A DNA stretch of 64,000 nt from Terriglobia bacterium (GTDB taxonomy: Bacteria; Acidobacteriota; Terriglobia; Terriglobales; Acidobacteriaceae), in the NCBI GenBank assembly GCA_020073665.1, contig JAIQEU010000007.1, positions 67,001-131,000 of the forward strand. Reading direction: 5' to 3'. The position numbers and the translations under genes were made by a program. The notes under the pieces are model-generated. The model had not been told where the DNA came from, did no database searches, and saw only the letters and a list, made by a program, of their open reading frames with translations. Positions 1 to 64,000 of this stretch are shown one piece after another. How positions within the stretch are numbered: position 1 is the first letter of the stretch; each line of letters starts with the position of its first letter.

Positions 1-2
1 GC

Positions 3-761
3 GTAGTCGAGAGCAGCGGACAGCGGGTCATGGGCTATGCCCAGTGGGGAGCGTTCGCGGATTACATCGCCATCCGGCCCGAGTTGCTGTGGGCGGCGCC
101 GGCGGGCTGGAGCGCGGAGCAGGGCGCAGCTTTCCCGGTCAATTACTTCACCGCGTACTTCGCATACTGGAAGGCGGGCTTGCTCGATGGCAACAGCGGA
201 CCCGCTCCTCGCGTATTAATTCACGCGGTGGCTGGTGGCGTGGGAACCGCGGCCGTCGAGATTGGCAAGCTGCTGGGCGCAGAAATGTACGGAACCTCTT
301 CGTCGGAAGAAAAGCTGGCACGGGTGAAAGAGCTGGGGCTGCAGTACGGCATCAACTACAAGCAGCGTGATTACGAAGAAGCCATCAAGGACTTGACTCA
401 CGGCGAAGGCGTGGACGTGGTGTTTGAAATGTTGGGCGGTGAACACACCGCCAAGAGCGTCCGCTGCCTGCGTGATTTCGGGCGGGTAATCGTCTACGGC
501 TCCGCCACAGGACAGCGCTCTGAAGTCGATACTCGTTCGCTGTACGCCAAGGGCGCGAGCGTACACGGACTGTGGCTCACCTATCTATCCGCGAAACGCG
601 ATCTGATGCAGGCAGCGTGGAAACAACTCTCTGCCTGGGCTGCACTGGGGAAATTGAATCCGGTCGTAGGGCACGTGCTGCCGCTGGAGCAGGCCTCCGA
701 AGCCTATCGTCTGCTGCTCGAGCGAAAGAACTTCGGCAAAGTGGTGATGACGCTCGCGTAG
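3..761 (+). CDS. MDR-family NADPH:quinone oxidoreductase-like protein, 5' end missing
   Basis: The reading frame is already open at the window edge, so the true start lies upstream and only about 250 C-terminal residues are seen. It matches the zinc-independent quinone-oxidoreductase branch of the medium-chain dehydrogenase/reductase superfamily, which reduces quinones or enones with NADPH in the cytoplasm. Visible: the end of the catalytic domain, then a Rossmann fold with the glycine-rich loop HAVAGGVGTAAVEIGK, a following GTSSSEEK segment where the nucleotide ribose/phosphate would sit, VDVVFEMLGG, and a typical C-terminal EAYRLLLERKNFGKVVM. No cysteine cluster of a structural zinc lobe is present. 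The substrate cannot be told. Nothing downstream on the same strand looks co-transcribed. Confidence 0.85.
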   Translation, partial: VVESSGQRVMGYAQWGAFADYIAIRPELLWAAPAGWSAEQGAAFPVNYFTAYFAYWKAGLLDGNSGPAPRVLIHAVAGGVGTAAVEIGKLLGAEMYGTSSSEEKLARVKELGLQYGINYKQRDYEEAIKDLTHGEGVDVVFEMLGGEHTAKSVRCLRDFGRVIVYGSATGQRSEVDTRSLYAKGASVHGLWLTYLSAKRDLMQAAWKQLSAWAALGKLNPVVGHVLPLEQASEAYRLLLERKNFGKVVMTLA

Positions 762-1342
762 CCCAGTGGCCCCGGCTGCCTCGCCGGCCCAGGTGTCCGC
801 TTCCGAACGTCACCGTTCCACGAGCGGACATCGCCTCCGTCTGCATGCCGCCGCACATCATTTGGAATCAATCGATTTCACCCGGCGCAGAAGGCCGTTC
901 ACATGCATCACCTCAAACCGCAGGAGGCCGCGTGCAGTCGCGCGCGATGGCCCGCTTACACAATACAGACGGGCGTTGTGGCCCGCGGGTGCTTGCTAAC
1001 GACGCCGCGGGGAGAGCGTCCAAAAGAGTGATCGCAAGAAAAAATCGCAACGGAACTTTTGCAGCACGAGTAGCGTATCTGGAAGCGATGAGTGGGAACC
1101 GGGAGGAGAACCAGCCGCCCCGGTAGCTTAAAAGAATTCAGGGGTCAAAGGGACTGTCTCAATCTCGGTTTGGCGGCCCAGGTGAGAACAAATCCCTTCG
1201 CAGCGAGCACGCGGCCTTGCGGCCATTTGCTTCTACTTGACCCCGCCGCAGCATTGTAGGCCTTTCGCGGACAAACGCAAGTTTCTTCGTGAAGGGAAGT
1301 CCAGGCCGCCCAGAAACCGGTTCCCGACGTTTTCGGGAAAGA
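762..1342. other. Non-coding stretch, no gene recognised
   Basis: Almost 600 bases between the oxidoreductase and the next gene. Short open frames exist on both strands but show neither a ribosome-binding site nor protein-like composition. I found no tRNA, terminator with a T-run, or convincing riboswitch. The promoter of the small secreted protein at 1356 should lie in its last part. Confidence 0.5.
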
Positions 1343-1355
1343 AAAAAGGAGTGGT

Positions 1356-1736
1356 ATGAAAGCATTGAAGATTTCCAAGGGCTTGCTGCTGGGACTGGCA
1401 CTGCTGCTGGCAACGAGCGCGTTCGCAGCCAACAAGGGTTCATTGAAGGTAGACGAACCCGTCAACGTCAACGGAAAGCAGCTGACTGCCGGCGACTATA
1501 AGGTGAGCTGGGAAGGCAACGGCCCCAGCGTGGAGCTGCACATCATGCAGGGCAAGAACGTCGTAGCCACGGTACCGGCCAAGATGGTCGACCTGCCGCG
1601 CGCGGCCTCGGATGACGGCGCGGTCGTCAACACCAACGGTGACGGCAGCCGAACCCTGTCGCAGATCCGTTTCTCCGGCAAGAAGTATGCCTTGGCTATC
1701 GGCGGTGATACTGCCAGTGCTGACATGAACAAGTAA
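1356..1736 (+). CDS. Small secreted protein, unknown function
   Basis: A 126-residue protein starting eight bases after the SD-like AAAAAAGGAG. Residues 1-24 form a clear Sec signal peptide (Lys-rich start, then LLLGLALLLATSAFA, cleavage after AFA). The mature part of about 100 residues is polar and beta-rich: KVDEPVNVNGKQLTAGDYKVSWEG, then ELHIMQGKNVVATVPAKMV, ending with QIRFSGKKYALAI. This looks like one small beta-sandwich. I do not recognise a named family; similar small exported proteins seem frequent in Acidobacteriota (recollection, not a search). It stands alone and is followed by a strong hairpin at 1753. Confidence 0.8.
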   Translation: MKALKISKGLLLGLALLLATSAFAANKGSLKVDEPVNVNGKQLTAGDYKVSWEGNGPSVELHIMQGKNVVATVPAKMVDLPRAASDDGAVVNTNGDGSRTLSQIRFSGKKYALAIGGDTASADMNK

Positions 1737-1752
1737 GTTTCCTGCAAACAAG

Positions 1753-1777
1753 AACGGGGAGCTTTGTGCTCCCCGTT
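1753..1777. terminator. Bidirectional hairpin terminator
   Basis: Perfect 10-bp stem AACGGGGAGC / GCTCCCCGTT with the five-base loop TTTGT. It sits between the convergent genes ending at 1736 (+) and 1799 (-). The tract after it is only moderately T-rich, so efficiency is uncertain. Confidence 0.7.
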
Positions 1778-1798
1778 ACTCTTGCTGCTTATCCGTTG

Positions 1799-4225
1799 CT
1801 AGTTAGACGCCAGCACGTCGGCGTTATGGTTGATCATGGCGCGGTGAGGCGGGTCCTTCAATCCCTTCAGCGGAACTTTCTGGTCGATCGTAGCGTTGCC
1901 TTGCATCCGCGCCCTTCCCATGAACACCGTGCGCCCATCCGCCAGTTCCAGGTAAATCGGAACCAGCATGAGGAAGTGATCGTCGACGTTCGACTGTGTG
2001 AGTTTAAAACCAAATACCACATCGCCGTCTGAATTCTTGTCGAACGAATAGTCGAATTTGTAAGCGGGCAGCTGCGTCCCATAGACATATTCGTTGAAGA
2101 ACCAATCCATCGTGTGATTGCCGTCGAGGTCCATCTCCGGAGTCATGTGCTTTTCCACCATGGCCTTGAAATCTTCGGTGGTGGCGGCGCGTCCGGAGTA
2201 AGTCTTGACGAAGTCCTGCATGGTGGCTTTGAAGTTGTCGTCGCCGGTCCTACGGTCCCACATCATCATGCGCACCATGTGCAGGATGTAGGCGCCCTTG
2301 GGATAGATGAGGCGGCGGTAGGTGTCGAAACCTGCCTTGCTGTTGCTCGTCCGGAATCCCATGGTCAGCGGGCCTGCATCAATCGCGCGGAAACCTTGCG
2401 GACTGCGTTCCAGCAACAGATCTCGTTCATCATTCCAGAACTCGACGAATTTCTTGGGGTTCTTTTCCACCATCTGCAAGAAGAGTGAGGCGGACATGTC
2501 GGCGAAACCCTCACTCATCCACTGGTCGCGGTAGGAACTCCAACCGACCGTCTGTCCCCACCACTGGTGCGCGACCTCGTGCGGCGTCACGATCTTCCAG
2601 TAGCCGCGGTCACCCCAGTCCATCCCGAGCTGGTGGCGCACGGTGGTATCAAAGAAATAACAGAGGGGAATGTACACCAGCATGGGCCACGACTGGCCGA
2701 AGTCGCAGGCGGTCTGTTGCGTGATCGCGACCCGCTTGAACGCACTGGGGCCGAAGTAATCAGTGTAGAGTTGGATGGCCAATTGTCCTTCGGCCAGCGC
2801 CTTCTTGCCAAGCCCGGTGGTACTCATATTGCCCAGCGCGACGTCCGAGCGCAGACGAACGTCCTGACTAGGCAGGTCGTTGCCGACTGCGTGCTGCAAA
2901 CTGGTGACCCAGTCGGGCGGCTCTTGGTTGGCAAAAGACTGGACCAGGTATTCCGGCTTGGTCAGTTTCACTTCTTCTTCCTTAAATTTGCCGAAGTTGA
3001 ATCCGGCCACGGTCTGCGGGCCCTCGCTCTTCCACGTGGTTACGTTATGCCCGCCGTCGTTGCTCTCGCTGAGCATATCTCCCGTCGCGGCGATCTTCAT
3101 GCCCTTGGGAATGTGGAAGGTCATGGCATACGTGACATACTCCCCCGAGGTGCGGGCATTGTTGGGATACCAGTTGTCGCGCGCATCCGGGTTCGGAAAG
3201 TAATTGCCGCCGCCCTCGTTATACACAGCGTCTTTGCCTGTGTAGTTCGTGGTGATCGCATACTTCTCCCCTGCCGCAAGGGCTTTAGGAAGGATTACCG
3301 CAAAGTCCGAGTCGTCGTTCTTATCTTCCTGGATGAAGGCCAGGGGCTGGCCTCCCTCTGTGCTCACACTCTGCACGCGCAAAGTCCGGAACAGGTTGAA
3401 AGGAACCACCCGTAAACCATCGAGCTGGGAGGTAATGCTGGTCACAGACTTGCCGCTAAGATTGGCGTTTTTCTCAATCGTAGTGTCGAGTTGCTGGTGC
3501 TCGATACGAAATCGGTTCCATCGCACTGCCTTCCGTGCGCTCGCGTCGGTCAGATGGAAAGCCGCCCAGACGCCATACTTATTCTCATCATAGGTTTCAA
3601 ACACAACCTGATCTGGCGAGCCGTGCGGATCGACGATGTAGAGTTCTTTGTCGTTGTAACGTTTGCCGTGAACAAAGGCAGCAAAAAACGCGCCCGGCTC
3701 GGGGCTGAGTGCGTCTTCCAGAAGGCGGGCCTCGAAGTTGTCCTTGAGTTTGTGACGAGTCACGTTCTGACTGTCCTTCAGCAATCCCGGGTCGCATCCG
3801 CCTGAAGCCGCGTTACCGGCCTTCTTCAATTCGTCGTAAGAGGTATCTGTAAAGCGCAGAACCATGTGGCTGAAGTTCTCGCTAAATTCGTCTTCTTTAG
3901 TCAGCAGCTTCAACATGCTGCGCTCGGCCGCCGAAGGCGCGCTGATCACCAGATTGCCGTCACCCACGAACACCGCTCCCGTAACTTTTCCCTGTACCGG
4001 CGAAACGAAACAGAAGCTGCCGGATTGGAGATGAAAAGTGGCTGCGTCCCGCTTGAACGTAAAATTGCTTACGGTGACCGACTCGCCGCCCAGCGTAAGG
4101 TTGCGCAGTTGTTGGTAAGTTAGGTCAGTGTTAGCGCCGGGCGCGGCGTCGGCCGCGAAGGCTGTGGGAACTAAAGTTAAAAGACACACGAATGCGCAGA
4201 GACGAAGAGCGCGTAGATAAGGCAT
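1799..4225 (-). CDS. Secreted M1-family (gluzincin) aminopeptidase
   Basis: An 808-residue exported zinc metallopeptidase. The N-terminus is a signal peptide (MPYLRALRLCAFVCLLTLVP, cleavage near AFA-ADA). The zinc signature is complete: H549-E550-V-A-H553 with the third ligand E572 exactly 18 residues on, in MSEGFAD. Y and W residues around HQWWGQ are typical of M1 enzymes, which remove N-terminal amino acids from peptides. Residues of about 20-250 form a long N-terminal beta region outside the classical M1 core; the C-terminal ERAP-like helical domain is short. I did not find the canonical GxMEN exopeptidase motif, so true aminopeptidase activity is probable but not proven. Monocistronic, convergent with the gene before it. 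Confidence 0.9.
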   Translation of the reverse strand: MPYLRALRLCAFVCLLTLVPTAFAADAAPGANTDLTYQQLRNLTLGGESVTVSNFTFKRDAATFHLQSGSFCFVSPVQGKVTGAVFVGDGNLVISAPSAAERSMLKLLTKEDEFSENFSHMVLRFTDTSYDELKKAGNAASGGCDPGLLKDSQNVTRHKLKDNFEARLLEDALSPEPGAFFAAFVHGKRYNDKELYIVDPHGSPDQVVFETYDENKYGVWAAFHLTDASARKAVRWNRFRIEHQQLDTTIEKNANLSGKSVTSITSQLDGLRVVPFNLFRTLRVQSVSTEGGQPLAFIQEDKNDDSDFAVILPKALAAGEKYAITTNYTGKDAVYNEGGGNYFPNPDARDNWYPNNARTSGEYVTYAMTFHIPKGMKIAATGDMLSESNDGGHNVTTWKSEGPQTVAGFNFGKFKEEEVKLTKPEYLVQSFANQEPPDWVTSLQHAVGNDLPSQDVRLRSDVALGNMSTTGLGKKALAEGQLAIQLYTDYFGPSAFKRVAITQQTACDFGQSWPMLVYIPLCYFFDTTVRHQLGMDWGDRGYWKIVTPHEVAHQWWGQTVGWSSYRDQWMSEGFADMSASLFLQMVEKNPKKFVEFWNDERDLLLERSPQGFRAIDAGPLTMGFRTSNSKAGFDTYRRLIYPKGAYILHMVRMMMWDRRTGDDNFKATMQDFVKTYSGRAATTEDFKAMVEKHMTPEMDLDGNHTMDWFFNEYVYGTQLPAYKFDYSFDKNSDGDVVFGFKLTQSNVDDHFLMLVPIYLELADGRTVFMGRARMQGNATIDQKVPLKGLKDPPHRAMINHNADVLASN

Positions 4226-4421
4226 GGATCCTCCCGGGGGGAAGGGTGGAACGCGCCATTATGAACGGATTCTGGAGAATTGCAATTAACTTCGAAGAGG
4301 CAAATGGACCAAGTTGGGATTCTGAGTACCGCTAAGCGGCAACGCGGTGTAATATCGGGCGGCTTCGCAATCCGGAAACATCATCAGGCAGACAAAGACA
4401 AAAGGCATCTGGAAAGGGCGT

Positions 4422-6662
4422 ATGAGAATTGCGGCGGCACTTCTTTTCCTATTGGTATGTTCTGCGGCCACCGCGGAAAACCTGGAGAAGAACCAGAAGA
4501 AAGAACTCGAAGCCCAAGTCAAAACGATGCAGGCCGAGGGAGAGCGCCTCGAAAAGGCCGGCCAACTGGCAGAAGCCCGCGCCAAATACGCCGAGTCTCA
4601 GGCGCTCATCGAAACCAAAGATGTTACTGACGCCATCAAGCATCTGGATGAAGAGATTCACAAGCGGGTAAAGGACACGCTGAGCGCATCGCGCAAGTCT
4701 TACGAGTCGCGCAAGTTTAAGGAGGCTGCGGCGTCGCTCGAGGATGCCCTGAAACTGCAGGCGTCTCAACCGGTGCTCGCCTACAACCTTGCGCTTTGCT
4801 ACTACCAGCTTGGGGATCGTGACAAGGCGCTTGAATATCTCGGCAAAGCTGCGGTCGGTACGCCTGACCCGAAGCAGAAGCAGAAACTCCTGCAGATGCT
4901 CACTTTCTTCACCACGGGGGAGGGCGCCGTCTCCGTGAATGACAGCGACAAAGATCGCGTTGGCCGCATTAACCGCCTCGCCGAAAGCATTGGAGTAGAG
5001 GCTTCCCTCGAAGATGAAGGAGGGGAAGAGGATCCCCTCGTGGAGGCAGGTCCTTCAGCGCCGTTTCAGGAAACCGCCACGACTGCAACTCCCGCCAATC
5101 CGCACAGTCATAGCGCGGCGGGGAAAAGGTCGAGCCTGTGCAATGCGCTGGCCGACCTGAAGGGTCCGCTAGCCGGCAGCCCGGCTGCAACCTTCAACCT
5201 GGCGAATTGCGCCGAAAGCAACGGACGAACCACCGAGGCGGCTACGCTGTTGGATAAGTATCTGCAGATGGCTCCGACAGCCCTCGACACCGACGGAGTG
5301 CATGCCCGCATCGCAGACCTGAAGTTGTTGCTGGGGCTTCCGGGGCCGAGCGGCGCGGAAACTCGCCGCCTATATGCGTCGGCTTACGGTTCGCTTGCGG
5401 AGCATAACTACGATCGCGCTCTGGTAGACCTTAACAAGGCGAGCGACGCAGTTCCTGATTTTGCTCTTACCAAATGGAACCTGGCACTGCTGTACGAAGC
5501 CATGGCCAACATCGACAAAACGAAAGAAAATTTCACGCGCTACCAGCAGCTAGCGCCCGACCAGAAAGCCAAGGACGATGCCGCACTGCACCTCAGCACC
5601 CTGGACGCCCGGCGAACCAAGTATGACGAGGAGATCGACGAAGCGGAAGACATCGTTTCCGACTTATTCAACCGGTCGATGAACCTGTCGTTTAACGGAT
5701 CTGAGAAGCGCAGTGCAATCCATGCCCGCCGCGCGCGGGTGAAGAAGAAAGAAGAGAAACAGGCCAAGAACCGTGTCGGAGGATTTGCGGTTCCGTACGC
5801 ATACGCTCAGCAACAGCTATCGCGAGCGAGTGAGCATCTGCAAATCGCGTTAGCACTGTTCCCGCTCGGAGCCGAAGCCAACGAGCTCATGGCCCAGGTC
5901 TTCCTGCAGGCAAACGACGGCCATTCCGCGACCCAGAGCTTTGACGTGGTTGCCAGCCAGAACCTGCCGGTGTCGTTCTACGCCGAAATGCGCGGCCATA
6001 AGCAGGACCAGGCCGTGAAGTGCGAATTGACGCGAGACCGGATCAGGCTCATTTTTTTGTCGTCGTATGACAAGAAAGGGAACCCGGCGCCGCCCAGCAA
6101 GCCAGCCGGCGAAGATGGCCTTGGAGATCTGGTTGTGGATCCCTCAGTTCCACGCCAGCAGGACTTCGATTCTCTCGACTTGACCCAGGCCGACATCAAG
6201 AAGGTAGAGACCAACAGCGGCCTGCTCAAGCTGAAACTCGCGAAGCAGGATCTCTATCTAGCCCCGATTTACCTGCCTTCATTTACTCCGGTGGAGGGTC
6301 CACCGGCGCGAAGGTTCGCCAACAACTACACCCGGCTGTTCGTTCGCTATCCGGGACTTGAGGATTCCAAGCTGGGAACCGAGGGGATGAGCGGCGGCGA
6401 GAAATTCAGGATGGGAATGGACATCGCCAACGCCAGCATGGATATTGCGATGTCGGGCTTCACTCCCATCAGTGCGATCAGCAGTGTTCAGGATGCGATC
6501 AAGATAGCCCGCACCATCCAATCGGCCATGGCGTCTTTGAGCGTGAGCTTTGCGTCGTGGGAGAAGAGTGTGGATGCGCAGCAGCAACTGCTTGCGGGGA
6601 AGTCGTTCAAGTCAATTCCGACTCAGCCGGTAAATTTGGGGTTTGTGCAGGAGATGAAGTAG
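4422..6662 (+). CDS. Secreted TPR-repeat protein
   Basis: A 746-residue protein preceded by GGAAAGGGCGT directly before ATG. Residues 1-18 are a signal peptide (MRIAAALLFLLVCSAATA). Residues 20-95 are a charged coiled-coil-like helix (KNQKKELEAQVKTMQAEG). TPR units follow: FKEAAASLEDALKLQASQPVLAYNLALCYYQLGD at about 95-135, a second group near 230-380, and a third near 450-500. The C-terminal 200 residues are a different, beta-containing domain with no family I recognise. TPR arrays mediate protein-protein contacts, so a periplasmic scaffold role is likely; the partner is unknown. Its stop codon abuts a GC-rich palindrome. Confidence 0.85.
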   Translation: MRIAAALLFLLVCSAATAENLEKNQKKELEAQVKTMQAEGERLEKAGQLAEARAKYAESQALIETKDVTDAIKHLDEEIHKRVKDTLSASRKSYESRKFKEAAASLEDALKLQASQPVLAYNLALCYYQLGDRDKALEYLGKAAVGTPDPKQKQKLLQMLTFFTTGEGAVSVNDSDKDRVGRINRLAESIGVEASLEDEGGEEDPLVEAGPSAPFQETATTATPANPHSHSAAGKRSSLCNALADLKGPLAGSPAATFNLANCAESNGRTTEAATLLDKYLQMAPTALDTDGVHARIADLKLLLGLPGPSGAETRRLYASAYGSLAEHNYDRALVDLNKASDAVPDFALTKWNLALLYEAMANIDKTKENFTRYQQLAPDQKAKDDAALHLSTLDARRTKYDEEIDEAEDIVSDLFNRSMNLSFNGSEKRSAIHARRARVKKKEEKQAKNRVGGFAVPYAYAQQQLSRASEHLQIALALFPLGAEANELMAQVFLQANDGHSATQSFDVVASQNLPVSFYAEMRGHKQDQAVKCELTRDRIRLIFLSSYDKKGNPAPPSKPAGEDGLGDLVVDPSVPRQQDFDSLDLTQADIKKVETNSGLLKLKLAKQDLYLAPIYLPSFTPVEGPPARRFANNYTRLFVRYPGLEDSKLGTEGMSGGEKFRMGMDIANASMDIAMSGFTPISAISSVQDAIKIARTIQSAMASLSVSFASWEKSVDAQQQLLAGKSFKSIPTQPVNLGFVQEMK

Positions 6663-6682
6663 CGCGGGCGAGTCGCCCGCGC
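6662..6682. repeat. Near-perfect GC palindrome at the gene end (REP/terminator-like)
   Basis: Arms GCGCGGGCGA and TCGCCCGCGC separated by one base; the last base of the TPR gene stop codon is the first base of the element. There is no T-run, so it resembles a REP-type mRNA-end hairpin rather than an intrinsic terminator. Confidence 0.65.
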
Positions 6683-6728
6683 CCACACGGTGCGCTGAGA
6701 ACTGAGAACCGGCGACTGACAACTGCTT

Positions 6729-7901
<1,173 letters not shown>

Positions 7902-8045
7902 GGGGACCCTTTAATTTTCAAATTTCAGAATTTTCGGATTTACGAATTGAGAAACGGCAGAGCTACCGGCAACAACAGGCAGGACAACAACACAATTGGC
8001 AGGAGCAGTTCAATCTAGCAATCCTCAAATTCGACAATCCGTCCA

Positions 8046-8321
8046 TTACCGCCCTCCGGCGATGGAAGGCACGATAGAGATGGTATCACCGTCGCCCACG
8101 GCGGTGGCATCCTTCTGCAGGTAGCGGACGTCTTCGTCGTTCACGTAAACATTCACAAAGGCGCGCAGCTTGCCATCGTCGGTATAGAGGTGGCGGCGCA
8201 GATCGGGGTGCCGGGCCACCAGCCCGGCCAGAGCCTCACCCACGGTAGTTGCCTTGACCTCCACCGCCGGCTGCTTGCCCGCATACTGGCGCAACGGGGT
8301 AGGGATGTGGATCTTAGTCAT
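8046..8321 (-). CDS. cysO: Ubiquitin-like sulfur carrier protein (CysO/MoaD/ThiS fold), C-terminus Gly-Gly-Arg
   Basis: 91 residues with the beta-grasp pattern of small sulfur carriers: MTKIHIPTPLRQYAGK, then VGEALAGLVARHPDLRRHLY, VNVYVNDEDVRYLQ, and the end VGDGDTISIVPSIAGGR. Carriers of the CysO type accept sulfur as a C-terminal thiocarboxylate on Gly-Gly and deliver it to PLP cysteine synthases. Here I checked the codons: GCC GGA GGG CGG TAA, so one arginine follows the diglycine and it must be removed before adenylation. The JAMM protease gene at 8852 is the obvious candidate. Neighbours are moeZ and a CysM-like gene, favouring cysteine synthesis over molybdopterin. Confidence 0.9.
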   Translation of the reverse strand: MTKIHIPTPLRQYAGKQPAVEVKATTVGEALAGLVARHPDLRRHLYTDDGKLRAFVNVYVNDEDVRYLQKDATAVGDGDTISIVPSIAGGR

Positions 8322-8410
8322 GATGTCTTAATGATGCACAGGCAGGGTCAGGGGATTCATGGGATTGGCGTATCTTATTGACTGGCATGCTCTGAGCATG
8401 CGGTGAGCAG

Positions 8411-8827
8411 ATGGCCCACACCACGCCGGAGCAGCAACCTCGAGGTTTTCTGGCCCTGGGAATTTTCTTCTTCTTCGGGGCGCTGATGGCCACATTTGCC
8501 GCCACCACGCTGCTTAAACCAGGAACTTTCCTCGACCGCGCCTGGGTTCTCAACCCGACCGCCCATGTTCAACTCGTCTCCGTGGGAAAGATTGCAGGCT
8601 TTGGGTTTATCGCTCTGGCTGTGCCGCTGCTGCTGGCAGGTGTGGGCTGGTTCCGGCGGCGCTATTGGGGCTGGGTGGTGGGCACGTCGGTGATTGCGGT
8701 GAACCTGCTCGGCGATCTGGGGCAGATAGGCTTTGGCGAGCGGCTGAAGGGTGTCACGGGAGTGTTGATTGCCGGACTGCTGCTGGTTTACATGACGCGG
8801 CCCGGCGTGAGGAATTACTTCCGGTGA
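8411..8827 (+). CDS. Four-helix integral membrane protein, unknown function
   Basis: 138 residues with about four hydrophobic helices: GFLALGIFFFFGALMATFAA (about 12-31), VGKIAGFGFIALAVPLLLAGVGW (58-80), WGWVVGTSVIAVNLLGDL (86-103) and VTGVLIAGLLLVYM (114-127). There is no signal peptide and no catalytic motif. I do not recognise the family. It lies on the opposite strand inside the sulfur-carrier cluster, between the carrier and the JAMM protease, so it breaks any single transcript there. A weak GAGCAG precedes the ATG. Confidence 0.75.
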   Translation: MAHTTPEQQPRGFLALGIFFFFGALMATFAATTLLKPGTFLDRAWVLNPTAHVQLVSVGKIAGFGFIALAVPLLLAGVGWFRRRYWGWVVGTSVIAVNLLGDLGQIGFGERLKGVTGVLIAGLLLVYMTRPGVRNYFR

Positions 8828-8851
8828 GGCTCGAAGCCTTGATGGGTCCTC

Positions 8852-9301
8852 TCAAAACAGGTCAATCTTTTCATCAAAGAATTTCTTGTCCTCCTCGCCA
8901 CTGCCATCCAGCAGGAAAGAACTGGTGGTTACCGCTTTCCCTTTCTCCACGCTGGTGATGACGTAGGAGCAGCCAAACCAGTGCGCGTCAGCCAGATCGG
9001 TTTGTGACCAACTCGCGGGATGGTCGGGGTGCGAATGGTAGAAGCCCAGGATGTCTTCCTCCCGATCCCGCCCTTCGCGCTGAATGCGCACCAACTCGCG
9101 GGGATCAATGTGATAGCGGTTTTGCGGCGAATCCGTACGCGTGTTGCCGCAGCGCGCCAGCGAAGTCACCACCCGCCCGTCGCCATTCATGCGGCCGAGA
9201 AGCACCCCGCAGCACTCGTGGGGATAGGTCTCCTCGCCGTGCCGGCGGATGGAGTCGTAGACGGATTGGATCAGCTTTAGCATGGCCAAGAATTGAATCA
9301 T
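8852..9301 (-). CDS. mec: JAMM/MPN+ metalloprotease (Mec-like)
   Basis: 149 residues with a complete JAMM zinc signature: E29 in PHECCGVLLG, H89 and H91 in GFYHSHPDHPASWSQTD, and D102. Bacterial members hydrolyse peptide or isopeptide bonds just after a ubiquitin-like protein's terminal Gly-Gly. Known examples release cysteine from CysO-cysteine or trim residues beyond Gly-Gly from carriers such as QbsE. Placed next to a carrier ending Gly-Gly-Arg and a cysteine synthase, both jobs are plausible here. A second Met seven residues in (9283) could be the true start; neither start has a strong ribosome-binding site. It is probably transcribed with the cysteine synthase upstream. Confidence 0.9.
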   Translation of the reverse strand: MIQFLAMLKLIQSVYDSIRRHGEETYPHECCGVLLGRMNGDGRVVTSLARCGNTRTDSPQNRYHIDPRELVRIQREGRDREEDILGFYHSHPDHPASWSQTDLADAHWFGCSYVITSVEKGKAVTTSSFLLDGSGEEDKKFFDEKIDLF

Positions 9302-9339
9302 TGAGAGACTGGGTCATTGAATCATTTCAATCTCTCAAT
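9300..9339. repeat. Intergenic inverted repeat, ATTGA-word family
   Basis: Arms ATTGAGAGA (9300-9308) and TCTCTCAAT (9331-9339), part of a longer tract of reiterated ATTGAATC/CAATCGCT words running to about 9365. It lies between the JAMM protease start and the cysteine synthase stop, and its left arm touches the upstream start codon of the protease. Confidence 0.6.
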
Positions 9340-9367
9340 GACTCAACGATTCAATCGCTCAATCGTT

Positions 9368-10375
9368 TCATTCGTTCCAGAACCGCTCGCTCAAATACTT
9401 GTCCCCGGAATCGCACAAGATGGTCACAAAGACAGCCCGCTCGTTTTGCCGGAGTTGTCGCGCCAGTTGCAGGCAGCCGACCACAGCAGCGGCCGCCGAA
9501 ACTCCCACCAGCAGGCCTTCTTCGCGGGCCAGGCGCTTGGCCATGATATAGGCATCTTCGGTCGAAATTCCGAGATTGGCGTCGGCCAGCGAGGCATCGT
9601 AAATCCTGGGCACGATGGCGGTGGCCATGTGCTTGGTGCCTTCGATGCCGTGGAAGGGCGAGTCCGGCTGCAGAGAAACGCAGCGTATGCGTGGGTTAAG
9701 TTCTTTAAGCCGCCGCGCCGTCCCCATAAAAGTTCCGCTGGTGCCCAGCATGGAGACGAAGTGAGTGATACGTCCTTGGGTTTGTTGCCAGATTTCGTTG
9801 GCTGTGCCATGGTAGTGAGCTTGCCAGTTGGCATCGTTGGAATACTGGTCGGCGTAGTAATAAAGGTCGGAATGCTTGGCGGCGAGTTCTCGCGCCAGGC
9901 GGATAGCGCCATCGGAGCCGTCGGCCGGATCGGTGTAAATGATGTTTGCGCCGTAAGCGTGCAAGATGCGCTTGCGCTCGACTGAAACATTGTCGGGCAT
10001 GCACAACGTGACCGGAAAACCCTGAGCCGCGCCGATCATCGCGTAAGCAATGCCCGTGTTCCCGCTGGTGGAATCGAGCAAAATCTTGCCGGGGCCAAGT
10101 TTTCCGCTGCGGCGCGCCTGGGCGACGATGTTGGAAGCGGCACGGTCCTTGATCGAGCCTCCGGGATTGAGCCACTCGGCTTTACCCAGCACCTCCACCC
10201 CGGCAAGGTCGCGGGGTACGCGCTCCAGTCGCAGTAATGGAGTGTTGCCGATGCGGTCCAGGGTATGCTGACCGAGCGAGCGCGCAGGCATCGCTGCGGC
10301 CGCATGTGCCGCAGAATTAGCAACTTCCGCGAGTTGCGGAGATGCATGCCGCGCTAAATTGGGCAGATCATCCAT
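9368..10375 (-). CDS. cysM: PLP-dependent cysteine synthase (CysM/CysK family)
   Basis: 335 residues. The fold-type II motif NPGGSIKDRAA puts the PLP Schiff-base lysine at K76. DSTSGNTGIAYAM is the substrate/carboxylate loop, MLGTSGTFMGTAR the PLP phosphate loop, and LCDSGDKYL the C-terminal signature. The family replaces the leaving group of O-acetylserine or O-phosphoserine with sulfide or a thiocarboxylate carrier. Co-location with CysO-, Mec- and MoeZ-like genes supports the carrier-bound route. The first 28-30 residues (rich in Ala and His) precede the conserved core; Met29 (10291) is an alternative start. The natural acceptor (acetyl- versus phosphoserine) is inference only. Confidence 0.92.
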   Translation of the reverse strand: MDDLPNLARHASPQLAEVANSAAHAAAAMPARSLGQHTLDRIGNTPLLRLERVPRDLAGVEVLGKAEWLNPGGSIKDRAASNIVAQARRSGKLGPGKILLDSTSGNTGIAYAMIGAAQGFPVTLCMPDNVSVERKRILHAYGANIIYTDPADGSDGAIRLARELAAKHSDLYYYADQYSNDANWQAHYHGTANEIWQQTQGRITHFVSMLGTSGTFMGTARRLKELNPRIRCVSLQPDSPFHGIEGTKHMATAIVPRIYDASLADANLGISTEDAYIMAKRLAREEGLLVGVSAAAAVVGCLQLARQLRQNERAVFVTILCDSGDKYLSERFWNE

Positions 10376-10532
10376 GACTATCGTAATGTGTTGGAACGGT
10401 GATAGTAGGAGTCAAAAGCTATTCATTGGATTATAAGAGAGCCTGGTTGGATGCATCCAATGTGTGCAATGCACCTTTTGCGCGGAAACGCATCTAACCA
10501 GAAAGCAAGACAGAAGGGACCGTAACAACGAA

Positions 10533-11006
10533 ATGTCGACCAAGGTAGAACAACGCAATTATGACGAAGTGTTGAGCTGGCTGCGCGAGCATGGCTTTGA
10601 TCTGATCGAGGCTCCCGGCACCCAGGGGCGGGTATTCCTGAAGAAGTACAGTTGCTCAGCCGCCATCCAGAAAGATGGCGACAATGGCGTAAAGATTTTC
10701 GCCTACCCCGGATGCATGATTGGCAGCGAGATTTCCAAGCTGGTGAACCGCGGATACCAGCAGTTTCTGAAGACCGCGAAGAATGAAGTCCCCGCAACCG
10801 CCGATCATTTAAAAGCGCTGCACCAGTTCTCCGAGGAACTGAAGGAGGCCCTGGGAACACCCAGCCTGTATAACGAGTCGCTGGGCACGGTCAGCGAGTC
10901 CTACCAGTACGATCGCATCGCCGACCGTGACAAAGCCAAGGCTGACCGCCCGAAGCGTCCGTGGGAAGTGGCGGGAGCGTTGGTGGCGAAGAAAAGCCCG
11001 GCGTAA
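10533..11006 (+). CDS. Conserved hypothetical cytoplasmic protein
   Basis: 157 residues from the ATG at 10533. An upstream in-frame ATG at 10464 would add a Cys/Arg-rich leader with no protein character, so the later start was chosen; AGAAGGGA lies about 16 bases before it. The sequence begins MSTKVEQRNYDEVLSWLREH and contains GRVFLKKYSCSAAIQKDGDN, GYQQFLKT and a basic C-terminal tail (DKAKADRPKRPWEVAG). No membrane segment or signal peptide is visible. I do not recognise a family. It starts about 160 bases from the cysteine synthase start on the opposite strand, so the two share a divergent promoter region. Confidence 0.75.
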   Translation: MSTKVEQRNYDEVLSWLREHGFDLIEAPGTQGRVFLKKYSCSAAIQKDGDNGVKIFAYPGCMIGSEISKLVNRGYQQFLKTAKNEVPATADHLKALHQFSEELKEALGTPSLYNESLGTVSESYQYDRIADRDKAKADRPKRPWEVAGALVAKKSPA

Positions 11007-11150
11007 CAACAGTCGTCAGTCGTCAGTCGTCAGGACTAGTCGTTGGTCGTTCGTCGTTGGTCAAGACTATTCGCGTCCGCATGTTTGCGGAGTCCAAAAT
11101 ACATATCTTCGCGTTTGGTTGTGCGACACTGGTTCCCCTTGGAGGATGCC

Positions 11151-11603
11151 ATGCGCACGATCGGGTTGGTGCTGGGCCTCATGTTGGTTTCTGCCGTGAT
11201 CTCAAGCTCACAAGACACAAACGAGTCGGTCAGGTCTGCGGTTCAGTCGGTGATTCAGCATCAACAGGATGCCTGGAACCGGCACGATCTCGAAGGTTTC
11301 ATGGCCGGATACTGGAACTCTCCTGAGCTGACGTTTTTCTCCGGCGCCAAGACCACCTCGGGCTGGCAGCCCACTCTCGACCACTACCGCCAGAGCTACC
11401 AAAGCGGAGGCCGCGAGATGGGCAAGCTGGAGTTTTCGGAGTTGAATGTCCAGCCGATGGGGCCGGAAGCGGCGTTTGTGCGCGGCGCGTGGAAACTGAC
11501 CTTGTCCGACGGCAAGACGCCGAATGGAGTGTTCACGCTGATTTTCCGGAAATTTCCCGCGGGGTGGAAAATCGTGCACGACCATACGTCGGCAGCGGAA
11601 TAG
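11151..11603 (+). CDS. Secreted SnoaL/NTF2-like (DUF4440-type) protein
   Basis: 150 residues; GGAGG eight bases before ATG 11151 fixes the start. Residues 1-20 are a signal peptide (MRTIGLVLGLMLVSAVISSS). The mature part has the NTF2-like pattern: VRSAVQSVIQHQQDAWNRHDLEGFMAGYW (first helix with the WNRHD motif), then FFSGAKTTSGWQPTLDHY, and strands ending GVFTLIFRKFPAGWKIVHDHTS. This fold carries many unrelated small-molecule functions, so no reaction can be assigned. The upstream spacer is full of CAGTCGTC and GTTGGTC words like other spacers in the window. Confidence 0.85.
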   Translation: MRTIGLVLGLMLVSAVISSSQDTNESVRSAVQSVIQHQQDAWNRHDLEGFMAGYWNSPELTFFSGAKTTSGWQPTLDHYRQSYQSGGREMGKLEFSELNVQPMGPEAAFVRGAWKLTLSDGKTPNGVFTLIFRKFPAGWKIVHDHTSAAE

Positions 11604-11629
11604 GTAATCTTGTCGCCTTCGGCGACCCT

Positions 11630-11656
11630 GGACAGCCGAGGGCGGCTGCCCCTACG
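11630..11656. repeat. REP-like palindrome, copy A (GGACAGCCG family)
   Basis: GGACAGCCGAG followed by GGCGGCTGCC and CCTACG. Same unit as at 35627, 48671 and 53915. It lies at the end of the RNase HI gene, whose stop codon is inside the element. Confidence 0.7.
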
Positions 11657-12269
11657 TGAGCTGTCTCTTGACCCTCACCTGCACCCGCGTCCCCTCCGGT
11701 AGTTCACCATCCCGCAATTCGACCTTGCCGCCTCGGACTATCCCTTCAAATTCCATGTTGCCGCTGACCGGCGAGTGCGCTGGCGCGGGGCTCGCCGCCA
11801 CACGTCCCATGCCTTTATCCATCGCCTCATTGGCCAGGCGATCGGCTTCCTGGTTGTGCCCGCGCAACACATGTTGGATGGTGAACCAGTCCAGCTGTCG
11901 AATCAATTGCTTCGCGCGGCTGTAGAGGTCCTGCAGGGTTGGGTTCTTGACCTTGTACTCACCACGAATCTGCTTCACCAGCAGTTCGGAATCGCTGACC
12001 ACCTTGAGCGCCTTGGGCCCGTGCTTCAACGTGTACTCCAGCGCCCCGATCAGTCCCTGATATTCGGCGACGTTGTTGGTCTGGTGGCCGAGGTATTGGC
12101 TCAGCGACGCGACCTTGCGCCCGGCTTCGTCCTGTACCACCACTCCGTAGCCGGCAGGGCCCGGGTTGCCGCGCGCGCCGCCGTCGCTGTAGGCAACCAG
12201 GTAATGCTCGGGGGCTTTGCTGCTTGGGGTGCTGAACAGGTCTCTGGTATGCGAAGAATGCGAGGGCAT
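11652..12269 (-). CDS. Ribonuclease HI-family protein with an extra C-terminal small beta domain
   Basis: 205 residues. The RNase H fold spans about 22-153 with the four acidic metal ligands visible: D29 (YSDGGARGNPGPAGYG), E69 (NNVAEYQGLI), D93 (VVSDSELLVKQI) and D143 (GHNQEADRLAN). This class nicks the RNA strand of RNA-DNA hybrids. Residues 154-175 are a linker. Residues 176-205 (GIVRGGKVELRDGELPEGTR then VQVRVKR) look like the short beta unit of DUF104/AF2212-type proteins, which usually stand alone or act as antitoxins. The first 20 residues (Ser/His-rich) are unlikely to be structured. It is convergent with the NTF2-like gene. Confidence 0.88.
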   Translation of the reverse strand: MPSHSSHTRDLFSTPSSKAPEHYLVAYSDGGARGNPGPAGYGVVVQDEAGRKVASLSQYLGHQTNNVAEYQGLIGALEYTLKHGPKALKVVSDSELLVKQIRGEYKVKNPTLQDLYSRAKQLIRQLDWFTIQHVLRGHNQEADRLANEAMDKGMGRVAASPAPAHSPVSGNMEFEGIVRGGKVELRDGELPEGTRVQVRVKRQLT

Positions 12270-12288
12270 GGCGGAAGTTTACACTGGA

Positions 12289-13209
12289 CTACTGCAGGCT
12301 GTGCTTCTGGAAAAACTTCCATATCTCCCGCGTGGCGTCCAGGTTGTGGCTGACCTTACCAATCAGAAACCCCGGCAGATACTGCGAGCCGCCGGGCCAG
12401 GTGTGGCCTCCGCCGACGATGGTGTACACCACGACTTGGGTTCCCTGTTTGCCGCCATCGAACTCCTCGCGATGAACCGTAGTGCCGTCGTTCGCATGAT
12501 CGGGCAAGTCTTCCGTCATCGCTTGGGGAGTAGTCTGGTCCAAGTCGCGCCAGAATTTTGCTGCGGCCGCCAGCGCGATCGCCACGCCGCGGTCACGTAA
12601 CACCGGGCCGCCTTCGATGTGCACCAGCGGGTCCTTGGTCCCGTTCATGAACATCACTGAGATCGGCTGGGAGGGCTTGCACACCGGCACCAGGCTCTCG
12701 GGCATAGTCGCGGCGACGGAGGCTACGGCGGCGATCTTGTCGGCCAGATCGCAGGCCAGGCGTTGCGAGAAGAATCCACCAGCGGAGATACCGGTGGCGT
12801 AGACGCGCTTGGGGTCGATTCCCGTGGAGCGTTGCAGTTCGGCGATCAGGGCGCGAACAAAGCCGACATCATCGGCCGGGGAAAGGCCGCGAGTATCGTT
12901 CCAGCTCCGGTTGAAGCTGTCAGGGTAGGCGACGATGAACCCCTGCTCGTCGGCGAGGCTATCGAAGTGGGTGAAGTTCGGCATGTTTCTGGCATGGCCG
13001 CCGCCACCATGGAATACCAGCACCAGCGGTGCAGGCTGGCCGTGCGGCAGCGAACCGGGAACATGCAGCAAGTAACGGCGAGCTACGCCGCCGACGGTGA
13101 TGGTTCCCTGCTTGTCGTCACTCTCACGCCCGCTCCACGCGTTCCCGGTCAGGCTCGATGCCAGCAGCGAAATTGCGATTCCAACCCGAATAATCCGACC
13201 GTTACCCAT
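12289..13209 (-). CDS. Secreted PHB-depolymerase-like / LpqC-type alpha/beta-hydrolase
   Basis: 306 residues with a signal peptide (IGIAISLLASSLTGNAWS region of residues 8-26). The alpha/beta-hydrolase core shows VLVFHGGGGHARN (oxyanion hole), the nucleophile elbow GISAGG with S142, an acid in NGTKDPLVHIEGG and the catalytic histidine in VGGGHTWPGG. Family members hydrolyse esters such as feruloyl or acetyl groups on polysaccharides, or short hydroxyalkanoates; the substrate here cannot be read. It is 19 bases upstream of the RNase HI gene on the same strand, possibly one transcript although the functions are unrelated. Confidence 0.9.
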   Translation of the reverse strand: MGNGRIIRVGIAISLLASSLTGNAWSGRESDDKQGTITVGGVARRYLLHVPGSLPHGQPAPLVLVFHGGGGHARNMPNFTHFDSLADEQGFIVAYPDSFNRSWNDTRGLSPADDVGFVRALIAELQRSTGIDPKRVYATGISAGGFFSQRLACDLADKIAAVASVAATMPESLVPVCKPSQPISVMFMNGTKDPLVHIEGGPVLRDRGVAIALAAAAKFWRDLDQTTPQAMTEDLPDHANDGTTVHREEFDGGKQGTQVVVYTIVGGGHTWPGGSQYLPGFLIGKVSHNLDATREIWKFFQKHSLQ

Positions 13210-13274
13210 GACGACCCCAGATCAGGTATTTAGGGGAAATTAAAACATGCAAACCGTAGCGGGGTGTTGGCGAC

Positions 13275-14030
13275 TTATCTTCCCGCCGCCAGACGGGTGG
13301 CCAATCGCGGAGGCAAATTGGCGCCGAAGATTCGATCCTGCGCGGACTTCAGGTTGTAGGGTGTGCGGCAGAAGCTGACGATTTGGGCGTCGCTGTCGAA
13401 CACCGCGAACGCAGCCCGCCAGTCCCCGTCGCGCGGCTGTCCCACCGAGCCGGGATTCACCAGGTAGCGGATGCCGGCTTTCAGCGGGAATTCAACCGTT
13501 TCGGTCTGGCCCACGGTCCGGTATTCGGGACGAAAAACGTCGCTGTTGGCGTTATTGGTTGAAAAACTCCCTTGCAGGTGCGAATGTCCGAAGAAGGTCA
13601 GGGGCATGGAGGATAGCAGCAGCGGTTCCAGCGCGTCGCGCACCGAAACCACGTACTCGTCTTCATCCACGGGAGAACCGTGGACGAACTGCACCCCCGC
13701 CAGGCCGTTCACCTGGATGGGGCCGCGCGGCAGGTCGCTTAGCCACTTCAGGTTTTCCGGAGTGAGCTGCTCTCGGGTCCACAGCGCCGCCATCCCTGCA
13801 ATGGGATTGAAATCCTTGAGGTCCATCACTCCGGCGGCAGCCTTGTCGTGATTGCCACGAACAAAGAATCTTCCCAACTCGCGCGACCGCTCGATGACCT
13901 CATTGGGGCTGCCGCCATAGCCCACGATGTCGCCCAGATTGACGACCAGGTCGTAGGCCGGGGTCGCCGCCAGGCAGGCCTCCAGGGCTTCGAGGTTGCT
14001 ATGGATGTCGCTTAAGAGCAGAATGCGCAC
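13275..14030 (-). CDS. Calcineurin-like metallophosphoesterase (YfcE/MJ0936 type)
   Basis: 251 residues carrying all five metal-binding motifs in order: LLLSDIHSNLEAL (DxH), NLGDIVGYGGSP (GDxxG), FVRGNHDKAA (GNHD), FVHGSP and FFGHSHLQGSF (GHxH). These cytoplasmic dimetal enzymes split phosphodiesters or phosphomonoesters; many family members have unknown substrates. No membrane segment. The only neighbour on the same strand is the ABC ATPase, which ends about 90 bases before its start. Confidence 0.9.
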   Translation of the reverse strand: MRILLLSDIHSNLEALEACLAATPAYDLVVNLGDIVGYGGSPNEVIERSRELGRFFVRGNHDKAAAGVMDLKDFNPIAGMAALWTREQLTPENLKWLSDLPRGPIQVNGLAGVQFVHGSPVDEDEYVVSVRDALEPLLLSSMPLTFFGHSHLQGSFSTNNANSDVFRPEYRTVGQTETVEFPLKAGIRYLVNPGSVGQPRDGDWRAAFAVFDSDAQIVSFCRTPYNLKSAQDRIFGANLPPRLATRLAAGR

Positions 14031-14121
14031 GCGTCACCGGACGAAGTTGGGATTATAGACCTCCGCGCCAGTAACTGGCACACTGGGCCGGGTATGTGTT
14101 CGAAAAACAGGACACCAACCC

Positions 14122-15120
14122 TCACCGCGGCCCGGGTGGATTGAGTACTGGGCACCGAGCCCAGTGGTGGGGAGCCACTTCCACCAGAGGCGGAAACGCC
14201 GCCGCACATTCAGCCAATCGCGATTCACAGCGCGGTTCGAAGGGACAGCCCGGAGGGACCGCGTGCAGCGCCGGAACCGTTCCCTCAATGGTCTGCAGCG
14301 GTTTGCGGCGGTCGGTTGCGAGTGTGGGCACGGCCTTCAGCAGGCCTCGGGTGTACGGGTGCGCCGGTGCCTGGAAAATATCGCGCTTCGGGGCGAGCTC
14401 GACCAGGTTCCCTGCGTACATGACCGCCACCCGGTCGGCCACCTGCGACACCACGGCCAGGTCATGCGAGATGAACAGCATGGCCAAGCCAAACTTCGAC
14501 CGCAACTGGGCGAGCAACTCCAGGATCTGCGCCTGGATGGTGACGTCCAGCGCGGTGGTGGGCTCGTCGGCGATCAGCAACTGCGGACGGTTCACGATGG
14601 CCATGGCAATCATCACCCGCTGGCGCATTCCGCCAGAAAGCTGGTGAGGGTAATCGCGGGCGCGTTGTGCGGCGTCGGGAATGGCTACTTCGTTCATGGC
14701 TTCGACCGCCCGGCTCCACGCATCCGGCTTGGACGTGTTTGCGTGTGCCATCACGGCCTCGGCAATCTGGTCACCTACGCGCATCACCGGGTTCAGGGCG
14801 GTCATGGGCTCCTGGAAGATCATCGCCATGCTCGCGCCCCGCAGCTCGCACATACCCTCGTCCGCCAGCTGCAACAAGTCGTGGGCTCCTTTGCCATTAC
14901 GGTAGAGGATTTCGCCGGTCACGCGGGCATGTGGCGGCAGCAGGCGCATCATGGCAAGCGAGGTAACCGATTTTCCCGAGCCAGATTCGCCGACTAGGCC
15001 CACCACTTCCCCGGGCGCGATGGTCAAACTGAGGTCTCGGACAGCCGCAAGATTCATTCCCCGATCGCCCGGGGCAGGAAATTCCACACGCAGACGGCGG
15101 ATGTCGAGCAGTGGGGCCAC
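14122..15120 (-). CDS. Oligopeptide/dipeptide-type ABC transporter ATP-binding subunit (OppD/DppD)
   Basis: 332 residues with Walker [13 protein letters not shown] (about 39-50), the signature [14 protein letters not shown], Walker [14 protein letters not shown] and the switch histidine in [10 protein letters not shown]. The C-terminal zone with [14 protein letters not shown] is the cysteine-containing oligopeptide-transporter extension, which in related proteins can carry an iron-sulfur cluster. It would power uptake of peptides or nickel-like solutes together with two permeases, a second ATPase and a binding protein, but none of those partners is encoded beside it. Confidence 0.92.
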
Positions 15121-15189
15121 GGCGTTATCGTAACAGGCTGCCTTCGGTCGGGTACGGCTCGGCCCGGTAGCTCCGATCCTAAATATGGC

Positions 15190-16032
15190 CTACTGGCCCA
15201 AGATCAGCGGCAGCCCGTTCTTGCTGTTTCCAATGACAACCACTTTCGAGTTGGAGCTCTTGGCCAGGTTCTCCGTAGCCTCAATGCCCTTCCACTCCAG
15301 CAGAGCCGGGCTGATGCCCTGCGCCACAATCTGCTGGAAGTCGCGGATGCCGGCGGCTTCAATGCGCTTGCGCTGGGCCTCCTGCGTTTCCTTTTGCAGG
15401 CGGAAGTTCATGGCCAGGGCTTCCTGTTCAGCCTGCTGCTTGGATTCGATGGAAGCCTTGAGGGTGGCCGGCAGCTGAATGTCGCGCAGCAGGATGCTTT
15501 CCACGATGAACCCGCGTTGTCCCAGCAGAGAGACGAGTTGGTCCTGGATTTGCTTGGCCACCATTTCGCGCTCCCCGGTATAAAGCGCGTTGGCCGAATG
15601 CGAGGCCGTAGATTCTCGAATCGCAGCGCGCAGGTTGGGCTCAATCAGCCGCTCCTCGTAGGACTGTCCAATCTTTTGATAAACCTCCGCCGCTTTCGTC
15701 GGATCGACGTGATAGATCAGCGAGGTGTCCAGGTTCATCACCAGTCCTTCGCTGGAAGGTACGCTGGCGGATTCCTTGAGGCTTTGCGTCTGGATCGACA
15801 TTTCATTGTTGGTCTTGAGCGGATTAATGAGGTGGATGCCTTCCGGCAGCATTTCGCCGGTTACGCGCCCGAACAGCGTCAGCACGCCCACGTGACCGGT
15901 GCCAACCTTGGCTACGGAACTGAACAGAAGGATCACAACCAGAAACGCGGCGATGGCCAGCCCGATCAGCCGAAGGCCAAAGCCTGGGTTGGCGTCAATC
16001 ACGCGTGTGTGACCTTCATTGAATATCGGCAT
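15190..16032 (-). CDS. Prohibitin-like SPFH/Band 7 membrane protein
   Basis: 280 residues. One N-terminal transmembrane helix (LIGLAIAAFLVVILLFSSVA, about 22-42), then the SPFH domain (VGTGHVGVLTLFGRVTGEML, PEGIHLINPLKTNNEMSIQT) and a long C-terminal helix rich in Ala, Gln and Glu (KASIESKQQAEQEALAMNFR, QKETQEAQRKRIEAAGIRDF). Prohibitins assemble into rings that organise membranes and tune membrane proteases. Monocistronic; no FtsH or NfeD partner is adjacent. Confidence 0.92.
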   Translation of the reverse strand: MPIFNEGHTRVIDANPGFGLRLIGLAIAAFLVVILLFSSVAKVGTGHVGVLTLFGRVTGEMLPEGIHLINPLKTNNEMSIQTQSLKESASVPSSEGLVMNLDTSLIYHVDPTKAAEVYQKIGQSYEERLIEPNLRAAIRESTASHSANALYTGEREMVAKQIQDQLVSLLGQRGFIVESILLRDIQLPATLKASIESKQQAEQEALAMNFRLQKETQEAQRKRIEAAGIRDFQQIVAQGISPALLEWKGIEATENLAKSSNSKVVVIGNSKNGLPLILGQ

Positions 16033-16296
16033 AAAGATACCTCCCTCGCGAAAGTGTAATCGCTGGACCGGGTCATGCTAAGTGACTATCCGCGCTACTA
16101 GTCTGTGACCCCCGCCCGGGCAGACATCGTAGGGACACTGCCCCAATCGCTGATCTGTTAGGGATCGTGGCCGTTCGTGCGTCTTTCCCTTAGGGCTGTT
16201 CGTGTGTCATAGTGCGCAGGCCCGCATCAAACGTGAATTACTTTCGCGTAGAAGGAAGTCCTCATCAACAGACCAGCACAGGGTTCCTGCGATCGA

Positions 16297-17742
16297 ATGG
16301 CCTGCTCTCTCTTCCTGATGGCCGTACTGTCGCTTGCACTTTTTGTCCCGGCCGCCCAAGCCCAACTTACACTGCTCAAGATCAGCGTGGACACTTTCAC
16401 CAATCCCAGCAGCCAGCACAAGAGCGAGGTTGAACCGGACACCTTCGCCTGGGGATCGACTATCGTGAGCGCCTTCCAGGTGGCTCGCATTTCTACCGGT
16501 GGTGGAGCAGACATCGGATTCGCTACGTCTACCGACGGCGGCATGACCTGGACCCGGGGTTATCTTCCCGGGCTTACGGTCAATTACAGGGGAGGAAGCT
16601 TCTCGGCGGCCAGCGATGCTTCCGTGGCGTTCGACGCCAAGCACGGCCAGTGGCTGATTTCAGCGCTTCCCATTGGCAACGCTGTCGATGTGAGTGTGAG
16701 CCGCTCGACCGACGGCATCCACTGGGGGAGGCCAATTCCGGTGGACCGCGGCGGCGGGGACGACAAGAACTGGATTGTGTGCGACAACACCTCCACCAGC
16801 CCTTTCTACGGCAACTGCTACACCGAATGGGACACGCCCACCATCTTCATGAGCACCTCAAGTGACGGTGGGCTGACGTGGGGAACCGCCAAGGGCACAG
16901 CTGACCACGCTGCCGGCAGCGGAGGTCAGCCCCTGGTGCAGCCCGATGGCACAGTGGTGGTGCCGATCACCGGCGGCAACGGCCTGATCGCCTTTACTTC
17001 CACCGACGGAGGCGCCACTTGGAGCAAGACTGTCAACCTCTCCAACGTCACCGAACACGGGGAACAGGGCGGTCTGCGAAGCCCCGGACTTCCGAGCGCG
17101 GAAATCGACGCCTCAGGAAAGGTGTACGTGGTCTGGCCGGACTGCCGCTTCCGTACTGGTTGCAGCAGCAATGACTTGGTGCTGAGCACCTCCACCGACG
17201 GCAAGACCTGGACTGCACCGGCGCGCATTCCGATCGACCCGGTCAACAGCACCGTCGATCATTTCATTCCCGGGCTGGGTGTGGATCCCAACACTTCAGG
17301 AGCAACCGCTCATTTGGCGCTGACCTACTATTACTATCCGGTCTCCAAGTGCGGCAACACCTGCCAGCTGGATGTGGGCTTTGTTACTTCCGACGATGGT
17401 GGCAACACCTGGACCGCTGGACAACAACTGGCGGGGCCGATGCAGTTGAGTTGGCTCCCCAACACGTTTTCCGGCCTGATGGTGGCCGACTACCTGTCCA
17501 CCTCGTTTGTAAATGGCAACCCGTTTGGAGTGTTTATGGTGGCCAGCGCTCCCAGCGGCGGCCTTCTGAATCAGGCGGCCTTCACCACCACCACCCCGCT
17601 TCTGGCTTCGGCAGATGCCCCACGACTCAGCTCGCGGGATGACAGGCCTGTACCCAACGCCAAAGGCGATCACGTCAGAAAGTACTATGACGACGAATGG
17701 CGCTTTCCCATTCCACCGTCCAGCAAGCACTTGAAGAAGTAG
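16297..17742 (+). CDS. Secreted Asp-box (BNR/sialidase-fold) protein, first of a tandem pair
   Basis: 481 residues. Signal peptide at 1-23 (LFLMAVLSLALFVPAAQAQ). The mature protein is a beta-propeller with repeated Asp-boxes: STDGGMTWT, SSDGGLTWG, STDGGATWS, STDGKTWT and SDDGGNTWT. Such propellers occur in sialidases and other glycan-active secreted proteins, but Asp-boxes alone are structural, and I could not place the sialidase arginine triad. It is closely similar along its full length to the next gene (for example EVEPDTFA-GSTIV, DIGFATST, VVWPDCRFRTGC, IPIDPVNSTVDHFIPG), so the two arose by tandem duplication. The conserved Cys pairs suggest disulfides outside the cytoplasm. Confidence 0.85.
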   Translation: MACSLFLMAVLSLALFVPAAQAQLTLLKISVDTFTNPSSQHKSEVEPDTFAWGSTIVSAFQVARISTGGGADIGFATSTDGGMTWTRGYLPGLTVNYRGGSFSAASDASVAFDAKHGQWLISALPIGNAVDVSVSRSTDGIHWGRPIPVDRGGGDDKNWIVCDNTSTSPFYGNCYTEWDTPTIFMSTSSDGGLTWGTAKGTADHAAGSGGQPLVQPDGTVVVPITGGNGLIAFTSTDGGATWSKTVNLSNVTEHGEQGGLRSPGLPSAEIDASGKVYVVWPDCRFRTGCSSNDLVLSTSTDGKTWTAPARIPIDPVNSTVDHFIPGLGVDPNTSGATAHLALTYYYYPVSKCGNTCQLDVGFVTSDDGGNTWTAGQQLAGPMQLSWLPNTFSGLMVADYLSTSFVNGNPFGVFMVASAPSGGLLNQAAFTTTTPLLASADAPRLSSRDDRPVPNAKGDHVRKYYDDEWRFPIPPSSKHLKK

Positions 17743-17818
17743 ATGAGAGGCAGGGCCGCCGCTCGAGACACCAAGCGGCGGCTTCCTTCTCTGCAATCGA
17801 TATGCAAAGTTGTTCACA

Positions 17819-17847
17819 TTGACAGTGACACCTTGCCGACATATAGT
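17819..17847 (+). promoter_or_regulatory. Strong sigma-70-type promoter of the second Asp-box gene
   Basis: TTGACA (17819-17824), a 17-base spacer, then TATAGT (17842-17847). The -35 box is perfect and the -10 differs at one position. Predicted start near 17855 leaves a leader of about 90 bases before ATG 17947, so the second paralogue can be expressed separately from the first. Confidence 0.7.
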
Positions 17848-17946
17848 TTCCGGCACGCCAGGCCACGTGCTTCGCTTGCTGCTGGCCAGCTGTACCCCCT
17901 TTAAGCAGCGGCGCGCACGTTTCAATCTCAGCGTATAAGGATTCCC

Positions 17947-19386
17947 ATGACTCGAGTTTTGAGTGTATCCGCGATCCTCCTCGCCATGCTTGGGCTCGCC
18001 GTGACCTTGATCCAGCTCAGCACCGACACTTTTACTAACCAAACTAGCCAGCATATGACCGAAGTTGAGCCCGACACCTTTGCATTTGGTTCTACGATTG
18101 TTACCGCATTTCAAACCGGCCGGATCCAGGACGGCGGCTCCGCCGACATTGGATTCGCGACCTCGACCAATGGCGGGGCCACATGGACCAATGGCTTTCT
18201 GCCCGGAATCACAACGTTCTTCATGGGTGGGACCTACACTGCGGTCAGTGATCCCGCCGTCGCCTTCGACGCCGCCCACAGCCAGTGGCTGATTTCCTCC
18301 TTGGCCATCACCAATGCCGTCGGAAAAGCCGTGCTGGTAAGCCGTTCTTCGGACGGTGTTACCTGGGGCAATCCGGTCACCGTGAACAATCAGAACAGCT
18401 TCGCCGACAAGGAATGGATTGCCTGCGACAACACCAGTAGCAGCCCGTTCTTTGGCCACTGCTACGCGGAGTGGGACGATGCCGGAAACGGCGACCAGGT
18501 CAAGATGAGCGTCTCTAGCGATGGCGGCGCGACCTGGGGCGCGGCCAACACCTCCTCGGGCGCCTTCGATCTTGGCGGCCAGCCCGTGGTCTTGCCCAAC
18601 GGGACCGTGGTTGTGCCGATGGAAGGCGTAATCGCGTTCACGTCTACCAACGGCGGTGTGAGTTGGACCAGACCGGTCACAGTTGCCAACACTACCGATC
18701 ACGGAGTCGCCGGCGGCCTGCGCACGTCACCGCTGCCTTCCGCCGAAGTTGACGCGGCCGGCAAGGTCTATGTGGTCTGGCAGGATTGCCGCTTCCGCAC
18801 CGGGTGCAAGTCCAACGATATCGTGATGAGCACCTCCACCGATGGCAAGACGTGGTCCGCGGTCACGCGCATTCCAATTGACCCGACCAGCAGCACGGTC
18901 GATCACTTCATTCCCGGCATCGCGGTCGATCCGACCACTTCCGGAAGCACCGCACACCTGGGCCTTACCTTCTATTTCTATACCAACACCAGTTGCACCG
19001 CCTCGACGTGCAAACTCGGGGTTGGCTTCGTTTCTTCCAAGAACGGTGGCGCGACTTGGAGCAAACCGGCCCGGATAGCAGGACCCATGAACCTCAGCTG
19101 GCTTGCCAACACCACCCAGGGCCGCATGGTTGGCGACTACATTTCCACCTCGTACGTGAACGGCAAGGCCTTCGGCGTATTTGCCAAGGCGGTCGCACCC
19201 ACGGGCGGGGTCTTCAGCGAAGAGATGTTCACGCCCTCGGGTGGCCTGAGCACTGCGTCCGATCTGGAGCCCACGTTCAGTTCGGCGGGCGATCAACCCG
19301 TTCCCGATGCCCATTCGGACCATGGTCCCAGGAAGTTCTACGACCAGGAAGGCAGGGTTCCGATACCGCCGGAGAAGCAGCAATAA
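17947..19386 (+). CDS. Secreted Asp-box (BNR/sialidase-fold) protein, second of a tandem pair
   Basis: 479 residues, paralogue of the preceding gene. The N-terminus MTRVLSVSAILLAMLGLAVTLIQL is hydrophobic but lacks the AQA-type cleavage site of its twin, so it may be a shortened signal peptide or a membrane anchor. Asp-boxes: STNGGATWT, SSDGGATWG, STNGGVSWT, STDGKTWS, SKNGGATWS. The core signature VVWQDCRFRTGCKSND and the end DHGPRKFYDQEGRVPIPPEK mirror the twin. Function is unknown beyond a probable extracellular propeller. It has its own consensus promoter and a classical terminator, unlike most genes here. Confidence 0.85.
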   Translation: MTRVLSVSAILLAMLGLAVTLIQLSTDTFTNQTSQHMTEVEPDTFAFGSTIVTAFQTGRIQDGGSADIGFATSTNGGATWTNGFLPGITTFFMGGTYTAVSDPAVAFDAAHSQWLISSLAITNAVGKAVLVSRSSDGVTWGNPVTVNNQNSFADKEWIACDNTSSSPFFGHCYAEWDDAGNGDQVKMSVSSDGGATWGAANTSSGAFDLGGQPVVLPNGTVVVPMEGVIAFTSTNGGVSWTRPVTVANTTDHGVAGGLRTSPLPSAEVDAAGKVYVVWQDCRFRTGCKSNDIVMSTSTDGKTWSAVTRIPIDPTSSTVDHFIPGIAVDPTTSGSTAHLGLTFYFYTNTSCTASTCKLGVGFVSSKNGGATWSKPARIAGPMNLSWLANTTQGRMVGDYISTSYVNGKAFGVFAKAVAPTGGVFSEEMFTPSGGLSTASDLEPTFSSAGDQPVPDAHSDHGPRKFYDQEGRVPIPPEKQQ

Positions 19387-19405
19387 GCTAAATCCTGTTG
19401 ATTCA

Positions 19406-19440
19406 GCCGCCAGCCTGCCTAGGCTGGCGGCTTTTGTTTT
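19406..19440 (+). terminator. Rho-independent terminator
   Basis: Ten-base perfect stem GCCGCCAGCC / GGCTGGCGGC with loop TGCCTA, directly followed by TTTTGTTTT. It ends the Asp-box gene 20 bases after its stop. Confidence 0.9.
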
Positions 19441-19685
19441 GGACGTAGACCACCAACTCCCGCCCCACTCCAGAATTTAGACACATTTTGCACATCCAGA
19501 AATTGGCGCGCAGTCGTGCATTGGGAGGGAGCGAGAGCAGTCCAATCTGTGAAAATTCAAGTCACCCAGCGATTTCTGAAGAAACTCCGATGGCAGCTGC
19601 ACCAAATTCGGTCATAGGCCTGTGATGTGGCTGCACTCGATTGCATTCAAAGCAGATGCACTTCGGCATTTTTCATTGACTGTAG

Positions 19686-20003
19686 AAACAGGAGGAGTAA
19701 AACCATAATCGTTCTTTGACACGTTCTGAAGTTTACCCGGTTGGTGCGGCGTCCGGGGCTCAAGCGAAGTCACTTTGCACATCGCAAGATGAATGCAAGG
19801 AGGGCGAGCGAGGGTCTACAGCTAAGCGCTGGTTGAGGCGAACAGGAGCGCACGTCAAAGGCAAGATAGAGTCCCGAAGCGTTGAACAGGTTTTTCCGGT
19901 TGGCGGTAAGCCCGGAGCCCGAGCAAAGATCGCTCATAGCACCCCGCAAGGGAGGCCATGAGGTCAGGTCGGCAAGGGTCTAAAGCGAGCTACTGGCCGA
20001 GAC
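19686..20003 (+). repeat. Two tandem diverged ~160-base units with conserved hairpins (candidate structured RNA)
   Basis: Unit 1 runs about 19686-19840 and unit 2 about 19841-20003; both begin AACAGGAG and share GGTTGG, GCAA and AGGGTCTA blocks at offsets of 155-164 bases. Hairpin 1: CCCGG-N12-CCGGG (19736-19757) against TCCGG-N12-CCGGA (19895-19916), same loop length and a C-G to U-A switch. Hairpin 2: CATC-GCAA-GATG (19780-19791) against CCC-GCAA-GGG (19943-19952), same GNRA loop with two further paired changes. Three compensatory changes argue for RNA structure rather than protein. The strand is assumed; no gene follows in that direction for more than 2 kb. Confidence 0.5.
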
Positions 20004-20101
20004 GAATACGTTCAACATCACTTCGGGACTCTTATTTTTTGTTAGCACTGCTCCTCCTTCTGTGGAATCTCCGAATCTGCCCTCTAGTATTTTGCGTCTC
20101 A

Positions 20102-20215
20102 TCAGGGCGTCACCACCACTAGATGCGCCTGTCGCTGTTCCACAAAATAGATGACCTTCGTGACAGGATTCACGGCGATTCCAGCGGGAGACAGTAAGTC
20201 CGGAAATGTTCCCGC
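20102..20215 (-). pseudogene. C-terminal remnant of a YVTN/NHL-type beta-propeller gene
   Basis: Between a TAA and a TGA on the minus strand a 37-codon frame reads AGTFPDLLSPAGIAVNPV then TKVIYFVEQRQAHLVVVTP. The GIAVNPVTKVIYFVE stretch is typical of one blade of YVTN/NHL beta-propellers, where GIAVNPVTNKIYV-like repeats recur. Only one blade and an end are left and no start codon or signal peptide is in reach, so it is read as debris. Confidence 0.45.
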
Positions 20216-20315
20216 TTAGCAACTTCGGGACCCTATTTTTGTGAGGCCGAGCAAGGTTCTGCCATCGATAGGGAAGTTGATGAAAACGTCTAGCGAAGCA
20301 ACCAAGGAACCGTCT

Positions 20316-21866
20316 CTACAGCGGTATATTCCCATGCTTCTTCGGCGGGTTCTTGTCGCGCTTGGTTTGCAGCATCTCCAGCGCCTGGATCAGTCGTTTG
20401 CGGGTCTCGTGTGGTTGGATCACCGCATCTACGAATCCTCGTTCCGCCACCACGTACGGGTTGGCAAAGCGCTCGCGGAATTCCTCGATCTTGTGCTGGC
20501 GCGCTTCTTCCCGGTTGGCCGCGTGCTCCAGGTCGCGCTTGTAGACGATGTCCACCGCGCCTTCCGGACCCATCACCGCAATCTCGGCGGTCGGCCAGGC
20601 GTAGTTCACGTCGGTACGAATGTGCTTCGACGCCATGACGCAATATGCGCCGCCGTAGGCTTTGCGCGTGATCACCGTCAGCTTGGGTACCGTGGCCTCG
20701 GCAAAAGCAAACAGCAGCTTGGCGCCGTGCTTGATAATTCCGCCGTACTCCTGGGTGGTTCCGGGGAGGAATCCGGGCACGTCTTCGAAGGTCACCAGCG
20801 GAATGTTGAAGCAGTCGCAGAAACGGACGAAGCGCGCGCCTTTGATCGACGCGTTGATGTCGAGCGTGCCGGCGAGGATGGCTGGCTGGTTGGCCACGAT
20901 TCCGACCGGGCGTCCGTTCAGGCGGGCGAAGCCCACCACAATATTTTTCGCGTAATGCTCCTGCACCTCAAAGAAGTATGCGTCGTCGACCACCCGGTTG
21001 ATGACTTCTTTAATGTCGTAAGGAATGTTGGACTGCGTGGGCACAATCTTGTCCAGCGCGCTGTCGGCGCGGTCTATGGGGTCGGTGCAGGGTTTGCGCG
21101 GCGGATCATCCACGTTGTTCGAAGGAATGAAGCTGAACAGCTCGCGCACCATCGACAAACATTCAGCATCGTCATGGGCCAGGAAATGGGCGACGCCGGA
21201 AGTCTCGTTGTGGGTGTGCGCGCCGCCCAGCTGGTCTTTGGTGACTTCCTCATGGGTGACGGTCTTGATCACGTCCGGACCGGTGATGAACATGTACGAG
21301 GTTTTGTCCACCATCAGGATGAAGTCGGTGATGGCGGGTGAGTACACGGCACCGCCGGCACAGGGGCCCATGATTGCTGATATCTGCGGCACCACGCCGC
21401 TATAGATGGTGTTGCGCAGAAAGATGTCGGCGTATCCGGCCAGCGACATGACGCCTTCCTGGATGCGCGCCCCGCCGGAATCATTCAGTCCAATCACGGG
21501 CGCGCCCATCTTGGCGGCCAGATCCATGATCTTCACAATCTTGGCGGCGTTGGATTCCGAGAGCGATCCGCCAAATACCGTGAAGTCCTGGGCGAAGACG
21601 AACACGACCCTCCCTTCGATGCGCCCATGTCCGGTAATGAAGCCGTCGCCGTAGATCTTCTGCTCGGCCATGCCGAAGTCGGTGCAGCGGTGGGTGACCA
21701 GCTTGTCGGTCTCTTCGAAGGTACCCTCGTCGAGCAGGAACTCGACGCGTTCGCGGGCCGACATCTTGCCTTCTTTGTGCTGCCGCTCCTGGCGTTGCGG
21801 GCCGCCACCGGCTTCAGCCAGGCGGTCGCGCTTCTTCAGTTCTTCCAGCTTTTGTTCAAGGTCCAT
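20316..21866 (-). CDS. Biotin-dependent acyl-CoA carboxyltransferase beta subunit (propionyl-/methylmalonyl-CoA type)
   Basis: 516 residues, the usual length of PccB/MmdA-type subunits. It starts [22 protein letters not shown] and shows the two crotonase-like halves: an N half with [22 protein letters not shown] and [14 protein letters not shown] plus [16 protein letters not shown] (acyl-CoA side), and a C half with [24 protein letters not shown] and [15 protein letters not shown] (carboxybiotin side). It transfers CO2 between carboxybiotin and an acyl-CoA in propionate, odd-chain or branched-chain metabolism. The biotin carboxylase/carrier subunit is not in the window, so the exact substrate and direction stay open. 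Confidence 0.93.
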
Positions 21867-21968
21867 AGCGGAAGGATTATAGCGGTTGGGCGGACAAAGC
21901 GTTGTGACGGAGAGCGCCCGCAGACTGGGAGGGTTAGGCTCCCGGCGCTTGTCTCCGAGCCTGGTTCC

Positions 21969-22547
21969 CTATTCCAGGTTGGAGCCGAGCGGCTGGTACT
22001 TGTACTTTCTTCCGTCCCAGAACACGCTGGAGGTCATTTCATCGGCACTTGCTTCTTCGGCGTAAATCGCCGTGACGGCCTTCTTTTTCACCATCATTTT
22101 TCTCGCTCGGAGCTGCTTGAAGGGCAGGTTGATGATGACAAACTTGGCCTTGGGGGTCGCCGAGCGCCATGCCTCCGGGCCGGCGCCGTGGATGATGAGC
22201 AGGGAGCGCCCGCGGAATTCCGGGTCTTCGGACGCGAACCCGTTCGTGATCTTGGGGTCGCCATATCCGAAGAATTCGTTGTAGGGATCCACCACTTTGA
22301 ATCTGTTCTCCGCCTGGTCCATCATCGGGTTGGTGCACTTGGCTGGAATCGCAATGTCATCAGTGCCATCGCCATCGAAGTCGGCCACAATCGGCGGTAC
22401 CCCGGGTAGCAGCGTGCAAGTTATGCTGAACACCCTCTGGATGAACGCATTGTCAACCGGCGCAGCGGCCGGCACGTTCTGTGCAACCGCGGCAGCTGAC
22501 AGCACGCAGAGCAAGCCAGGAAGAAAGCACACATCGGGGAACTTCAT
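21969..22547 (-). CDS. Secreted protein with an FG-GAP-like calcium-loop motif, unknown function
   Basis: 192 residues. Signal peptide at 1-22 (VCFLPGLLCVLSAAAVAQ). The segment PPIVADFDGDGTDDIAIPAK is the calcium-binding blade motif of FG-GAP/VCBS repeats, but only one copy is visible. The rest (GRSLLIIHGAGPEAWRSATP, AKFVIINLPFKQLR, KKKAVTAIYAEEASADEMTS, VFWDGRKYKYQPLG) looks like a single globular exported domain. No enzyme motif is evident. Monocistronic, about 100 bases upstream of the carboxyltransferase start on the same strand. Confidence 0.75.
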   Translation of the reverse strand: MKFPDVCFLPGLLCVLSAAAVAQNVPAAAPVDNAFIQRVFSITCTLLPGVPPIVADFDGDGTDDIAIPAKCTNPMMDQAENRFKVVDPYNEFFGYGDPKITNGFASEDPEFRGRSLLIIHGAGPEAWRSATPKAKFVIINLPFKQLRARKMMVKKKAVTAIYAEEASADEMTSSVFWDGRKYKYQPLGSNLE

Positions 22548-22900
22548 ATCCCTACTCTAGACCTGTGGCCCACACAAGAATAGAGAGAGAAAAGGTACGT
22601 TGGTAGCTGGCCCGGGGCGCACCCTTCGCCAGTTGTTAGCAAAGTCCCCCGCCCGCTCGTCTTACTCGCAGAACGGGAACGAAGCGCCCCGCGCGGGAGC
22701 GTGTTTAACCTGGTTTGAGCAAAGCAAGCCTCCAGCAGTTCAGGTTTCTGGTATCTGCAGCTCTTCGTTGATGCGAACGGACAACACCTCCTTGGCGTCC
22801 GTCCTCGAAATGGGGACGGATTTTTTTGCGCTGGAGCCGGGCGACGGCGGGTCTTTCGAACTCTGGTCGCTGGCTGCGGCGTGCCAGTTAAAATGCCGGT
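22548..22900. other. Untranslated region before gluQ holding a terminator
   Basis: About 350 bases with no coding frame. It is GC-rich and contains several hairpins, ending in the intrinsic terminator at 22799-22827. Because no gene lies upstream on the plus strand, this is either a leader with attenuation or a small RNA locus. Confidence 0.4.
22799..22827 (+). terminator. Intrinsic terminator in front of gluQ
   Basis: Stem CCGTCC (22799-22804) / GGACGG (22814-22819), loop TCGAAATGG, followed by ATTTTTTT. An overlapping alternative hairpin pairs GGAC (22779-22782) with GTCC (22797-22800), which uses the first bases of the terminator stem, so the two are mutually exclusive as in attenuators. 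Confidence 0.65.
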
Positions 22901-23746
22901 GTGGAGAGCCATTCCGGATACCGCGGACGCCTGGCGCCTTCGCCCACCGGCTGGTTGCATGCCGGCCACGCTCGCACCTTCTGGGTGGCAGCGCAGCGAG
23001 CGGCGCAACAGGGCGGTACGCTGATCCTGCGCAATGAAGACCTCGACCCGCAGCGCTGCCGCCCGGAGTTTGTCAGCGCCATGTTGGAGGACCTGCGCTG
23101 GCTGGGCATCGCCTGGAGCGAGGGTCCGGACTGCGGCGGACCTTACGGGCCGTACTCACAGAGCGAGCGGCGCGCGCACTACCTTGCGGCTTGGAAAGCG
23201 CTGCGCGATGCCGGAGCGATCTATCCCTGCACCTGCTCGCGCAAAGACCTGGCGCAAGCCGCCGCTGCACCCAACGATGCCGATGACGAACCCATCTATC
23301 CAGGCCAATGCCGTTCGCGAAGCGATGCCGCACAGTTCGCCGAACCCGTGGGCGTGAACTGGCGCTTCCGGGTCCCGGATAGCAAAGGCGAAGAGGTGAG
23401 CTTCACGGACCTGCACCTGGGTCCGCAACGCTTTCTCGCCGGACGTGACTTCGGGGATTTTGTCGTCTGGCGGCGTGACGATGTGCCCGCCTACCAGTTG
23501 GCGGTGGTGGTCGACGATGCCGCCATGCAGATCACCGAAGTGGTACGCGGCGCCGACCTGCTGAAGTCAACAGCCCGTCAAATCCTGCTCTGCCGCGCAC
23601 TGGGAATCCCGATACCGGCCTATTTCCACTGTGACCTGGTACGCGATCAGGCTGGCGTGCGCCTGGCCAAGCGGCACGACGCGCTCAGCATTCGCCATCT
23701 GCGGGAGCTCGGCTGGCGGCCGGAGCAGGTGCTGGAGCTTTCGTAG
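22901..23746 (+). CDS. gluQ: Glutamyl-Q tRNA(Asp) synthetase
   Basis: 281 residues from a GTG start. This truncated paralogue of glutamyl-tRNA synthetase attaches glutamate to queuosine in tRNA(Asp). Visible: the class I HIGH-type motif in LAPSPTGWLHAGHART (20-23), the ED-rich NEDLDPQRCRPEF, the zinc site CTCSRKD followed by YPGQC, VVRGADLLKSTARQILLC, and the KMSKS-like LAKRHDALS near 253. It stops right after the catalytic domain, lacking the anticodon-binding part, which separates it from GltX. The leader contains an intrinsic terminator, so transcription may be attenuated. Confidence 0.93.
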   Translation: MESHSGYRGRLAPSPTGWLHAGHARTFWVAAQRAAQQGGTLILRNEDLDPQRCRPEFVSAMLEDLRWLGIAWSEGPDCGGPYGPYSQSERRAHYLAAWKALRDAGAIYPCTCSRKDLAQAAAAPNDADDEPIYPGQCRSRSDAAQFAEPVGVNWRFRVPDSKGEEVSFTDLHLGPQRFLAGRDFGDFVVWRRDDVPAYQLAVVVDDAAMQITEVVRGADLLKSTARQILLCRALGIPIPAYFHCDLVRDQAGVRLAKRHDALSIRHLRELGWRPEQVLELS

Positions 23747-23801
23747 GGTCTGACAAACTGTCCAAGGGGCGGGGTGGCCGGCGAGACGCTGGCGCTACGG
23801 T

Positions 23802-24764
23802 TCAGCCCCGGAAATGCTCCCAGCCCTGGGCCACGAGTTCGCGTCGCACGCCGGTCTGATCTCTCAAAATGATGTTCCGGCCACGGGTGATGCGGCCAAT
23901 TTGTGTGATGGGGACAGCGGCGATCTGTGATGGCACGCGTTGGCCTCGCGGCACGGTGAACAGCAACTCGTAGTCTTCCCCGCCATGTAAAGCAAAGTGC
24001 CGAGCCACTTCGCGCGCTGGCTTCCCGATAGTCGCGACCGGGATAGCTTCGGCCTGCAGTTCCGCTCCTACGCGGCTCTCCGCGCAGATGTGAACCAGGT
24101 CGGTGGAAAGGCCGTCGCTGAGGTCGATCATGGCTGAGGCCAGGCCTTTCTCGCGCAGCATGCGTCCCAGGACAAGCCGCGGCTCGGGGAAGAAATGCCG
24201 GGGAAAGTCTTTCGGGTTCAGCTTGCGTTTGGGGTGCTTCCTCATCTGCTGTAGCGCGGCGGTGGAACCTCCCAGTTGCCCGCTCACGTAGATGCCATCT
24301 CCCGGTTTGGCTCCTGAGCGCAGGATCGCTTTCCCCCTCGGGACCGAACCCAGCACCACGATATCGGCCAGGACGCCATGCGGAGACTCCGCTGTATCGC
24401 CACCTGCCAAACTGACGCCGAACTTGTCGGCAAGATCCAGCAGGCCGCGCATGAATCCATTCACCCATTTTTGGGGCAAGCTTCCCGGCAGCGCCAGGGA
24501 GAGAAATGCCGCCACCGGATCACCTCCCATGGCGGCGATATCGCTCAGGCCCCGGGTCAGGCAGCGGTGTCCGATCGCCTTGGCGGAGTGCCAGCCCCGG
24601 CGGAAATGGATGCCTTCCAGGGAGAAGTCCGTGGTTACGAGGGCTTCGTGGCCGGGGGGTATCCGCAACACGGCGCAGTCGTCGCCAATCCCGGCCAAGA
24701 CCCTCCGGCTAGGGTGTGCCTGGCGGCGAATCCTGGCAATCAGCGCTTTTTCGGCGAGGGGCAA
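23802..24764 (-). CDS. thiL: Thiamine-monophosphate kinase
   Basis: About 320 residues from a TTG at 24764; an in-frame TTG at 24845 would add 27 non-conserved residues and lies inside a strong hairpin, while TATATT 10 bases before 24764 looks like a promoter -10 box, so the inner start is preferred but unproven. ThiL phosphorylates thiamine monophosphate to the diphosphate cofactor. Family landmarks: EKALIARIRR, LAGIGDDCAVL, LVTTDFSLEGIHFRR, GHRCLTRGLSDIAAMGGDP, SLAGGDTAESP, DLSDGLSTDLVHIC and the end GGEDYELLFTVP. No other thiamine gene is near and I saw no TPP riboswitch. Confidence 0.92.
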   Translation of the reverse strand: MPLAEKALIARIRRQAHPSRRVLAGIGDDCAVLRIPPGHEALVTTDFSLEGIHFRRGWHSAKAIGHRCLTRGLSDIAAMGGDPVAAFLSLALPGSLPQKWVNGFMRGLLDLADKFGVSLAGGDTAESPHGVLADIVVLGSVPRGKAILRSGAKPGDGIYVSGQLGGSTAALQQMRKHPKRKLNPKDFPRHFFPEPRLVLGRMLREKGLASAMIDLSDGLSTDLVHICAESRVGAELQAEAIPVATIGKPAREVARHFALHGGEDYELLFTVPRGQRVPSQIAAVPITQIGRITRGRNIILRDQTGVRRELVAQGWEHFRG

Positions 24765-24823
24765 GGCGGAACCAATATATAAGACCGGGCCTGGCCAGGT
24801 CAGCGGACCGGCAGTGGCTTGCT

Positions 24824-24876
24824 GGTTACCGTAACACGTCCCCAAGGACGGTTTTTGTTACCCGGCCTTGGTAACC
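24824..24876. promoter_or_regulatory. Nested palindromes upstream of thiL
   Basis: Outer arms GGTTACC (24824-24830) and GGTAACC (24870-24876); next pair GTAAC (24831-24835) and GTTAC (24857-24861); innermost CGTCC-CCAA-GGACG (24837-24850) followed on the plus strand by GTTTTTG. It could be a terminator-like or operator structure. Which strand uses it is unknown. Confidence 0.4.
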
Positions 24877-25153
24877 GCACAAAGGTGCCCTACGACATTG
24901 ACAGGGGGGAACCTACTTTGCTACCTTTGCCAAGCTGTTCCCAAACACCTTTGGCCGATCTAAGTGCTGCATCCGGTTGGGATTGCAGTAAAGTTGGCTT
25001 TTGGATCTTACCTGGTTCCGGTAGGGGTACGGGCACGCAGTCACCTCATCGCCGAATGAGGAAGTAGCCTGGCATCAGGATGGCGCGCAGGGCTCTCGTA
25101 AACGCGAGCCGGCCTTGGAGCAGCCAAAACCTGATAACTACGGAAGGCGAATA
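24877..25153 (+). other. Leader region of the M23 peptidase gene
   Basis: Non-coding. A GC hairpin GGCTC-T-CGT / ACG-C-GAGCC sits at 25091-25110. GACAGGGGGGAACC near 24899 recalls one element of c-di-AMP riboswitches, which often precede wall-hydrolase genes, but the other conserved blocks could not be found, so no riboswitch is claimed. Confidence 0.3.
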
Positions 25154-26065
25154 TTGCGTAAACGTTTCTACATTCTTTTTGTAGCCCGTGGAGATGACGG
25201 GCAGCTCCGTAAGATTCCCATCCCCGTCCACTACCTGTACGTATTCCTGGTGGGCGGAGTGATCGGCTTTCTGAGCTTGACCGGCATTGCCAGTTCGTAC
25301 TTGCGGATGCTGCTGAAAGTCTCGCAATTCAACGAACTTCGCACCGAAAAAGACGAGCTGAAAAACCGCTACTCCCGGCTGGAACAGGTAGCCAAGGAGC
25401 GGGATATACAGGTCGCATCGCTGGGCTCGCTGGCCAGCGAGGTTTCCTCGCTGTACGGTCTGAAATCAGACCCTGGCTTGGTCTCGGCAAATTCTGGAAA
25501 CCTGCAGGACGCCCAAGTTACATCCTCCCTCGACCAGTTGTATGCCTTGAGGACCTCGGCGCTGAGCGGCGCTACCATGACCGGCATCTCGCTCGGCCTG
25601 ACCCGCAATGCGACCACGGCAGATTGGCTGCGGGCCAATTCGGCACCCAACTTGTGGCCGGTTGAGGGTCCAATCACCGGGTCTTTCGGCGAACGCATTG
25701 ATCCGTTCAACGGAGAAGGCGCTTTCCATTCCGGAGTCGACATTTCCTCCTCCGTGGGGCAGGCCATCATTTCGCCGGCGGATGGCGTAGTGGTTTTCGC
25801 CGACTTCATGGGTGGATACGGACGGGCAGTGATAGTGGATCATGGCCATGGCATCACGACCCGCTACGGGCACCTAGCAAACTTTGCAGTGACCCCGGGA
25901 CAGCATATCCAACGTGGAGATACCATCGGCTACGTCGGCCTGAGCGGCCGCAGCACCGGTCCCCACTTGCACTACGAAGTCCGCATCAACGACACCCCGG
26001 TAAATCCCCACAAGTACTTGCGCATCACTTGGGCGCGCAACGGCGGGTTCGCCGCCGGCAGCTAA
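25154..26065 (+). CDS. Membrane-anchored M23-family (LytM) peptidoglycan endopeptidase
   Basis: 303 residues from a TTG with GGAAGG seven bases before it; this gives MRKRFYILFVARGDDGQLRK, a sensible basic start. One transmembrane helix follows (YLYVFLVGGVIGFLSLTGIA, about 27-46), then a coiled coil (NELRTEKDELKNRYSRLEQV). The C-terminal LytM domain shows the zinc motif HSGVDI, the GYGRAVIVDHG loop, TRYGHL and the GPHLHYEV motif (HxH). Such enzymes cut peptide cross-links, or act as activators when zinc ligands are lost; here all ligands are present. Likely role is in wall growth or division. Confidence 0.9.
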   Translation: MRKRFYILFVARGDDGQLRKIPIPVHYLYVFLVGGVIGFLSLTGIASSYLRMLLKVSQFNELRTEKDELKNRYSRLEQVAKERDIQVASLGSLASEVSSLYGLKSDPGLVSANSGNLQDAQVTSSLDQLYALRTSALSGATMTGISLGLTRNATTADWLRANSAPNLWPVEGPITGSFGERIDPFNGEGAFHSGVDISSSVGQAIISPADGVVVFADFMGGYGRAVIVDHGHGITTRYGHLANFAVTPGQHIQRGDTIGYVGLSGRSTGPHLHYEVRINDTPVNPHKYLRITWARNGGFAAGS

Positions 26066-26074
26066 GAGCAATCG

Positions 26075-26182
26075 TCAGTCGTCCGTCTTCAGTCGTCAGC
26101 CAGCCCTATTCATCCACGGATCAGAAGTGCGACCTCGCCTCGATTTGTGATTTTGGCTGATGGCGGACGACTGACGAGCGAC
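26075..26182. repeat. Intergenic inverted repeat, CAGTCGTC family
   Basis: Left arm 26075-26104 (TCAGTCGTCCGTCTTCAGTC and on) and right arm 26154-26182, which contains GGCGGACGACTGACGAGCGA, pair imperfectly around a spacer of about 50 bases. It lies between convergent genes and ends three bases before the DUF3592 gene stop. Confidence 0.7.
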
Positions 26183-26184
26183 TG

Positions 26185-26574
26185 CTACTGCCTTAGCCCC
26201 ATCCATCGTTCCGAAACCACGATCGAGTTGCCCGGGTTTTGAGGATCGTAGCGGACCGAGGTGGGCAGGCCGAGGCGGCAGGAATGCAGGTTGATCCTCT
26301 GGCGGAGGTAGGTCACATCCTGGGAGGCTTCGTAGGAGACTCCGGCCACATCGTATTGGAAGATCAGCAGGGTCGCCGCCCGGTGCTCGTTAGTACGAAA
26401 TTCCTGGACATCAATCACCGTGCCATCGGTGATGCGGCCCACGCGGTCGAGCCATTCGCGGCGCTCGCGCTCCAGGTCCTCCGGAGTCTTGGGCTTGCTG
26501 CGCAGAAGAAAGTACGCCGCCAGCAGCACGATTGCGCCGCCAACCACAAATGCATAGAGGGGCCATGGAGTCAT
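26185..26574 (-). CDS. DUF3592-like single-pass membrane protein
   Basis: 129 residues. One N-terminal transmembrane helix (LYAFVVGGAIVLLAAYFLLR, 6-25), a charged linker (KPKTPEDLERERREWLDRVG) and a small beta domain with GTVIDVQEFR, LLIFQYDVAGVSYEASQDV and the ending VRYDPQNPGNSIV. The VxYDPxNP...S signature is typical of DUF3592 and related proteins. Function unknown. About 115 bases downstream of the FAH-family gene on the same strand. Confidence 0.75.
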   Translation of the reverse strand: MTPWPLYAFVVGGAIVLLAAYFLLRSKPKTPEDLERERREWLDRVGRITDGTVIDVQEFRTNEHRAATLLIFQYDVAGVSYEASQDVTYLRQRINLHSCRLGLPTSVRYDPQNPGNSIVVSERWMGLRQ

Positions 26575-26690
26575 GAGTTGCAGGAGGGAAACTATCGCGA
26601 CGCAGCGACGTTCTCCTTAGCCATCCAGCATAAGCCGGAAACTCGCCTGGCGGAAGAGGTTGTCATGGTTACCAACGTCGCAGACCCGCG

Positions 26691-27494
26691 CTATTCGTCC
26701 ACCACGGGGTTCTGCAGCGTGCCTACACCTTCCACGCTCACCTCCACCACGTCTCCGGCCACCACCGGACCCACGCCCTTCGGAGTGCCGGTCGCAATCA
26801 AGTCTCCGGGGTGAAGCGTCATGACCTGCGAGATGTAGCGGATCACGTCGCCCAGCGCAAAAATGAAGTCCTTGGTATTGCCCTGTTGCCGAACTTCGCC
26901 GTTCACGCGAGTTTCCACCGCCACGCCGGTCCAGGGGTCAAGGGCGTCCACCACCAGCGGGCCAACCGGGCAGAAGGTATCGAAGCCCTTGGCGCGGGTC
27001 CACTGGCCGTCCTTGTTCTGCAGGTCGCGAGCGGTAACGTCGTTGACGCAGGTATAGCCGAGAATATAGGGGCGCGTATCTTCGTTCGATTCCAGCCGGT
27101 AGCATCTTCGAGCCATCACCACCCCGAGTTCACCTTCGTAGTCCACGCGCTCCGAGAGCTTGGGCCGGCGAATGCTCTGGCCGGACGCGATGAGGGCAGA
27201 CGGCGGTTTGAAGAACAGCAGCGGTTCGGCAGGGACTTCGTTGCCTAGTTCGGCAGCATGCTCGCGGTAATTGCGGCCGACGCAAACGATCTTCGACGGG
27301 CACACCGGCGCAAGCAAAGTGGCCTGAGCCAACGGCAGGTGGTCCATGCGCTTGCTGGGCAGGTCCTGCAGATCTCCCCCTTCGGCACTCTCTGGCGAGG
27401 TGAGCAGCAGCCGGGTGATTTCTTCATTTCCCGCAACGGATTCAACCAGGCCGTAGTGCGCCTGGCCATTGAGCTGGAATCGGCAATATTTCAT
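26691..27494 (-). CDS. Fumarylacetoacetate hydrolase (FAH)-family protein
   Basis: 267 residues. The FAH domain metal site is visible: [16 protein letters not shown], then [14 protein letters not shown] (the E-x-E metal ligands), [20 protein letters not shown] (the Asp ligand) and [20 protein letters not shown] followed by [14 protein letters not shown]. The family cleaves or decarboxylates acylpyruvates and 2-keto acids using Mg. The precise substrate (acylpyruvate, oxaloacetate or an aromatic ring-fission product) cannot be told, and no degradation operon is next to it. Confidence 0.92.
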
Positions 27495-27502
27495 AAGACC
27501 TC

Positions 27503-27584
27503 AGCAGTTAGCACTTAGCATTTAGCTAGATCTCTCGCGCGCACTGGCTTTGGCTAAATGCTCAGTGCCAATGGCTAAGAGCTG
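27503..27584. repeat. Intergenic inverted repeat, TTAGC-word family
   Basis: Left arm has AGCAGTTAGCACTTAGCATT then TAGCTA; right arm has TGGCTAAATGCTCAGTGCCA then ATGGCTAA. Imperfect pairing over about 25 bases. It occupies most of the space between the FAH-family start and the lipoprotein stop. Confidence 0.6.
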
Positions 27585-27587
27585 CCT

Positions 27588-28682
27588 TTATGGTACCGCC
27601 TCGCTCGTCTCTTCCGAGTGAGCGCTCTCGTTTCCGCGCACATCCACCGCCGAAACCGCATAGAAATACTTCTTGCCCGGCGTAACCCCGGTGTCCCGAT
27701 ACGCTGGCGCCTTCACCAGTTCAGAATTGACCCGCGCCAGAGCTTCGCCCTCTTCATGGCGATAGACGTTGTACCCGGCAAGGTCGGCTTCGGCGTCGGG
27801 AGCCCAAATCAAGTCCACGAACGCCGATTGCCCCACACCCGAGGCTACGGCCTGGAGGCCCGAAGGCACAACCGGCGGGAACACATCGGCGGCGACAACC
27901 TTAACCACTGGCGTGTCGTCCCCTTCGACCTGAAGCTCGGCTCCACCGGGTGCTGAAACGAACGTCACCACTGTCACCCGGTAAGAGTAGCTCTTCTGCC
28001 ACTCGAAACCTTGATCCAGGTAGGACGACGCACCAACGGGTACCTCGCTGGCGACGGTGTCGGTGGTAGTACCTTCCAGGCGGCGGTAGACGCGGATTAC
28101 ATGGCGCAAACCCTGCGCTTGCTCGGCCACGGCTCCCCAACTGAGGGCGACTCCGTCGGCGGTGACCTGGGCTTTGAAGTCTGGAGGCGGCGATAGCACG
28201 GGAGCGGCCGGCACCTGGACCTGGTTGGAGAGCCCGGCGGTGTGACCATCCGCATTGAACACCGAGACGGCATACGTAGCTTTGGCTGCAGGATTCTGCT
28301 GCAAGTCGGGCGCCAGGGTGTCGGCGTAGCTGGAGCGCGCTTTCTGAGGTGTGTTGCCGGGCTGTTTTGGGACAGCGCCCGGAGCCGGTACCGGCGCGGC
28401 GGGAACTTCTCCCACCGCGTTTGCACAGTTGGTGATGGCCGCGCCGAGGCTGCGGCAAATCTTCGTCATGCCTAAATGCCGGATGCTTTGAAGGTCGGTA
28501 GTCTGGGTGGGCACGGTCCAGGCCAGATAGACTTTGTCGCCCTTGCGGACCGCGCGCAGGTCGGTTACCTGCTTAGGTAGTTCGAGGGATGGCGGCAGCG
28601 GAATTCCAGGACTGCCGCAGGCGGTGAATAGGGCCATGACCAGCGCCACGAGCACGAAAAAAAGATGGCGGAGTGACTTCAT
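27588..28682 (-). CDS. Lipoprotein with fibronectin type III domains
   Basis: 364 residues. Signal peptide with lipobox LFTAC|GS near residue 22, so it should be lipidated and kept in the envelope. Three fibronectin III-like modules follow: about 37-155 (VTDLRAVRKGDKVYLAWTVP), about 158-260 (GVALSWGAVAEQAQGLRHVI, YLDQGFEWQKSYSYRVTVVT) and about 265-364 (FVDLIWAPDAEADLAGYNVY, RDTGVTPGKKYFYAVSAVDV). A Pro/Ala linker sits near 95-115. These modules bind proteins or glycans; no catalytic domain is attached. The partner is unknown. Confidence 0.88.
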   Translation of the reverse strand: MKSLRHLFFVLVALVMALFTACGSPGIPLPPSLELPKQVTDLRAVRKGDKVYLAWTVPTQTTDLQSIRHLGMTKICRSLGAAITNCANAVGEVPAAPVPAPGAVPKQPGNTPQKARSSYADTLAPDLQQNPAAKATYAVSVFNADGHTAGLSNQVQVPAAPVLSPPPDFKAQVTADGVALSWGAVAEQAQGLRHVIRVYRRLEGTTTDTVASEVPVGASSYLDQGFEWQKSYSYRVTVVTFVSAPGGAELQVEGDDTPVVKVVAADVFPPVVPSGLQAVASGVGQSAFVDLIWAPDAEADLAGYNVYRHEEGEALARVNSELVKAPAYRDTGVTPGKKYFYAVSAVDVRGNESAHSEETSEAVP

Positions 28683-28807
28683 GCGGCAGAGTTACGAGAG
28701 TACCACGAAGGCCGTGGCAGGTCGCAGGCGGCAGGTCCAAGGTCGCCCTTGCAGCTAAGGATTGGAGTCCCTGCCCCTCCATCCGCGACCTGCTACCCAT
28801 CCCGCGC

Positions 28808-30160
28808 CTATCCCACCAACTCTTTCACCGCCTCACGAAACACACGCGAATGGTGATCAACATCCTCTTTCGAAGTGGCAGGCGACATCAGCGCCATGTT
28901 GTGGAAAGGAGTCAGCAGGATCCCGCGGTTCATGGCATAGAGATGCATGAATCGCTCCAGTTCGAAGTCCATGGCATCATGCGCTTCGGTGCCGTTTTTC
29001 GGACGGTTGGGCGAAAACAGGTATTCCGCGCGGCAGCCCAGCCGGGTCACATGCCATGGCACGCTGAAGTCGGCGATAGCCTTTTCGACCCCGGCAGTCC
29101 AGCGCTCCGCCATGGGAATCATTTGATCGAAGGCTTCTTTGGTAAGCACCTTGGCCAGCGTAGCCCGCATGGCCGCCAGGGAAAGCGCGTTGCCGGCCAG
29201 GGTGCCGCCGATCCCTCCGGTGTCGCAATCTTCGAGGTTGTGCTGGTCGCTGATGCACTTCGCCACCTGTTCGGTGAACCCGTAGGCCGCACCCGGAACT
29301 CCGCCCGCAATGGCCTTGCCGAACACAAAAAAGTCCGGTTCCAGGTTTTCTACGCGGGTGTAACCGCCCGGGCCGGCGCAGATAGTATGAGTTTCGTCAA
29401 TGATGAGCAGCGTGCCGTACTTGCGCGTGATTTCACGCATCGCCTTGTGATAGCCGGGATCGGGGTGCACGATGCCAACGTTGGTCAGGGCCGGCTCGGC
29501 CAGCACGCAGGCTACGTCCCCCGGCGCGAGCGCCTGCTCGAGAGCAGCCAGATCATTGAATTCGACCACTTTCGTAGTAACCGCTGGATCCACAGGTGGG
29601 CCAATGTTGCCTCGTCGCGCCTTGGCGACCCCATCTTTCAGCGTGATGAAGCTCTCATCCACCGTACCGTGATAGCACCAGTTGAACACCAGGATCTTGG
29701 GCCGGCTGGTGATGTGGCGGGCCAGGCGAATAGAAAACCGGTTGGCATCGGTTGCAGTAAGCGCGAACTGCCAGAAGGGCAGACCGAACCGCTTTTGCAG
29801 TTCTTCGCCGACAAAGACTGCGTCCTCGCTGGGCAGCATAAGCGTAATGCCGCGGCGCAGCTGTTCCTCAGCAGCTTTTACCGTCGCCGAAGGCGAGTGC
29901 CCGGTCATGGCTCCGGTGTCGCCCAGGCAGAAGTCGATGTAGCGGTTGCCGTCCACGTCGTAGAAATGCGCCCCCTGGGCCTCGCGCACAAACGGCGGGA
30001 AGGCGCCGGCCCACTTCATCATCCAGTTCATGGGCACGCCGCCGAGGAGCGATTTTCCGGCACGTTCAAACAGCGTCTTGGATTTGGGGCGGTCGTCCAC
30101 GAAGCGCTTCTGCTCGCGCTCCATAAGGGATTTGAGACGAGTGCGGTCGATGGCTTTCAT
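28808..30160 (-). CDS. Class III aminotransferase (glutamate-1-semialdehyde aminomutase-like)
   Basis: 450 residues from ATG 30160 (GGGAAG a few bases upstream); a frame extension to 30238 lies in an inverted repeat and is not counted. The PLP fold-type I class III pattern is clear: FCLGDTGAMTGHSP, LTATDANRFSIRLARHITSR, NWCYHGTVDESF, LIIDETHTICAGPGGYT and the Schiff-base lysine in FFVFGKAIAGGVPGAAYGF. It is related to HemL but the true hemL is at 47325, so this one probably acts on another omega- or beta-amino acid. It sits upstream of the lipoprotein gene on the same strand and downstream of hslU. Confidence 0.88.
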   Translation of the reverse strand: MKAIDRTRLKSLMEREQKRFVDDRPKSKTLFERAGKSLLGGVPMNWMMKWAGAFPPFVREAQGAHFYDVDGNRYIDFCLGDTGAMTGHSPSATVKAAEEQLRRGITLMLPSEDAVFVGEELQKRFGLPFWQFALTATDANRFSIRLARHITSRPKILVFNWCYHGTVDESFITLKDGVAKARRGNIGPPVDPAVTTKVVEFNDLAALEQALAPGDVACVLAEPALTNVGIVHPDPGYHKAMREITRKYGTLLIIDETHTICAGPGGYTRVENLEPDFFVFGKAIAGGVPGAAYGFTEQVAKCISDQHNLEDCDTGGIGGTLAGNALSLAAMRATLAKVLTKEAFDQMIPMAERWTAGVEKAIADFSVPWHVTRLGCRAEYLFSPNRPKNGTEAHDAMDFELERFMHLYAMNRGILLTPFHNMALMSPATSKEDVDHHSRVFREAVKELVG

Positions 30161-30205
30161 GAGTCTTCCCGAGAAGTTGGGTTGAAATGCTTGACAACCA
30201 TTTGA

Positions 30206-30272
30206 CCACAGAGGAAACAGGGGACACCGAGGAAACAATGCACTCCCTCCGTGTCCCCTGTGTCCTCTGTGG
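30206..30272. repeat. Intergenic inverted repeat, CACAGAG family
   Basis: Left arm begins CCACAGAGGAAACAGGGGAC and right arm ends GTCCCCTGTGTCCTCTGTGG; 27 bases pair with about two mismatches around a short loop. It fills the hslU-aminotransferase spacer and is related in wording to the repeat at 52961. Confidence 0.8.
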
Positions 30273-30288
30273 TTAGAACTGTTTGCTT

Positions 30289-31698
30289 CTACAGAATGTA
30301 TCGGCTCAAGTCCTGGTCCTTCACAATGTCAGCCAGCATGTGGCGGACGTAGTCGGCGTCAACCTTGATGTGCTCGCCTTTTTTGTCGGGCGCGTCAAAG
30401 CTGATCTCGTCGAGCACGCGTTCCATGATGGTGTGCAGACGGCGGGCACCGATGTTTTCCGTTCCTTCGTTCACCCGGAAAGCAAAGCGCGCAACTTCGT
30501 CAAGGGCCTCGCTCGTAAACTCGAGCTTCACCCCTTCGGTCTCGAGTAGCGCGGTGTACTGCTTGACCAGTGATGACTTGGGCTCGGTCAGAATGCGGAT
30601 GAAGTCTTCCATGGTCAGCGATTGCAGCTCCACACGAATCGGGAACCGACCCTGCAGTTCCGGAATCAAGTCGCTGGGCTTGGAAACGTGGAACGCTCCG
30701 GCGGCGACGAACAAGATGTGGTCGGTGCGCACCATGCCGTAGCGGGTGTTGACCGTGGTGCCTTCGACGATAGGCAGGATGTCGCGCTGCACTCCTTCGC
30801 GGGAAACATCTGGACCGTGCCCGCTCTCCCGGCCGGCGATCTTGTCGATTTCGTCGAGGAAAATGATGCCGGAGTCTTCCACGCGATCGATGGCCACGCG
30901 CGTGACCTGGTCCATGTCGATCAGGCGCTGCTCTTCTTCCTGGATCAGGTATTCGAAGGCTTCATTCACCTTCATCTTGCGCTTCTTGGTGCGCTGTCCG
31001 AAAAGGTTGGGCAGCATGTCTTTGATGTTGACGTCCATCTCCTCCACGCCCTGGTTGGAGATGATTTCAAACGACGGAAACGACCGCTCGCGAACATCGA
31101 TCTCGACTGTCCGCTCGTCCAGTTTGCCCTCGCGCAACTGCTGTCGCAGCTTTTCGCGGGTGCGGGTGTGCGACTCGCCGGTGGTGGTCGAGCCTTCGAG
31201 CACCAGACCTCCAGTCGGCTCCGGCGCACGCGGCGAGGCCGGGGGTAGCAGGATATCGAGCAGGCGCTCTTCCGCGTTGAGTTCGGCCTTGTCGGCCACG
31301 TCTTCCAGTTTCTCCTCGCGCACCATGTCAATGGCAATCTCGACCAGGTCGCGGATCATCGATTCGACGTCGCGGCCTACGTAACCGACTTCGGTGAACT
31401 TCGAGGCCTCGACTTTGAGGAATGGCGAGTTGGCGAGCTTGGCCAGGCGGCGGGCGATCTCGGTTTTGCCCACGCCGGTCGGGCCAATCATGATGATGTT
31501 CTTGGGAATAACTTCTTCGGCGAGATCAGGCGGGAGCTTCTGCCGCCGCATGCGATTGCGCAAGGCAATGGCCACCGCACGCTTGGCCGCCTTCTGGCCG
31601 ACTACGTATTTATCCAGCTCGGCGACGATCTCACGCGGCGTGAGTTCGTCCAGAGCGATCTGCTCTTCGTCCACGGTTCCAGGTAGGTAGATGGCCAT
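30289..31698 (-). CDS. hslU: ATP-dependent protease ATPase subunit HslU
   Basis: 469 residues. HslU is the AAA+ unfoldase ring that feeds proteins into the HslV peptidase. Visible: the N domain [20 protein letters not shown], Walker [10 protein letters not shown] (72-79), the [14 protein letters not shown] segment with the pore GYVG loop, an inserted I-domain of about 110-240, Walker [11 protein letters not shown], and the C-terminal signature [20 protein letters not shown]. The C-terminus SRYIL matches the family tail that docks on HslV. hslV lies immediately upstream, separated by a 72-base inverted repeat. Confidence 0.97.
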
Positions 31699-31700
31699 AA

Positions 31701-31772
31701 GTCAGTCGTCCGTCGTCAGTCATCCGTCTTCAGCCGTCTTTGCTGACGACTGTCGACCGATGACTGACGACT
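31701..31772. repeat. Inverted repeat between hslV and hslU, CAGTCGTC family
   Basis: Left arm AGTCGTCCGTCGTCAGTCAT, right arm CGATGACTGACGACTAG-like, pairing over about 25 bases. It fills the spacer inside the hslVU operon and touches the hslV stop codon. Confidence 0.75.
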
Positions 31773-32313
31773 AGAGTTCTTCAATCGTAACCTTGTCATT
31801 CGTATAGATGCACATTTTGCCGGCAATCTTCATGGCTTCTTCAGCGATCTGGCGGGCCGAGAGCTGCGTATGCTCGGCCAGGGCCTGCGCCGCGGCCTGG
31901 GCATACGGTCCGCCGCTGCCAATCGCAGCGATCCCGCCATCGGGCTCAATGACGTCGCCTTGTCCGCTGAGCAGAAATGTCTGCTCTTTGTCCGACACCA
32001 GCAGCAACGCCTCCAGATGGCGCAAAAACTTGTCGGTGCGCCAATCCTTGGCCAGCTCGACTGCGCCTCGCCCGATGTTTCCGTGGTATTGCTCGAGCTT
32101 GGCCTCGAAACGACTGAACAGCGAAAACGCGTCGGCGGTGGAGCCCGCAAAGCCCGCCAGGATCTTGTCCTGGTAAAGGCGGCGGATCTTCTTGGCGGTA
32201 TGCTTGATGATGGCTTCGCCCAGGGTGACCTGGCCGTCTCCCGCCATGACAACATGGCCATCGCGGCGCACGCACAGCACGGTAGTCGAGCGAACTAAAC
32301 GCTTTGTACTCAT
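31771..32313 (-). CDS. hslV: ATP-dependent protease peptidase subunit HslV
   Basis: 180 residues, the usual size. HslV forms a double hexamer with an N-terminal threonine nucleophile exposed by removing a short propeptide; here MSTKRLVRS precedes [10 protein letters not shown], so T10 should be the mature first residue. Other family marks: [51 protein letters not shown] and the ending [12 protein letters not shown]. It is first in the operon with hslU. Its promoter region is shared divergently with the metal-binding protein gene at 32448, where a CRP-like site lies. Confidence 0.97.
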
Positions 32314-32370
32314 GAGGGCAAACCTTGATTATAGCAGCGCGCGGCGGGTTTCCGGAGGCGCAGCTTCGCC

Positions 32371-32413
32371 GTGACATACGTCACATCCGGTTGTGCGAGA
32401 CGGGTTCTATACT
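32371..32413 (+). promoter_or_regulatory. CRP/FNR-type operator and -10 box before the metal-binding protein gene
   Basis: GTGA-CATACG-TCAC (32371-32384) matches the GTGA-N6-TCAC core of CRP-family sites. A -10 box TATACT lies at 32408-32413, giving a start near 32420; the site centre is then about -42, the classical class II activator position, and the -35 region is poor, as expected for an activated promoter. No regulator gene is in the window. Confidence 0.45.
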
Positions 32414-32447
32414 GCCGCTTGCTTCCAAATCATCCAAGGAGAAATCC

Positions 32448-32921
32448 ATGAAATCCGCCGCAGTCTGTCTTGCCCTGGTTCTGCTGTCCGCTTGTTTGTG
32501 GGCGCAGGGCGCTCCCGCCGCGCCACCCCCGCCGTCCGCACCGCCGCACCATCACGAGATGGGCGCCATGCACGACCAGCACGTCGCAGAGATGAAGGCG
32601 CAGGTAGAAAAGATGCGCGCGACTCTCGACCAGATGAAAGCAAACCTTGCCAAGATGAAAGATCCAGCCACCAAGCAGCAGGGTGAACTCGATCTCAGCC
32701 TGTGGGACGCCATGATCTCGCACATGGAGGGCATGGTGAAGATGATGTCCCAGCACCCAGGGATGGGGATGGGCATGATGCACGGCGAGGGTCATGACGG
32801 CGGTATGGACTGCTGCACCGGCATGAAGGAAGGCGGCTGCTGTGGCGGTGGCAAGTGCATGCGGGGCCCGCACCACGCCATGGACGACAAGCCTGCTCCG
32901 CCCGCGGATGAGAAAAAATAG
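32448..32921 (+). CDS. Exported His/Met/Cys-rich probable metal-binding protein
   Basis: 157 residues; AAGGAGAAATCC precedes ATG 32448. Signal peptide at 1-20 (VCLALVLLSACLWAQG). The mature protein starts with Pro/Ala/His (PPPPSAPPHHHEMGAMHDQH), then a helix of about 50 residues (MKAQVEKMRATLDQMKANLA), then Met- and His-rich GMGMGMMHGEGHD and a Cys cluster MDCCTGMKEGGCCGGGKC, ending in a charged tail. Met/His/Cys sequences of this kind bind copper, silver or similar soft metals, which suggests periplasmic metal buffering. No family name is assigned. A CRP-like site lies upstream. Confidence 0.8.
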   Translation: MKSAAVCLALVLLSACLWAQGAPAAPPPPSAPPHHHEMGAMHDQHVAEMKAQVEKMRATLDQMKANLAKMKDPATKQQGELDLSLWDAMISHMEGMVKMMSQHPGMGMGMMHGEGHDGGMDCCTGMKEGGCCGGGKCMRGPHHAMDDKPAPPADEKK

Positions 32922-32958
32922 AAGCGCGAGTGGCCTACCGGTTAAGACAGGACTCCAC

Positions 32959-34119
32959 CTAAACGTTCCACGCGGTGCGAACCCGTTCCCGAATTCCGCG
33001 CAGGCGGGGGACGGGTTCGTTGGAATACGCCAGGCGCAGATAGTTGGCAGCCTCCTGGCTACCCCAGTTGCGCATGGGAGTAGCGGCGATCTTGCCTTTC
33101 TCCAGCAGCAGCCGGGAGGCAGTTTCACTATCCAGGTCAAGCTTCGCGACGTCTACCAGCAAGCACCATCCGCCGCTCGAAGGAACAACGGGCAGCCCCG
33201 CGAGCTCATCCATCAACACGTCTCTTCGCCTCTGCCACTCGGCGACGGCGGCTGCAACTCCGTCGTCTGAAGTCGTAAGCGCGGCGGCCGCGCCTGGCAT
33301 GCCGATGCCAACCTGGCAGACGACATTTGAGATCGTGACCAGGCCGATGTCGCTCATGACCGCTTTGGGGCCGACGATCCAGCCCACACGCCAGCCGATC
33401 ATGCGGTATTCCTTAGTGACCGCGCCTACCGTGATGGTGCGTTCGGCCATGCCGGGAAGACTCGCGGGATGCAGGTAGGGATGGCCGTCAAAGAGAATCC
33501 GCTCCAGGGCAGAGTCGTAAAGCAGCCAGGCGTTCGCCTCATGGCAAAGTTCGGCAATCGCCTGCCAGTCGTCGCGGCTGAGAAAAGCGCCAGTCGGAAA
33601 CGACGGGTTCACCATCAGCACGACGCGCGTGCGGGGCGAGGCGGCGTGTTTGAAAGCATCGCGATCGAGAGTCCATCCGCGAGGACCCGGAATCAGGGGA
33701 ATGAACTTGGGGACCCCTCCGGCAAGGCGCACACGGTTCAGCAGTCCGACATAGATCGGGTCGTTGAGGATGACTTCATCTCCGGGTTCGAGCAGCGCCA
33801 GCAGCGTGTTCAGGATTCCGTTGCAGCCTCCGGCGGAGATGATGCACTGGTTTTCCCAATCGTAGGCGACTCCACTCAGCCGGCTGACATGGCGTGCCGC
33901 CGCCTCGCGCAGAGCGTGCTGTCCCATAAAAGGCAAATAGCTGTTGCAGGCGTCGTTCTCGATGGCCTGATGGGTGGCAAGAATGGCCGCGTCCGGCGGC
34001 GGGATGTCGGTGTCCATGTTCTCGAGCCGGAGAATGTCGGGATCGTGGGCCGCGTCGGCTGCGTTACCCATGCGGTCTACGCCGATGGGGGGAACGTGTT
34101 GGAGTCGGGAGACGGGCAT
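32959..34119 (-). CDS. Class I/II PLP-dependent aminotransferase
   Basis: 386 residues, fold-type I. Landmarks: YLPFMGQHALREAAARHVSR, CIISAGGCNGILNTLLALLE (PLP phosphate cradle), VVLMVNPSFPTGAFLS (the NPxxPTG motif), WLLYDSALERILFDG (Asp and Tyr pairing with the cofactor), the Schiff-base lysine in VTKEYRMIGWRVGW, and RLAYSNEP with the substrate-carboxylate arginine. Related enzymes transaminate aspartate, aromatic or branched amino acids with 2-oxoglutarate. Specificity cannot be deduced. Convergent with the metal-binding protein gene; no operon. Confidence 0.9.
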   Translation of the reverse strand: MPVSRLQHVPPIGVDRMGNAADAAHDPDILRLENMDTDIPPPDAAILATHQAIENDACNSYLPFMGQHALREAAARHVSRLSGVAYDWENQCIISAGGCNGILNTLLALLEPGDEVILNDPIYVGLLNRVRLAGGVPKFIPLIPGPRGWTLDRDAFKHAASPRTRVVLMVNPSFPTGAFLSRDDWQAIAELCHEANAWLLYDSALERILFDGHPYLHPASLPGMAERTITVGAVTKEYRMIGWRVGWIVGPKAVMSDIGLVTISNVVCQVGIGMPGAAAALTTSDDGVAAAVAEWQRRRDVLMDELAGLPVVPSSGGWCLLVDVAKLDLDSETASRLLLEKGKIAATPMRNWGSQEAANYLRLAYSNEPVPRLRGIRERVRTAWNV

Positions 34120-34352
34120 CGGCTTCTAAGCCGCAGTGATGGACCCGCGGCTACCCTGAGGTTATCTCATAATTCTGCCGCATTGGCCTCCGGATGAGAT
34201 CGCCTTGGTTCAGGGCCCGATCCAAAAACGCCCAACCTGGCAGCTGTCTATACATTGTTTTGCTCCGCACGGGACCCACTAACCGCGGCCAAGATTGCTC
34301 GTCTAAAGGGGCTGTGGGCCAAGATAGCAGTTTGTAAGAGACGGGGGCTGAC

Positions 34353-35591
34353 GTGGTCAGTGCCGAAAATCCTGCGTTGCGTCTCACGGTCCGTCCGCCG
34401 GAGAAAGCGCCGGGGCAAGGCCGGCTGCAGGCAGTCGACGCGTTGAGAGGCGCGGTCATGATCCTCATGGCCCTCGATCACGCCCGCGACTTCATCAGTT
34501 CGGCGGCCATGTCGTTCCCTCCCACGGACCTGACGCGCACGACCACATCGCTGTTTCTTACCCGCTGGATCACCCATTTCTGTGCTCCCGTGTTCGCGTT
34601 TACGGCTGGGATCGGGTCCTTCCTGTGGCTGCGGCGAAACCGAACGACCCGGCAGTTGTCGCGATTCCTGGTCACCCGCGGTCTGTGGCTCATCATTCTC
34701 GAGTTGACCGTGCTTCGCTGGATTCTGTTTCTCCAGGTGGAGATGAATAACCGACTGATCATTCTTGAGGTCATCTGGATGTTGGGCCTTTCGATGGTGG
34801 TGCTGGCGGCGCTCGTCCATTTGCCCGCGCGCTGGCTGGCCGCGCTGAGCATCGTGGTTATCGCAACCCACAACTTGTTTGATTCCATCGCACCTGCGCG
34901 GTTCGGGTCGTTGGCGTGGGTCTGGGACATTCTTCATCAGCAAGCGGTCTTCCCCGTTCATGGCGTGAACTTCCTGGTGGCCTATCCACTCGTTCCCTGG
35001 GTTGCAGTGATGGCAGTCGGCTATTGCTTTGGCCCGGTATTGCGGTGGGAGTCCGCCCGGCGGCAGCGGTTCCTGGTGAGGCTTGGGATTTCGCTGAGCA
35101 TCGCGTTTATTGTCATTCGTGCCTTGAACCGCTACGGAGAGCCGGCTCCCTGGGCGGGGCAGCACTCCGCGCTTTTCACCGTGCTCTCGTTCCTGAACTG
35201 CACCAAGTACCCGCCCTCGCTGGACTTTCTCCTGATGACGCTGGGGCCGGCACTGGTCGCCCTGGCATGGCTGGAACGGGTGCGCTTTTCCGACGCCAAC
35301 CCGTTGATCGTATTCGGAAGGGTGCCGCTATTTTATTTTGTCGTTCACCTGGCTGTGATTCACGCCCTGGCCATTCTCCTGGGATTTCTTCGGTACGGAT
35401 GGCACGGGTTCTTGTTGCTTCCCGCGCCATCCATGGGTGGCCCGGCGAAGTTGTTTCCGCCCGATTATGGAGTCAGCCTGTGGGTGGTTTATGGAGTCTG
35501 GGCTGCTGTGGTCGTGATGCTGTATCCCGTGTGTCGCTGGTACGCGCAGCTGAAACAGCGCCGGCACGACTGGTGGCTGAGTTACCTGTGA
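34353..35591 (+). CDS. DUF1624/heparan-alpha-glucosaminide N-acetyltransferase-like membrane protein
   Basis: 412 residues from a GTG preceded by ACGGGGG. About ten transmembrane helices are visible. The family signature is near the N-terminus: LQAVDALRGAVMILMALDHA followed by RDF, then RWITHFCAPVFAFTAGIGSF with LRR. DUF1624 proteins resemble eukaryotic HGSNAT and acyltransferase-3 enzymes, which pass acyl groups across the membrane to sugars; the bacterial substrates are largely unknown. Met- and Arg-rich loops face the cytoplasm. It stands alone and its end is marked by a REP-like hairpin at 35627. Confidence 0.85.
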   Translation: MVSAENPALRLTVRPPEKAPGQGRLQAVDALRGAVMILMALDHARDFISSAAMSFPPTDLTRTTTSLFLTRWITHFCAPVFAFTAGIGSFLWLRRNRTTRQLSRFLVTRGLWLIILELTVLRWILFLQVEMNNRLIILEVIWMLGLSMVVLAALVHLPARWLAALSIVVIATHNLFDSIAPARFGSLAWVWDILHQQAVFPVHGVNFLVAYPLVPWVAVMAVGYCFGPVLRWESARRQRFLVRLGISLSIAFIVIRALNRYGEPAPWAGQHSALFTVLSFLNCTKYPPSLDFLLMTLGPALVALAWLERVRFSDANPLIVFGRVPLFYFVVHLAVIHALAILLGFLRYGWHGFLLLPAPSMGGPAKLFPPDYGVSLWVVYGVWAAVVVMLYPVCRWYAQLKQRRHDWWLSYL

Positions 35592-35626
35592 GGAATTGGG
35601 TGCTTTTCTCCGAAGCTGCGCCCTGC

Positions 35627-35650
35627 GGGACAGCCGAAGGCGGCTGTCCC
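35627..35650. repeat. REP-like palindrome, copy B (GGACAGCCG family)
   Basis: Perfect 10-bp arms GGGACAGCCG and CGGCTGTCCC around AAGG, followed by AACG. It lies between the convergent ends of the DUF1624 gene and acnA. Confidence 0.75.
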
Positions 35651-35680
35651 AACGAGGTTCTTTAGCAAGCGGCTTTGCTC

Positions 35681-38467
35681 CTACGCGTGCACCGGCTGCG
35701 CGCTCGGCTTAGCGCTCAGCAACTGCCGCAGCACGTACTGCAGAATGCCGCCGTTGGCGTAGTACTGCGCCTCCTGCGGCGTATCAATGCGCACCAGGGC
35801 GCTGAACTCGGAGGTCTTGCCTTTCACCTTGGCGCGAACCTTTACCTGCCGTCCGGGAGCGAAGTGCTCGACCAGTTCACGGACGCCGGTGATCTCCAGT
35901 ACTTCTTCGCCGGTCAACCCGAGCGACTGCGCGTTTTCTCCAGCCAGGAACTGCAGCGGCAGGATTCCCATGCCGACCAGGTTCGAGCGGTGAATGCGTT
36001 CGTAGCTTTCGGCAATGACGGCGCGCACGCCGAGCAGCCGCGGCCCTTTAGCGGCCCAGTCGCGGGATGAACCTGAGCCGTATTCCTTCCCGGCGAGAAT
36101 CACCAGGGGCACGCCGTCGGCAATGTACTTCTCCGAGGCTTCGAAGATGGTCATTTCGGCGCCGTCGGGCAGGTGGCGGGTGAATCCGCCTTCGGTGTTC
36201 ACCATCTTGTTGCGCAGGCGCACGTTGGCAAACGTCCCGCGCACCATGACTTCATGATTGCCGCGACGCGAGCCGTAGGAATTGAAGTCCGCCGGCTTCA
36301 CCCCATGCTCGATCAGATACTTTCCGGCCGGGCCGTCTTTCTTGATGGAACCAGCGGGCGAGATGTGGTCGGTGGTGACGCTGTCTCCAAGCACGGCCAG
36401 CACCCGGGCGCCGGTGATGTTCTCGACCGCAGGCGGCCGTACCTTCATTCCGTCGAAGTAAGGCGCTTGGCGGATATAGGTGGAATCCTTCGCCCAAGCA
36501 TAGGTCTCGCCTTTGGGCACCACCAGCGAGCGCCAGCGCTCGTCGCCGTCGTAAACGCCGCCATAGCTCTTGCGGAACATGCTGGACGTAATCGATTTCT
36601 CGACGGCTTCTTCAATTTCGCGCTGCGTGGGCCAGATGTCGACCAGGTAAACCGGCTTGCCATCTTTGCCTTTGCCGAGCGGGTCTTTGCGCAGGTCAGT
36701 GTCAATGCGTCCAGCCAGCGCGAAGGCCACCACCAGCGGCGGCGACATCAGGTAATTGGCGCGCACTTCTGAGTTGATGCGGCCTTCAAAGTTGCGGTTT
36801 CCGGAGAGCACCGAGGCCACTACCAGGTCTTTTTCCTCGATAGCCTGTGAGACTTCCATGGGCAACGGCCCGGAGTTTCCGATGCAGGTGGTGCAGCCGT
36901 AGCCCACAATGTGGAATTTCAGCTTCTCCAGATACGGCATCAGGCCCGCGTTTTGCAGGTAATCGAGCACCACTTTCGAGCCGGGAGCGAGCGAGGTCTT
37001 CACCCACGCAGGGACTTCCAAGCCGCGTTCCACCGCTTTCCTGGCCAGCAGACCCGCGGCCAGCATCACCGAAGGGTTCGAGGTGTTGGTGCAACTGGTG
37101 ATGGCCGCAATTACCACACTACCGTGGTGCAAGGCGCCTTTCACGTCCTTGGCGACGTGCTCATGCACGTTGGGATCTTCGACGCCAACCGCGCTGGGGC
37201 TGCCGCCCTCCTGCTCCCAGCGTCCGACTTGGCTAATCGGGGCGGCGGTCTTGGCGCCTGACTTCGGCTTCATCAGCGTGGGCAAGGCGGTGTTGAAGGA
37301 ATTTCCCGCTTGCGACAGCACCACGCGATCCTGCGGACGCTTGGGCCCGGCCAGGCTGGGCTCGACGGTGGCGAGGTCCAGTGACAGCAACTCGGAGTAT
37401 TGCGCCTCCGCCGTCTTCTCATCGTGGAACAGGCCCTGCTCGCGGCAGTACGCCTCGACCAGCGCAATCTGCTCATCGGAACGTCCGGTGAGACGCAGGT
37501 AGCGCAGGCTTTCTTTGTCGACCGGGAAGATGCCGCAGGTGGCGCCGTATTCGGGCGACATGTTGGCTATGGTGGCGCGGTCGGCCAGCGGCAGGTCTTG
37601 CAGGCCGGGGCCGAAGTACTCGACAAACTTTCCCACCACCCCGTGCTTGCGGAGCATCTCGGTGATGGTGAGCACCAGGTCGGTCGCGGTCGCGCCTTCA
37701 CGCAGGCGTCCGGTCAGCTTCACGCCCACAACCAGCGGGATCAGCATGGAAACGGGCTGCCCGAGCATGGCGGCCTCGGCTTCGATCCCGCCAACGCCCC
37801 AGCCCAGCACGCCCAGGCCATTGATCATGGTGGTATGCGAGTCGGTGCCCACCAGCGTGTCGGGATAGGCGGCGCGCTTGCCATTCGATTCCTGCACGAA
37901 CACCACCCGCGCCAGGAATTCGAGATTCACCTGGTGCACGATGCCGGTGTCGGGCGGAACAATTGCCAGGTTGCGGAAGGCGGTTTGTCCCCAGCGCAGG
38001 AACTGGTAGCGCTCCTGGTTGCGCTGGAACTCAAGCAGCGCGTTCATGTCGAAAGCGTTCGCCGAGCCGAATTCATCTACTTGGACGGAGTGGTCAATTA
38101 CCAGTTCGGCGGGCTGCAACGGATTGATCAGCCCGGGATCGCCTGACAGTCGCTTCATGGCGTCGCGCATGGCCGCCAGATCGACCACGGCGGGCACGCC
38201 GGTGAAGTCCTGCAACAGCACGCGGCTGGGGGTGAAGGCGATTTCCTTGTCGGGCTTCGACTGGCTGTTCCAGGCAGCGAGAGCGCGAATTTCTTCTTTC
38301 TTCACATTGCGGCCGTCTTCACACCGCAACAGGTTTTCCAGCAAGATGCGCAGCGAAAACGGCAGGTGCTTGGTGGTGATGCCTTGCTTGTCGAGCACAT
38401 CCAGGCGGTAGATTTCGTATTCCTTGTTGCCGACGCGGAGGGTAGAACGGCTGCCAAAGCTATTCAT
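35681..38467 (-). CDS. acnA: Aconitate hydratase A
   Basis: 928 residues from ATG 38467 with AGGAAGG about 12 bases before it; a longer frame to 38509 was rejected for lack of a site. The enzyme isomerises citrate to isocitrate in the TCA cycle with a 4Fe-4S cluster. Seen: [34 protein letters not shown]-like [18 protein letters not shown], the cluster cysteines in [13 protein letters not shown] and [14 protein letters not shown], and the C-terminal swivel domain with [17 protein letters not shown] and [20 protein letters not shown]. Length fits the AcnA/IRP1 class, so an mRNA-binding role for the apo form is possible but not shown. Confidence 0.97.
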
Positions 38468-38631
38468 AGAAGAGTGCCTTCCTGAAGAAATAAATCGGGG
38501 CCTGGGCACTGCGGGCTGCGGCGCAAGCCCGAACCTCTTAGTTTAATCCTCCGGCTTCGGTTTGTGCAGGCCGGGGCTCTCCGCTGTTTGACATCATCCC
38601 CGCAGCCCCCTAACCTGTTCTGTCCCGGACT

Positions 38632-39906
38632 ATGAAAGTTCTCGTCATTGGAAGCGGTGGACGCGAGCATGCGCTGGTATGGAAACTGCGCCAGTCTCCG
38701 CGCGTCTCCAAGGTGTATTGCGCGCCGGGCAATGGCGGCATTGCCGGCGAGGCTGAGTGCCTGCCGACGGACATCAAAAATGTAGAGACGTTGCTGGCCC
38801 TCGCCCACCAACTGCGTCCGGACTTGACTGTGGTGGGTCCCGAGTTGCCGCTTACGCTGGGCGTGGTGGATGAATTTACCCAGCGCGGCTATCGCATTTT
38901 CGGTCCCACCAAGGCGGCGGCGCAACTGGAGTCGAGCAAGAGTTTTGCCAAGGAATTCCTGCAGCGGCACCACATTCCTACCGCGCATTACGCCATCTGC
39001 AACTCGGCCGACGATGTCCACGACGCCCTGCCGCACTTCCACACACCAATCGTGGTTAAGGCCGACGGCTTGGCCGCGGGCAAGGGTGTGGTCATCTGCA
39101 AGAGCAAAGAAGAGGCGGCGTCGGTTTCCGCCGACATGCTGAGCGGAAAGATGCTGGGCGAGGCCGGATCGCGCGTGGTGCTCGAAGAGTGCCTGGTTGG
39201 TGAAGAGCTTTCGTTCCTGGTGATGAGCGACGGTGAGCGCGTGGCCGCGCTGGCCGCAGCCCAGGACCACAAGCGGGTTGGCGACGGCGACACCGGCCCC
39301 AATACCGGCGGCATGGGCGCCTATTCCACCTCCACGCTGGTAGACGACCAGATGCGCAACTGGCTGCTGCAGCACGTTGCCAGGCCCGTGGTGGACGGCA
39401 TGAAGGCCGAGGGGATGGAATACAAAGGCGTGCTCTATTGTGGGCTAATGATGACGGCCAAGGGACCTATGGTGCTGGAGTTCAATTGCCGCTTCGGCGA
39501 TCCCGAGACCCAGCCCATCCTGATGCGCCTGGAGAGCGACCTGGCGGAGGCGCTTGAGGCCTCGATTGAAGGCCGAGTCAGCGAAGGTGACTTTCGTTGG
39601 TCGACGGATGCCTCGGTGTGTATCGTGATGGCTTCCGGCGGGTACCCGGGCGCGTTTGAAGCGGGGAAGAAGATCATTGGCCTCGAAGAGGCGGGCAGGC
39701 TGGAAGGCGTGAAGGTTTTCCACGCCGGCACCAGCGCGCGCGATGGCGCCTGCTACACCGCGGGCGGGCGGGTGCTTGGAATCACGGCGCGGGCCGCCGA
39801 CCTGCAGACCGCCGTGAGCCGGGCGTACGACGCCGCGTCAATGATTGGGTTTGAAGGGGCACATTATCGGAAGGACATTGCGGCGAGGGCGCTGAAGGTG
39901 AAGTGA
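38632..39906 (+). CDS. purD: Phosphoribosylamine-glycine ligase
   Basis: 424 residues. PurD joins phosphoribosylamine and glycine with ATP, the second step of purine synthesis. The N-terminal Rossmann-like start VLVIGSGGREHALVWKL, then the ATP-grasp region with PIVVKADGLAAGKGVVICKS, VLEECLVGEELSFLVMSDGE and QDHKRVGDGDTGPNTGGMGA, then EFNCRFGDPETQPILMRL with the metal-binding Glu/Asn. The C-terminal domain is complete. Purine genes are grouped here: a small membrane-protein gene and purE follow on the same strand. Confidence 0.97.
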   Translation: MKVLVIGSGGREHALVWKLRQSPRVSKVYCAPGNGGIAGEAECLPTDIKNVETLLALAHQLRPDLTVVGPELPLTLGVVDEFTQRGYRIFGPTKAAAQLESSKSFAKEFLQRHHIPTAHYAICNSADDVHDALPHFHTPIVVKADGLAAGKGVVICKSKEEAASVSADMLSGKMLGEAGSRVVLEECLVGEELSFLVMSDGERVAALAAAQDHKRVGDGDTGPNTGGMGAYSTSTLVDDQMRNWLLQHVARPVVDGMKAEGMEYKGVLYCGLMMTAKGPMVLEFNCRFGDPETQPILMRLESDLAEALEASIEGRVSEGDFRWSTDASVCIVMASGGYPGAFEAGKKIIGLEEAGRLEGVKVFHAGTSARDGACYTAGGRVLGITARAADLQTAVSRAYDAASMIGFEGAHYRKDIAARALKVK

Positions 39907-39943
39907 CCGTAGGAGCCGTTTCAGCGACATTCAGGAGGGCTAT

Positions 39944-40147
39944 ATGCGAAAAGAACTGCGGAGAGGTTTGGTTATGTCCCTGATCGCGGCCGCGATGGGT
40001 TTTTCTGCCTTCTTGCGGATGCAGGGATCGGAGAATGTGCGGGCGGTGCAGATCGTTTCACTGCTGGCAACCGGCATTGGTCTGGGCGTGGCGCTGTCAC
40101 ATGCCAGGGTTCTGTGGGGATTACGTAAAGAGGACAAGGAAGCATGA
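39944..40147 (+). CDS. Small two-helix membrane protein between purD and purE
   Basis: 67 residues. Two hydrophobic stretches ([17 protein letters not shown] and [20 protein letters not shown]) with charged ends RKELRRG and [21 protein letters not shown] just before the ATG gives a good ribosome-binding site. The last bases overlap purE by ATGA, implying translational coupling. I do not recognise a family and no link with purine synthesis is known. Confidence 0.7.
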
Positions 40148-40650
40148 GCAAGCCACTGGTTTCTATCGTTATGGGCAGTGATTCGGATCTCGATGTCATG
40201 CGAGAGGCGGCCAAGGCGCTTGAGGAGTTCGGGATCGCCTATGAGATCGATGTGACTTCGGCGCACCGCTCTCCGGACCGCACGGCCGACTACGCCAGGA
40301 ACGCCGCCACACGAGGAATTCGCGTGATTATTGCCGGGGCTGGCGGCGCCGCGCATCTCGCCGGCGTAATCGCAGCCCACGCCACGCTCCCGGTAATCGG
40401 AGTGCCCATCTCCGCCACTTCGCTGAACGGGCTCGATTCCCTGCTGGCCACGGTACAGATGCCTGCCGGCATTCCCGTAGCCACGGTGGCTATCGGTAAA
40501 GCCGGGGCCACCAACGCCGGCATTCTGGCCGCACAAATCCTTGCCCTCTCCGATGCCGGACTGGGGAAGAAGATGGTGGCTCACAAACAAAAGCTGGCCA
40601 GCGGTGTGGAAGAGAAATCCAAGAAGCTCAAGAGTGCACTGGGAAGCTAA
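40144..40650 (+). CDS. purE: N5-carboxyaminoimidazole ribonucleotide mutase
   Basis: 168 residues, class I PurE. It moves the carboxyl group of N5-CAIR to carbon 4 of the imidazole, giving CAIR. The phosphate/active site loop [14 protein letters not shown], the catalytic [18 protein letters not shown] and [20 protein letters not shown] are all present, as is [20 protein letters not shown]. PurK, the partner that makes N5-CAIR, is not within the window. The start overlaps the preceding small gene. Confidence 0.97.
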
Positions 40651-40660
40651 GAATCTCCGG

Positions 40661-40701
40661 ATTGCCAATTGCCGATTGGACTCCGTTCGGCAGTTGGCAA
40701 T
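40661..40701. repeat. Intergenic inverted repeat, ATTGCC family
   Basis: Arms ATTGCCAATTGCCGA (40661-40675) and TCGGCAGTTGGCAAT (40687-40701), one mismatch, loop of 11 bases. It lies just after purE and before the DinB gene. Confidence 0.75.
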
Positions 40702-40726
40702 TGAAAACTGGCCATCGACAATCCCC

Positions 40727-41206
40727 ATGAGTGCAGGTATCCAATTCGCCGAACTGCTCGCTTACAACGAGGAGGAGAACCGGCGATGGAAGCAGTTCTT
40801 CTCCCGCCATCCGCAAGCGCTCGACTTGCCGCTCGATATCGCCGGCGACGTAGGCAAACTGGTGCTCCACATTTTTGCTGTAGAGCTATTTTTCGCCAAT
40901 GCCGTTTCGGATGGAGAAAAGATCGACCTGGACAAACTTCCTTCCGAAACGCTGGATGAAATCTTCCTCATCGGAGAGCGCGCCAGCGGCATGTACAGGG
41001 AGTTTCTCGCCAAGGCCAAGCCGGAAGACTGGGTGGAGGCCATCGGCGTGGGGTTTGGCGAGCTGAGAGCCAGCCGGCGCAAGCTAGTGGCGCAGGCGCT
41101 TACCCACAGCCTGCGACACTGGGCACAGATTTCCACCTTCCTGCGCCAACAGGGACTCAAGCAGGAATGGAACCACGACTTCCTGATGAGTAAGGCGATT
41201 GAGTAG
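40727..41206 (+). CDS. DinB-family four-helix protein
   Basis: 159 residues from ATG 40727; upstream frame is encoded by the inverted repeat and purE shadow, so it was dropped. DinB/YfiT proteins are four-helix bundles with a three-histidine metal site. Seen: EENRRWKQFFSRHPQALDLP, VGKLVLHIFAVELFFANAVS (first His), and the last helix ALTHSLRHWAQISTFLRQQG (two histidines). Some relatives transfer thiols such as bacillithiol; the role here is unknown. A second, distant DinB protein is at 58841. Confidence 0.82.
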   Translation: MSAGIQFAELLAYNEEENRRWKQFFSRHPQALDLPLDIAGDVGKLVLHIFAVELFFANAVSDGEKIDLDKLPSETLDEIFLIGERASGMYREFLAKAKPEDWVEAIGVGFGELRASRRKLVAQALTHSLRHWAQISTFLRQQGLKQEWNHDFLMSKAIE

Positions 41207-41210
41207 GGTG

Positions 41211-41294
41211 GATTGCCGATTTGAGATTGCATTCAGATATGAAGACCCAGACTTTTGCATCATCACCGCCCACAAATCTGAAATCTGCAATCTA
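41211..41294. repeat. Intergenic inverted repeat, GATTG/AAATCTG family
   Basis: Left arm GATTTGAGATTGCATTCAGA, right arm ACAAATCTGAAATCTGCAAT; imperfect pairing. Between the convergent ends of the DinB gene and galU. Confidence 0.55.
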
Positions 41295-41304
41295 GAATGG
41301 TCCC

Positions 41305-42186
41305 TTACAGATTCAAGCTCTTCAGATATTTCCGCAGCGGTTCCCCCAGGTCCGGCCGTTTCAGGGCAAACTCCACGGTGGCTTTCAGGAAGCCCAGCTT
41401 GTCGCCGGTGTCGTGACGCCGGCCTTCGTACACGTAAGCGTACATTTTTTCTTTTTTCAGCAGCAGACGCATTCCGTCAGTCAATTGCAGTTCTCCACCG
41501 GTCCCCACGGGCGTGTTCGCCAGGGTTTCAAAGACCGCGGGGGTAAGGATGTAGCGCCCGATGATGGCCAGGTTCGACGGCGCCACTTCCGGTTTGGGCT
41601 TCTCCACCATGTTGACGATCTCGTACAGCCGGCCGCCAAAGCGCCCGTCCGGCGGTTTCACCTCGAGCACGCCGTAGGAGGAGATCGCCGGCCCGTCGAT
41701 CTGCATCGTGGCGATCACCGAGCACTGGGTTTCGGCAAAAACCTGCATCATCTGCTTCAGGCAGGGCACTTCGGCATCAATCACGTCGTCGGCCAGTAAC
41801 ACCGCGAAGGGTTCGTTGCCCACCAGCTCGCGCGCGGTCAGGACGGCATGGCCCAGGCCCAGGGCTTCCTTCTGGCGCACGTAGGCCACGTGGATCATGT
41901 CGGAGATCTGCCGCACGATTTGCAGCAGGTCGGTCTTGCCGCGCTCCTGCAGCATTCTCTCCAGCTCGTAGCTCACGTCGAAATGGTCTTCGATGGCCTG
42001 CTTGCCGCGGCCGGTGATCATGATGATCTGGTTGCAGCCGGCGGCGAGCGCCTCCTCTACGCCGTACTGGATGATGGGTTTGTCCACCAGCGGGAGCATC
42101 TCCTTGGGCTGGGCCTTGGTGGCGGGAAGAAAACGCGTGCCTAATCCGGCCGCAGGAAAAACCGCTTTGCGAACTTTCATGGTCAT
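41305..42186 (-). CDS. galU: UTP-glucose-1-phosphate uridylyltransferase
   Basis: 293 residues, usual GalU length. It makes UDP-glucose from UTP and glucose-1-phosphate for envelope and storage polysaccharides. The nucleotide-binding start FPAAGLGTRFLPATKAQPKE then MLPLVDKPIIQYGVEEALAAG is diagnostic; further on VRQKEALGLGHAVLTARELV, FAVLLADDVIDAE (metal Asp) and VEKPKPEVAPSNLAIIGRYI. No sugar operon partner is adjacent; mfd follows upstream on the same strand after about 80 bases. Confidence 0.96.
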   Translation of the reverse strand: MTMKVRKAVFPAAGLGTRFLPATKAQPKEMLPLVDKPIIQYGVEEALAAGCNQIIMITGRGKQAIEDHFDVSYELERMLQERGKTDLLQIVRQISDMIHVAYVRQKEALGLGHAVLTARELVGNEPFAVLLADDVIDAEVPCLKQMMQVFAETQCSVIATMQIDGPAISSYGVLEVKPPDGRFGGRLYEIVNMVEKPKPEVAPSNLAIIGRYILTPAVFETLANTPVGTGGELQLTDGMRLLLKKEKMYAYVYEGRRHDTGDKLGFLKATVEFALKRPDLGEPLRKYLKSLNL

Positions 42187-42268
42187 GGGATTCAGTCGTC
42201 CGTCTTCAACCGACTGCCGGAAGATTGTAACTGCTGGTCGCGGAAACTGGCGAATGCAGCGCTGGAAC

Positions 42269-45200
42269 CTACGTGGTCTGGGCTGACACTTCCCGGGCGG
42301 TCAGTTCTTCCAGTAGATCCCGGATCGTTTGCAGTATGCCCTCGGCGCTGGTGGCCCGCATGGCAAACTTCAGCACTCCGTCCGGCGTAAACTGCGCGCC
42401 GCGCTGCGACGAGACAAATCGCGCCAGCTTTGCCGGATCAATCACGGCGTCCTGGCGGAACTTGATGGTCACGATGTCACGCTTGCGCTCGATCCCGGTC
42501 ACACCCACCCGCACCGCCAGCAGTTTGAGCGTGGCGTAATCCAGCAGATTGCGCACCGCGGCTGGCGGCTCTCCGTAGCGGTCGGTAAGTTCGGACCGCA
42601 CGTCATTCAACCGCGGCCCGCTTTCCACTCCCGCAATCATCTTGTACATCCGGAGACGCTGGTTCTCCTCCCGAATGTAGTCCACTGGGATGCGGATATT
42701 GAGTCCCAGGTTAATTTGGATTTCCACCTGGTCTGCAGCCGCTTCGCCTTTCATCTCGCGGACGGCGCGGTCCAGCATCTGGGTGTAGAGCTCGAAGCCC
42801 ACGGCCTCGATGTGTCCGCTCTGCTCGCCGCCCAGCAGGTTGCCGGCGCCGCGCAACTCCAGATCGAGCGCGGCGATCTTGAAGCCCGCGCCCAGATCGG
42901 AGAATTCCTTCAGCGCCGCCAGCCGCCGGCGCGCGATCGGGGTCAGCTCGATTTCGGCAGGCAAGAGCAAATAGGCGTACGCACGCCGGTTCGAGCGTCC
43001 GACGCGGCCGCGCAGCTGGTAAAGCTCCGACAGCCCAAAGCGGTCGGCACGGTTGATGAGGATGGTGTTGCAGAGCGGAATATCGAGCCCGTTTTCGATG
43101 ATGGTTGTGGCCACCAGGATGTCGGCCTCGTGATGCATGAATTTCAGCATCACTTTTTCCAGCGCTCCCTGTGACATCTGGCCATGGCCCACAATTATGC
43201 GCGCCCGCGGCACCAGCGCCTGAATCTTCGCAGAGATTTCCCAGATGCTCTCCACCCGGTTGTGTACAAAATAAACCTGGCCCCCGCGGTCGAGTTCCTG
43301 CTCAATGGACGACTGGATAAGCTTTTCATCCCAGCTGGCGACCACCGTTTGGATGGCGATGCGGTCCTTGGGCGGGGTCTCGATCACACTCATGTCGCGC
43401 AGTCCCACCAGCGACATGTGCAGGGTGCGCGGAATAGGGGTGGCCGACATGGTGAGCACATCCACCTGCTTGCGCATCTGTTTGAGCCGTTCCTTGTGGC
43501 GCACACCAAAGCGTTGCTCTTCATCTACGACCAGCAGGCCGAGATCGGCGAACTTCACATCTTTCGAGAGCAGGCGGTGGGTGCCGATCAGGATGTCGAC
43601 TTTCCCGGCTTCCACCTTCTGCAGAATTTCTTTTTGCTGCTTGGCGGTGCGGAAGCGGCTGATCATTTCAATGCTGACTGGAAAGGCCGCGAACCGCTGC
43701 TTGAAGGTTTCGTAGTGCTGAAAGGCAAGCACAGTGGTGGGCGCGAGCACCGCGGTTTGCTTGTTGTCGTTGACCGCCTTGAACGCCGCGCGCATGGCGA
43801 TCTCGGTCTTACCGTAGCCTACGTCACCGCACAGCAGTCGGTCCATGGGCTGCCGCGATTCCATATCGCGCTTGACATCGGCAATCGCCAGGTCCTGGTC
43901 CTCGGTCTCGCTGTATTCGAAGGCGTCTTCGAACTCCCGCAGCCACTGGTTCTCGGCCGAGAAAGCGTGCCCTTCTGCCGTTTTCCGTTCGGCGTAGAGT
44001 TTGAGAAGTTCGTCGGCCATGTCCTTCATGGCCTTGCGCACCCGGGCCTTGGTCTTGGCCCAGGCGGCCGTACCTAGATGGCTGAGCGGGGGCTTGGCGC
44101 CTTCGGAAGAGCGGTATTTCTGGACCAGGTCCAGGCGAGTCAGCGGGACATACAACCGTGCCGCCTCGGCGTACTCGAGCAGCATGAACTCGGCATTGCC
44201 GTCGCCCTGGTTGATGTCCTTCAACCCCAGATACTGCCCGATTCCATGTTCCACATGGACCACGTAGTCACCGACCTGCAAGTCGCGGAAATCTGAAAGA
44301 AATGCCGACACTTTCGACTTCTGCCGCTGCGGGCGCAACGCTACGGCGTCCGACTCGTCGAACAAATCGCGGGCGCCGTAGATGGTCAGATAAGCGTCCG
44401 GCAGCACCACACCGTCGGGCACGTAGGCTTTTACGAACGTCGTGATCAGAACTTCACCGGCGAAATAGGCGGTCTCGTCGGCGTAGCTTTCCCCGCCGCG
44501 GGTACGGCTCCCCAGCCGGAACGGGACGCTGTATTCGGTGAACATATCCGCCAGGCGCTCGACTTCGCCGGTATTGGGAACAGCGATCAACACCCGCTTG
44601 CGCTCCGCAATCTGCTTCTTCACTTCTTCGATCAGAGAGGGGACTGACCCGTGGAAACGCTGCGTGGGCTGAGTATGGAAGCTGACCGCGGCACCGTTAT
44701 CCTGCGGACGGTCGATTCCCAGGTGTTCAATGCTGGCACCGGGCAGTCCCGCGACTTTCTCCCACCAGTTCTCCGGGGGCAGGTACAGGTGGCTCGGGCG
44801 CACCAGGTTGCCGATACCGCTGCGTTCGTGCGCCTCTTCAATGCGCGCCCAAACACGATCAAACTCCTGCCTGATGTTGTCAGGTTCGTCCGCCAGCACC
44901 ACCGCCTGCGGCAGCAGATCGAACAGCATGCGGTCAGCGCCGGCCACCGGCGCGTAAAACTCCCATCCGGGAAAAACCGTGACCCCGCCGGAGCGCACGG
45001 CTTGTTCTATGACTTCTTCCGTGCCGGTGATGCGTTTCCCCGAAAGCCGGGCGTGAATGGCACCAAGCAGGTCTTCACTGACCGGGGTCTCGGTCAGAGG
45101 AAGCAACAGGACTTCGTCCACGGGATTGGACGACCGCTGGGTTGCAGGATCGAACTTGCGGATAGACTCGATCTCGTCGCCAAAGAATTCGATGCGCAGC

Positions 45201-45805
45201 GGCCGGTCAGCTTCCGGCGGATACACATCGAGAATGCCGCCCCGCAGGGCATATTCCCCCGGCATTTCGACTACATCCACCGCCGTGTATCCGACGGTAT
45301 TCAGATGACGGAGAAGCGGCTCGGTATCCAGCGCCTCGCCACGCTTCACGGCCCGCGCCAAGTCGGCATAGTACTCGGCCGGACGCAGGCGCAGCGCGGT
45401 GGCCGCTACCGGTGACACCACGATAGACACCGCGCCCGTCGCAATCTTCCACAGCGCAACCGCGCGCTCCTCCTGAATTTCAGGGTGAGGAGACAGGTTC
45501 TGAAAGGGCAGGACATCGCGCGAAGGGAGACCCACGATGGAATCCACATCGGAACCTCCGGTCAGTTCGCGAAAGCTCTGCAGCACCGGGACAAACTCTT
45601 CCATCACCCGGTTGTCAGAAACCACCACAATCAGTGGGCGTCCGCAGGCTTTTTGCAGCAAAACCAGGGTAAGCGCTTTGGCAGCAGGGCTGAGTCCGGA
45701 GACACTAATTCGCCCCGCGTTCTCCCGGAGGTGGGAGGCCACACGCTGAAAGGCCGGGAGTTTTTCCACGTCCGCGAACAGATCGCGAACGAAGGGGAGA
45801 ACCAT
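42269..45805 (-). CDS. mfd: Transcription-repair coupling factor Mfd
   Basis: 1178 residues, full length. Mfd displaces RNA polymerase stalled at DNA lesions and recruits UvrA. Domains in order: UvrB-like N region (about 1-330, with [20 protein letters not shown]), RNA-polymerase interaction domain (about 490-560, [20 protein letters not shown]), RecG-like translocase with Walker [16 protein letters not shown] and the DEEQ box VVDEEQRFG, the second motor half with [12 protein letters not shown] and [18 protein letters not shown], the TRG region, and the C-terminal D7 domain. All helicase motifs look intact. Confidence 0.97.
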
Positions 45806-45875
45806 TGCCTGTTGATTTTAGCAGGCGAAGGGGCAGAGGAGGGGCTTCGCTACCGATATGCCACGAGGAATTCCA

Positions 45876-46727
45876 CTAGCCCCGCAGCAAAGGCCGAGTC
45901 AAACATGTCGGACCACCGCTGCCGTTGATGCACAACTCCGATCCGGCAAACGTGCGCACATCGAATCCTGCCTGCCGCAGCTTCTGGTTGGTCTTTGAAT
46001 TCTCCTCCAGCGCCAGCAAGCGCTTGCGTCCTAACGAAAGCACGTTGCACGCCAGCGTGTCGCGCTCCGAGGGATCGATTTCGATGAATTCATATCCCCG
46101 CGCGCGCAGCAGTTCAACCGTCTCCACCGCCAGCCACGCAAGATCCACCACCGCAGTTTCGTCGTCGAGCAGGCTGATCAGGGACATCAGATGCAGGCAT
46201 GCCGACGGCCCCGGGCCGTAAGGGAGGGGAGCGGAAATCACTTCCACGCCATGCGGCGCCAGCAAAGCTCGCATCTGTTCAATGCCGGCTGAATTAGTGC
46301 GGTAGCCGTTCCCCACCAGCAGAGTCTTCGAGTCCATCCAGACCATGTCTCCGGCCTCGGTTTTGCCTGGAGGCTTGATTTCGCCCAGGATGGGGATGCC
46401 GAGCCCTTGGCAGAATTCGCGGTGACGGCGCGCTTCCGGCACGCGGTTGGGCTTGCCCGGATGCATTGCGATCAATCCATAGTCGGTCGCGAGCGATGGG
46501 TCGTGGGTATAGACCGCGTCCAGCGAAAGATCGGAAGCGGTTGGCAGGTGAACCACCTCGGCCCCGGCCGCCTCCAGTTGATGGCACAACCCCTCGTGCT
46601 GCTTCTGGGCAATCGCGAAATCTGGCTCGTGGTGAAAACCCAGGTCGCGCCAGCCTGCGCGGCTACTCTGCTCCCAGCCCGCCGAACGCGGCGAGCACAC
46701 CATCACCCGCATCAACTGCCCCACCAT
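45876..46727 (-). CDS. Dimethylarginine dimethylaminohydrolase / amidinotransferase-family enzyme
   Basis: About 283 residues from the Met at 46727 (an ATG at 46712 is also possible); a longer open frame would run under the divergent DUF427 gene. The pentein-fold guanidine-modifying family is shown by GIPILGEIKPPGKTEAGDMV (the E-x-x-D site), the catalytic histidine in ACLHLMSLISLLDDETAVVD and the nucleophilic cysteine near the end in SGGPTCLTRPL. Such enzymes hydrolyse methylarginines, or use arginine-like substrates; which one is uncertain. It is divergent from the DUF427 gene with only 67 bases between starts. Confidence 0.85.
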   Translation of the reverse strand: MVGQLMRVMVCSPRSAGWEQSSRAGWRDLGFHHEPDFAIAQKQHEGLCHQLEAAGAEVVHLPTASDLSLDAVYTHDPSLATDYGLIAMHPGKPNRVPEARRHREFCQGLGIPILGEIKPPGKTEAGDMVWMDSKTLLVGNGYRTNSAGIEQMRALLAPHGVEVISAPLPYGPGPSACLHLMSLISLLDDETAVVDLAWLAVETVELLRARGYEFIEIDPSERDTLACNVLSLGRKRLLALEENSKTNQKLRQAGFDVRTFAGSELCINGSGGPTCLTRPLLRG

Positions 46728-46794
46728 CGAGTGACCATTGAAGTGTGTGGCCAAAGTTTGCGACCGCCTTCCTGTCGAGCCATCTAACGTTAAT

Positions 46795-47079
46795 ATGGCA
46801 AAGGCAATTTGGGAAGGCGCAGTTCTCGCCGAGTCCAAGCAATGCGTTGAAGTCGAGGGCAACCAGTATTTCCCTCCTGAGGCAATCAAGCGCGAATACT
46901 TCCAACCCAGCGCAAGCCATACCGTGTGTCCGTGGAAGGGCACAGCCAGTTATTGCGACGTAGAGGTAAACGGCAAAGTGAATCACGACGCCGCCTGGTA
47001 TTACCCTGAACCCAAGCCGGCAGCAAATCAGATCAGGGGATATTTCGCCTTCTGGAAGGGCGTGCAGGTGGAGAAATAA
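46795..47079 (+). CDS. DUF427-domain protein
   Basis: 94 residues from ATG 46795; the start MAKAIWEGAVLAESKQCVEV matches this small family. Core features: GNQYFPPEAIKREYFQPSAS, HTVCPWKGTASYCDVEVNGK and AAWYYPEPKPAANQIRGYFA with FWKG. DUF427 is a compact all-beta domain, one copy here, cytoplasmic, of unknown biochemical role, sometimes fused to other enzymes. A stem-loop at 47085 follows closely. Confidence 0.9.
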   Translation: MAKAIWEGAVLAESKQCVEVEGNQYFPPEAIKREYFQPSASHTVCPWKGTASYCDVEVNGKVNHDAAWYYPEPKPAANQIRGYFAFWKGVQVEK

Positions 47080-47084
47080 AAACA

Positions 47085-47113
47085 GGACAGCTCGGAGCCC
47101 CCCGAAGCTGTCC
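47085..47113 (+). terminator. Hairpin after the DUF427 gene
   Basis: GGACAGC-T-CGG around AGCCCC and CCG-AA-GCTGTCC; ten base pairs in two parts, followed by TTAAAA rather than a long T-run, so terminator strength is moderate. Confidence 0.6.
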
Positions 47114-47224
47114 TTAAAACCCTCCCGGTTAGAAGGGCGTGTACTGACCCAGAGCCTACCTTTCGCATGTTTCAATCGTATTGCGGAAACATGAATTTCT
47201 GATGAATTCCCTCGCTGGCGAGGC

Positions 47225-47288
47225 TGTGCTTTGGGTCACAGCTCCCAGTGATTGATCGCGCTGCCGCGCTGGCTCCCGCTGCTATAGT
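47225..47288 (+). promoter_or_regulatory. Possible CRP-like site and -10 box before hemL
   Basis: TGTGC-TTTGGG-TCACA (47225-47240) differs by one base from the TGTGA-N6-TCACA consensus. A -10 box TATAGT is at 47283-47288 with no clear -35 box; the site centre would be near -62, a class I position. One mismatch and no known regulator make this weak. Confidence 0.25.
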
Positions 47289-47324
47289 TGGTATTTAGGG
47301 GAATTGTTCCCGCAGGAGGTTCCC

Positions 47325-48647
47325 ATGGCCCGCAGCTACGAGCAATCGCGCAAACTGCAGAAACGCGCCGAGCAGATGATTCCCGGAGGAGTCAATTCCC
47401 CGGTGCGCGCTTTTCGGGCCGTGGGAGGCGATCCGCCCTTCATCGTGCGCGGCGCGGGCTCCCACCTGTGGGACGCGGACGGCAACGAGTTCATTGACTA
47501 CATCGGGTCCTGGGGTCCGCTCATCCTGGGACATGCCGCCCCGGCGGTGGTCGAGGCCATCACTCACGCCGCGCGCAACGGCACCAGTTTCGGCGCCTCA
47601 ACCCCGGCCGAAGCCGACCTGGCGGAGATCGTGCTCTCCGCCTTTCCTCACATGCAAAAGGTGCGCTTCGTCAGCTCCGGGACGGAAGCGACCATGTCAG
47701 CCATCCGCCTGGCTCGCGCCCACACGAAGCGCAAGTACATCGTGAAATTCGAGGGCTGCTATCACGGACACGCCGACGCACTGTTGGTGAAAGCCGGTTC
47801 GGGCGTCGCTACCCTGGGCATTCCCGGCTCGGCGGGCGTGCCGGAAGAATTCACTCAGTTCACCCTGGCGCTGCCCTTCAACGACGCCGATGCCCTGGAG
47901 CAGGCCTTCAAGAAATTCAAGCATCAGATTGCCTGCGTGATTGTGGAGCCGGTAGTCGGCAACATGGGATGCGTGCCGCCGGCGCGAGGCTACCTCGAAG
48001 ACCTGCGCGCCATCACCCAGCGCGACAAGACTGTCCTCATTTTCGATGAGGTCATGACCGGCTTCCGCGTGGCCTTCGGTGGCGCGCAAGAGTTGTACGC
48101 CATCCAGCCAGACCTGACCACCATGGGCAAAATCATCGGCGGCGGCCTGCCCGTGGGTGCCTACGGAGGACCCTCCGAGATCATGGACCTGGTGGCTCCA
48201 CTCGGCCCCGTGTACCAGGCGGGAACGCTGTCGGGAAATCCTCTCGCCATGGCTGCGGGACTGGCCACGCTGCGGCATCTGCGCGATCACAAGAAAGAGA
48301 TTTACCCACGCCTGGACAAACTCAGCGGCGAACTGGCAGCCGGAGTAGCAGCCGCTGCCAAAGCCGCAGGAACACCGATCTGCTACAACCGCGTGGGCTC
48401 GATGTTCACCTGGTTCTTCGCGCCGTGTCCGGTGACCGACTGGAATTCGGCAGCGAAGTCGGACACCGAAGCCTTCGGCCGCTTCTTCCGCGCCATGCTG
48501 GACAATGGTGTCTACCTGCCGCCCTCGCAATTCGAGGCCGCGTTCCTAAGCGCCGCGCATACCGAAGAGGACATCCAGCAGACGATTGCGGCAGCGAAGC
48601 AGGCGTTTGCGGCGGCCGTCAGCCATCAGCCCTCGGCCGTCAGCTAA
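47325..48647 (+). CDS. hemL: Glutamate-1-semialdehyde 2,1-aminomutase
   Basis: 440 residues from ATG 47325 with GCAGGAGG ahead of it. HemL converts glutamate-1-semialdehyde to 5-aminolevulinate for haem and corrin synthesis with PLP. Seen: [99 protein letters not shown] and the cofactor lysine in [18 protein letters not shown]. The last residues SHQPSAVS are not conserved HemL sequence; they are encoded by an inverted repeat that runs into the gene. Confidence 0.96.
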
Positions 48648-48733
48648 GAGCTTCCGAGCTTAGCCCGACTGGACAGCCGAGGGCTGCTGTCCCTACGAAA
48701 TGTCTAGCTGACAGCTGAGAGCTGATGGCTGAC
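48618..48733. repeat. Inverted repeat overlapping the 3' ends of hemL and the deacetylase gene
   Basis: Left arm GTCAGCCATCAGCCCTCGGC then CGTCAGCTA (48618-48646), right arm TAGCTGACAGCTGAGAGCTG then ATGGCTGAC (48705-48733). The arms extend into both convergent reading frames and encode the tails SHQPSAVS and SHQLSAVS. REP-like copy C lies in the loop. Confidence 0.8.
48671..48697. repeat. REP-like palindrome, copy C (GGACAGCCG family)
   Basis: GGACAGC and GCTGTCC arms around CGAGGGCT, then CTACG, the same trailing tag as copy A. Confidence 0.7.
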
Positions 48734-49483
48734 ATCTTTCTGCATCATCTCGGGAATAGTTACGAACTGGCACCCTTCCGCCTTGTAGCGCGCGATCAGC
48801 CGATCAGTCGCAACGACCGTGGAGGAGCGGTCGGCTCCGAACACCAGGTGCCCGCCATCGTGCAGCAGAATCACATCGCCGCCGCGGACCTGGCTGGTGA
48901 CCTTGCGCTCGATGTGCTCCACCGACGGCGCGCTCCAGTCGTAACCAGTCACATTCCACATCACCGGCACCAATCCGCGCTCGCGGACGATGCGCATAAC
49001 CGCCGGACGGCGTCCACCGAAAGGCGGCCGGAACAGGTTGGAATGTTCGCCCACCGCACCGGTCAGAGCGCGCTCACAATTCTCCAGTTGAGTTCGGATT
49101 TCAGCAGCTGGTTGAAAAATCAGCAGTGGATGAGTAAACGTGTGGTTCCCCACCACGTGCCCAGCCTTCACCAGTTCGCGAACGATATCCGGACGCTGCT
49201 CGACGTAGCGGCCAATCAGGAAAAATGTGGCCCGCACCTCGTGCTTGGCCAGAACTTCCATCAGACGCAGGGTGTGAGGATCGTTGGGGCCATCGTCATA
49301 AGTCAGCGCCAGCTGCTTCGATCCTCGCGGCAGGCTGGTGAAAGTCGCGCCGTACCACTGCCCGGTCGGGGCCATCGACTGGTAACCGGCAGCCGAAGCC
49401 GCCGCCGCAGCTGCCACCGCGCCGATCAATTGGCCCATCATGATGATGCGATTGTAAACGGCTCTCTTGGGGTTAAGCCGCAC
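48704..49483 (-). CDS. Polysaccharide deacetylase (NodB/CE4 family), exported or anchored
   Basis: 259 residues from a GTG at 49483; Met at 49441 is an alternative. The N-terminus (basic MRLNPKRAVYNR then IGAVAAAAAASAAG) looks like a signal anchor. The CE4 motifs are present: LALTYDDGPNDPHT (catalytic Asp and metal Asp), VGNHTFTHPLL (the metal His pair), RPPFGGRR (motif 3), YDWSAPS and VILLHDGG (motif 5). It should remove N-acetyl groups from peptidoglycan or another amino sugar polymer. The terminal SHQLSAVS comes from an inverted repeat. Confidence 0.9.
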   Translation of the reverse strand: MRLNPKRAVYNRIIMMGQLIGAVAAAAAASAAGYQSMAPTGQWYGATFTSLPRGSKQLALTYDDGPNDPHTLRLMEVLAKHEVRATFFLIGRYVEQRPDIVRELVKAGHVVGNHTFTHPLLIFQPAAEIRTQLENCERALTGAVGEHSNLFRPPFGGRRPAVMRIVRERGLVPVMWNVTGYDWSAPSVEHIERKVTSQVRGGDVILLHDGGHLVFGADRSSTVVATDRLIARYKAEGCQFVTIPEMMQKDVSHQLSAVS

Positions 49484-49511
49484 ATTTCAGACCCAAGGCT
49501 CACCCCGCGAC

Positions 49512-50972
49512 CTATAGCGGACCAATCGGCCGTTGCTCGGAATGCGTGGAAGGCACAGCAGCCACAGCCGGCTTTGCGTCACGAGTGCCCAGTCCGATGA
49601 CCATTGACATGTCCTTGGGATAGACCACATCGCGTCCGCGCGCCAGGAAATGGGAATAGACCGACATACCAGCGCCGTAGAAGCCGAATCCGGAAGCGAC
49701 AACTCTGGAATGTACGAGCGCGCCAACCACCGTTCCCACCAGCTTGAATCCCGACGCCCCATTGGCCGCACTTCCGCCGGGGTCACCTCCTCCGTGTACC
49801 TCGCGTTCGTGATCGGGAGCTACAGACGCACTGGCGAGGGCCACAGCAATTCCAGTTGTCAGGTATCTAGTGCGGGGAGTGGTGACCTCCGCGCCGCCTT
49901 CGGAATCGAGGCTGAGGTGTTCTGCTTTTGCCGCCTCGACTGCCTCCAGGCTGGCCTCTACCTTCTGCTCGATGCCGCTGGGAGGGACGACTTGGTGGAA
50001 TACAATCCGGAGATGCCCGTTCCGTCCCAGCCGGCGTGCGGGCCGCGCCTGCAGCACCGTGCCTTGAATGCGGCTGCCTTGCGGCAGAAACAGCTGGTCC
50101 GCGACGAACAAGGGTTGGGTAATGACCGCTTCGACCGGCTCACCTTTCTTGGCAGTGGCAGAATTCAGCGCCGTCACCAGCTGGGCGTGTACCACGCTGC
50201 CGGCGGGAGGCGGCGTTCCGATGGCGGAAAGCGTTTCCGGTTTCAGCGTCTCAGTCCCGAAATCGAGCGGCTGTTGCAGATCGGCGTTGAAGCTGGCCCC
50301 GGCGTCCAGATACTGCGGGCGATAGGGAAGCTGGGCAACCGCGAACCTTTCCAACCGGTGCACCTTGCCGGGTTCGTGAATCTGCTGTTTGGCGGTCTCC
50401 CAGTCGTGCCTGATTTCCTGCCGTACACCGCTGGCTTTCCGCGATGCCAGCGTCTTGCCCCGGTCTCCAATTCCTTCTTTTGCCTGGGCTTTCGCCGGCA
50501 CAAACTGCAGGACGCCTTGCGATCCGGGGCTGACCGTCGTTGCCAGCGGTATCTGCCGTCCGTCGCCCAGTCGCAATTCATCAAACTCGATGTGAATCTG
50601 CCGTTCCGGCGAAAAATCCGCGTTCATAGCGGCGAGAGTGCGCCTTTTTTTCGAGATGGCATCGATCGCCGTGACTTTGCCTGTGATTTCGGTTCCGGAT
50701 GGGACCACCAGCTTGTCGAATGCATATACCGGCTCCACTACTTTCCCGTGAATCGGCTGGCCCGCATTCCGAATGCGCGTCTCTATATCTAACGCCACTT
50801 TGATTGGAGTGCCTCTCGGCACCGTGAGCAGAATCGAGGGAGTGCCAGTGGCTAGGGGAGCTGAATCGGGCGAAGGGTTAGGGGAACCCTCCGGCCGGCG
50901 GCTGAGAGTTTGACTCAAAGCCAAGCCGCCGCAGAGGCAGGCCAGGAGAACAGCAGGAATCACGCGCCGCAT
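49512..50972 (-). CDS. Secreted protein with two TrbI-like beta modules, unknown function
   Basis: 486 residues. Signal peptide at 1-20 (MRRVIPAVLLACLCGGLALS). Two similar modules: about 50-170 (GTPIKVALDIETRIRNAGQP, VVPSGTEITGKVTAIDAISK) and about 255-365 (VTALNSATAKKGEPVEAVIT, FLPQGSRIQGTVLQARPARR). Each combines a promised low value, an expensive property and a storage strand, as in the exported protein at 54672, so they share one domain family. The C-terminal part is Gly/Ala-rich with a possible hydrophobic stretch. Conjugation TrbI proteins have a similar core, but no conjugation genes are here. Likely envelope-associated. Confidence 0.75.
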   Translation of the reverse strand: MRRVIPAVLLACLCGGLALSQTLSRRPEGSPNPSPDSAPLATGTPSILLTVPRGTPIKVALDIETRIRNAGQPIHGKVVEPVYAFDKLVVPSGTEITGKVTAIDAISKKRRTLAAMNADFSPERQIHIEFDELRLGDGRQIPLATTVSPGSQGVLQFVPAKAQAKEGIGDRGKTLASRKASGVRQEIRHDWETAKQQIHEPGKVHRLERFAVAQLPYRPQYLDAGASFNADLQQPLDFGTETLKPETLSAIGTPPPAGSVVHAQLVTALNSATAKKGEPVEAVITQPLFVADQLFLPQGSRIQGTVLQARPARRLGRNGHLRIVFHQVVPPSGIEQKVEASLEAVEAAKAEHLSLDSEGGAEVTTPRTRYLTTGIAVALASASVAPDHEREVHGGGDPGGSAANGASGFKLVGTVVGALVHSRVVASGFGFYGAGMSVYSHFLARGRDVVYPKDMSMVIGLGTRDAKPAVAAVPSTHSEQRPIGPL

Positions 50973-51199
50973 GGGCTATCACCTATTTCCCGGTGGTCGA
51001 TCTGGTGGAAAGTAGTCGGGCTAACCCGACTCGGGATGAGTTGCAATTTGTTGCTATCTTACCATCGGATGTGACGCTCCGTTGAACTGTTGCCCGAGCC
51101 GCGCCCATCGCTTCGCATTCCCGCCTGTTAACTCTTTCCACAATTGCCTCCCGAGCCCAGCCGAGATATGCTGCCATGGAATCGCGAGCCCCCTGACTC

Positions 51200-51865
51200 A
51201 TGGCCAATCTTTTTGAGCTACCCCGGTACATAGCAGTGGAAGGTCCCATACGCGTCGGCAAGAGCACGCTCGCGAAGGTGCTGGCCGAGCGCCTGAACGC
51301 CCAGCGGGTCATGGAGCCAGAGGACAATCCTTTTCTCAAGTCCTTCTATGAAGGCGAGCCCGGGGCCGGGTTCCAGGCGCAATTCGCGTTTCTAATTCGC
51401 CGCTTCGAGCAGTTGCGCGCACTCGACCTGGGGCCGCGCTCGCAGAAAACCGTCGTCACCGATTTTATCTTCGAAAAAGACAAGCTGTTCGCCTGCCTGA
51501 ACCTGACCGACCAGGAACTCGACACCTACAACCGTTACTACAATTACTTCCGCGAACAGCTGCCCACGCCCGACCTGGTGATTTATCTGCAAGCCACTCC
51601 TGAGGTATTGAAGAAGCGTCTCAAGAAAAAGAACGCCGCCGGAGAGAAGGCGATCAACGAAGATTATCTTGGCGAGGTGATCAAGGCCTACGAGCACTTC
51701 TTTTTTCATTACACGTCGTCGGACCTGCTGATCGTCAATACCTCGGAGATCGACTTCGTGGAGCGCAACGAAGACCTGCAAGAGTTGCTACGAAAAGTCT
51801 CCGCGCCTATCAAGGGCACGCAATACTTCCTGCCGCTGGGGAGCACGGAGGCGGCCAGCGCGTAA
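51200..51865 (+). CDS. Deoxynucleoside kinase (dAK/dGK family)
   Basis: 221 residues. It phosphorylates deoxyadenosine or deoxyguanosine in salvage. P-loop RYIAVEGPIRVGKSTLAKVL with AERL, then MEPEDNPFLKSFYE, the FLIRRFEQLRAL helix, VVTDFIFEKDKLFACLNLTD (active-site DF-x-x-EK) and YLQATPEVLKKRLKKKNAAG with the lid arginines and lysines. Length and these motifs fit bacterial dAK/dGK enzymes. It precedes panB on the same strand, about 190 bases apart. Confidence 0.92.
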   Translation: MANLFELPRYIAVEGPIRVGKSTLAKVLAERLNAQRVMEPEDNPFLKSFYEGEPGAGFQAQFAFLIRRFEQLRALDLGPRSQKTVVTDFIFEKDKLFACLNLTDQELDTYNRYYNYFREQLPTPDLVIYLQATPEVLKKRLKKKNAAGEKAINEDYLGEVIKAYEHFFFHYTSSDLLIVNTSEIDFVERNEDLQELLRKVSAPIKGTQYFLPLGSTEAASA

Positions 51866-51870
51866 GATAA

Positions 51871-51974
51871 TCGTTGGTCCTAGTCCTTGATCGTTGGCTT
51901 AAGCGAACATATTTGTATTAGTTTCAATAAGATAGACCAGACTTGGCCAGCGACCAACGACTAACGACCAACAA
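51871..51974. repeat. Intergenic inverted repeat, GTTGGTC family
   Basis: Left arm TCGTTGGTCCTAGTCCTTGA then TCGTTGGC, right arm GGCCAGCGACCAACGACTAA then CGACCAACA. Imperfect pairing around an AT-rich middle; between the kinase and panB. Confidence 0.65.
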
Positions 51975-52059
51975 CAGATTCTGCGCTACAATACCCGCAG
52001 CAGCATCCAAGATGCATACAGGCTCTATCCGCCACGGCGGAGGGGCACTGGAGGACATC

Positions 52060-52950
52060 GTGAGTCTTACCCCTATCGGCGAACCTCGCCACAAGATTAC
52101 CGTCGCTTCTCTTCGCGAAAAGAAAGTTCACCACGAACCCATTACTTGCCTGACTGCCTACGACTATGCGAGCGCGCGCCTGGTCGACGAGGCCGCAATC
52201 GACATCGTCCTGGTCGGCGACTCGCTGGCCATGACCATGCTCGGCTACGAGAACACGCTCACGGTTACGGTGGACGAAATGCTCCATCACGCCAAGGCGG
52301 TGCGCCGCGGCGTGAAGAATGCTTTCCTCGTTGTGGACATGCCCTACGGTTCGTATCACCTCGGCGCGGATGAAGCCGTGCGCAATGCTTCGCGGTTCAT
52401 CAAAGAAGCCGGCGCGGAGGCGGTAAAGATCGAAGGCGGCGAGAAGCGTGCGGACCTGATCCGGCGCATCATCGACGCTGAGATCCCGGTCACCGGACAC
52501 ATCGGCCTGACCCCGCAATCGGTAAACGTCATGGGCGGGTACAAAGTGCAGGGCAAGAGCCTGGCGGCAGTCGAGCAACTTATGCGCGACGCCGTGGCTC
52601 TCGACCGTGCCGGCGTGGCCTGCATTTACCTCGAAGGCATCCCACGCGAAGTGGCCGCCATGATCACCGCCGAGGTGCAGACCCCGACCATCGGCATCGG
52701 CGCCGGCCCCGAATGCGACGGGCAGGTGCTGGTGTTCCACGACATCCTGAACCTGACCTTCGGCCCACCGGCGAAATTCGTACGCCGCTACGCCGATGCT
52801 GCGGCACTCATCACCGAGGCCGTGCAATCGTTTCGAGCGGATGTGCGCTCCCGGCAGTATCCCTCGGACCAGGAGTCATATCATCTGCCCAAGGAAACGC
52901 AGGCCACGCTGGAAACGGTGTTGGAGCGGAAACGGGCGATGCGGCGGTAA
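52060..52950 (+). CDS. panB: 3-methyl-2-oxobutanoate hydroxymethyltransferase
   Basis: 296 residues from GTG 52060, preceded by GGAGGACATC; the frame is open further upstream but that part is not conserved. PanB adds a hydroxymethyl group from 5,10-methylene-THF to ketoisovalerate, the first committed step to pantothenate. Landmarks: HEPITCLTAYDYASARLVDE, VLVGDSLAMTMLGYENTLTV, KIEGGEKRADLIRRIIDAEI, PVTGHIGLTPQSVNVMGGYK and GIGAGPECDGQVLVFHDILN. panC follows on the same strand after a long inverted repeat. PanD and PanE are not in the window. Confidence 0.96.
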   Translation: MSLTPIGEPRHKITVASLREKKVHHEPITCLTAYDYASARLVDEAAIDIVLVGDSLAMTMLGYENTLTVTVDEMLHHAKAVRRGVKNAFLVVDMPYGSYHLGADEAVRNASRFIKEAGAEAVKIEGGEKRADLIRRIIDAEIPVTGHIGLTPQSVNVMGGYKVQGKSLAAVEQLMRDAVALDRAGVACIYLEGIPREVAAMITAEVQTPTIGIGAGPECDGQVLVFHDILNLTFGPPAKFVRRYADAAALITEAVQSFRADVRSRQYPSDQESYHLPKETQATLETVLERKRAMRR

Positions 52951-52960
52951 GAGAACAATT

Positions 52961-53033
52961 CACCACAGAGACACAGAGTCACAGAGAAAACAAATTCCCA
53001 AGTTCTTCTCTGTGGCTCTGTGTCTCTATGGTG
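52961..53033. repeat. Inverted repeat between panB and panC, CACAGAG family
   Basis: Left arm CACCACAGAGACACAGAGTC then ACAGAGAA, right arm TTCTCTGTGGCTCTGTGTCT then CTATGGTG; 28 bases with two mismatches. The right arm ends ten bases before panC ATG, so the folded RNA would cover the ribosome-binding area. Confidence 0.85.
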
Positions 53034-53043
53034 AGAACCTCCT

Positions 53044-53889
53044 ATGAAGATCTGCACGACTGTTAAGGAGATGCACGCGGCTGCGCACGCCGCCCGACGC
53101 GAAGGCAAGCGCATCGGCTTCGTGCCCACCATGGGCGCTCTGCACGAGGGACACCTCTCGCTGGTACGGGCCGCGAAGGCCCAATCTGACACAGTGGTGG
53201 TTTCCATTTTCGTGAATCCTGTCCAGTTTGGACCCAACGAGGACCTCAACCGCTATCCTCGCCCGTTCGAGCGCGACCGCCAGTTGCTGGAGAACGAAGG
53301 TGTGGACTTTCTGTTTGCGCCGTCAGCGGAGGAAATGTACCCGGCGGGCGCGATCACCTATGTAACGGTGGAAGGCTTGAGCGAGAAGCTTTGTGGAAAA
53401 TCACGCCCGAGGCACTTTCGCGGAGTGACGACCGTAGTCGCAAAGCTCTTTCACATTATCGAGCCCGACCTGGCTTGCTTCGGCCAGAAGGATGCCGCGC
53501 AAGCCGCCATCATCCGCCGCATGGTGCGCGATCTGCACCTGCCAGTCGAGATCGTGGTCTGCCCCATCGTGCGCGAACCGGATGGGCTGGCCATGAGCTC
53601 GCGCAACGCTTATCTCGATCCGCAGCAACGGCGGTCGGCGCTGGTGCTCTCTCGTTCTCTCGGTCGCGTGGTCGAAGTTTTCGGTAAAGGGGAGCGAAAT
53701 TCTGACCGGCTGATCGAGGTGGGCAAACAGGTCTTTGAGGACGAACCATCCGTCCGGCTCGACTACTTCGAGATCGTCGACCCTGAAACGCTGGAGCCGG
53801 TTGTAACCGTGCGTGGGGCTGCACTGGTGGCGGTGGCCGCATTCGCAGGCACAACCCGGCTGATCGACAACACCGTTCTGCAACCATAA
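53044..53889 (+). CDS. panC: Pantoate-beta-alanine ligase (pantothenate synthetase)
   Basis: 281 residues. PanC activates pantoate as the adenylate and joins it to beta-alanine. The HIGH-type motif FVPTMGALHEGHLSLVRAAK, then VVVSIFVNPVQFGPNEDLNR, FAPSAEEMYPAG, RPRHFRGVTTVVAKLFHIIE, ACFGQKDAAQAAIIRRMVRD and the KMSKS-like GLAMSSRNAYL are all present. The ribosome-binding site is weak (GAGAACCTCCT) and sits beside the inverted repeat, so translation may depend on folding or coupling with panB. Confidence 0.97.
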   Translation: MKICTTVKEMHAAAHAARREGKRIGFVPTMGALHEGHLSLVRAAKAQSDTVVVSIFVNPVQFGPNEDLNRYPRPFERDRQLLENEGVDFLFAPSAEEMYPAGAITYVTVEGLSEKLCGKSRPRHFRGVTTVVAKLFHIIEPDLACFGQKDAAQAAIIRRMVRDLHLPVEIVVCPIVREPDGLAMSSRNAYLDPQQRRSALVLSRSLGRVVEVFGKGERNSDRLIEVGKQVFEDEPSVRLDYFEIVDPETLEPVVTVRGAALVAVAAFAGTTRLIDNTVLQP

Positions 53890-53914
53890 AGTTGCCGAGC
53901 CTTCGCTCGCCCCA

Positions 53915-53938
53915 CACAGCCGAGGCGGCTATCCCTAT
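53915..53938. repeat. REP-like palindrome, copy D (diverged)
   Basis: ACAGCCGAGGCGGCTATCCC then TATG; arms AGCCG/CGGCT kept, outer part decayed. Between convergent panC and the glycosylase gene; its right end overlaps the glycosylase stop. Confidence 0.55.
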
Positions 53939-54588
53939 GTCTTTCCCTTGGGCCCGGACACAAACTCGCTTCCAGCGATGACGTATCGTAACGGACTGTC
54001 AGCCGCCTTAGTTATTCCGATCCGTCTGGTGGTCAACACTCGCGCGGTAGGGTAGCCATCATCGGCCAGCCAAAGGTGTGAGCGCGTGCTGGTGAGATCT
54101 TTGCCGTTGTCGCGCTCGCGGGTAATGCCGAAAGCCTCGGCCATTCGTCCCGGGCCACTGGTGAGTTTCTGCAGATCACGCGGATTGGCGATCTCCACAC
54201 CGCGCGCACGCGCCATTTCCTCAATTCCGAGCAGCGGCTCCGCGGCTCGAAACAAAACTCCGCCGGGCACGCCGTCCGGCAGGCAGGAAACGTTCAGGCA
54301 ATAGTGATTGCCGTAAATGAAGTACACGTAGGCGTATCCCGGAGGTCCGAACAGCACAGCGTTTCGCGGGGTTCGCCCGGCCGCGGCGTGGGCTGCAGGA
54401 TCGTCTTCGCCGAGATAGGCTTCCGTTTCCACGATTCGCGCAGCCAGCAGTTTCCGTCCCGTGCGCCGGACCAGCACTTTGCCCAGAAGGTCGCGGCCCA
54501 CGCGACGGGGATCGCGATTGAAGAACTCGCGTGGCAGCGGGTTGCGAAAACGGGTCAAGCTCCCACGATTCTTCGAATCAAGTTGCAT
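53935..54588 (-). CDS. mpg: 3-methyladenine DNA glycosylase (AAG/MPG type)
   Basis: 217 residues from ATG 54588; a frame to 54639 would add residues overlapping the next gene's leader. The enzyme flips out and excises alkylated purines and hypoxanthine. Core marks: LPREFFNRDPRRVGRDLLGK, VETEAYLGEDDPAAHAAAGR (catalytic Glu), GPPGYAYVYFIYGNHYCLNV and VLFRAAEPLLGIEEMARARG. The length matches bacterial Mpg. Convergent with panC; divergent from the exported protein at 54672. Confidence 0.95.
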   Translation of the reverse strand: MQLDSKNRGSLTRFRNPLPREFFNRDPRRVGRDLLGKVLVRRTGRKLLAARIVETEAYLGEDDPAAHAAAGRTPRNAVLFGPPGYAYVYFIYGNHYCLNVSCLPDGVPGGVLFRAAEPLLGIEEMARARGVEIANPRDLQKLTSGPGRMAEAFGITRERDNGKDLTSTRSHLWLADDGYPTARVLTTRRIGITKAADSPLRYVIAGSEFVSGPKGKT

Positions 54589-54671
54589 AACGTCGAGCAC
54601 CGGGAAAAGTGATATTTTTTGTGCAACGCCACCGTTCATATTGCCACTGCTTGGGTATTCGAGGAGGACTT

Positions 54672-55238
54672 ATGCTCGGAAAATTCCTGAAGACCTTTTC
54701 CATGACGCTGCTGCTGGCAGCGGTTGCAGCCGCGCAGACGATTCCTGCCGGAACCAAACTAACCATACGCATGGGTTCCGAAATCAGCTCCGGTACGGCC
54801 AAGGCGGGTGAGAAATTCGACGCCACGCTGGCAAACAGTCTGGTGGTCGGCGGCAAGACCCTGGCCAAGGCCGGCGCACCAGTCCGCGGCAAGGTCACTT
54901 ATGCCAAGGCCAGTGGGCGGCTGCACGAGCCCGGACAGCTTACGCTCCGGCTCACCTCAGTAGAGCTCAACGGCAAGATGGTGCCGATCTCCACCAGCGC
55001 CTATCACGCCAAGGGCAAGAGCCACACCAAGAGCAATGCCACGAAAATCGGTGGCGGCACAGCCGCGGGCGCGCTCATTGGCGCGGTGGCGGGCGGCGGC
55101 AAAGGCGCTGCTATAGGAGCGGTTGTGGGCGCCGGGGCGGGAACCGGCGTGGCCGCAGCAACCGGCAAGGAAGAAGCCATCGTTCCGGCCGAAACCGCGA
55201 TGACGTTCTCGACCACGGCGGCAGCAACGGCAAAATAG
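54672..55238 (+). CDS. Exported glycine-zipper protein with TrbI-like beta module
   Basis: 188 residues from ATG 54672 (GAGGAGG nearby). Signal peptide at 1-21 (FLKTFSMTLLLAAVAAAQ). Residues of about 22-115 form one beta module: TKLTIRMGSEISSGTAKAGE, FDATLANSLVVGGKTLAKAG, APVRGKVTYAKASGRLHEPG; the same kind of module occurs twice in the protein at 49512. Residues of about 133-165 are a glycine zipper (GGGTAAGALIGAVAGGGKGA, AIGAVVGAGAGTGVAAATGK) that could insert in the outer membrane. Function is unknown; an envelope role is inferred. Confidence 0.82.
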   Translation: MLGKFLKTFSMTLLLAAVAAAQTIPAGTKLTIRMGSEISSGTAKAGEKFDATLANSLVVGGKTLAKAGAPVRGKVTYAKASGRLHEPGQLTLRLTSVELNGKMVPISTSAYHAKGKSHTKSNATKIGGGTAAGALIGAVAGGGKGAAIGAVVGAGAGTGVAAATGKEEAIVPAETAMTFSTTAAATAK

Positions 55239-55258
55239 CAACAATCCCTGAAACGCCG

Positions 55259-55291
55259 GGTCTCTGACTCGTCGAAACCGAGTCCGAGACC
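55259..55291. terminator. Bidirectional terminator between convergent genes
   Basis: GGTCTC-T-GACTCG (55259-55271) pairs with CGAGTC-C-GAGACC (55279-55291) around a seven-base loop: 12 pairs with one mismatch. It lies between the gene ending at 55238 (+) and the peroxiredoxin ending at 55297 (-). Confidence 0.75.
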
Positions 55292-55296
55292 TGGCT

Positions 55297-55758
55297 TTAA
55301 GCCGCCCCCTTCAGATACGCCAGCACTTCTTCGGCGTGGCCATCCGCCTTTACGTTGTGAAACACGTGTGCGATTTTTCCATCCGGCCCAATCACGAAGG
55401 TGGTACGCGCAATCCCCATCACTTTCTTGCCATACATGTTTTTCTCTTTGATCACACCGAAGGCTTCACAGATCTTTTTGTCGGCGTCGGAGAGCAGGGT
55501 GTAGGGCAGGTCGTACTTATCTTGAAACTTCTTCTGGGCCTTGGGCGGGTCAGCCGAAATGCCAAGAACTACGGCCCCGGCTTTCTGCAGTTTCTTGTAT
55601 GCGTCACGGAACCCGGACGCCTCTATGGTTCAACCCGGGGTATCGGCCTTGGGATAAAAGAACAGCACTACCGTCTTACCCCGAAGATCCTTGAGCGAGA
55701 CGTCTTTGCCATTCTCATCGGGCAAAGTGAACTCCGGGGCCTTATCATTGATATCCAT
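55297..55758 (-). CDS. bcp: Probable selenocysteine-containing peroxiredoxin (BCP/PrxQ family), TGA read through at codon 43
   Basis: 153 codons from ATG 55758 (AAGGAGACACCGCC before it) to TAA at 55297, with one in-frame TGA at 55630-55632. I translated both sides: DKAPEFTLPDENGKDVSLKD, LFFYPKADTPG, then TGA, then TIEASGFRDAYKKLQKAG, VVLGISADPPKAQKKFQDKY, KKICEAFGVIKEK, GIARTTFVIGPDGKIAHVFH and EEVLAYLKGAA. In BCP/PrxQ the residue after TPG is the peroxidatic cysteine (TPGCT), so the TGA replaces exactly the catalytic thiol; selenocysteine is the natural reading. The usual second Cys (CTxEACxF) is Ser48; C97 may act as resolving residue. The enzyme reduces peroxides with thioredoxin-like partners. 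Alternatives are a sequencing error (TGT/TGC to TGA) or a null mutation. The selA/selB/selC machinery is not in the window. Confidence 0.8.
55601..55620 (-). promoter_or_regulatory. Candidate bacterial SECIS hairpin in the peroxiredoxin mRNA
   Basis: Nine bases after the TGA the mRNA can fold as GCGUC-CGG-GUU-CCG-U-GACGC: five pairs, three GC pairs, a three-base loop starting with G, and one bulged U. Loop distance from the UGA is about 18 bases, inside the range reported for bacterial SECIS elements, which lie in the coding sequence just downstream of the UGA. Confidence 0.5.
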
Positions 55759-57025
55759 GGCGGTGTCTCCTTCTCGTCCAACGTTATACCGCAGGGCCCA
55801 CCGGGCCGTCATCCTGGCCAGCGTGGCTCTGCTGCTGGCACAAGTCCTGGCGGCGCAGGTTGCCGCAAAGGCCAACAAGGGCCCGCGGGCTTTGGGATTG
55901 CTTGAACTGGCGCCTAACGGCAAGGCCCACCTGGTCCCGGTCACCATCCTGTTCGAAGGCAAGTTCTACGACGCGGCCGCGTTCAAGGCCTCCCCGGTGC
56001 CCATGGTCCTGGAATCGGGGACGGTTTATGAGGCGATCCGCACCGGCGTTTCACAAGGCTTGTTCACCGTGACCGGAGCGCTCCAGGCAAGAAATACCTG
56101 GCTCGGCGAAGGCACGTGGGTGCCCGCAGGATCGGCTCCGCCTAAGAAGGCTTTGGCTCCGTCGCGACCTCCCGATGAAGACGTGGATGCGCCTCCCGTG
56201 CTGCGGCGTGAAAAGCCCAAGGCGCCAGAACCTCCGCCTGCCGAAACCAAGCCGCAACCGCCGGCGGGAACGCCCACTCCACCCAGCCCTGCCACCGCCC
56301 CCACTGCCGCGCCTGAGCCTGCTCAGCCGCCCGACGACAGTGATCGTCCCGTGCTGCGCCGTGGCAAGCCTGAGCCGGCGCCGAAGCAGGCCCCCGGCAC
56401 ACCCAAAACATCCGCAACAGCCCCTGCGGCAGTCAAGAAACCGCCGGCGACCACGGCTGCGATCCAGATCATTCCCGCGATTTCTGACGCGGGTGGCGCT
56501 GAGCCCCGCCCCTACTCCTTCGCCCTGAAGCCCGATGAAGAGCAGCAGTTGCGCAAGAAGATATTGGCACTCGCAACGGATGAGGTCCGCACCCACGTCA
56601 AGACGATGGCAGCGGAGACGGTAGGTGCCGTGAAAACGAAATCCCAGCCACTGCAGCCCGGCTTCGACGACATCCAATTGCGCGTCTTCGATCTTTCGAA
56701 CAGCAATGAGCCGGTGCTGGTGCTGATGGCAACCGTGCGAGTCCCGCAGGCGCCCAAGGCGGCGGCGCCAGGACAGCAGTTCTATCTCACGCTCGTCGCC
56801 CGCCAGGATCTCTACGGCGAACTGCACAAGGCGTTCTCCAGCGTGACCGACGCCAACCATCTGGACGTGACGCCGCGAATGGAATTGATCGACGCCGTGG
56901 ATGCCGACGGCAATGGCAGCGGCGAACTGCTGTTCCGTCAGGTTTCCGATGCCGGCAGCGCCTTCGTGGTCTACCGGGTGATTGGCAACCAGTTGTGGCC
57001 CCTGTTCCAGGGCACGCCGGAATGA
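55757..57025 (+). CDS. Secreted/anchored Pro-Ala-rich protein, unknown function
   Basis: 422 residues. The ATG at 55757 lies in CCATGG, which also holds the peroxiredoxin start on the other strand; GTG 55763 is an alternative and no ribosome-binding site is obvious. Signal peptide: RRAHRAVILASVALLLAQVL then AA. Residues of about 35-130 form one domain (GLLELAPNGKAHLVPVTILF, GTVYEAIRTGVSQGLFTVTG). Residues of about 130-240 are a Pro/Ala/Lys low-complexity spacer with two APPVLRREKP/RPVLRRGKPE copies. Residues 250-422 form a second domain (RPYSFALKPDEEQQLRKKIL, VLVLMATVRVPQAPKAAAPG, LIDAVDADGNGSGELLFRQV). No enzyme motif recognised. Confidence 0.75.
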   Translation: MAVSPSRPTLYRRAHRAVILASVALLLAQVLAAQVAAKANKGPRALGLLELAPNGKAHLVPVTILFEGKFYDAAAFKASPVPMVLESGTVYEAIRTGVSQGLFTVTGALQARNTWLGEGTWVPAGSAPPKKALAPSRPPDEDVDAPPVLRREKPKAPEPPPAETKPQPPAGTPTPPSPATAPTAAPEPAQPPDDSDRPVLRRGKPEPAPKQAPGTPKTSATAPAAVKKPPATTAAIQIIPAISDAGGAEPRPYSFALKPDEEQQLRKKILALATDEVRTHVKTMAAETVGAVKTKSQPLQPGFDDIQLRVFDLSNSNEPVLVLMATVRVPQAPKAAAPGQQFYLTLVARQDLYGELHKAFSSVTDANHLDVTPRMELIDAVDADGNGSGELLFRQVSDAGSAFVVYRVIGNQLWPLFQGTPE

Positions 57026-57031
57026 ACCCAC

Positions 57032-57092
57032 AGTCGTCTGTCATCCGTCGTCAGTCATCAGCCCATTCTGTTGATCCTGACGACTGACGACT
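57032..57092. repeat. Intergenic inverted repeat, CAGTCGTC family
   Basis: Left arm AGTCGTCTGTCATCCGTCGT then CAGTCATCA, right arm TGATCCTGACGACTGACGAC and T. Loop of about 11 bases. It fills the spacer before the MBL hydrolase gene. Confidence 0.75.
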
Positions 57093-57131
57093 TCTTCCGT
57101 GTACAATTCCCTCTCTTCGAGGTGAGCACGC

Positions 57132-58058
57132 ATGCGTAAGCTTCTGATCCTTTCCGTGGCACTGACGTTTTCGAGCTGGGTCTCGGCCCAGGACCAGGAC
57201 TTCAGCAAAGTCCAGATGAAGGTCAGCAAGGTTTCCGGCAACGTTTACATGCTGGCCGGTGCAGGCGGAAATATCGGGGCTTCGATTGGCGACGACGGCA
57301 TTGTGATCGTCGACGACCAGTACGCGCCGCTGGCCGACAAGATTCGTGCCGCCCTCAAGGGCATCACCGACAAGCCCATCCGCTTCGTGATCAACACCCA
57401 CTACCACGAAGACCACGTAGGCGGAAACGCAAACTTTCAGAAAGACGCGCCTATCATCGCCCACGACAACGTGCGCAAACGCCTGGAAGAAGGCGGCGTC
57501 GCGGGCAACAATGGCGCGGTCCACTTTGACGCCAAGCCCCAGCCGAAAGAAGCGCTGCCCATCCTCACCTTTGATCACGATGTCACCGTCCACCTCAATG
57601 GTGAAGACATCCGCGCCCTGCACTTCCCCAGCGGGCACACCGACGGCGACAGCGTGATCTTCTTTCCCAAGTCGAACGTCGTGCACATGGGCGACGACTT
57701 CGTCACCTACGGCTTCCCCTTCATTGACCTGAGTGGCGGCGGCAGCGTGGAAGGCATGATTGCGGCGCTGGAGCAGATCGTTCCCCAGCTACCCGCAGAT
57801 GTGAAGGTGATTCCCGGGCACGGCCCAATCTCTAATCTGGACGATGTGCGCCGCTTCCTCGCCATGCTGAAAGACACCAAGGCTGTCGTCGAAAAAGGCA
57901 TCCAGCAGGGCAAGACCATGGACCAGATGAAACAGGAAAACGTGCTCGCCCCCTGGCAGAAGTGGTCAGGAGATTTCATCTCCAGCGAGCAGTGGCTGGT
58001 GACTCTTTACAACGACTTGACGGGTAAGAAGACGGGCGAGTTTATCAAGCACAACTAG
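57132..58058 (+). CDS. Secreted metallo-beta-lactamase-fold hydrolase
   Basis: 308 residues with GAGGTGAGC before the ATG. Signal peptide at 1-19 (MRKLLILSVALTFSSWVSA). The MBL zinc motif is complete: FVINTHYHEDHVGGNANF (HxHxDH), the next ligands in LHFPSGHTDGDSVIFF and VHMGDDFVTYGFPF, and VIPGHGPISN as the last histidine. The GHTDGD arrangement is like QuiP-/cyclase-type or B3-like exported MBL hydrolases. Substrate unknown; lactamase activity is possible but not implied. Single gene with an inverted repeat upstream. Confidence 0.9.
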   Translation: MRKLLILSVALTFSSWVSAQDQDFSKVQMKVSKVSGNVYMLAGAGGNIGASIGDDGIVIVDDQYAPLADKIRAALKGITDKPIRFVINTHYHEDHVGGNANFQKDAPIIAHDNVRKRLEEGGVAGNNGAVHFDAKPQPKEALPILTFDHDVTVHLNGEDIRALHFPSGHTDGDSVIFFPKSNVVHMGDDFVTYGFPFIDLSGGGSVEGMIAALEQIVPQLPADVKVIPGHGPISNLDDVRRFLAMLKDTKAVVEKGIQQGKTMDQMKQENVLAPWQKWSGDFISSEQWLVTLYNDLTGKKTGEFIKHN

Positions 58059-58100
58059 GCGACGTCGAGGTTTTCGAACGGCTCCGCCCCACAAACGCGG

Positions 58101-58730
58101 TCACTTCTGGGTCATCACCAGTTCGCCGTTCTCTACCTTGATTCCGCCCACGTTGTCGGGCAGCTTCAGGCGGTCGCGCTGTTCGGCCAAACGTTTCTGC
58201 AACGCGTCGTTGATTAACGACACGGGGATGCTCAGATCGCCGACTTTGAATTCGGTCGGCTCGAACGTCGCATAACCGTCCTTGGAAGCCAGGTGCCCGG
58301 CCAGGGTGACGTAAACATCCTTCCCGCCGATCTGGGTCAGGAACTGGCCGCGGGCGATGTCGCCATCGAAATTCACCTGGTAGTCCTTGACGTCCGGCGA
58401 ACCCGGTGCGACTACGGCATCGGGCGAGGAGAGGGTCGGTGTGCTGCCTGCAGGCTGCCCGGTGGCGGTAGAGACAAGTCCGGTTGCCTGCGCCAGGGCG
58501 GCGCCAACCTCGTCCGAGGTAAAGTGCACTTCGGCGGGCGCTTCTCCCGGCTGCTGCGGTTGCCCCAGTTGCTGCACCTTCTGTTGGAACGACTCGGCCG
58601 CGGCCGCCGTCACCGCTGCAGGTTGCGGTGTCGCTACCGGCGCCGGTTTCTTGATCACAAGGTAAAGGGCGAGCAGCGACGTGACCAGGGTCGCCACGCT
58701 GACAATGCGGTCCAGTTTCCACTTCTTCAT
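58101..58730 (-). CDS. Membrane-anchored hypothetical protein
   Basis: 209 residues. One N-terminal transmembrane helix (IVSVATLVTSLLALYLVI, 9-26) followed by a Pro/Ala linker (KKPAPVATPQPAAVTAAAAE), then a soluble part: VHFTSDEVGAALAQATGLVS, DYQVNFDGDIARGQFLTQIG, KDVYVTLAGHLASKDGYATF and the end LKLPDNVGGIKVENGELVMT. The order of strands recalls LptA/SRPBCC-like or LmeA-type lipid-binding modules, but I cannot name the family. It probably faces the periplasm. Convergent with the MBL gene. Confidence 0.72.
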   Translation of the reverse strand: MKKWKLDRIVSVATLVTSLLALYLVIKKPAPVATPQPAAVTAAAAESFQQKVQQLGQPQQPGEAPAEVHFTSDEVGAALAQATGLVSTATGQPAGSTPTLSSPDAVVAPGSPDVKDYQVNFDGDIARGQFLTQIGGKDVYVTLAGHLASKDGYATFEPTEFKVGDLSIPVSLINDALQKRLAEQRDRLKLPDNVGGIKVENGELVMTQK

Positions 58731-58840
58731 GCCTTCACCTCCAGTTGCGCCTGCAATATGTTAGCGGGAGGGCAAGGGGACCTCATGTAACGGAAGGCTT
58801 TGACCGTGTGGAAGGAGCACCACGGTCCCCGGCGGTAGCT

Positions 58841-59344
58841 CTAGGCTTTCACGCTGCGCTCCCGTACCTGCTCCGAAGTCAGGCCATAAAGCGGTGGGGT
58901 GGGAACACCTAAAATCGCCAGATAAATGTAAATCTGGCCGCGATGATGGATTTCATGTTCCACCATGGCCCGCAACCACTTCCACACCGTGATGGAGGCT
59001 CCGTCCGGGGTGGTGCACTTGCGCTGCAGGTCGTCGGGACCCAGGCGGGAGAATATTTCGACTGACTCGCGGTGCATTCTTTCCATGAACATGACCACAG
59101 CCTCGTAGCCGTCGGCCAGTTCTTTGCCACAACCGGCGTAGCGGCTGGGGTTTCCGGCGATGGTTTCGGCGAACATGTAGCGCTCGATCGCCGCCATGTG
59201 GCGCAGCAGGTCGCCCAGCGTGAACTTGCCCTGGCGGAAAGACCACTCCAGCTTGTCCGGAGGGACGCAGCGCACTACCCGCATGGTGCGCTGGTGCACC
59301 TTGTCGAGGTATTCCAGGAAGATGTCGAGGTTTGGGATTTGCAT
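58841..59344 (-). CDS. DinB-family protein
   Basis: 167 residues from ATG 59344; the upstream frame overlaps the rpe start region. Four-helix bundle signature: LEYLDKVHQRTMRVVRCVPP, FTLGDLLRHMAAIERYMFAE (first metal histidine) and WLRAMVEHEIHHRGQIYIYL (HEIHH with the other two). The final GVPTPPLYGLTSEQVRERS is the usual C-terminal segment of this DinB subgroup. Possible thiol- or metal-dependent role; no substrate known. Divergent from rpe with starts less than 90 bases apart. Confidence 0.9.
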   Translation of the reverse strand: MQIPNLDIFLEYLDKVHQRTMRVVRCVPPDKLEWSFRQGKFTLGDLLRHMAAIERYMFAETIAGNPSRYAGCGKELADGYEAVVMFMERMHRESVEIFSRLGPDDLQRKCTTPDGASITVWKWLRAMVEHEIHHRGQIYIYLAILGVPTPPLYGLTSEQVRERSVKA

Positions 59345-59427
59345 GGCTTTTGCCCCGAGTTTAGACGATGGGCAAGTGCCGTGCGTGGTAGAATTTGCAC
59401 AAAGTCCCGTACCCGAAGAGCCCAGGT

Positions 59428-60102
59428 TTGATCGAGCTTGCACCTTCGATTTTGTCGGCTGACTTCGCCCGTCTGGCGGAGCAGGTCCGCGATGCCACCG
59501 AGGGCGGCGGCACGGTCATTCACGTGGATGTGATGGATGGTCACTTCGTGCCCAACATCACCATCGGGCCACTGGTGGTAAAGAGCCTGCGCAAGGCCAC
59601 CAACGCGCCGCTGGATTGCCACCTGATGATCGAGAACCCCGATCAGTTCATTCCCGAGTTTGCCGAGGCCGGGGCGGACTGGATTTCGGTCCATCAGGAG
59701 GCGTGCCGGCATCTGGACCGCACCCTGCACCTGATTCGCAGCCACCAGGCGCTCGCGGGAGTCGTGCTCAATCCCGCCACTCCAGTGGAAACGCTGAGCG
59801 AGGTGCTCGACATCGTGGACTATGTCCTGGTCATGTCGGTAAACCCTGGTTTCGGGGCGCAGAAGTTCATTCCCGGGTCGTTGCGCAAGATTCGCCGCTT
59901 GGCGGAACTTCGCGCCCAGCGCGGGCTCAGCTATCGCATTGAGGTGGACGGCGGGATCGGCCTGGATACCGTGGCTGAAGTGGTCCGGGCGGGGGCAGAA
60001 ATTCTGGTGGCGGGCAACGCGGTATTCGGTAAAGGTGATCCAAAGAGTAACGCCCAGACTCTGCTCAAGACAGCGGTCGAGGCAACCCTGCAGAAGGTGT
60101 AA
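59428..60102 (+). CDS. rpe: Ribulose-phosphate 3-epimerase
   Basis: 224 residues from TTG 59428, giving [20 protein letters not shown], the normal Rpe beginning; TTG 59395 is an alternative adding 11 residues. It interconverts ribulose-5-phosphate and xylulose-5-phosphate. TIM-barrel signatures are intact: [20 protein letters not shown] (catalytic Asp and metal His), [40 protein letters not shown] and [20 protein letters not shown]. bamD follows on the same strand after 44 bases. Confidence 0.96.
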
Positions 60103-60146
60103 TTCCTGCGCAGGCTCGGCACTTAGAGATTCTCCCGAGGTTTTCT

Positions 60147-61631
60147 ATGTCACGTCGTATTCCGGTGTTGGTTCTTCTGGTCGTGCTGGCCGCGACCATC
60201 GCCTGCACCAACAAGAAGGTCAACAACCCGCTGGCCAACGTCGGCTCCAAGCAGCCCGACAAGGTTCTGTTCGACCGGGCCATGGACGCCATGAAACACA
60301 ACAAGTACGACGTCTCCCGGCTGACCTTGCAGACCTTGATCAATACCTACCCGGATTCCGAATTCATCGCCCGTGCCAAGCTGGCCGTGGCCGACTCCTG
60401 GTACGCCGAAGGCGGGAACGCCGCACTGTCGCAGGCGGAAATCGAATACAAGGATTTTGAGACCTTCTTCCCCAACATGCCCGAGGCTGCCGAGGCGCAG
60501 CTCAAGATCGCCAACATCCATTACCAGCAGATGGAGAAGCCGGACCGCGATTTCACCCACGCCCTGCGGGCCGAAGAAGAGTACCGGCAACTGATTCTCC
60601 AATATCCCGATAGCAAGCTCCTGCCCGAAGCTAAACAGCGTCTGCTCGAAGTGCAGGAAGTGCTCGCCGAGCGCGAGCTCCGCGTCGGGCGTTTCTACTA
60701 TCTGCGTGAGTCCTATCCCGCATCCATCGCCCGCTTGCGATCGGTGGTGGACAAGTATCCGTTGTACAGCCATGCCGATGAAGCTCTGTACCTCCTGGGC
60801 CAGGCCTACGAAGGTGAAATCGAGATGTTGCGCGCGCGCAAGCTCAACGAGACCGCCAAGGCCCGCCTGATTCAGGATTTCACCAAAGGGGCCACCGACG
60901 CCTACTCTCGCATCCTGACGCGCTATCCCTTGATGGGCCGGGCGGACGACGCGAAGGCGCGTCTGCAAGCCTTGCACCAGCCCGTACCCAGGCCGACCCG
61001 CGCCGCCGTAGCCCAAAACAAAGCCGAGGAAGACAGCCGCAAAGAAACCGGTATGGTCTCGAAGATGTTGGGGAATTTCAAGAAGCATCCCGACGTGGCC
61101 CAAGCCACCAAAGTGGGTGAACCTACGCTGGTCGATCCCACGCCGGTCAGCGCCACCGAAGTGGTGCAGCGGGCAACCCGCGCCATGATGGGCACCGGCG
61201 GAAAAGGTACGCTTTCGGTAGAGACCGTTGGAACCGGCGCGCCGCCGCCGGACCAGCCGGCTCCCCGCTCCGACACGCCCCCGGACAACTCGGCTGCCCC
61301 GGCGGACAACGCCACTCCGGCGGACAGCACAGCTGCGGCCAGCGACTCCGCAGGAACGCCACCAGCCGCTGGGGAATTGCAGCCCAACGTTCCCGCCGAC
61401 GCGAATGAGCTGAAGCCGAATGTGGCCGACGGCAATGGCCAGACCCTGCCCCCGCCACCCCAGGTGAACGAGATCCAAACCGGTGCGCCAGACCAGGGCA
61501 CAGCCAGCAGCACTTCGAGCCAGCCCAGCGATACTGCCGCCGCAGGCAGTCAAGACCAGGCGGATGAAACCGCTGTTTCTTCCAGCAAACGTAAGAAAAA
61601 GAAGGGCCTGAAGAAGATCATTCCCTTCTGA
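60147..61631 (+). CDS. bamD: Outer membrane assembly lipoprotein BamD with a disordered C-terminal tail
   Basis: 494 residues, twice the usual length. Signal peptide and lipobox near residue 20 (VLAATIAC|TNKK). Residues of about 40-285 hold TPR-like repeats typical of BamD: VLFDRAMDAMKHNKYDVSRL, AKLAVADSWYAEGGNAALSQ, AEEEYRQLILQYPDSKLLPE, FYYLRESYPASIARLRSVVD. BamD helps BamA insert beta-barrels. Residues of about 290-494 are an Ala/Pro/Asp/Gln-rich region ending in the basic SSKRKKKKGLKKIIPF. No other bam gene is close. The tail is unusual; its role is unknown. Confidence 0.9.
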   Translation: MSRRIPVLVLLVVLAATIACTNKKVNNPLANVGSKQPDKVLFDRAMDAMKHNKYDVSRLTLQTLINTYPDSEFIARAKLAVADSWYAEGGNAALSQAEIEYKDFETFFPNMPEAAEAQLKIANIHYQQMEKPDRDFTHALRAEEEYRQLILQYPDSKLLPEAKQRLLEVQEVLAERELRVGRFYYLRESYPASIARLRSVVDKYPLYSHADEALYLLGQAYEGEIEMLRARKLNETAKARLIQDFTKGATDAYSRILTRYPLMGRADDAKARLQALHQPVPRPTRAAVAQNKAEEDSRKETGMVSKMLGNFKKHPDVAQATKVGEPTLVDPTPVSATEVVQRATRAMMGTGGKGTLSVETVGTGAPPPDQPAPRSDTPPDNSAAPADNATPADSTAAASDSAGTPPAAGELQPNVPADANELKPNVADGNGQTLPPPPQVNEIQTGAPDQGTASSTSSQPSDTAAAGSQDQADETAVSSSKRKKKKGLKKIIPF

Positions 61632-61765
61632 AACACGGGCGTTTTTGCACCGCCTACCAAGGGCTCGCACAGGGCACCCGAGCTTCCCTATTTGGGGCTT
61701 GGCTCCGAACCCTTCTCTACCCACATGGGGTTGACCGCTCGTAACCTGTTACTCGCCTATTGTCA

Positions 61766-61794
61766 TTGACTTAGGGCGCCGGACGATTTAATTT
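61766..61794 (+). promoter_or_regulatory. Promoter of the receiver-domain gene
   Basis: TTGACT (61766-61771), a 17-base spacer and TAATTT (61789-61794). Predicted start near 61801 leaves a leader of about 25 bases containing AAAGGA before TTG 61826. Confidence 0.6.
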
Positions 61795-61825
61795 CGCGCT
61801 ATCTCCCCCTCACCAAAGGAAACCC

Positions 61826-63892
61826 TTGGCGCGGAAAATTCTGCTCGCGGACGACAGTGTGACAGCCCAGAACATGGGCCGGCGCATACTCACCGATGCC
61901 GGCTATGAGGTGGTCACGGTCAACAACGGCTCGGCGGCGCTCAAAAAGATCGCTGAGCAGGCGCCAGACCTCATTGTGCTGGACGTCTACATGCCCGGCT
62001 ACAGCGGCTTGGAAGTGTGCCAGCGGATCAAGGAAAACCGCGAGACCTCGCGCATTCCGGTGTTGCTCACCGTAGGCAAACTGGAGCCTTTCAAACCCGA
62101 AGAAGCCCGCCGGGTTCGCGCCGACGCTTACATCGTCAAACCCTTTGAGGCCAGTGAACTCCTGACCGCGCTTACCAAGCTCGAAGACAAGATCGTTCCC
62201 CAACCGGAACCCTACAAGCCCGGCCGCTTCGCCAAAGCAATCGCCTCGGTTGAGGGCAAAGGGGAAGACTTCGGTGACCGCGAAACCGGATGGAAAGAAC
62301 GGCTGATCATTCCGCCGCCGGTACACAAACTGCACGAAGAACTGCCGCCGGAAGCGCCTGCGGTGGCGACTGCCACCTTCCGCGAACTGGCCCGCCCGGA
62401 AGACTTCAAGCCGGCGGAAGTGAAAACTGAATTTGAGCGCCCCATCCCGGCGGGGTTGCCGGCAGACATTACCCCCGAAGAAATCGCGGCGATCACGGCC
62501 GCGGCAGCAGCGTTCAGCGGCAAACCAGCGCCGGCTGCTCCCGCGCCCGACGCGCCGGTCGCAGCGCTGGAAGAAATGGCGGTAACGCCAGAAGCAATAT
62601 CTCCGGCAACGACGCAAGCGGAAACTACGGTGATGCCGGAAGCGGTGGATGCTGCGGCGGTCGTGGCAGACGAGAACGCCGCCGAGCCTGCTCCTGCGAC
62701 CTTCGCCTCCGTGGCACCGATGGAGGCTTCGCCCGCCGAGAGTGCTCCAGCCGAGAGCGTCCCCGAGCCTGCTCCTGCATCCGAGGAGACCGCACCGATT
62801 CCCGCTCCCGAAGTTGCGGCAAGTGAACCTGCTCCCACCGAAGAAAAGTCCGCCGCGCCCGCAGAAACAGAATCACAGCCCAACGCCGCGGTCGAGCCGA
62901 TCGCGGAACCCGCAGTAGCCGCCGACAGGTCTACGCATCACGATGCCGAAGTCCTGGCGGCCGTGGCCTCCCTGGGAGCACCCACGAACGGAGACGGGCG
63001 TGACTCTGCTGGACCGGACGGCGACCTGACCAACGAAACTCCGGCCAGAGTTGCCGCCGCCGTGGCGGAATTGGCCGCAGTCGGCACATTCGCCTCCGGA
63101 CCCCGGTGGATCGCAGAGCCAATTCCTCTGGCGGAAGAGGAATCCACTCTCATTCTGGAACGCGAGATGGAAAAGTCCTACGCCGCCTTCGCAGCCGCCG
63201 ATGCGGCCCGGACCGCTTTCGCCGCAGCCAGCCTGGAAGTCGCTGCGGCCGCGTCGATCGCAGAGCTTCCCGCGATCGCGCCGGCCGAGTCCGCTGCGCC
63301 AGGCACAGAACCATCCCGCGACGTTCCTGCGGACCCGAGTTCAGAACCAGCAGTTGCCATTTCCGAACCAGTCCCGACGCCGGAACCGATTCCGGCGGAG
63401 GCAGTTGCAACCGCCTCGGAATCTTCGCCCGCGGAAGTGAGCGCGCCCGTCGCGTCGATCGCTGACAGCGCCCCGCCTCCTGCACCGGCAGAAGCAGCCT
63501 ACGCGGCCGCGGCCTCAGCCAGTTCCTCAGCCGGCGAATCAACCACCCTGGAACCTGTCTCGCCGGCCGCAGACTCCGACGATCGCCAGCGCGAAGCCGA
63601 GCTCGCCGCCGCCTGGGCCAATTGGCACCAGATTCGCGACTCGATTATGGGGTCGCAGATCGCGGTGCAGATCGCTGACGCCGAAGCCGGATTCAACGTG
63701 CAGAAGCCAGAGCCAGCCCCGCCGGCTGAGCCCGAAGCCAGACCCGAAGTGGAATCGCAAGCCGCTGCCACACCCGACGAGCCCTCACCGGACGTCTCCA
63801 GCATCGTCGACAACATGCTCGCCGAACTCAAGCCCAAGCTGATGGAAGAACTCGCCAGGAAACTGGGCAACGAAAAGAAGAAAAAGAAGTAG
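61826..63892 (+). CDS. Response-regulator receiver domain with a long Ala/Pro/Glu-rich tail
   Basis: 688 residues from a TTG with AAAGGAAACCC before it. Residues 1-122 are a receiver domain: acidic pair D9/D10 in LLADDS, phosphorylation site D53 in VLDVYMPGYSG, T82 in LLTVGKLE and K105 in YIVKPF. Instead of an output domain, about 450 residues of Ala/Pro/Glu/Ser-rich sequence follow (VKTEFERPIPAGLPADITPE, then many APAP, EPAPA and AESAPAE runs), with short helical islands, and the end is MEELARKLGNEKKKKK. A similar KKKK tail ends BamD upstream. It may be a scaffold or a polar organiser; no DNA-binding domain is visible. Confidence 0.85.
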   Translation: MARKILLADDSVTAQNMGRRILTDAGYEVVTVNNGSAALKKIAEQAPDLIVLDVYMPGYSGLEVCQRIKENRETSRIPVLLTVGKLEPFKPEEARRVRADAYIVKPFEASELLTALTKLEDKIVPQPEPYKPGRFAKAIASVEGKGEDFGDRETGWKERLIIPPPVHKLHEELPPEAPAVATATFRELARPEDFKPAEVKTEFERPIPAGLPADITPEEIAAITAAAAAFSGKPAPAAPAPDAPVAALEEMAVTPEAISPATTQAETTVMPEAVDAAAVVADENAAEPAPATFASVAPMEASPAESAPAESVPEPAPASEETAPIPAPEVAASEPAPTEEKSAAPAETESQPNAAVEPIAEPAVAADRSTHHDAEVLAAVASLGAPTNGDGRDSAGPDGDLTNETPARVAAAVAELAAVGTFASGPRWIAEPIPLAEEESTLILEREMEKSYAAFAAADAARTAFAAASLEVAAAASIAELPAIAPAESAAPGTEPSRDVPADPSSEPAVAISEPVPTPEPIPAEAVATASESSPAEVSAPVASIADSAPPPAPAEAAYAAAASASSSAGESTTLEPVSPAADSDDRQREAELAAAWANWHQIRDSIMGSQIAVQIADAEAGFNVQKPEPAPPAEPEARPEVESQAAATPDEPSPDVSSIVDNMLAELKPKLMEELARKLGNEKKKKK

Positions 63893-64000
63893 GCTCACCC
63901 CGCGCTCTCCGGCCTAAGTCTCCAGTTCGTACGGACTGCTAACTGGGGACGCTGGCGGGTGGCCCAGACATTCCGTCCTCGAGAACATAAAGTGCCGAAC

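Follow-up and report, generated by a model that had tools for sequence, protein, structure and literature searches.

A gene for a PrxQ/BCP-type peroxiredoxin on the minus strand of the window (the whole stretch of DNA analysed, 64,000 nucleotides) carries an in-frame TGA at its peroxidatic codon. With a probability of about 0.97, translation reads this UGA, codon 43, as selenocysteine (Sec), using SelB and tRNA(Sec) and guided by a hairpin behind it, so that Sec stands at the peroxidatic site. The actual insertion is inferred from the selenocysteine machinery of the genome, the conservation of codon 43 among relatives and a SECIS-like hairpin that TGA forms retain much more frequently than Cys forms; these results support the initial annotation, which had been made from the sequence and had called the gene a likely selenoprotein.

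Reading frame and family assignment

Read from 55758 to 55297, a single frame runs through 153 codons to a TAA stop codon (MDINDKAPEF...KADTPG-TGA-TIEASGF...LKGAA-TAA). Its sole internal stop is the TGA at 55632-55630 (minus strand), which replaces the peroxidatic cysteine of the TPG-C-T motif, and a Shine-Dalgarno-like AGAAGGAG was read 8 nt before the ATG (55767-55774, minus strand). An in-frame TGA at the catalytic cysteine of a BCP/PrxQ gene, with both halves intact in one frame, a ribosome-binding site and a normal stop, had been claimed earlier and is seen here in every part.

The readthrough product (P0001) matched PF00578 (AhpC-TSA) at 2.9e-44 and scored above the curated cut-off of NF006960, the BCP/PrxQ-type equivalog for thioredoxin-dependent thiol peroxidase (171.6 versus 140 bits). 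P36, T40, residue 43 and R118 were invariant in 22 sequences, that is, the PxxxTxxC/U motif was found together with the conserved arginine. An AlphaFold model, made from 22 sequences with Cys substituted for Sec, had a pLDDT of 95.1 and a pTM of 0.90 and placed residues 43 and 48 in one helix (41-59), the former close to its start. The nearest PDB chains in Foldseek were Burkholderia 5enu, the BCP chain of the integrative model 9a4d and Xanthomonas PrxQ; the best 20 chains (rmsd 0.9-3.1) were mostly named BCP or PrxQ, others AhpC/TSA. The protein thus resembles BCP/PrxQ enzymes (NF006960; Xanthomonas PrxQ 5iiz, 3gkm) in score and fold, but has Sec for the peroxidatic Cys, if UGA is decoded as proposed, and Ser at residue 48.

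Two further families of selenocysteine peroxiredoxins were compared. PrxU (NF040737), which we take to be named for the Sec peroxiredoxin of Eubacterium acidaminophilum, is likewise a Sec peroxiredoxin but another subfamily, P0001 staying far under its curated cut-off (53.1 versus 270 bits). The thiol peroxidase Prx-SUH (NF045827) is a peroxiredoxin-like selenoprotein that differs in its CxxU motif, as given in a passage of a 2026 review (PMC13188914), and P0001 scored 36.9 against a cut-off of 298.

Codon 43 in related genomes

P0001 gave matches in all 150 genomes searched; these were best matches, some of which may belong elsewhere in the superfamily. Codon 43 was compared in 130 relatives, using the best match and one per genome. 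The remaining 20 genomes, whose matches were weaker, partial or not listed, did not enter the comparison, and three of them (G097, G116 and G136) had one TGA each somewhere in the match. The alignment of orthologues, which had been proposed as a check, gave TGA at codon 43 in 57 of the 130 relatives and TGC or TGT in 73, while TAA or TAG occurred in none. Downstream of this TGA, a few rows had stops at aligned positions 149-152, and the frames were otherwise uninterrupted; some rows had a second stop somewhere in the match (e.g. G137, G113, G139).

TGC and TGT are each one base from TGA and errors are possible in draft assemblies, so that a TGA of accidental origin in the gene of a Cys peroxiredoxin, by nonsense mutation or by sequencing error, had to be weighed. 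It would leave unexplained why so many relatives share the codon with open frames behind it. One TGA form (L040) moreover comes from a genome assembled as a single contig (5.65 Mb), and because of this form and the 57 of 130 relatives a sequencing error is very unlikely. The earlier argument that a chance nonsense mutation would hardly strike the peroxidatic codon, one of 153, gains strength from relatives that carry either TGA or a Cys codon at that place.

The codon also followed selA. A selA match at E <= 0.001 was obtained in 119 of the 150 genomes (118 over the cut-off) and was scored as strong at E <= 7.5e-28 (114 genomes) or weak (five genomes: G020, G034, G035, G039, G062). All 57 TGA forms came from strong-selA genomes. 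The 73 Cys forms were distributed over strong-selA (41), no-selA (27) and weak-selA (5) genomes, and all 32 genes from genomes with no or weak selA were Cys forms. With the shared TGA, its co-occurrence with selA and the hairpin kept in most TGA forms (below), nonsense mutation and sequencing error were rejected, an accident being extremely improbable.

Among named public genomes, a set that overlaps the 130 relatives and is not independent of them, the best 80 loci kept comprised 17 TGA and 63 Cys forms. Their titles named Acidobacteriota groups including Acidobacteriales, Acidobacteriaceae, Terriglobia and Candidatus Sulfotelmatobacter, and all 17 TGA loci had 'MAG' in the title. A draw of 247 genomes from across the phylum gave matches at 1e-30 in 158 of them. 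Among the matches listed outside the class, TGA was present, anywhere in the match, in only four (G327, G342, G335, G353); the phylum-wide match in G265 also had a TGA, again anywhere in the match.

Selenocysteine machinery of the genome

The genome that holds the window (5.42 Mb, 62 contigs, completeness 100, contamination 1.87; window on contig C11) was searched for selA, selB, selD and the tRNA-Sec gene, to which the initial annotation had pointed as the test of its proposal. All four are present, and the objection that the genome has no such machinery fails. The whole genome gave one clear match to the Rfam tRNA-Sec family (70.6 bits, cut-off 47), called tRNA-Sec with anticodon tca by ARAGORN; the second and third matches above the cut-off were a tRNA-Ser and a tRNA-Leu. 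The ARAGORN call matters because the Rfam family also matched each of the 14 control genomes, five of them above the cut-off. selA lies on the contig of the window, 21 kb before it (436.8 bits; TIGR00474 482 versus 267.9), and selB was found at 383.5 bits (cut-off 242.25).

selD was found as two pieces of one frame (264.9 + 84.2 bits; L018 and L019, G000:C47:45138-46145), with an in-frame TGA in its N-terminal part (G-TGA-ASK). To judge by this codon, SelD of the genome is probably a selenoprotein as well; SelD is a listed selenoprotein family in the passages compared of PMC1794560.

These genes also bear on decoding of UGA as some other amino acid, through a reassigned code or near-cognate readthrough. 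Of the 12 ORFs checked (the window gene included), just two end in TGA, neither of them among the seven that were scanned with Pfam, so that these ORFs do not establish TGA as an ordinary stop, a point in favour of such decoding. The seven Pfam-matched neighbour ORFs, which include a deoxynucleoside kinase, panB- and panC-type enzymes and a methylpurine glycosylase, are nevertheless open in the standard code with no internal TGA, and selA and selB have no internal stop, unlike what a reassigned code would give. In the relatives, moreover, the TGA falls on the Cys column, and tRNA-Sec (TCA anticodon), selA, selB and selD stand together in one genome. Stop-codon reassignment was rejected on the grounds of these TGA-free frames and the Sec machinery, and the chance that UGA stands for some other amino acid is close to nil.

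Fourteen genome matches to P0001 were obtained, the window gene included, and in three others a TGA falls on the catalytic site or next to it: L153 (G000:C2:3554-3937, ...FAFTGG-U-T), L161 (G000:C47:79133-79534, ...DWTPT-U-A) and L163 (G000:C54:58116-58571, ...RGTW-U-PNC), all of the redoxin fold (PF00578 + PF08534). Judged from their codons, these are likely further selenoproteins, which brings the genome to at least five candidate selenoproteins, counting selD. A crude hairpin filter passed 24 of the 1719 in-frame TGAs of the window; by eye, the flanks of the other 23 were unlike conserved proteins. The tRNA-Sec gene itself is located downstream of a gene for a Cys-type peroxiredoxin, at a distance of about 250 bp (L154 / L001, G000:C33:102491-103313).

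SECIS-like hairpin

Behind the UGA, 9 unpaired nucleotides are followed by a predicted bacterial SECIS-like hairpin (+10 to +29; 55601-55620, minus strand) at -11.6 kcal/mol. Its stem has 8 pairs, three above and five below one bulged U, and its apical loop is GUU (55610-55612, minus strand) with G at +18, leaving 17 nt from UGA to loop. For bacterial SECIS elements, the passage compared of the 2026 review quotes a loop of 3-9 nt, G in the first two positions, a spacing of 16-37 nt and an MFE <= -7.5 (PMC13188914), and the window hairpin fits these values in loop, G, spacing and MFE. An Rfam search of the gene region gave no SECIS match, only one chance-level match.

Taken alone, the window hairpin was not significant, either in a synonymous-codon control (z -1.14, p 0.14) or in a dinucleotide shuffle of a longer, 69-nt stretch (z +0.90). 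Singly, 2 of the 57 Sec rows and 1 of the 73 Cys rows reached p <= 0.05 in the synonymous-codon control, with group mean z values of -0.91 for Sec versus -0.09 for Cys. Single-gene tests being weak, the hairpin lends support through the whole set of rows.

Pairs were counted by script across this set. The predicted loop started at +18 in 47 of the 57 Sec rows, and the upper stem plus G18 was present in 47/57 Sec versus 9/73 Cys genes (Fisher p 1.7e-16, uncorrected for relatedness of rows; such p values are overstated because the rows are related). Among genes that keep the Cys48 codon, the corresponding counts were 24/26 Sec versus 9/69 Cys. A looser test, which accepted any predicted loop at +16 to +26 with G in its first two positions, was passed by 51/57 Sec versus 27/73 Cys genes. 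The mean folding energy of +1 to +40 was -11.1 kcal/mol for Sec versus -8.1 kcal/mol for Cys, and codon 49 was GGG in 34/57 Sec versus 4/73 Cys genes. Position 14 was paired with 24 or 25 in all 57 Sec rows and in 55 of the 73 Cys rows; in the Sec rows the bulge thus shifts with codon 48.

Exceptions to the stem-plus-G test were found on both sides, 10 of the 57 Sec rows failing and 9 of the 73 Cys rows passing. For FdhA and a HesB-like protein, Cys homologues with remnants of SECIS-like structures have been described (PMC1794560, passages compared). Two Cys forms with TGT at codon 43, L064 (G028) and L128 (G122), keep the upper stem and G18, which makes them candidates for a fossil SECIS left behind by a change from Sec back to Cys. 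In L064 the base, and thereby the whole stem, is kept as well, and this gene may be a recent reversion.

Cys48 and the proposed mechanism

The window protein has Ser (TCC, 55615-55617, minus strand) at position 48, a codon that also lies in the hairpin stem, and so lacks the cysteine five residues after the peroxidatic residue. Cys48 is the presumed resolving residue of the 2-Cys form of PrxQ/BCP and is optional in the family. It was present in 69 of the 73 Cys forms and in 26 of the 57 Sec forms. Eighteen of the 31 Sec forms without Cys48, a group that includes the window protein, had no other cysteine in the matched region, to which the count was limited, residues beyond its ends being left out; the same was true of one of the four Cys forms without Cys48. 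In the window protein, the only cysteine left is Cys97 (TGT, 55468-55470, minus strand). The pattern suggests that there are 'lone-Sec' enzymes among the Sec forms.

In the proposed mechanism, SelB and tRNA(Sec) would decode UGA 43 as Sec, directed by the hairpin after the 9 unpaired nucleotides. Sec, replacing the peroxidatic Cys, would attack H2O2 or organic hydroperoxides and yield a selenenic acid, a step that follows established peroxiredoxin chemistry. The selenenic acid would most likely be reduced by an outside thiol, because position 48 is Ser here, or possibly through Cys97. We infer peroxidase activity and a 1-Sec mechanism with an outside reductant for the window protein.

The same missing cysteines could be read as a sign that Sec is inserted but serves a general thiol/selenol oxidoreductase and no longer a peroxidase: neither the window protein nor the other Cys48-less Sec forms retain the presumed resolving residue, and more than half of these forms have no alternative to it in the matched region. 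Such a shift of role is improbable, given the invariant P36, T40 and R118 around residue 43, the equivalog match to thioredoxin-dependent thiol peroxidase and the existence of 1-Cys peroxiredoxins (AhpE, by PDB title). A Sec-dependent peroxidase is retained as the preferred reading.

As codon 48 is also in the hairpin stem, constraint on the RNA may have contributed to Cys48 loss; the hairpin does not force this loss, since 24 of the 26 Sec rows with Cys48 fit it. On a tree built without codons 43-53, which had few columns and many open forks and in which gains were indistinguishable from losses, the distribution of Sec and Cys requires 14 changes or more; well-supported branches make only three of these unavoidable. 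Independent-pairs tests of Sec versus Cys48 and Sec versus Cys97 had three supported pairs only and were not significant. For Prx, five Cys-to-Sec events and no Sec-to-Cys event were counted in 2006 (PMC1794560, passages compared). We tentatively suggest, at somewhat less than even odds, that PrxQ of this acidobacterial group is a hot spot of Sec/Cys switching, that the gain of Sec freed the enzyme from its resolving Cys and gave cysteine-free 'lone-Sec' peroxiredoxins reduced wholly from outside, and that some TGT-encoded Cys forms with an intact hairpin are recent reversions with a SECIS fossil.

Relation to known Sec peroxiredoxins

Sec peroxiredoxins with the TxxU motif are an established selenoprotein family, and the window gene is another member, ordinary in kind; the loss of Cys48 in 31 of the 57 Sec forms is the less ordinary part of the finding. 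In the passages compared, 43 Sec peroxiredoxin genes (COG1225) are given for the Sargasso Sea (PMC1088965), 12 Sec Prx genes for 2006 (PMC1794560), 253 with the TxxU motif for GOS (PMC2398784) and 91 in 78 organisms for 2016 (PMC5029168). In the passage compared of the 2026 review (PMC13188914), Sec Prx is listed with a citation of the 2001 PrxU paper and stands above the heading 'Predicted with high confidence'. For Acidobacteria, three selenoprotein families with four genes were given in 2006 (PMC1794560), and three selenoprotein genes are given for Occallatibacter riparius (PMC12013277), again in the passages compared.

The window gene shares with the Prx family (COG1225/PF00578) the domain, the TxxU motif, UGA at the peroxidatic position and a bacterial SECIS-like hairpin behind UGA; the main-text passages compared hold no account of the lineage of the window or of Cys48 loss. 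A literature search for BCP/PrxQ or acidobacterial Sec peroxiredoxins, with supplements outside its scope, gave general selenoproteome papers, none evidently devoted to the lineage. A standard gene caller would likely give a 42-residue fragment or a pseudogene for the window gene, and selenium use in Acidobacteriota may therefore be under-recorded. In more than 100 related genomes, the Sec and Cys versions of one enzyme, with and without Cys48, occur side by side in nature, a comparison that is relevant to why selenium is retained or lost in bacteria.

Flanks of the gene

A promoter scan gave no promoter-like site and one terminator-like site, the same number as in shuffles. Directly after the stop codon of the PrxQ frame, an imperfect inverted repeat, GGTCTCGGACTCG ... 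CGAGTCAGAGACC (minus strand), was found at 55259-55291 and is possibly a terminator without a T run. At the other end, the start codon lies in a CCATGG palindrome (55755-55760). On the plus strand, the ATG at 55757 opens a frame whose beginning resembles a signal peptide, MAVSPSRPTLYRRAHRAVILASVALLLAQ, and the palindrome may hold overlapping start codons for two divergent genes.
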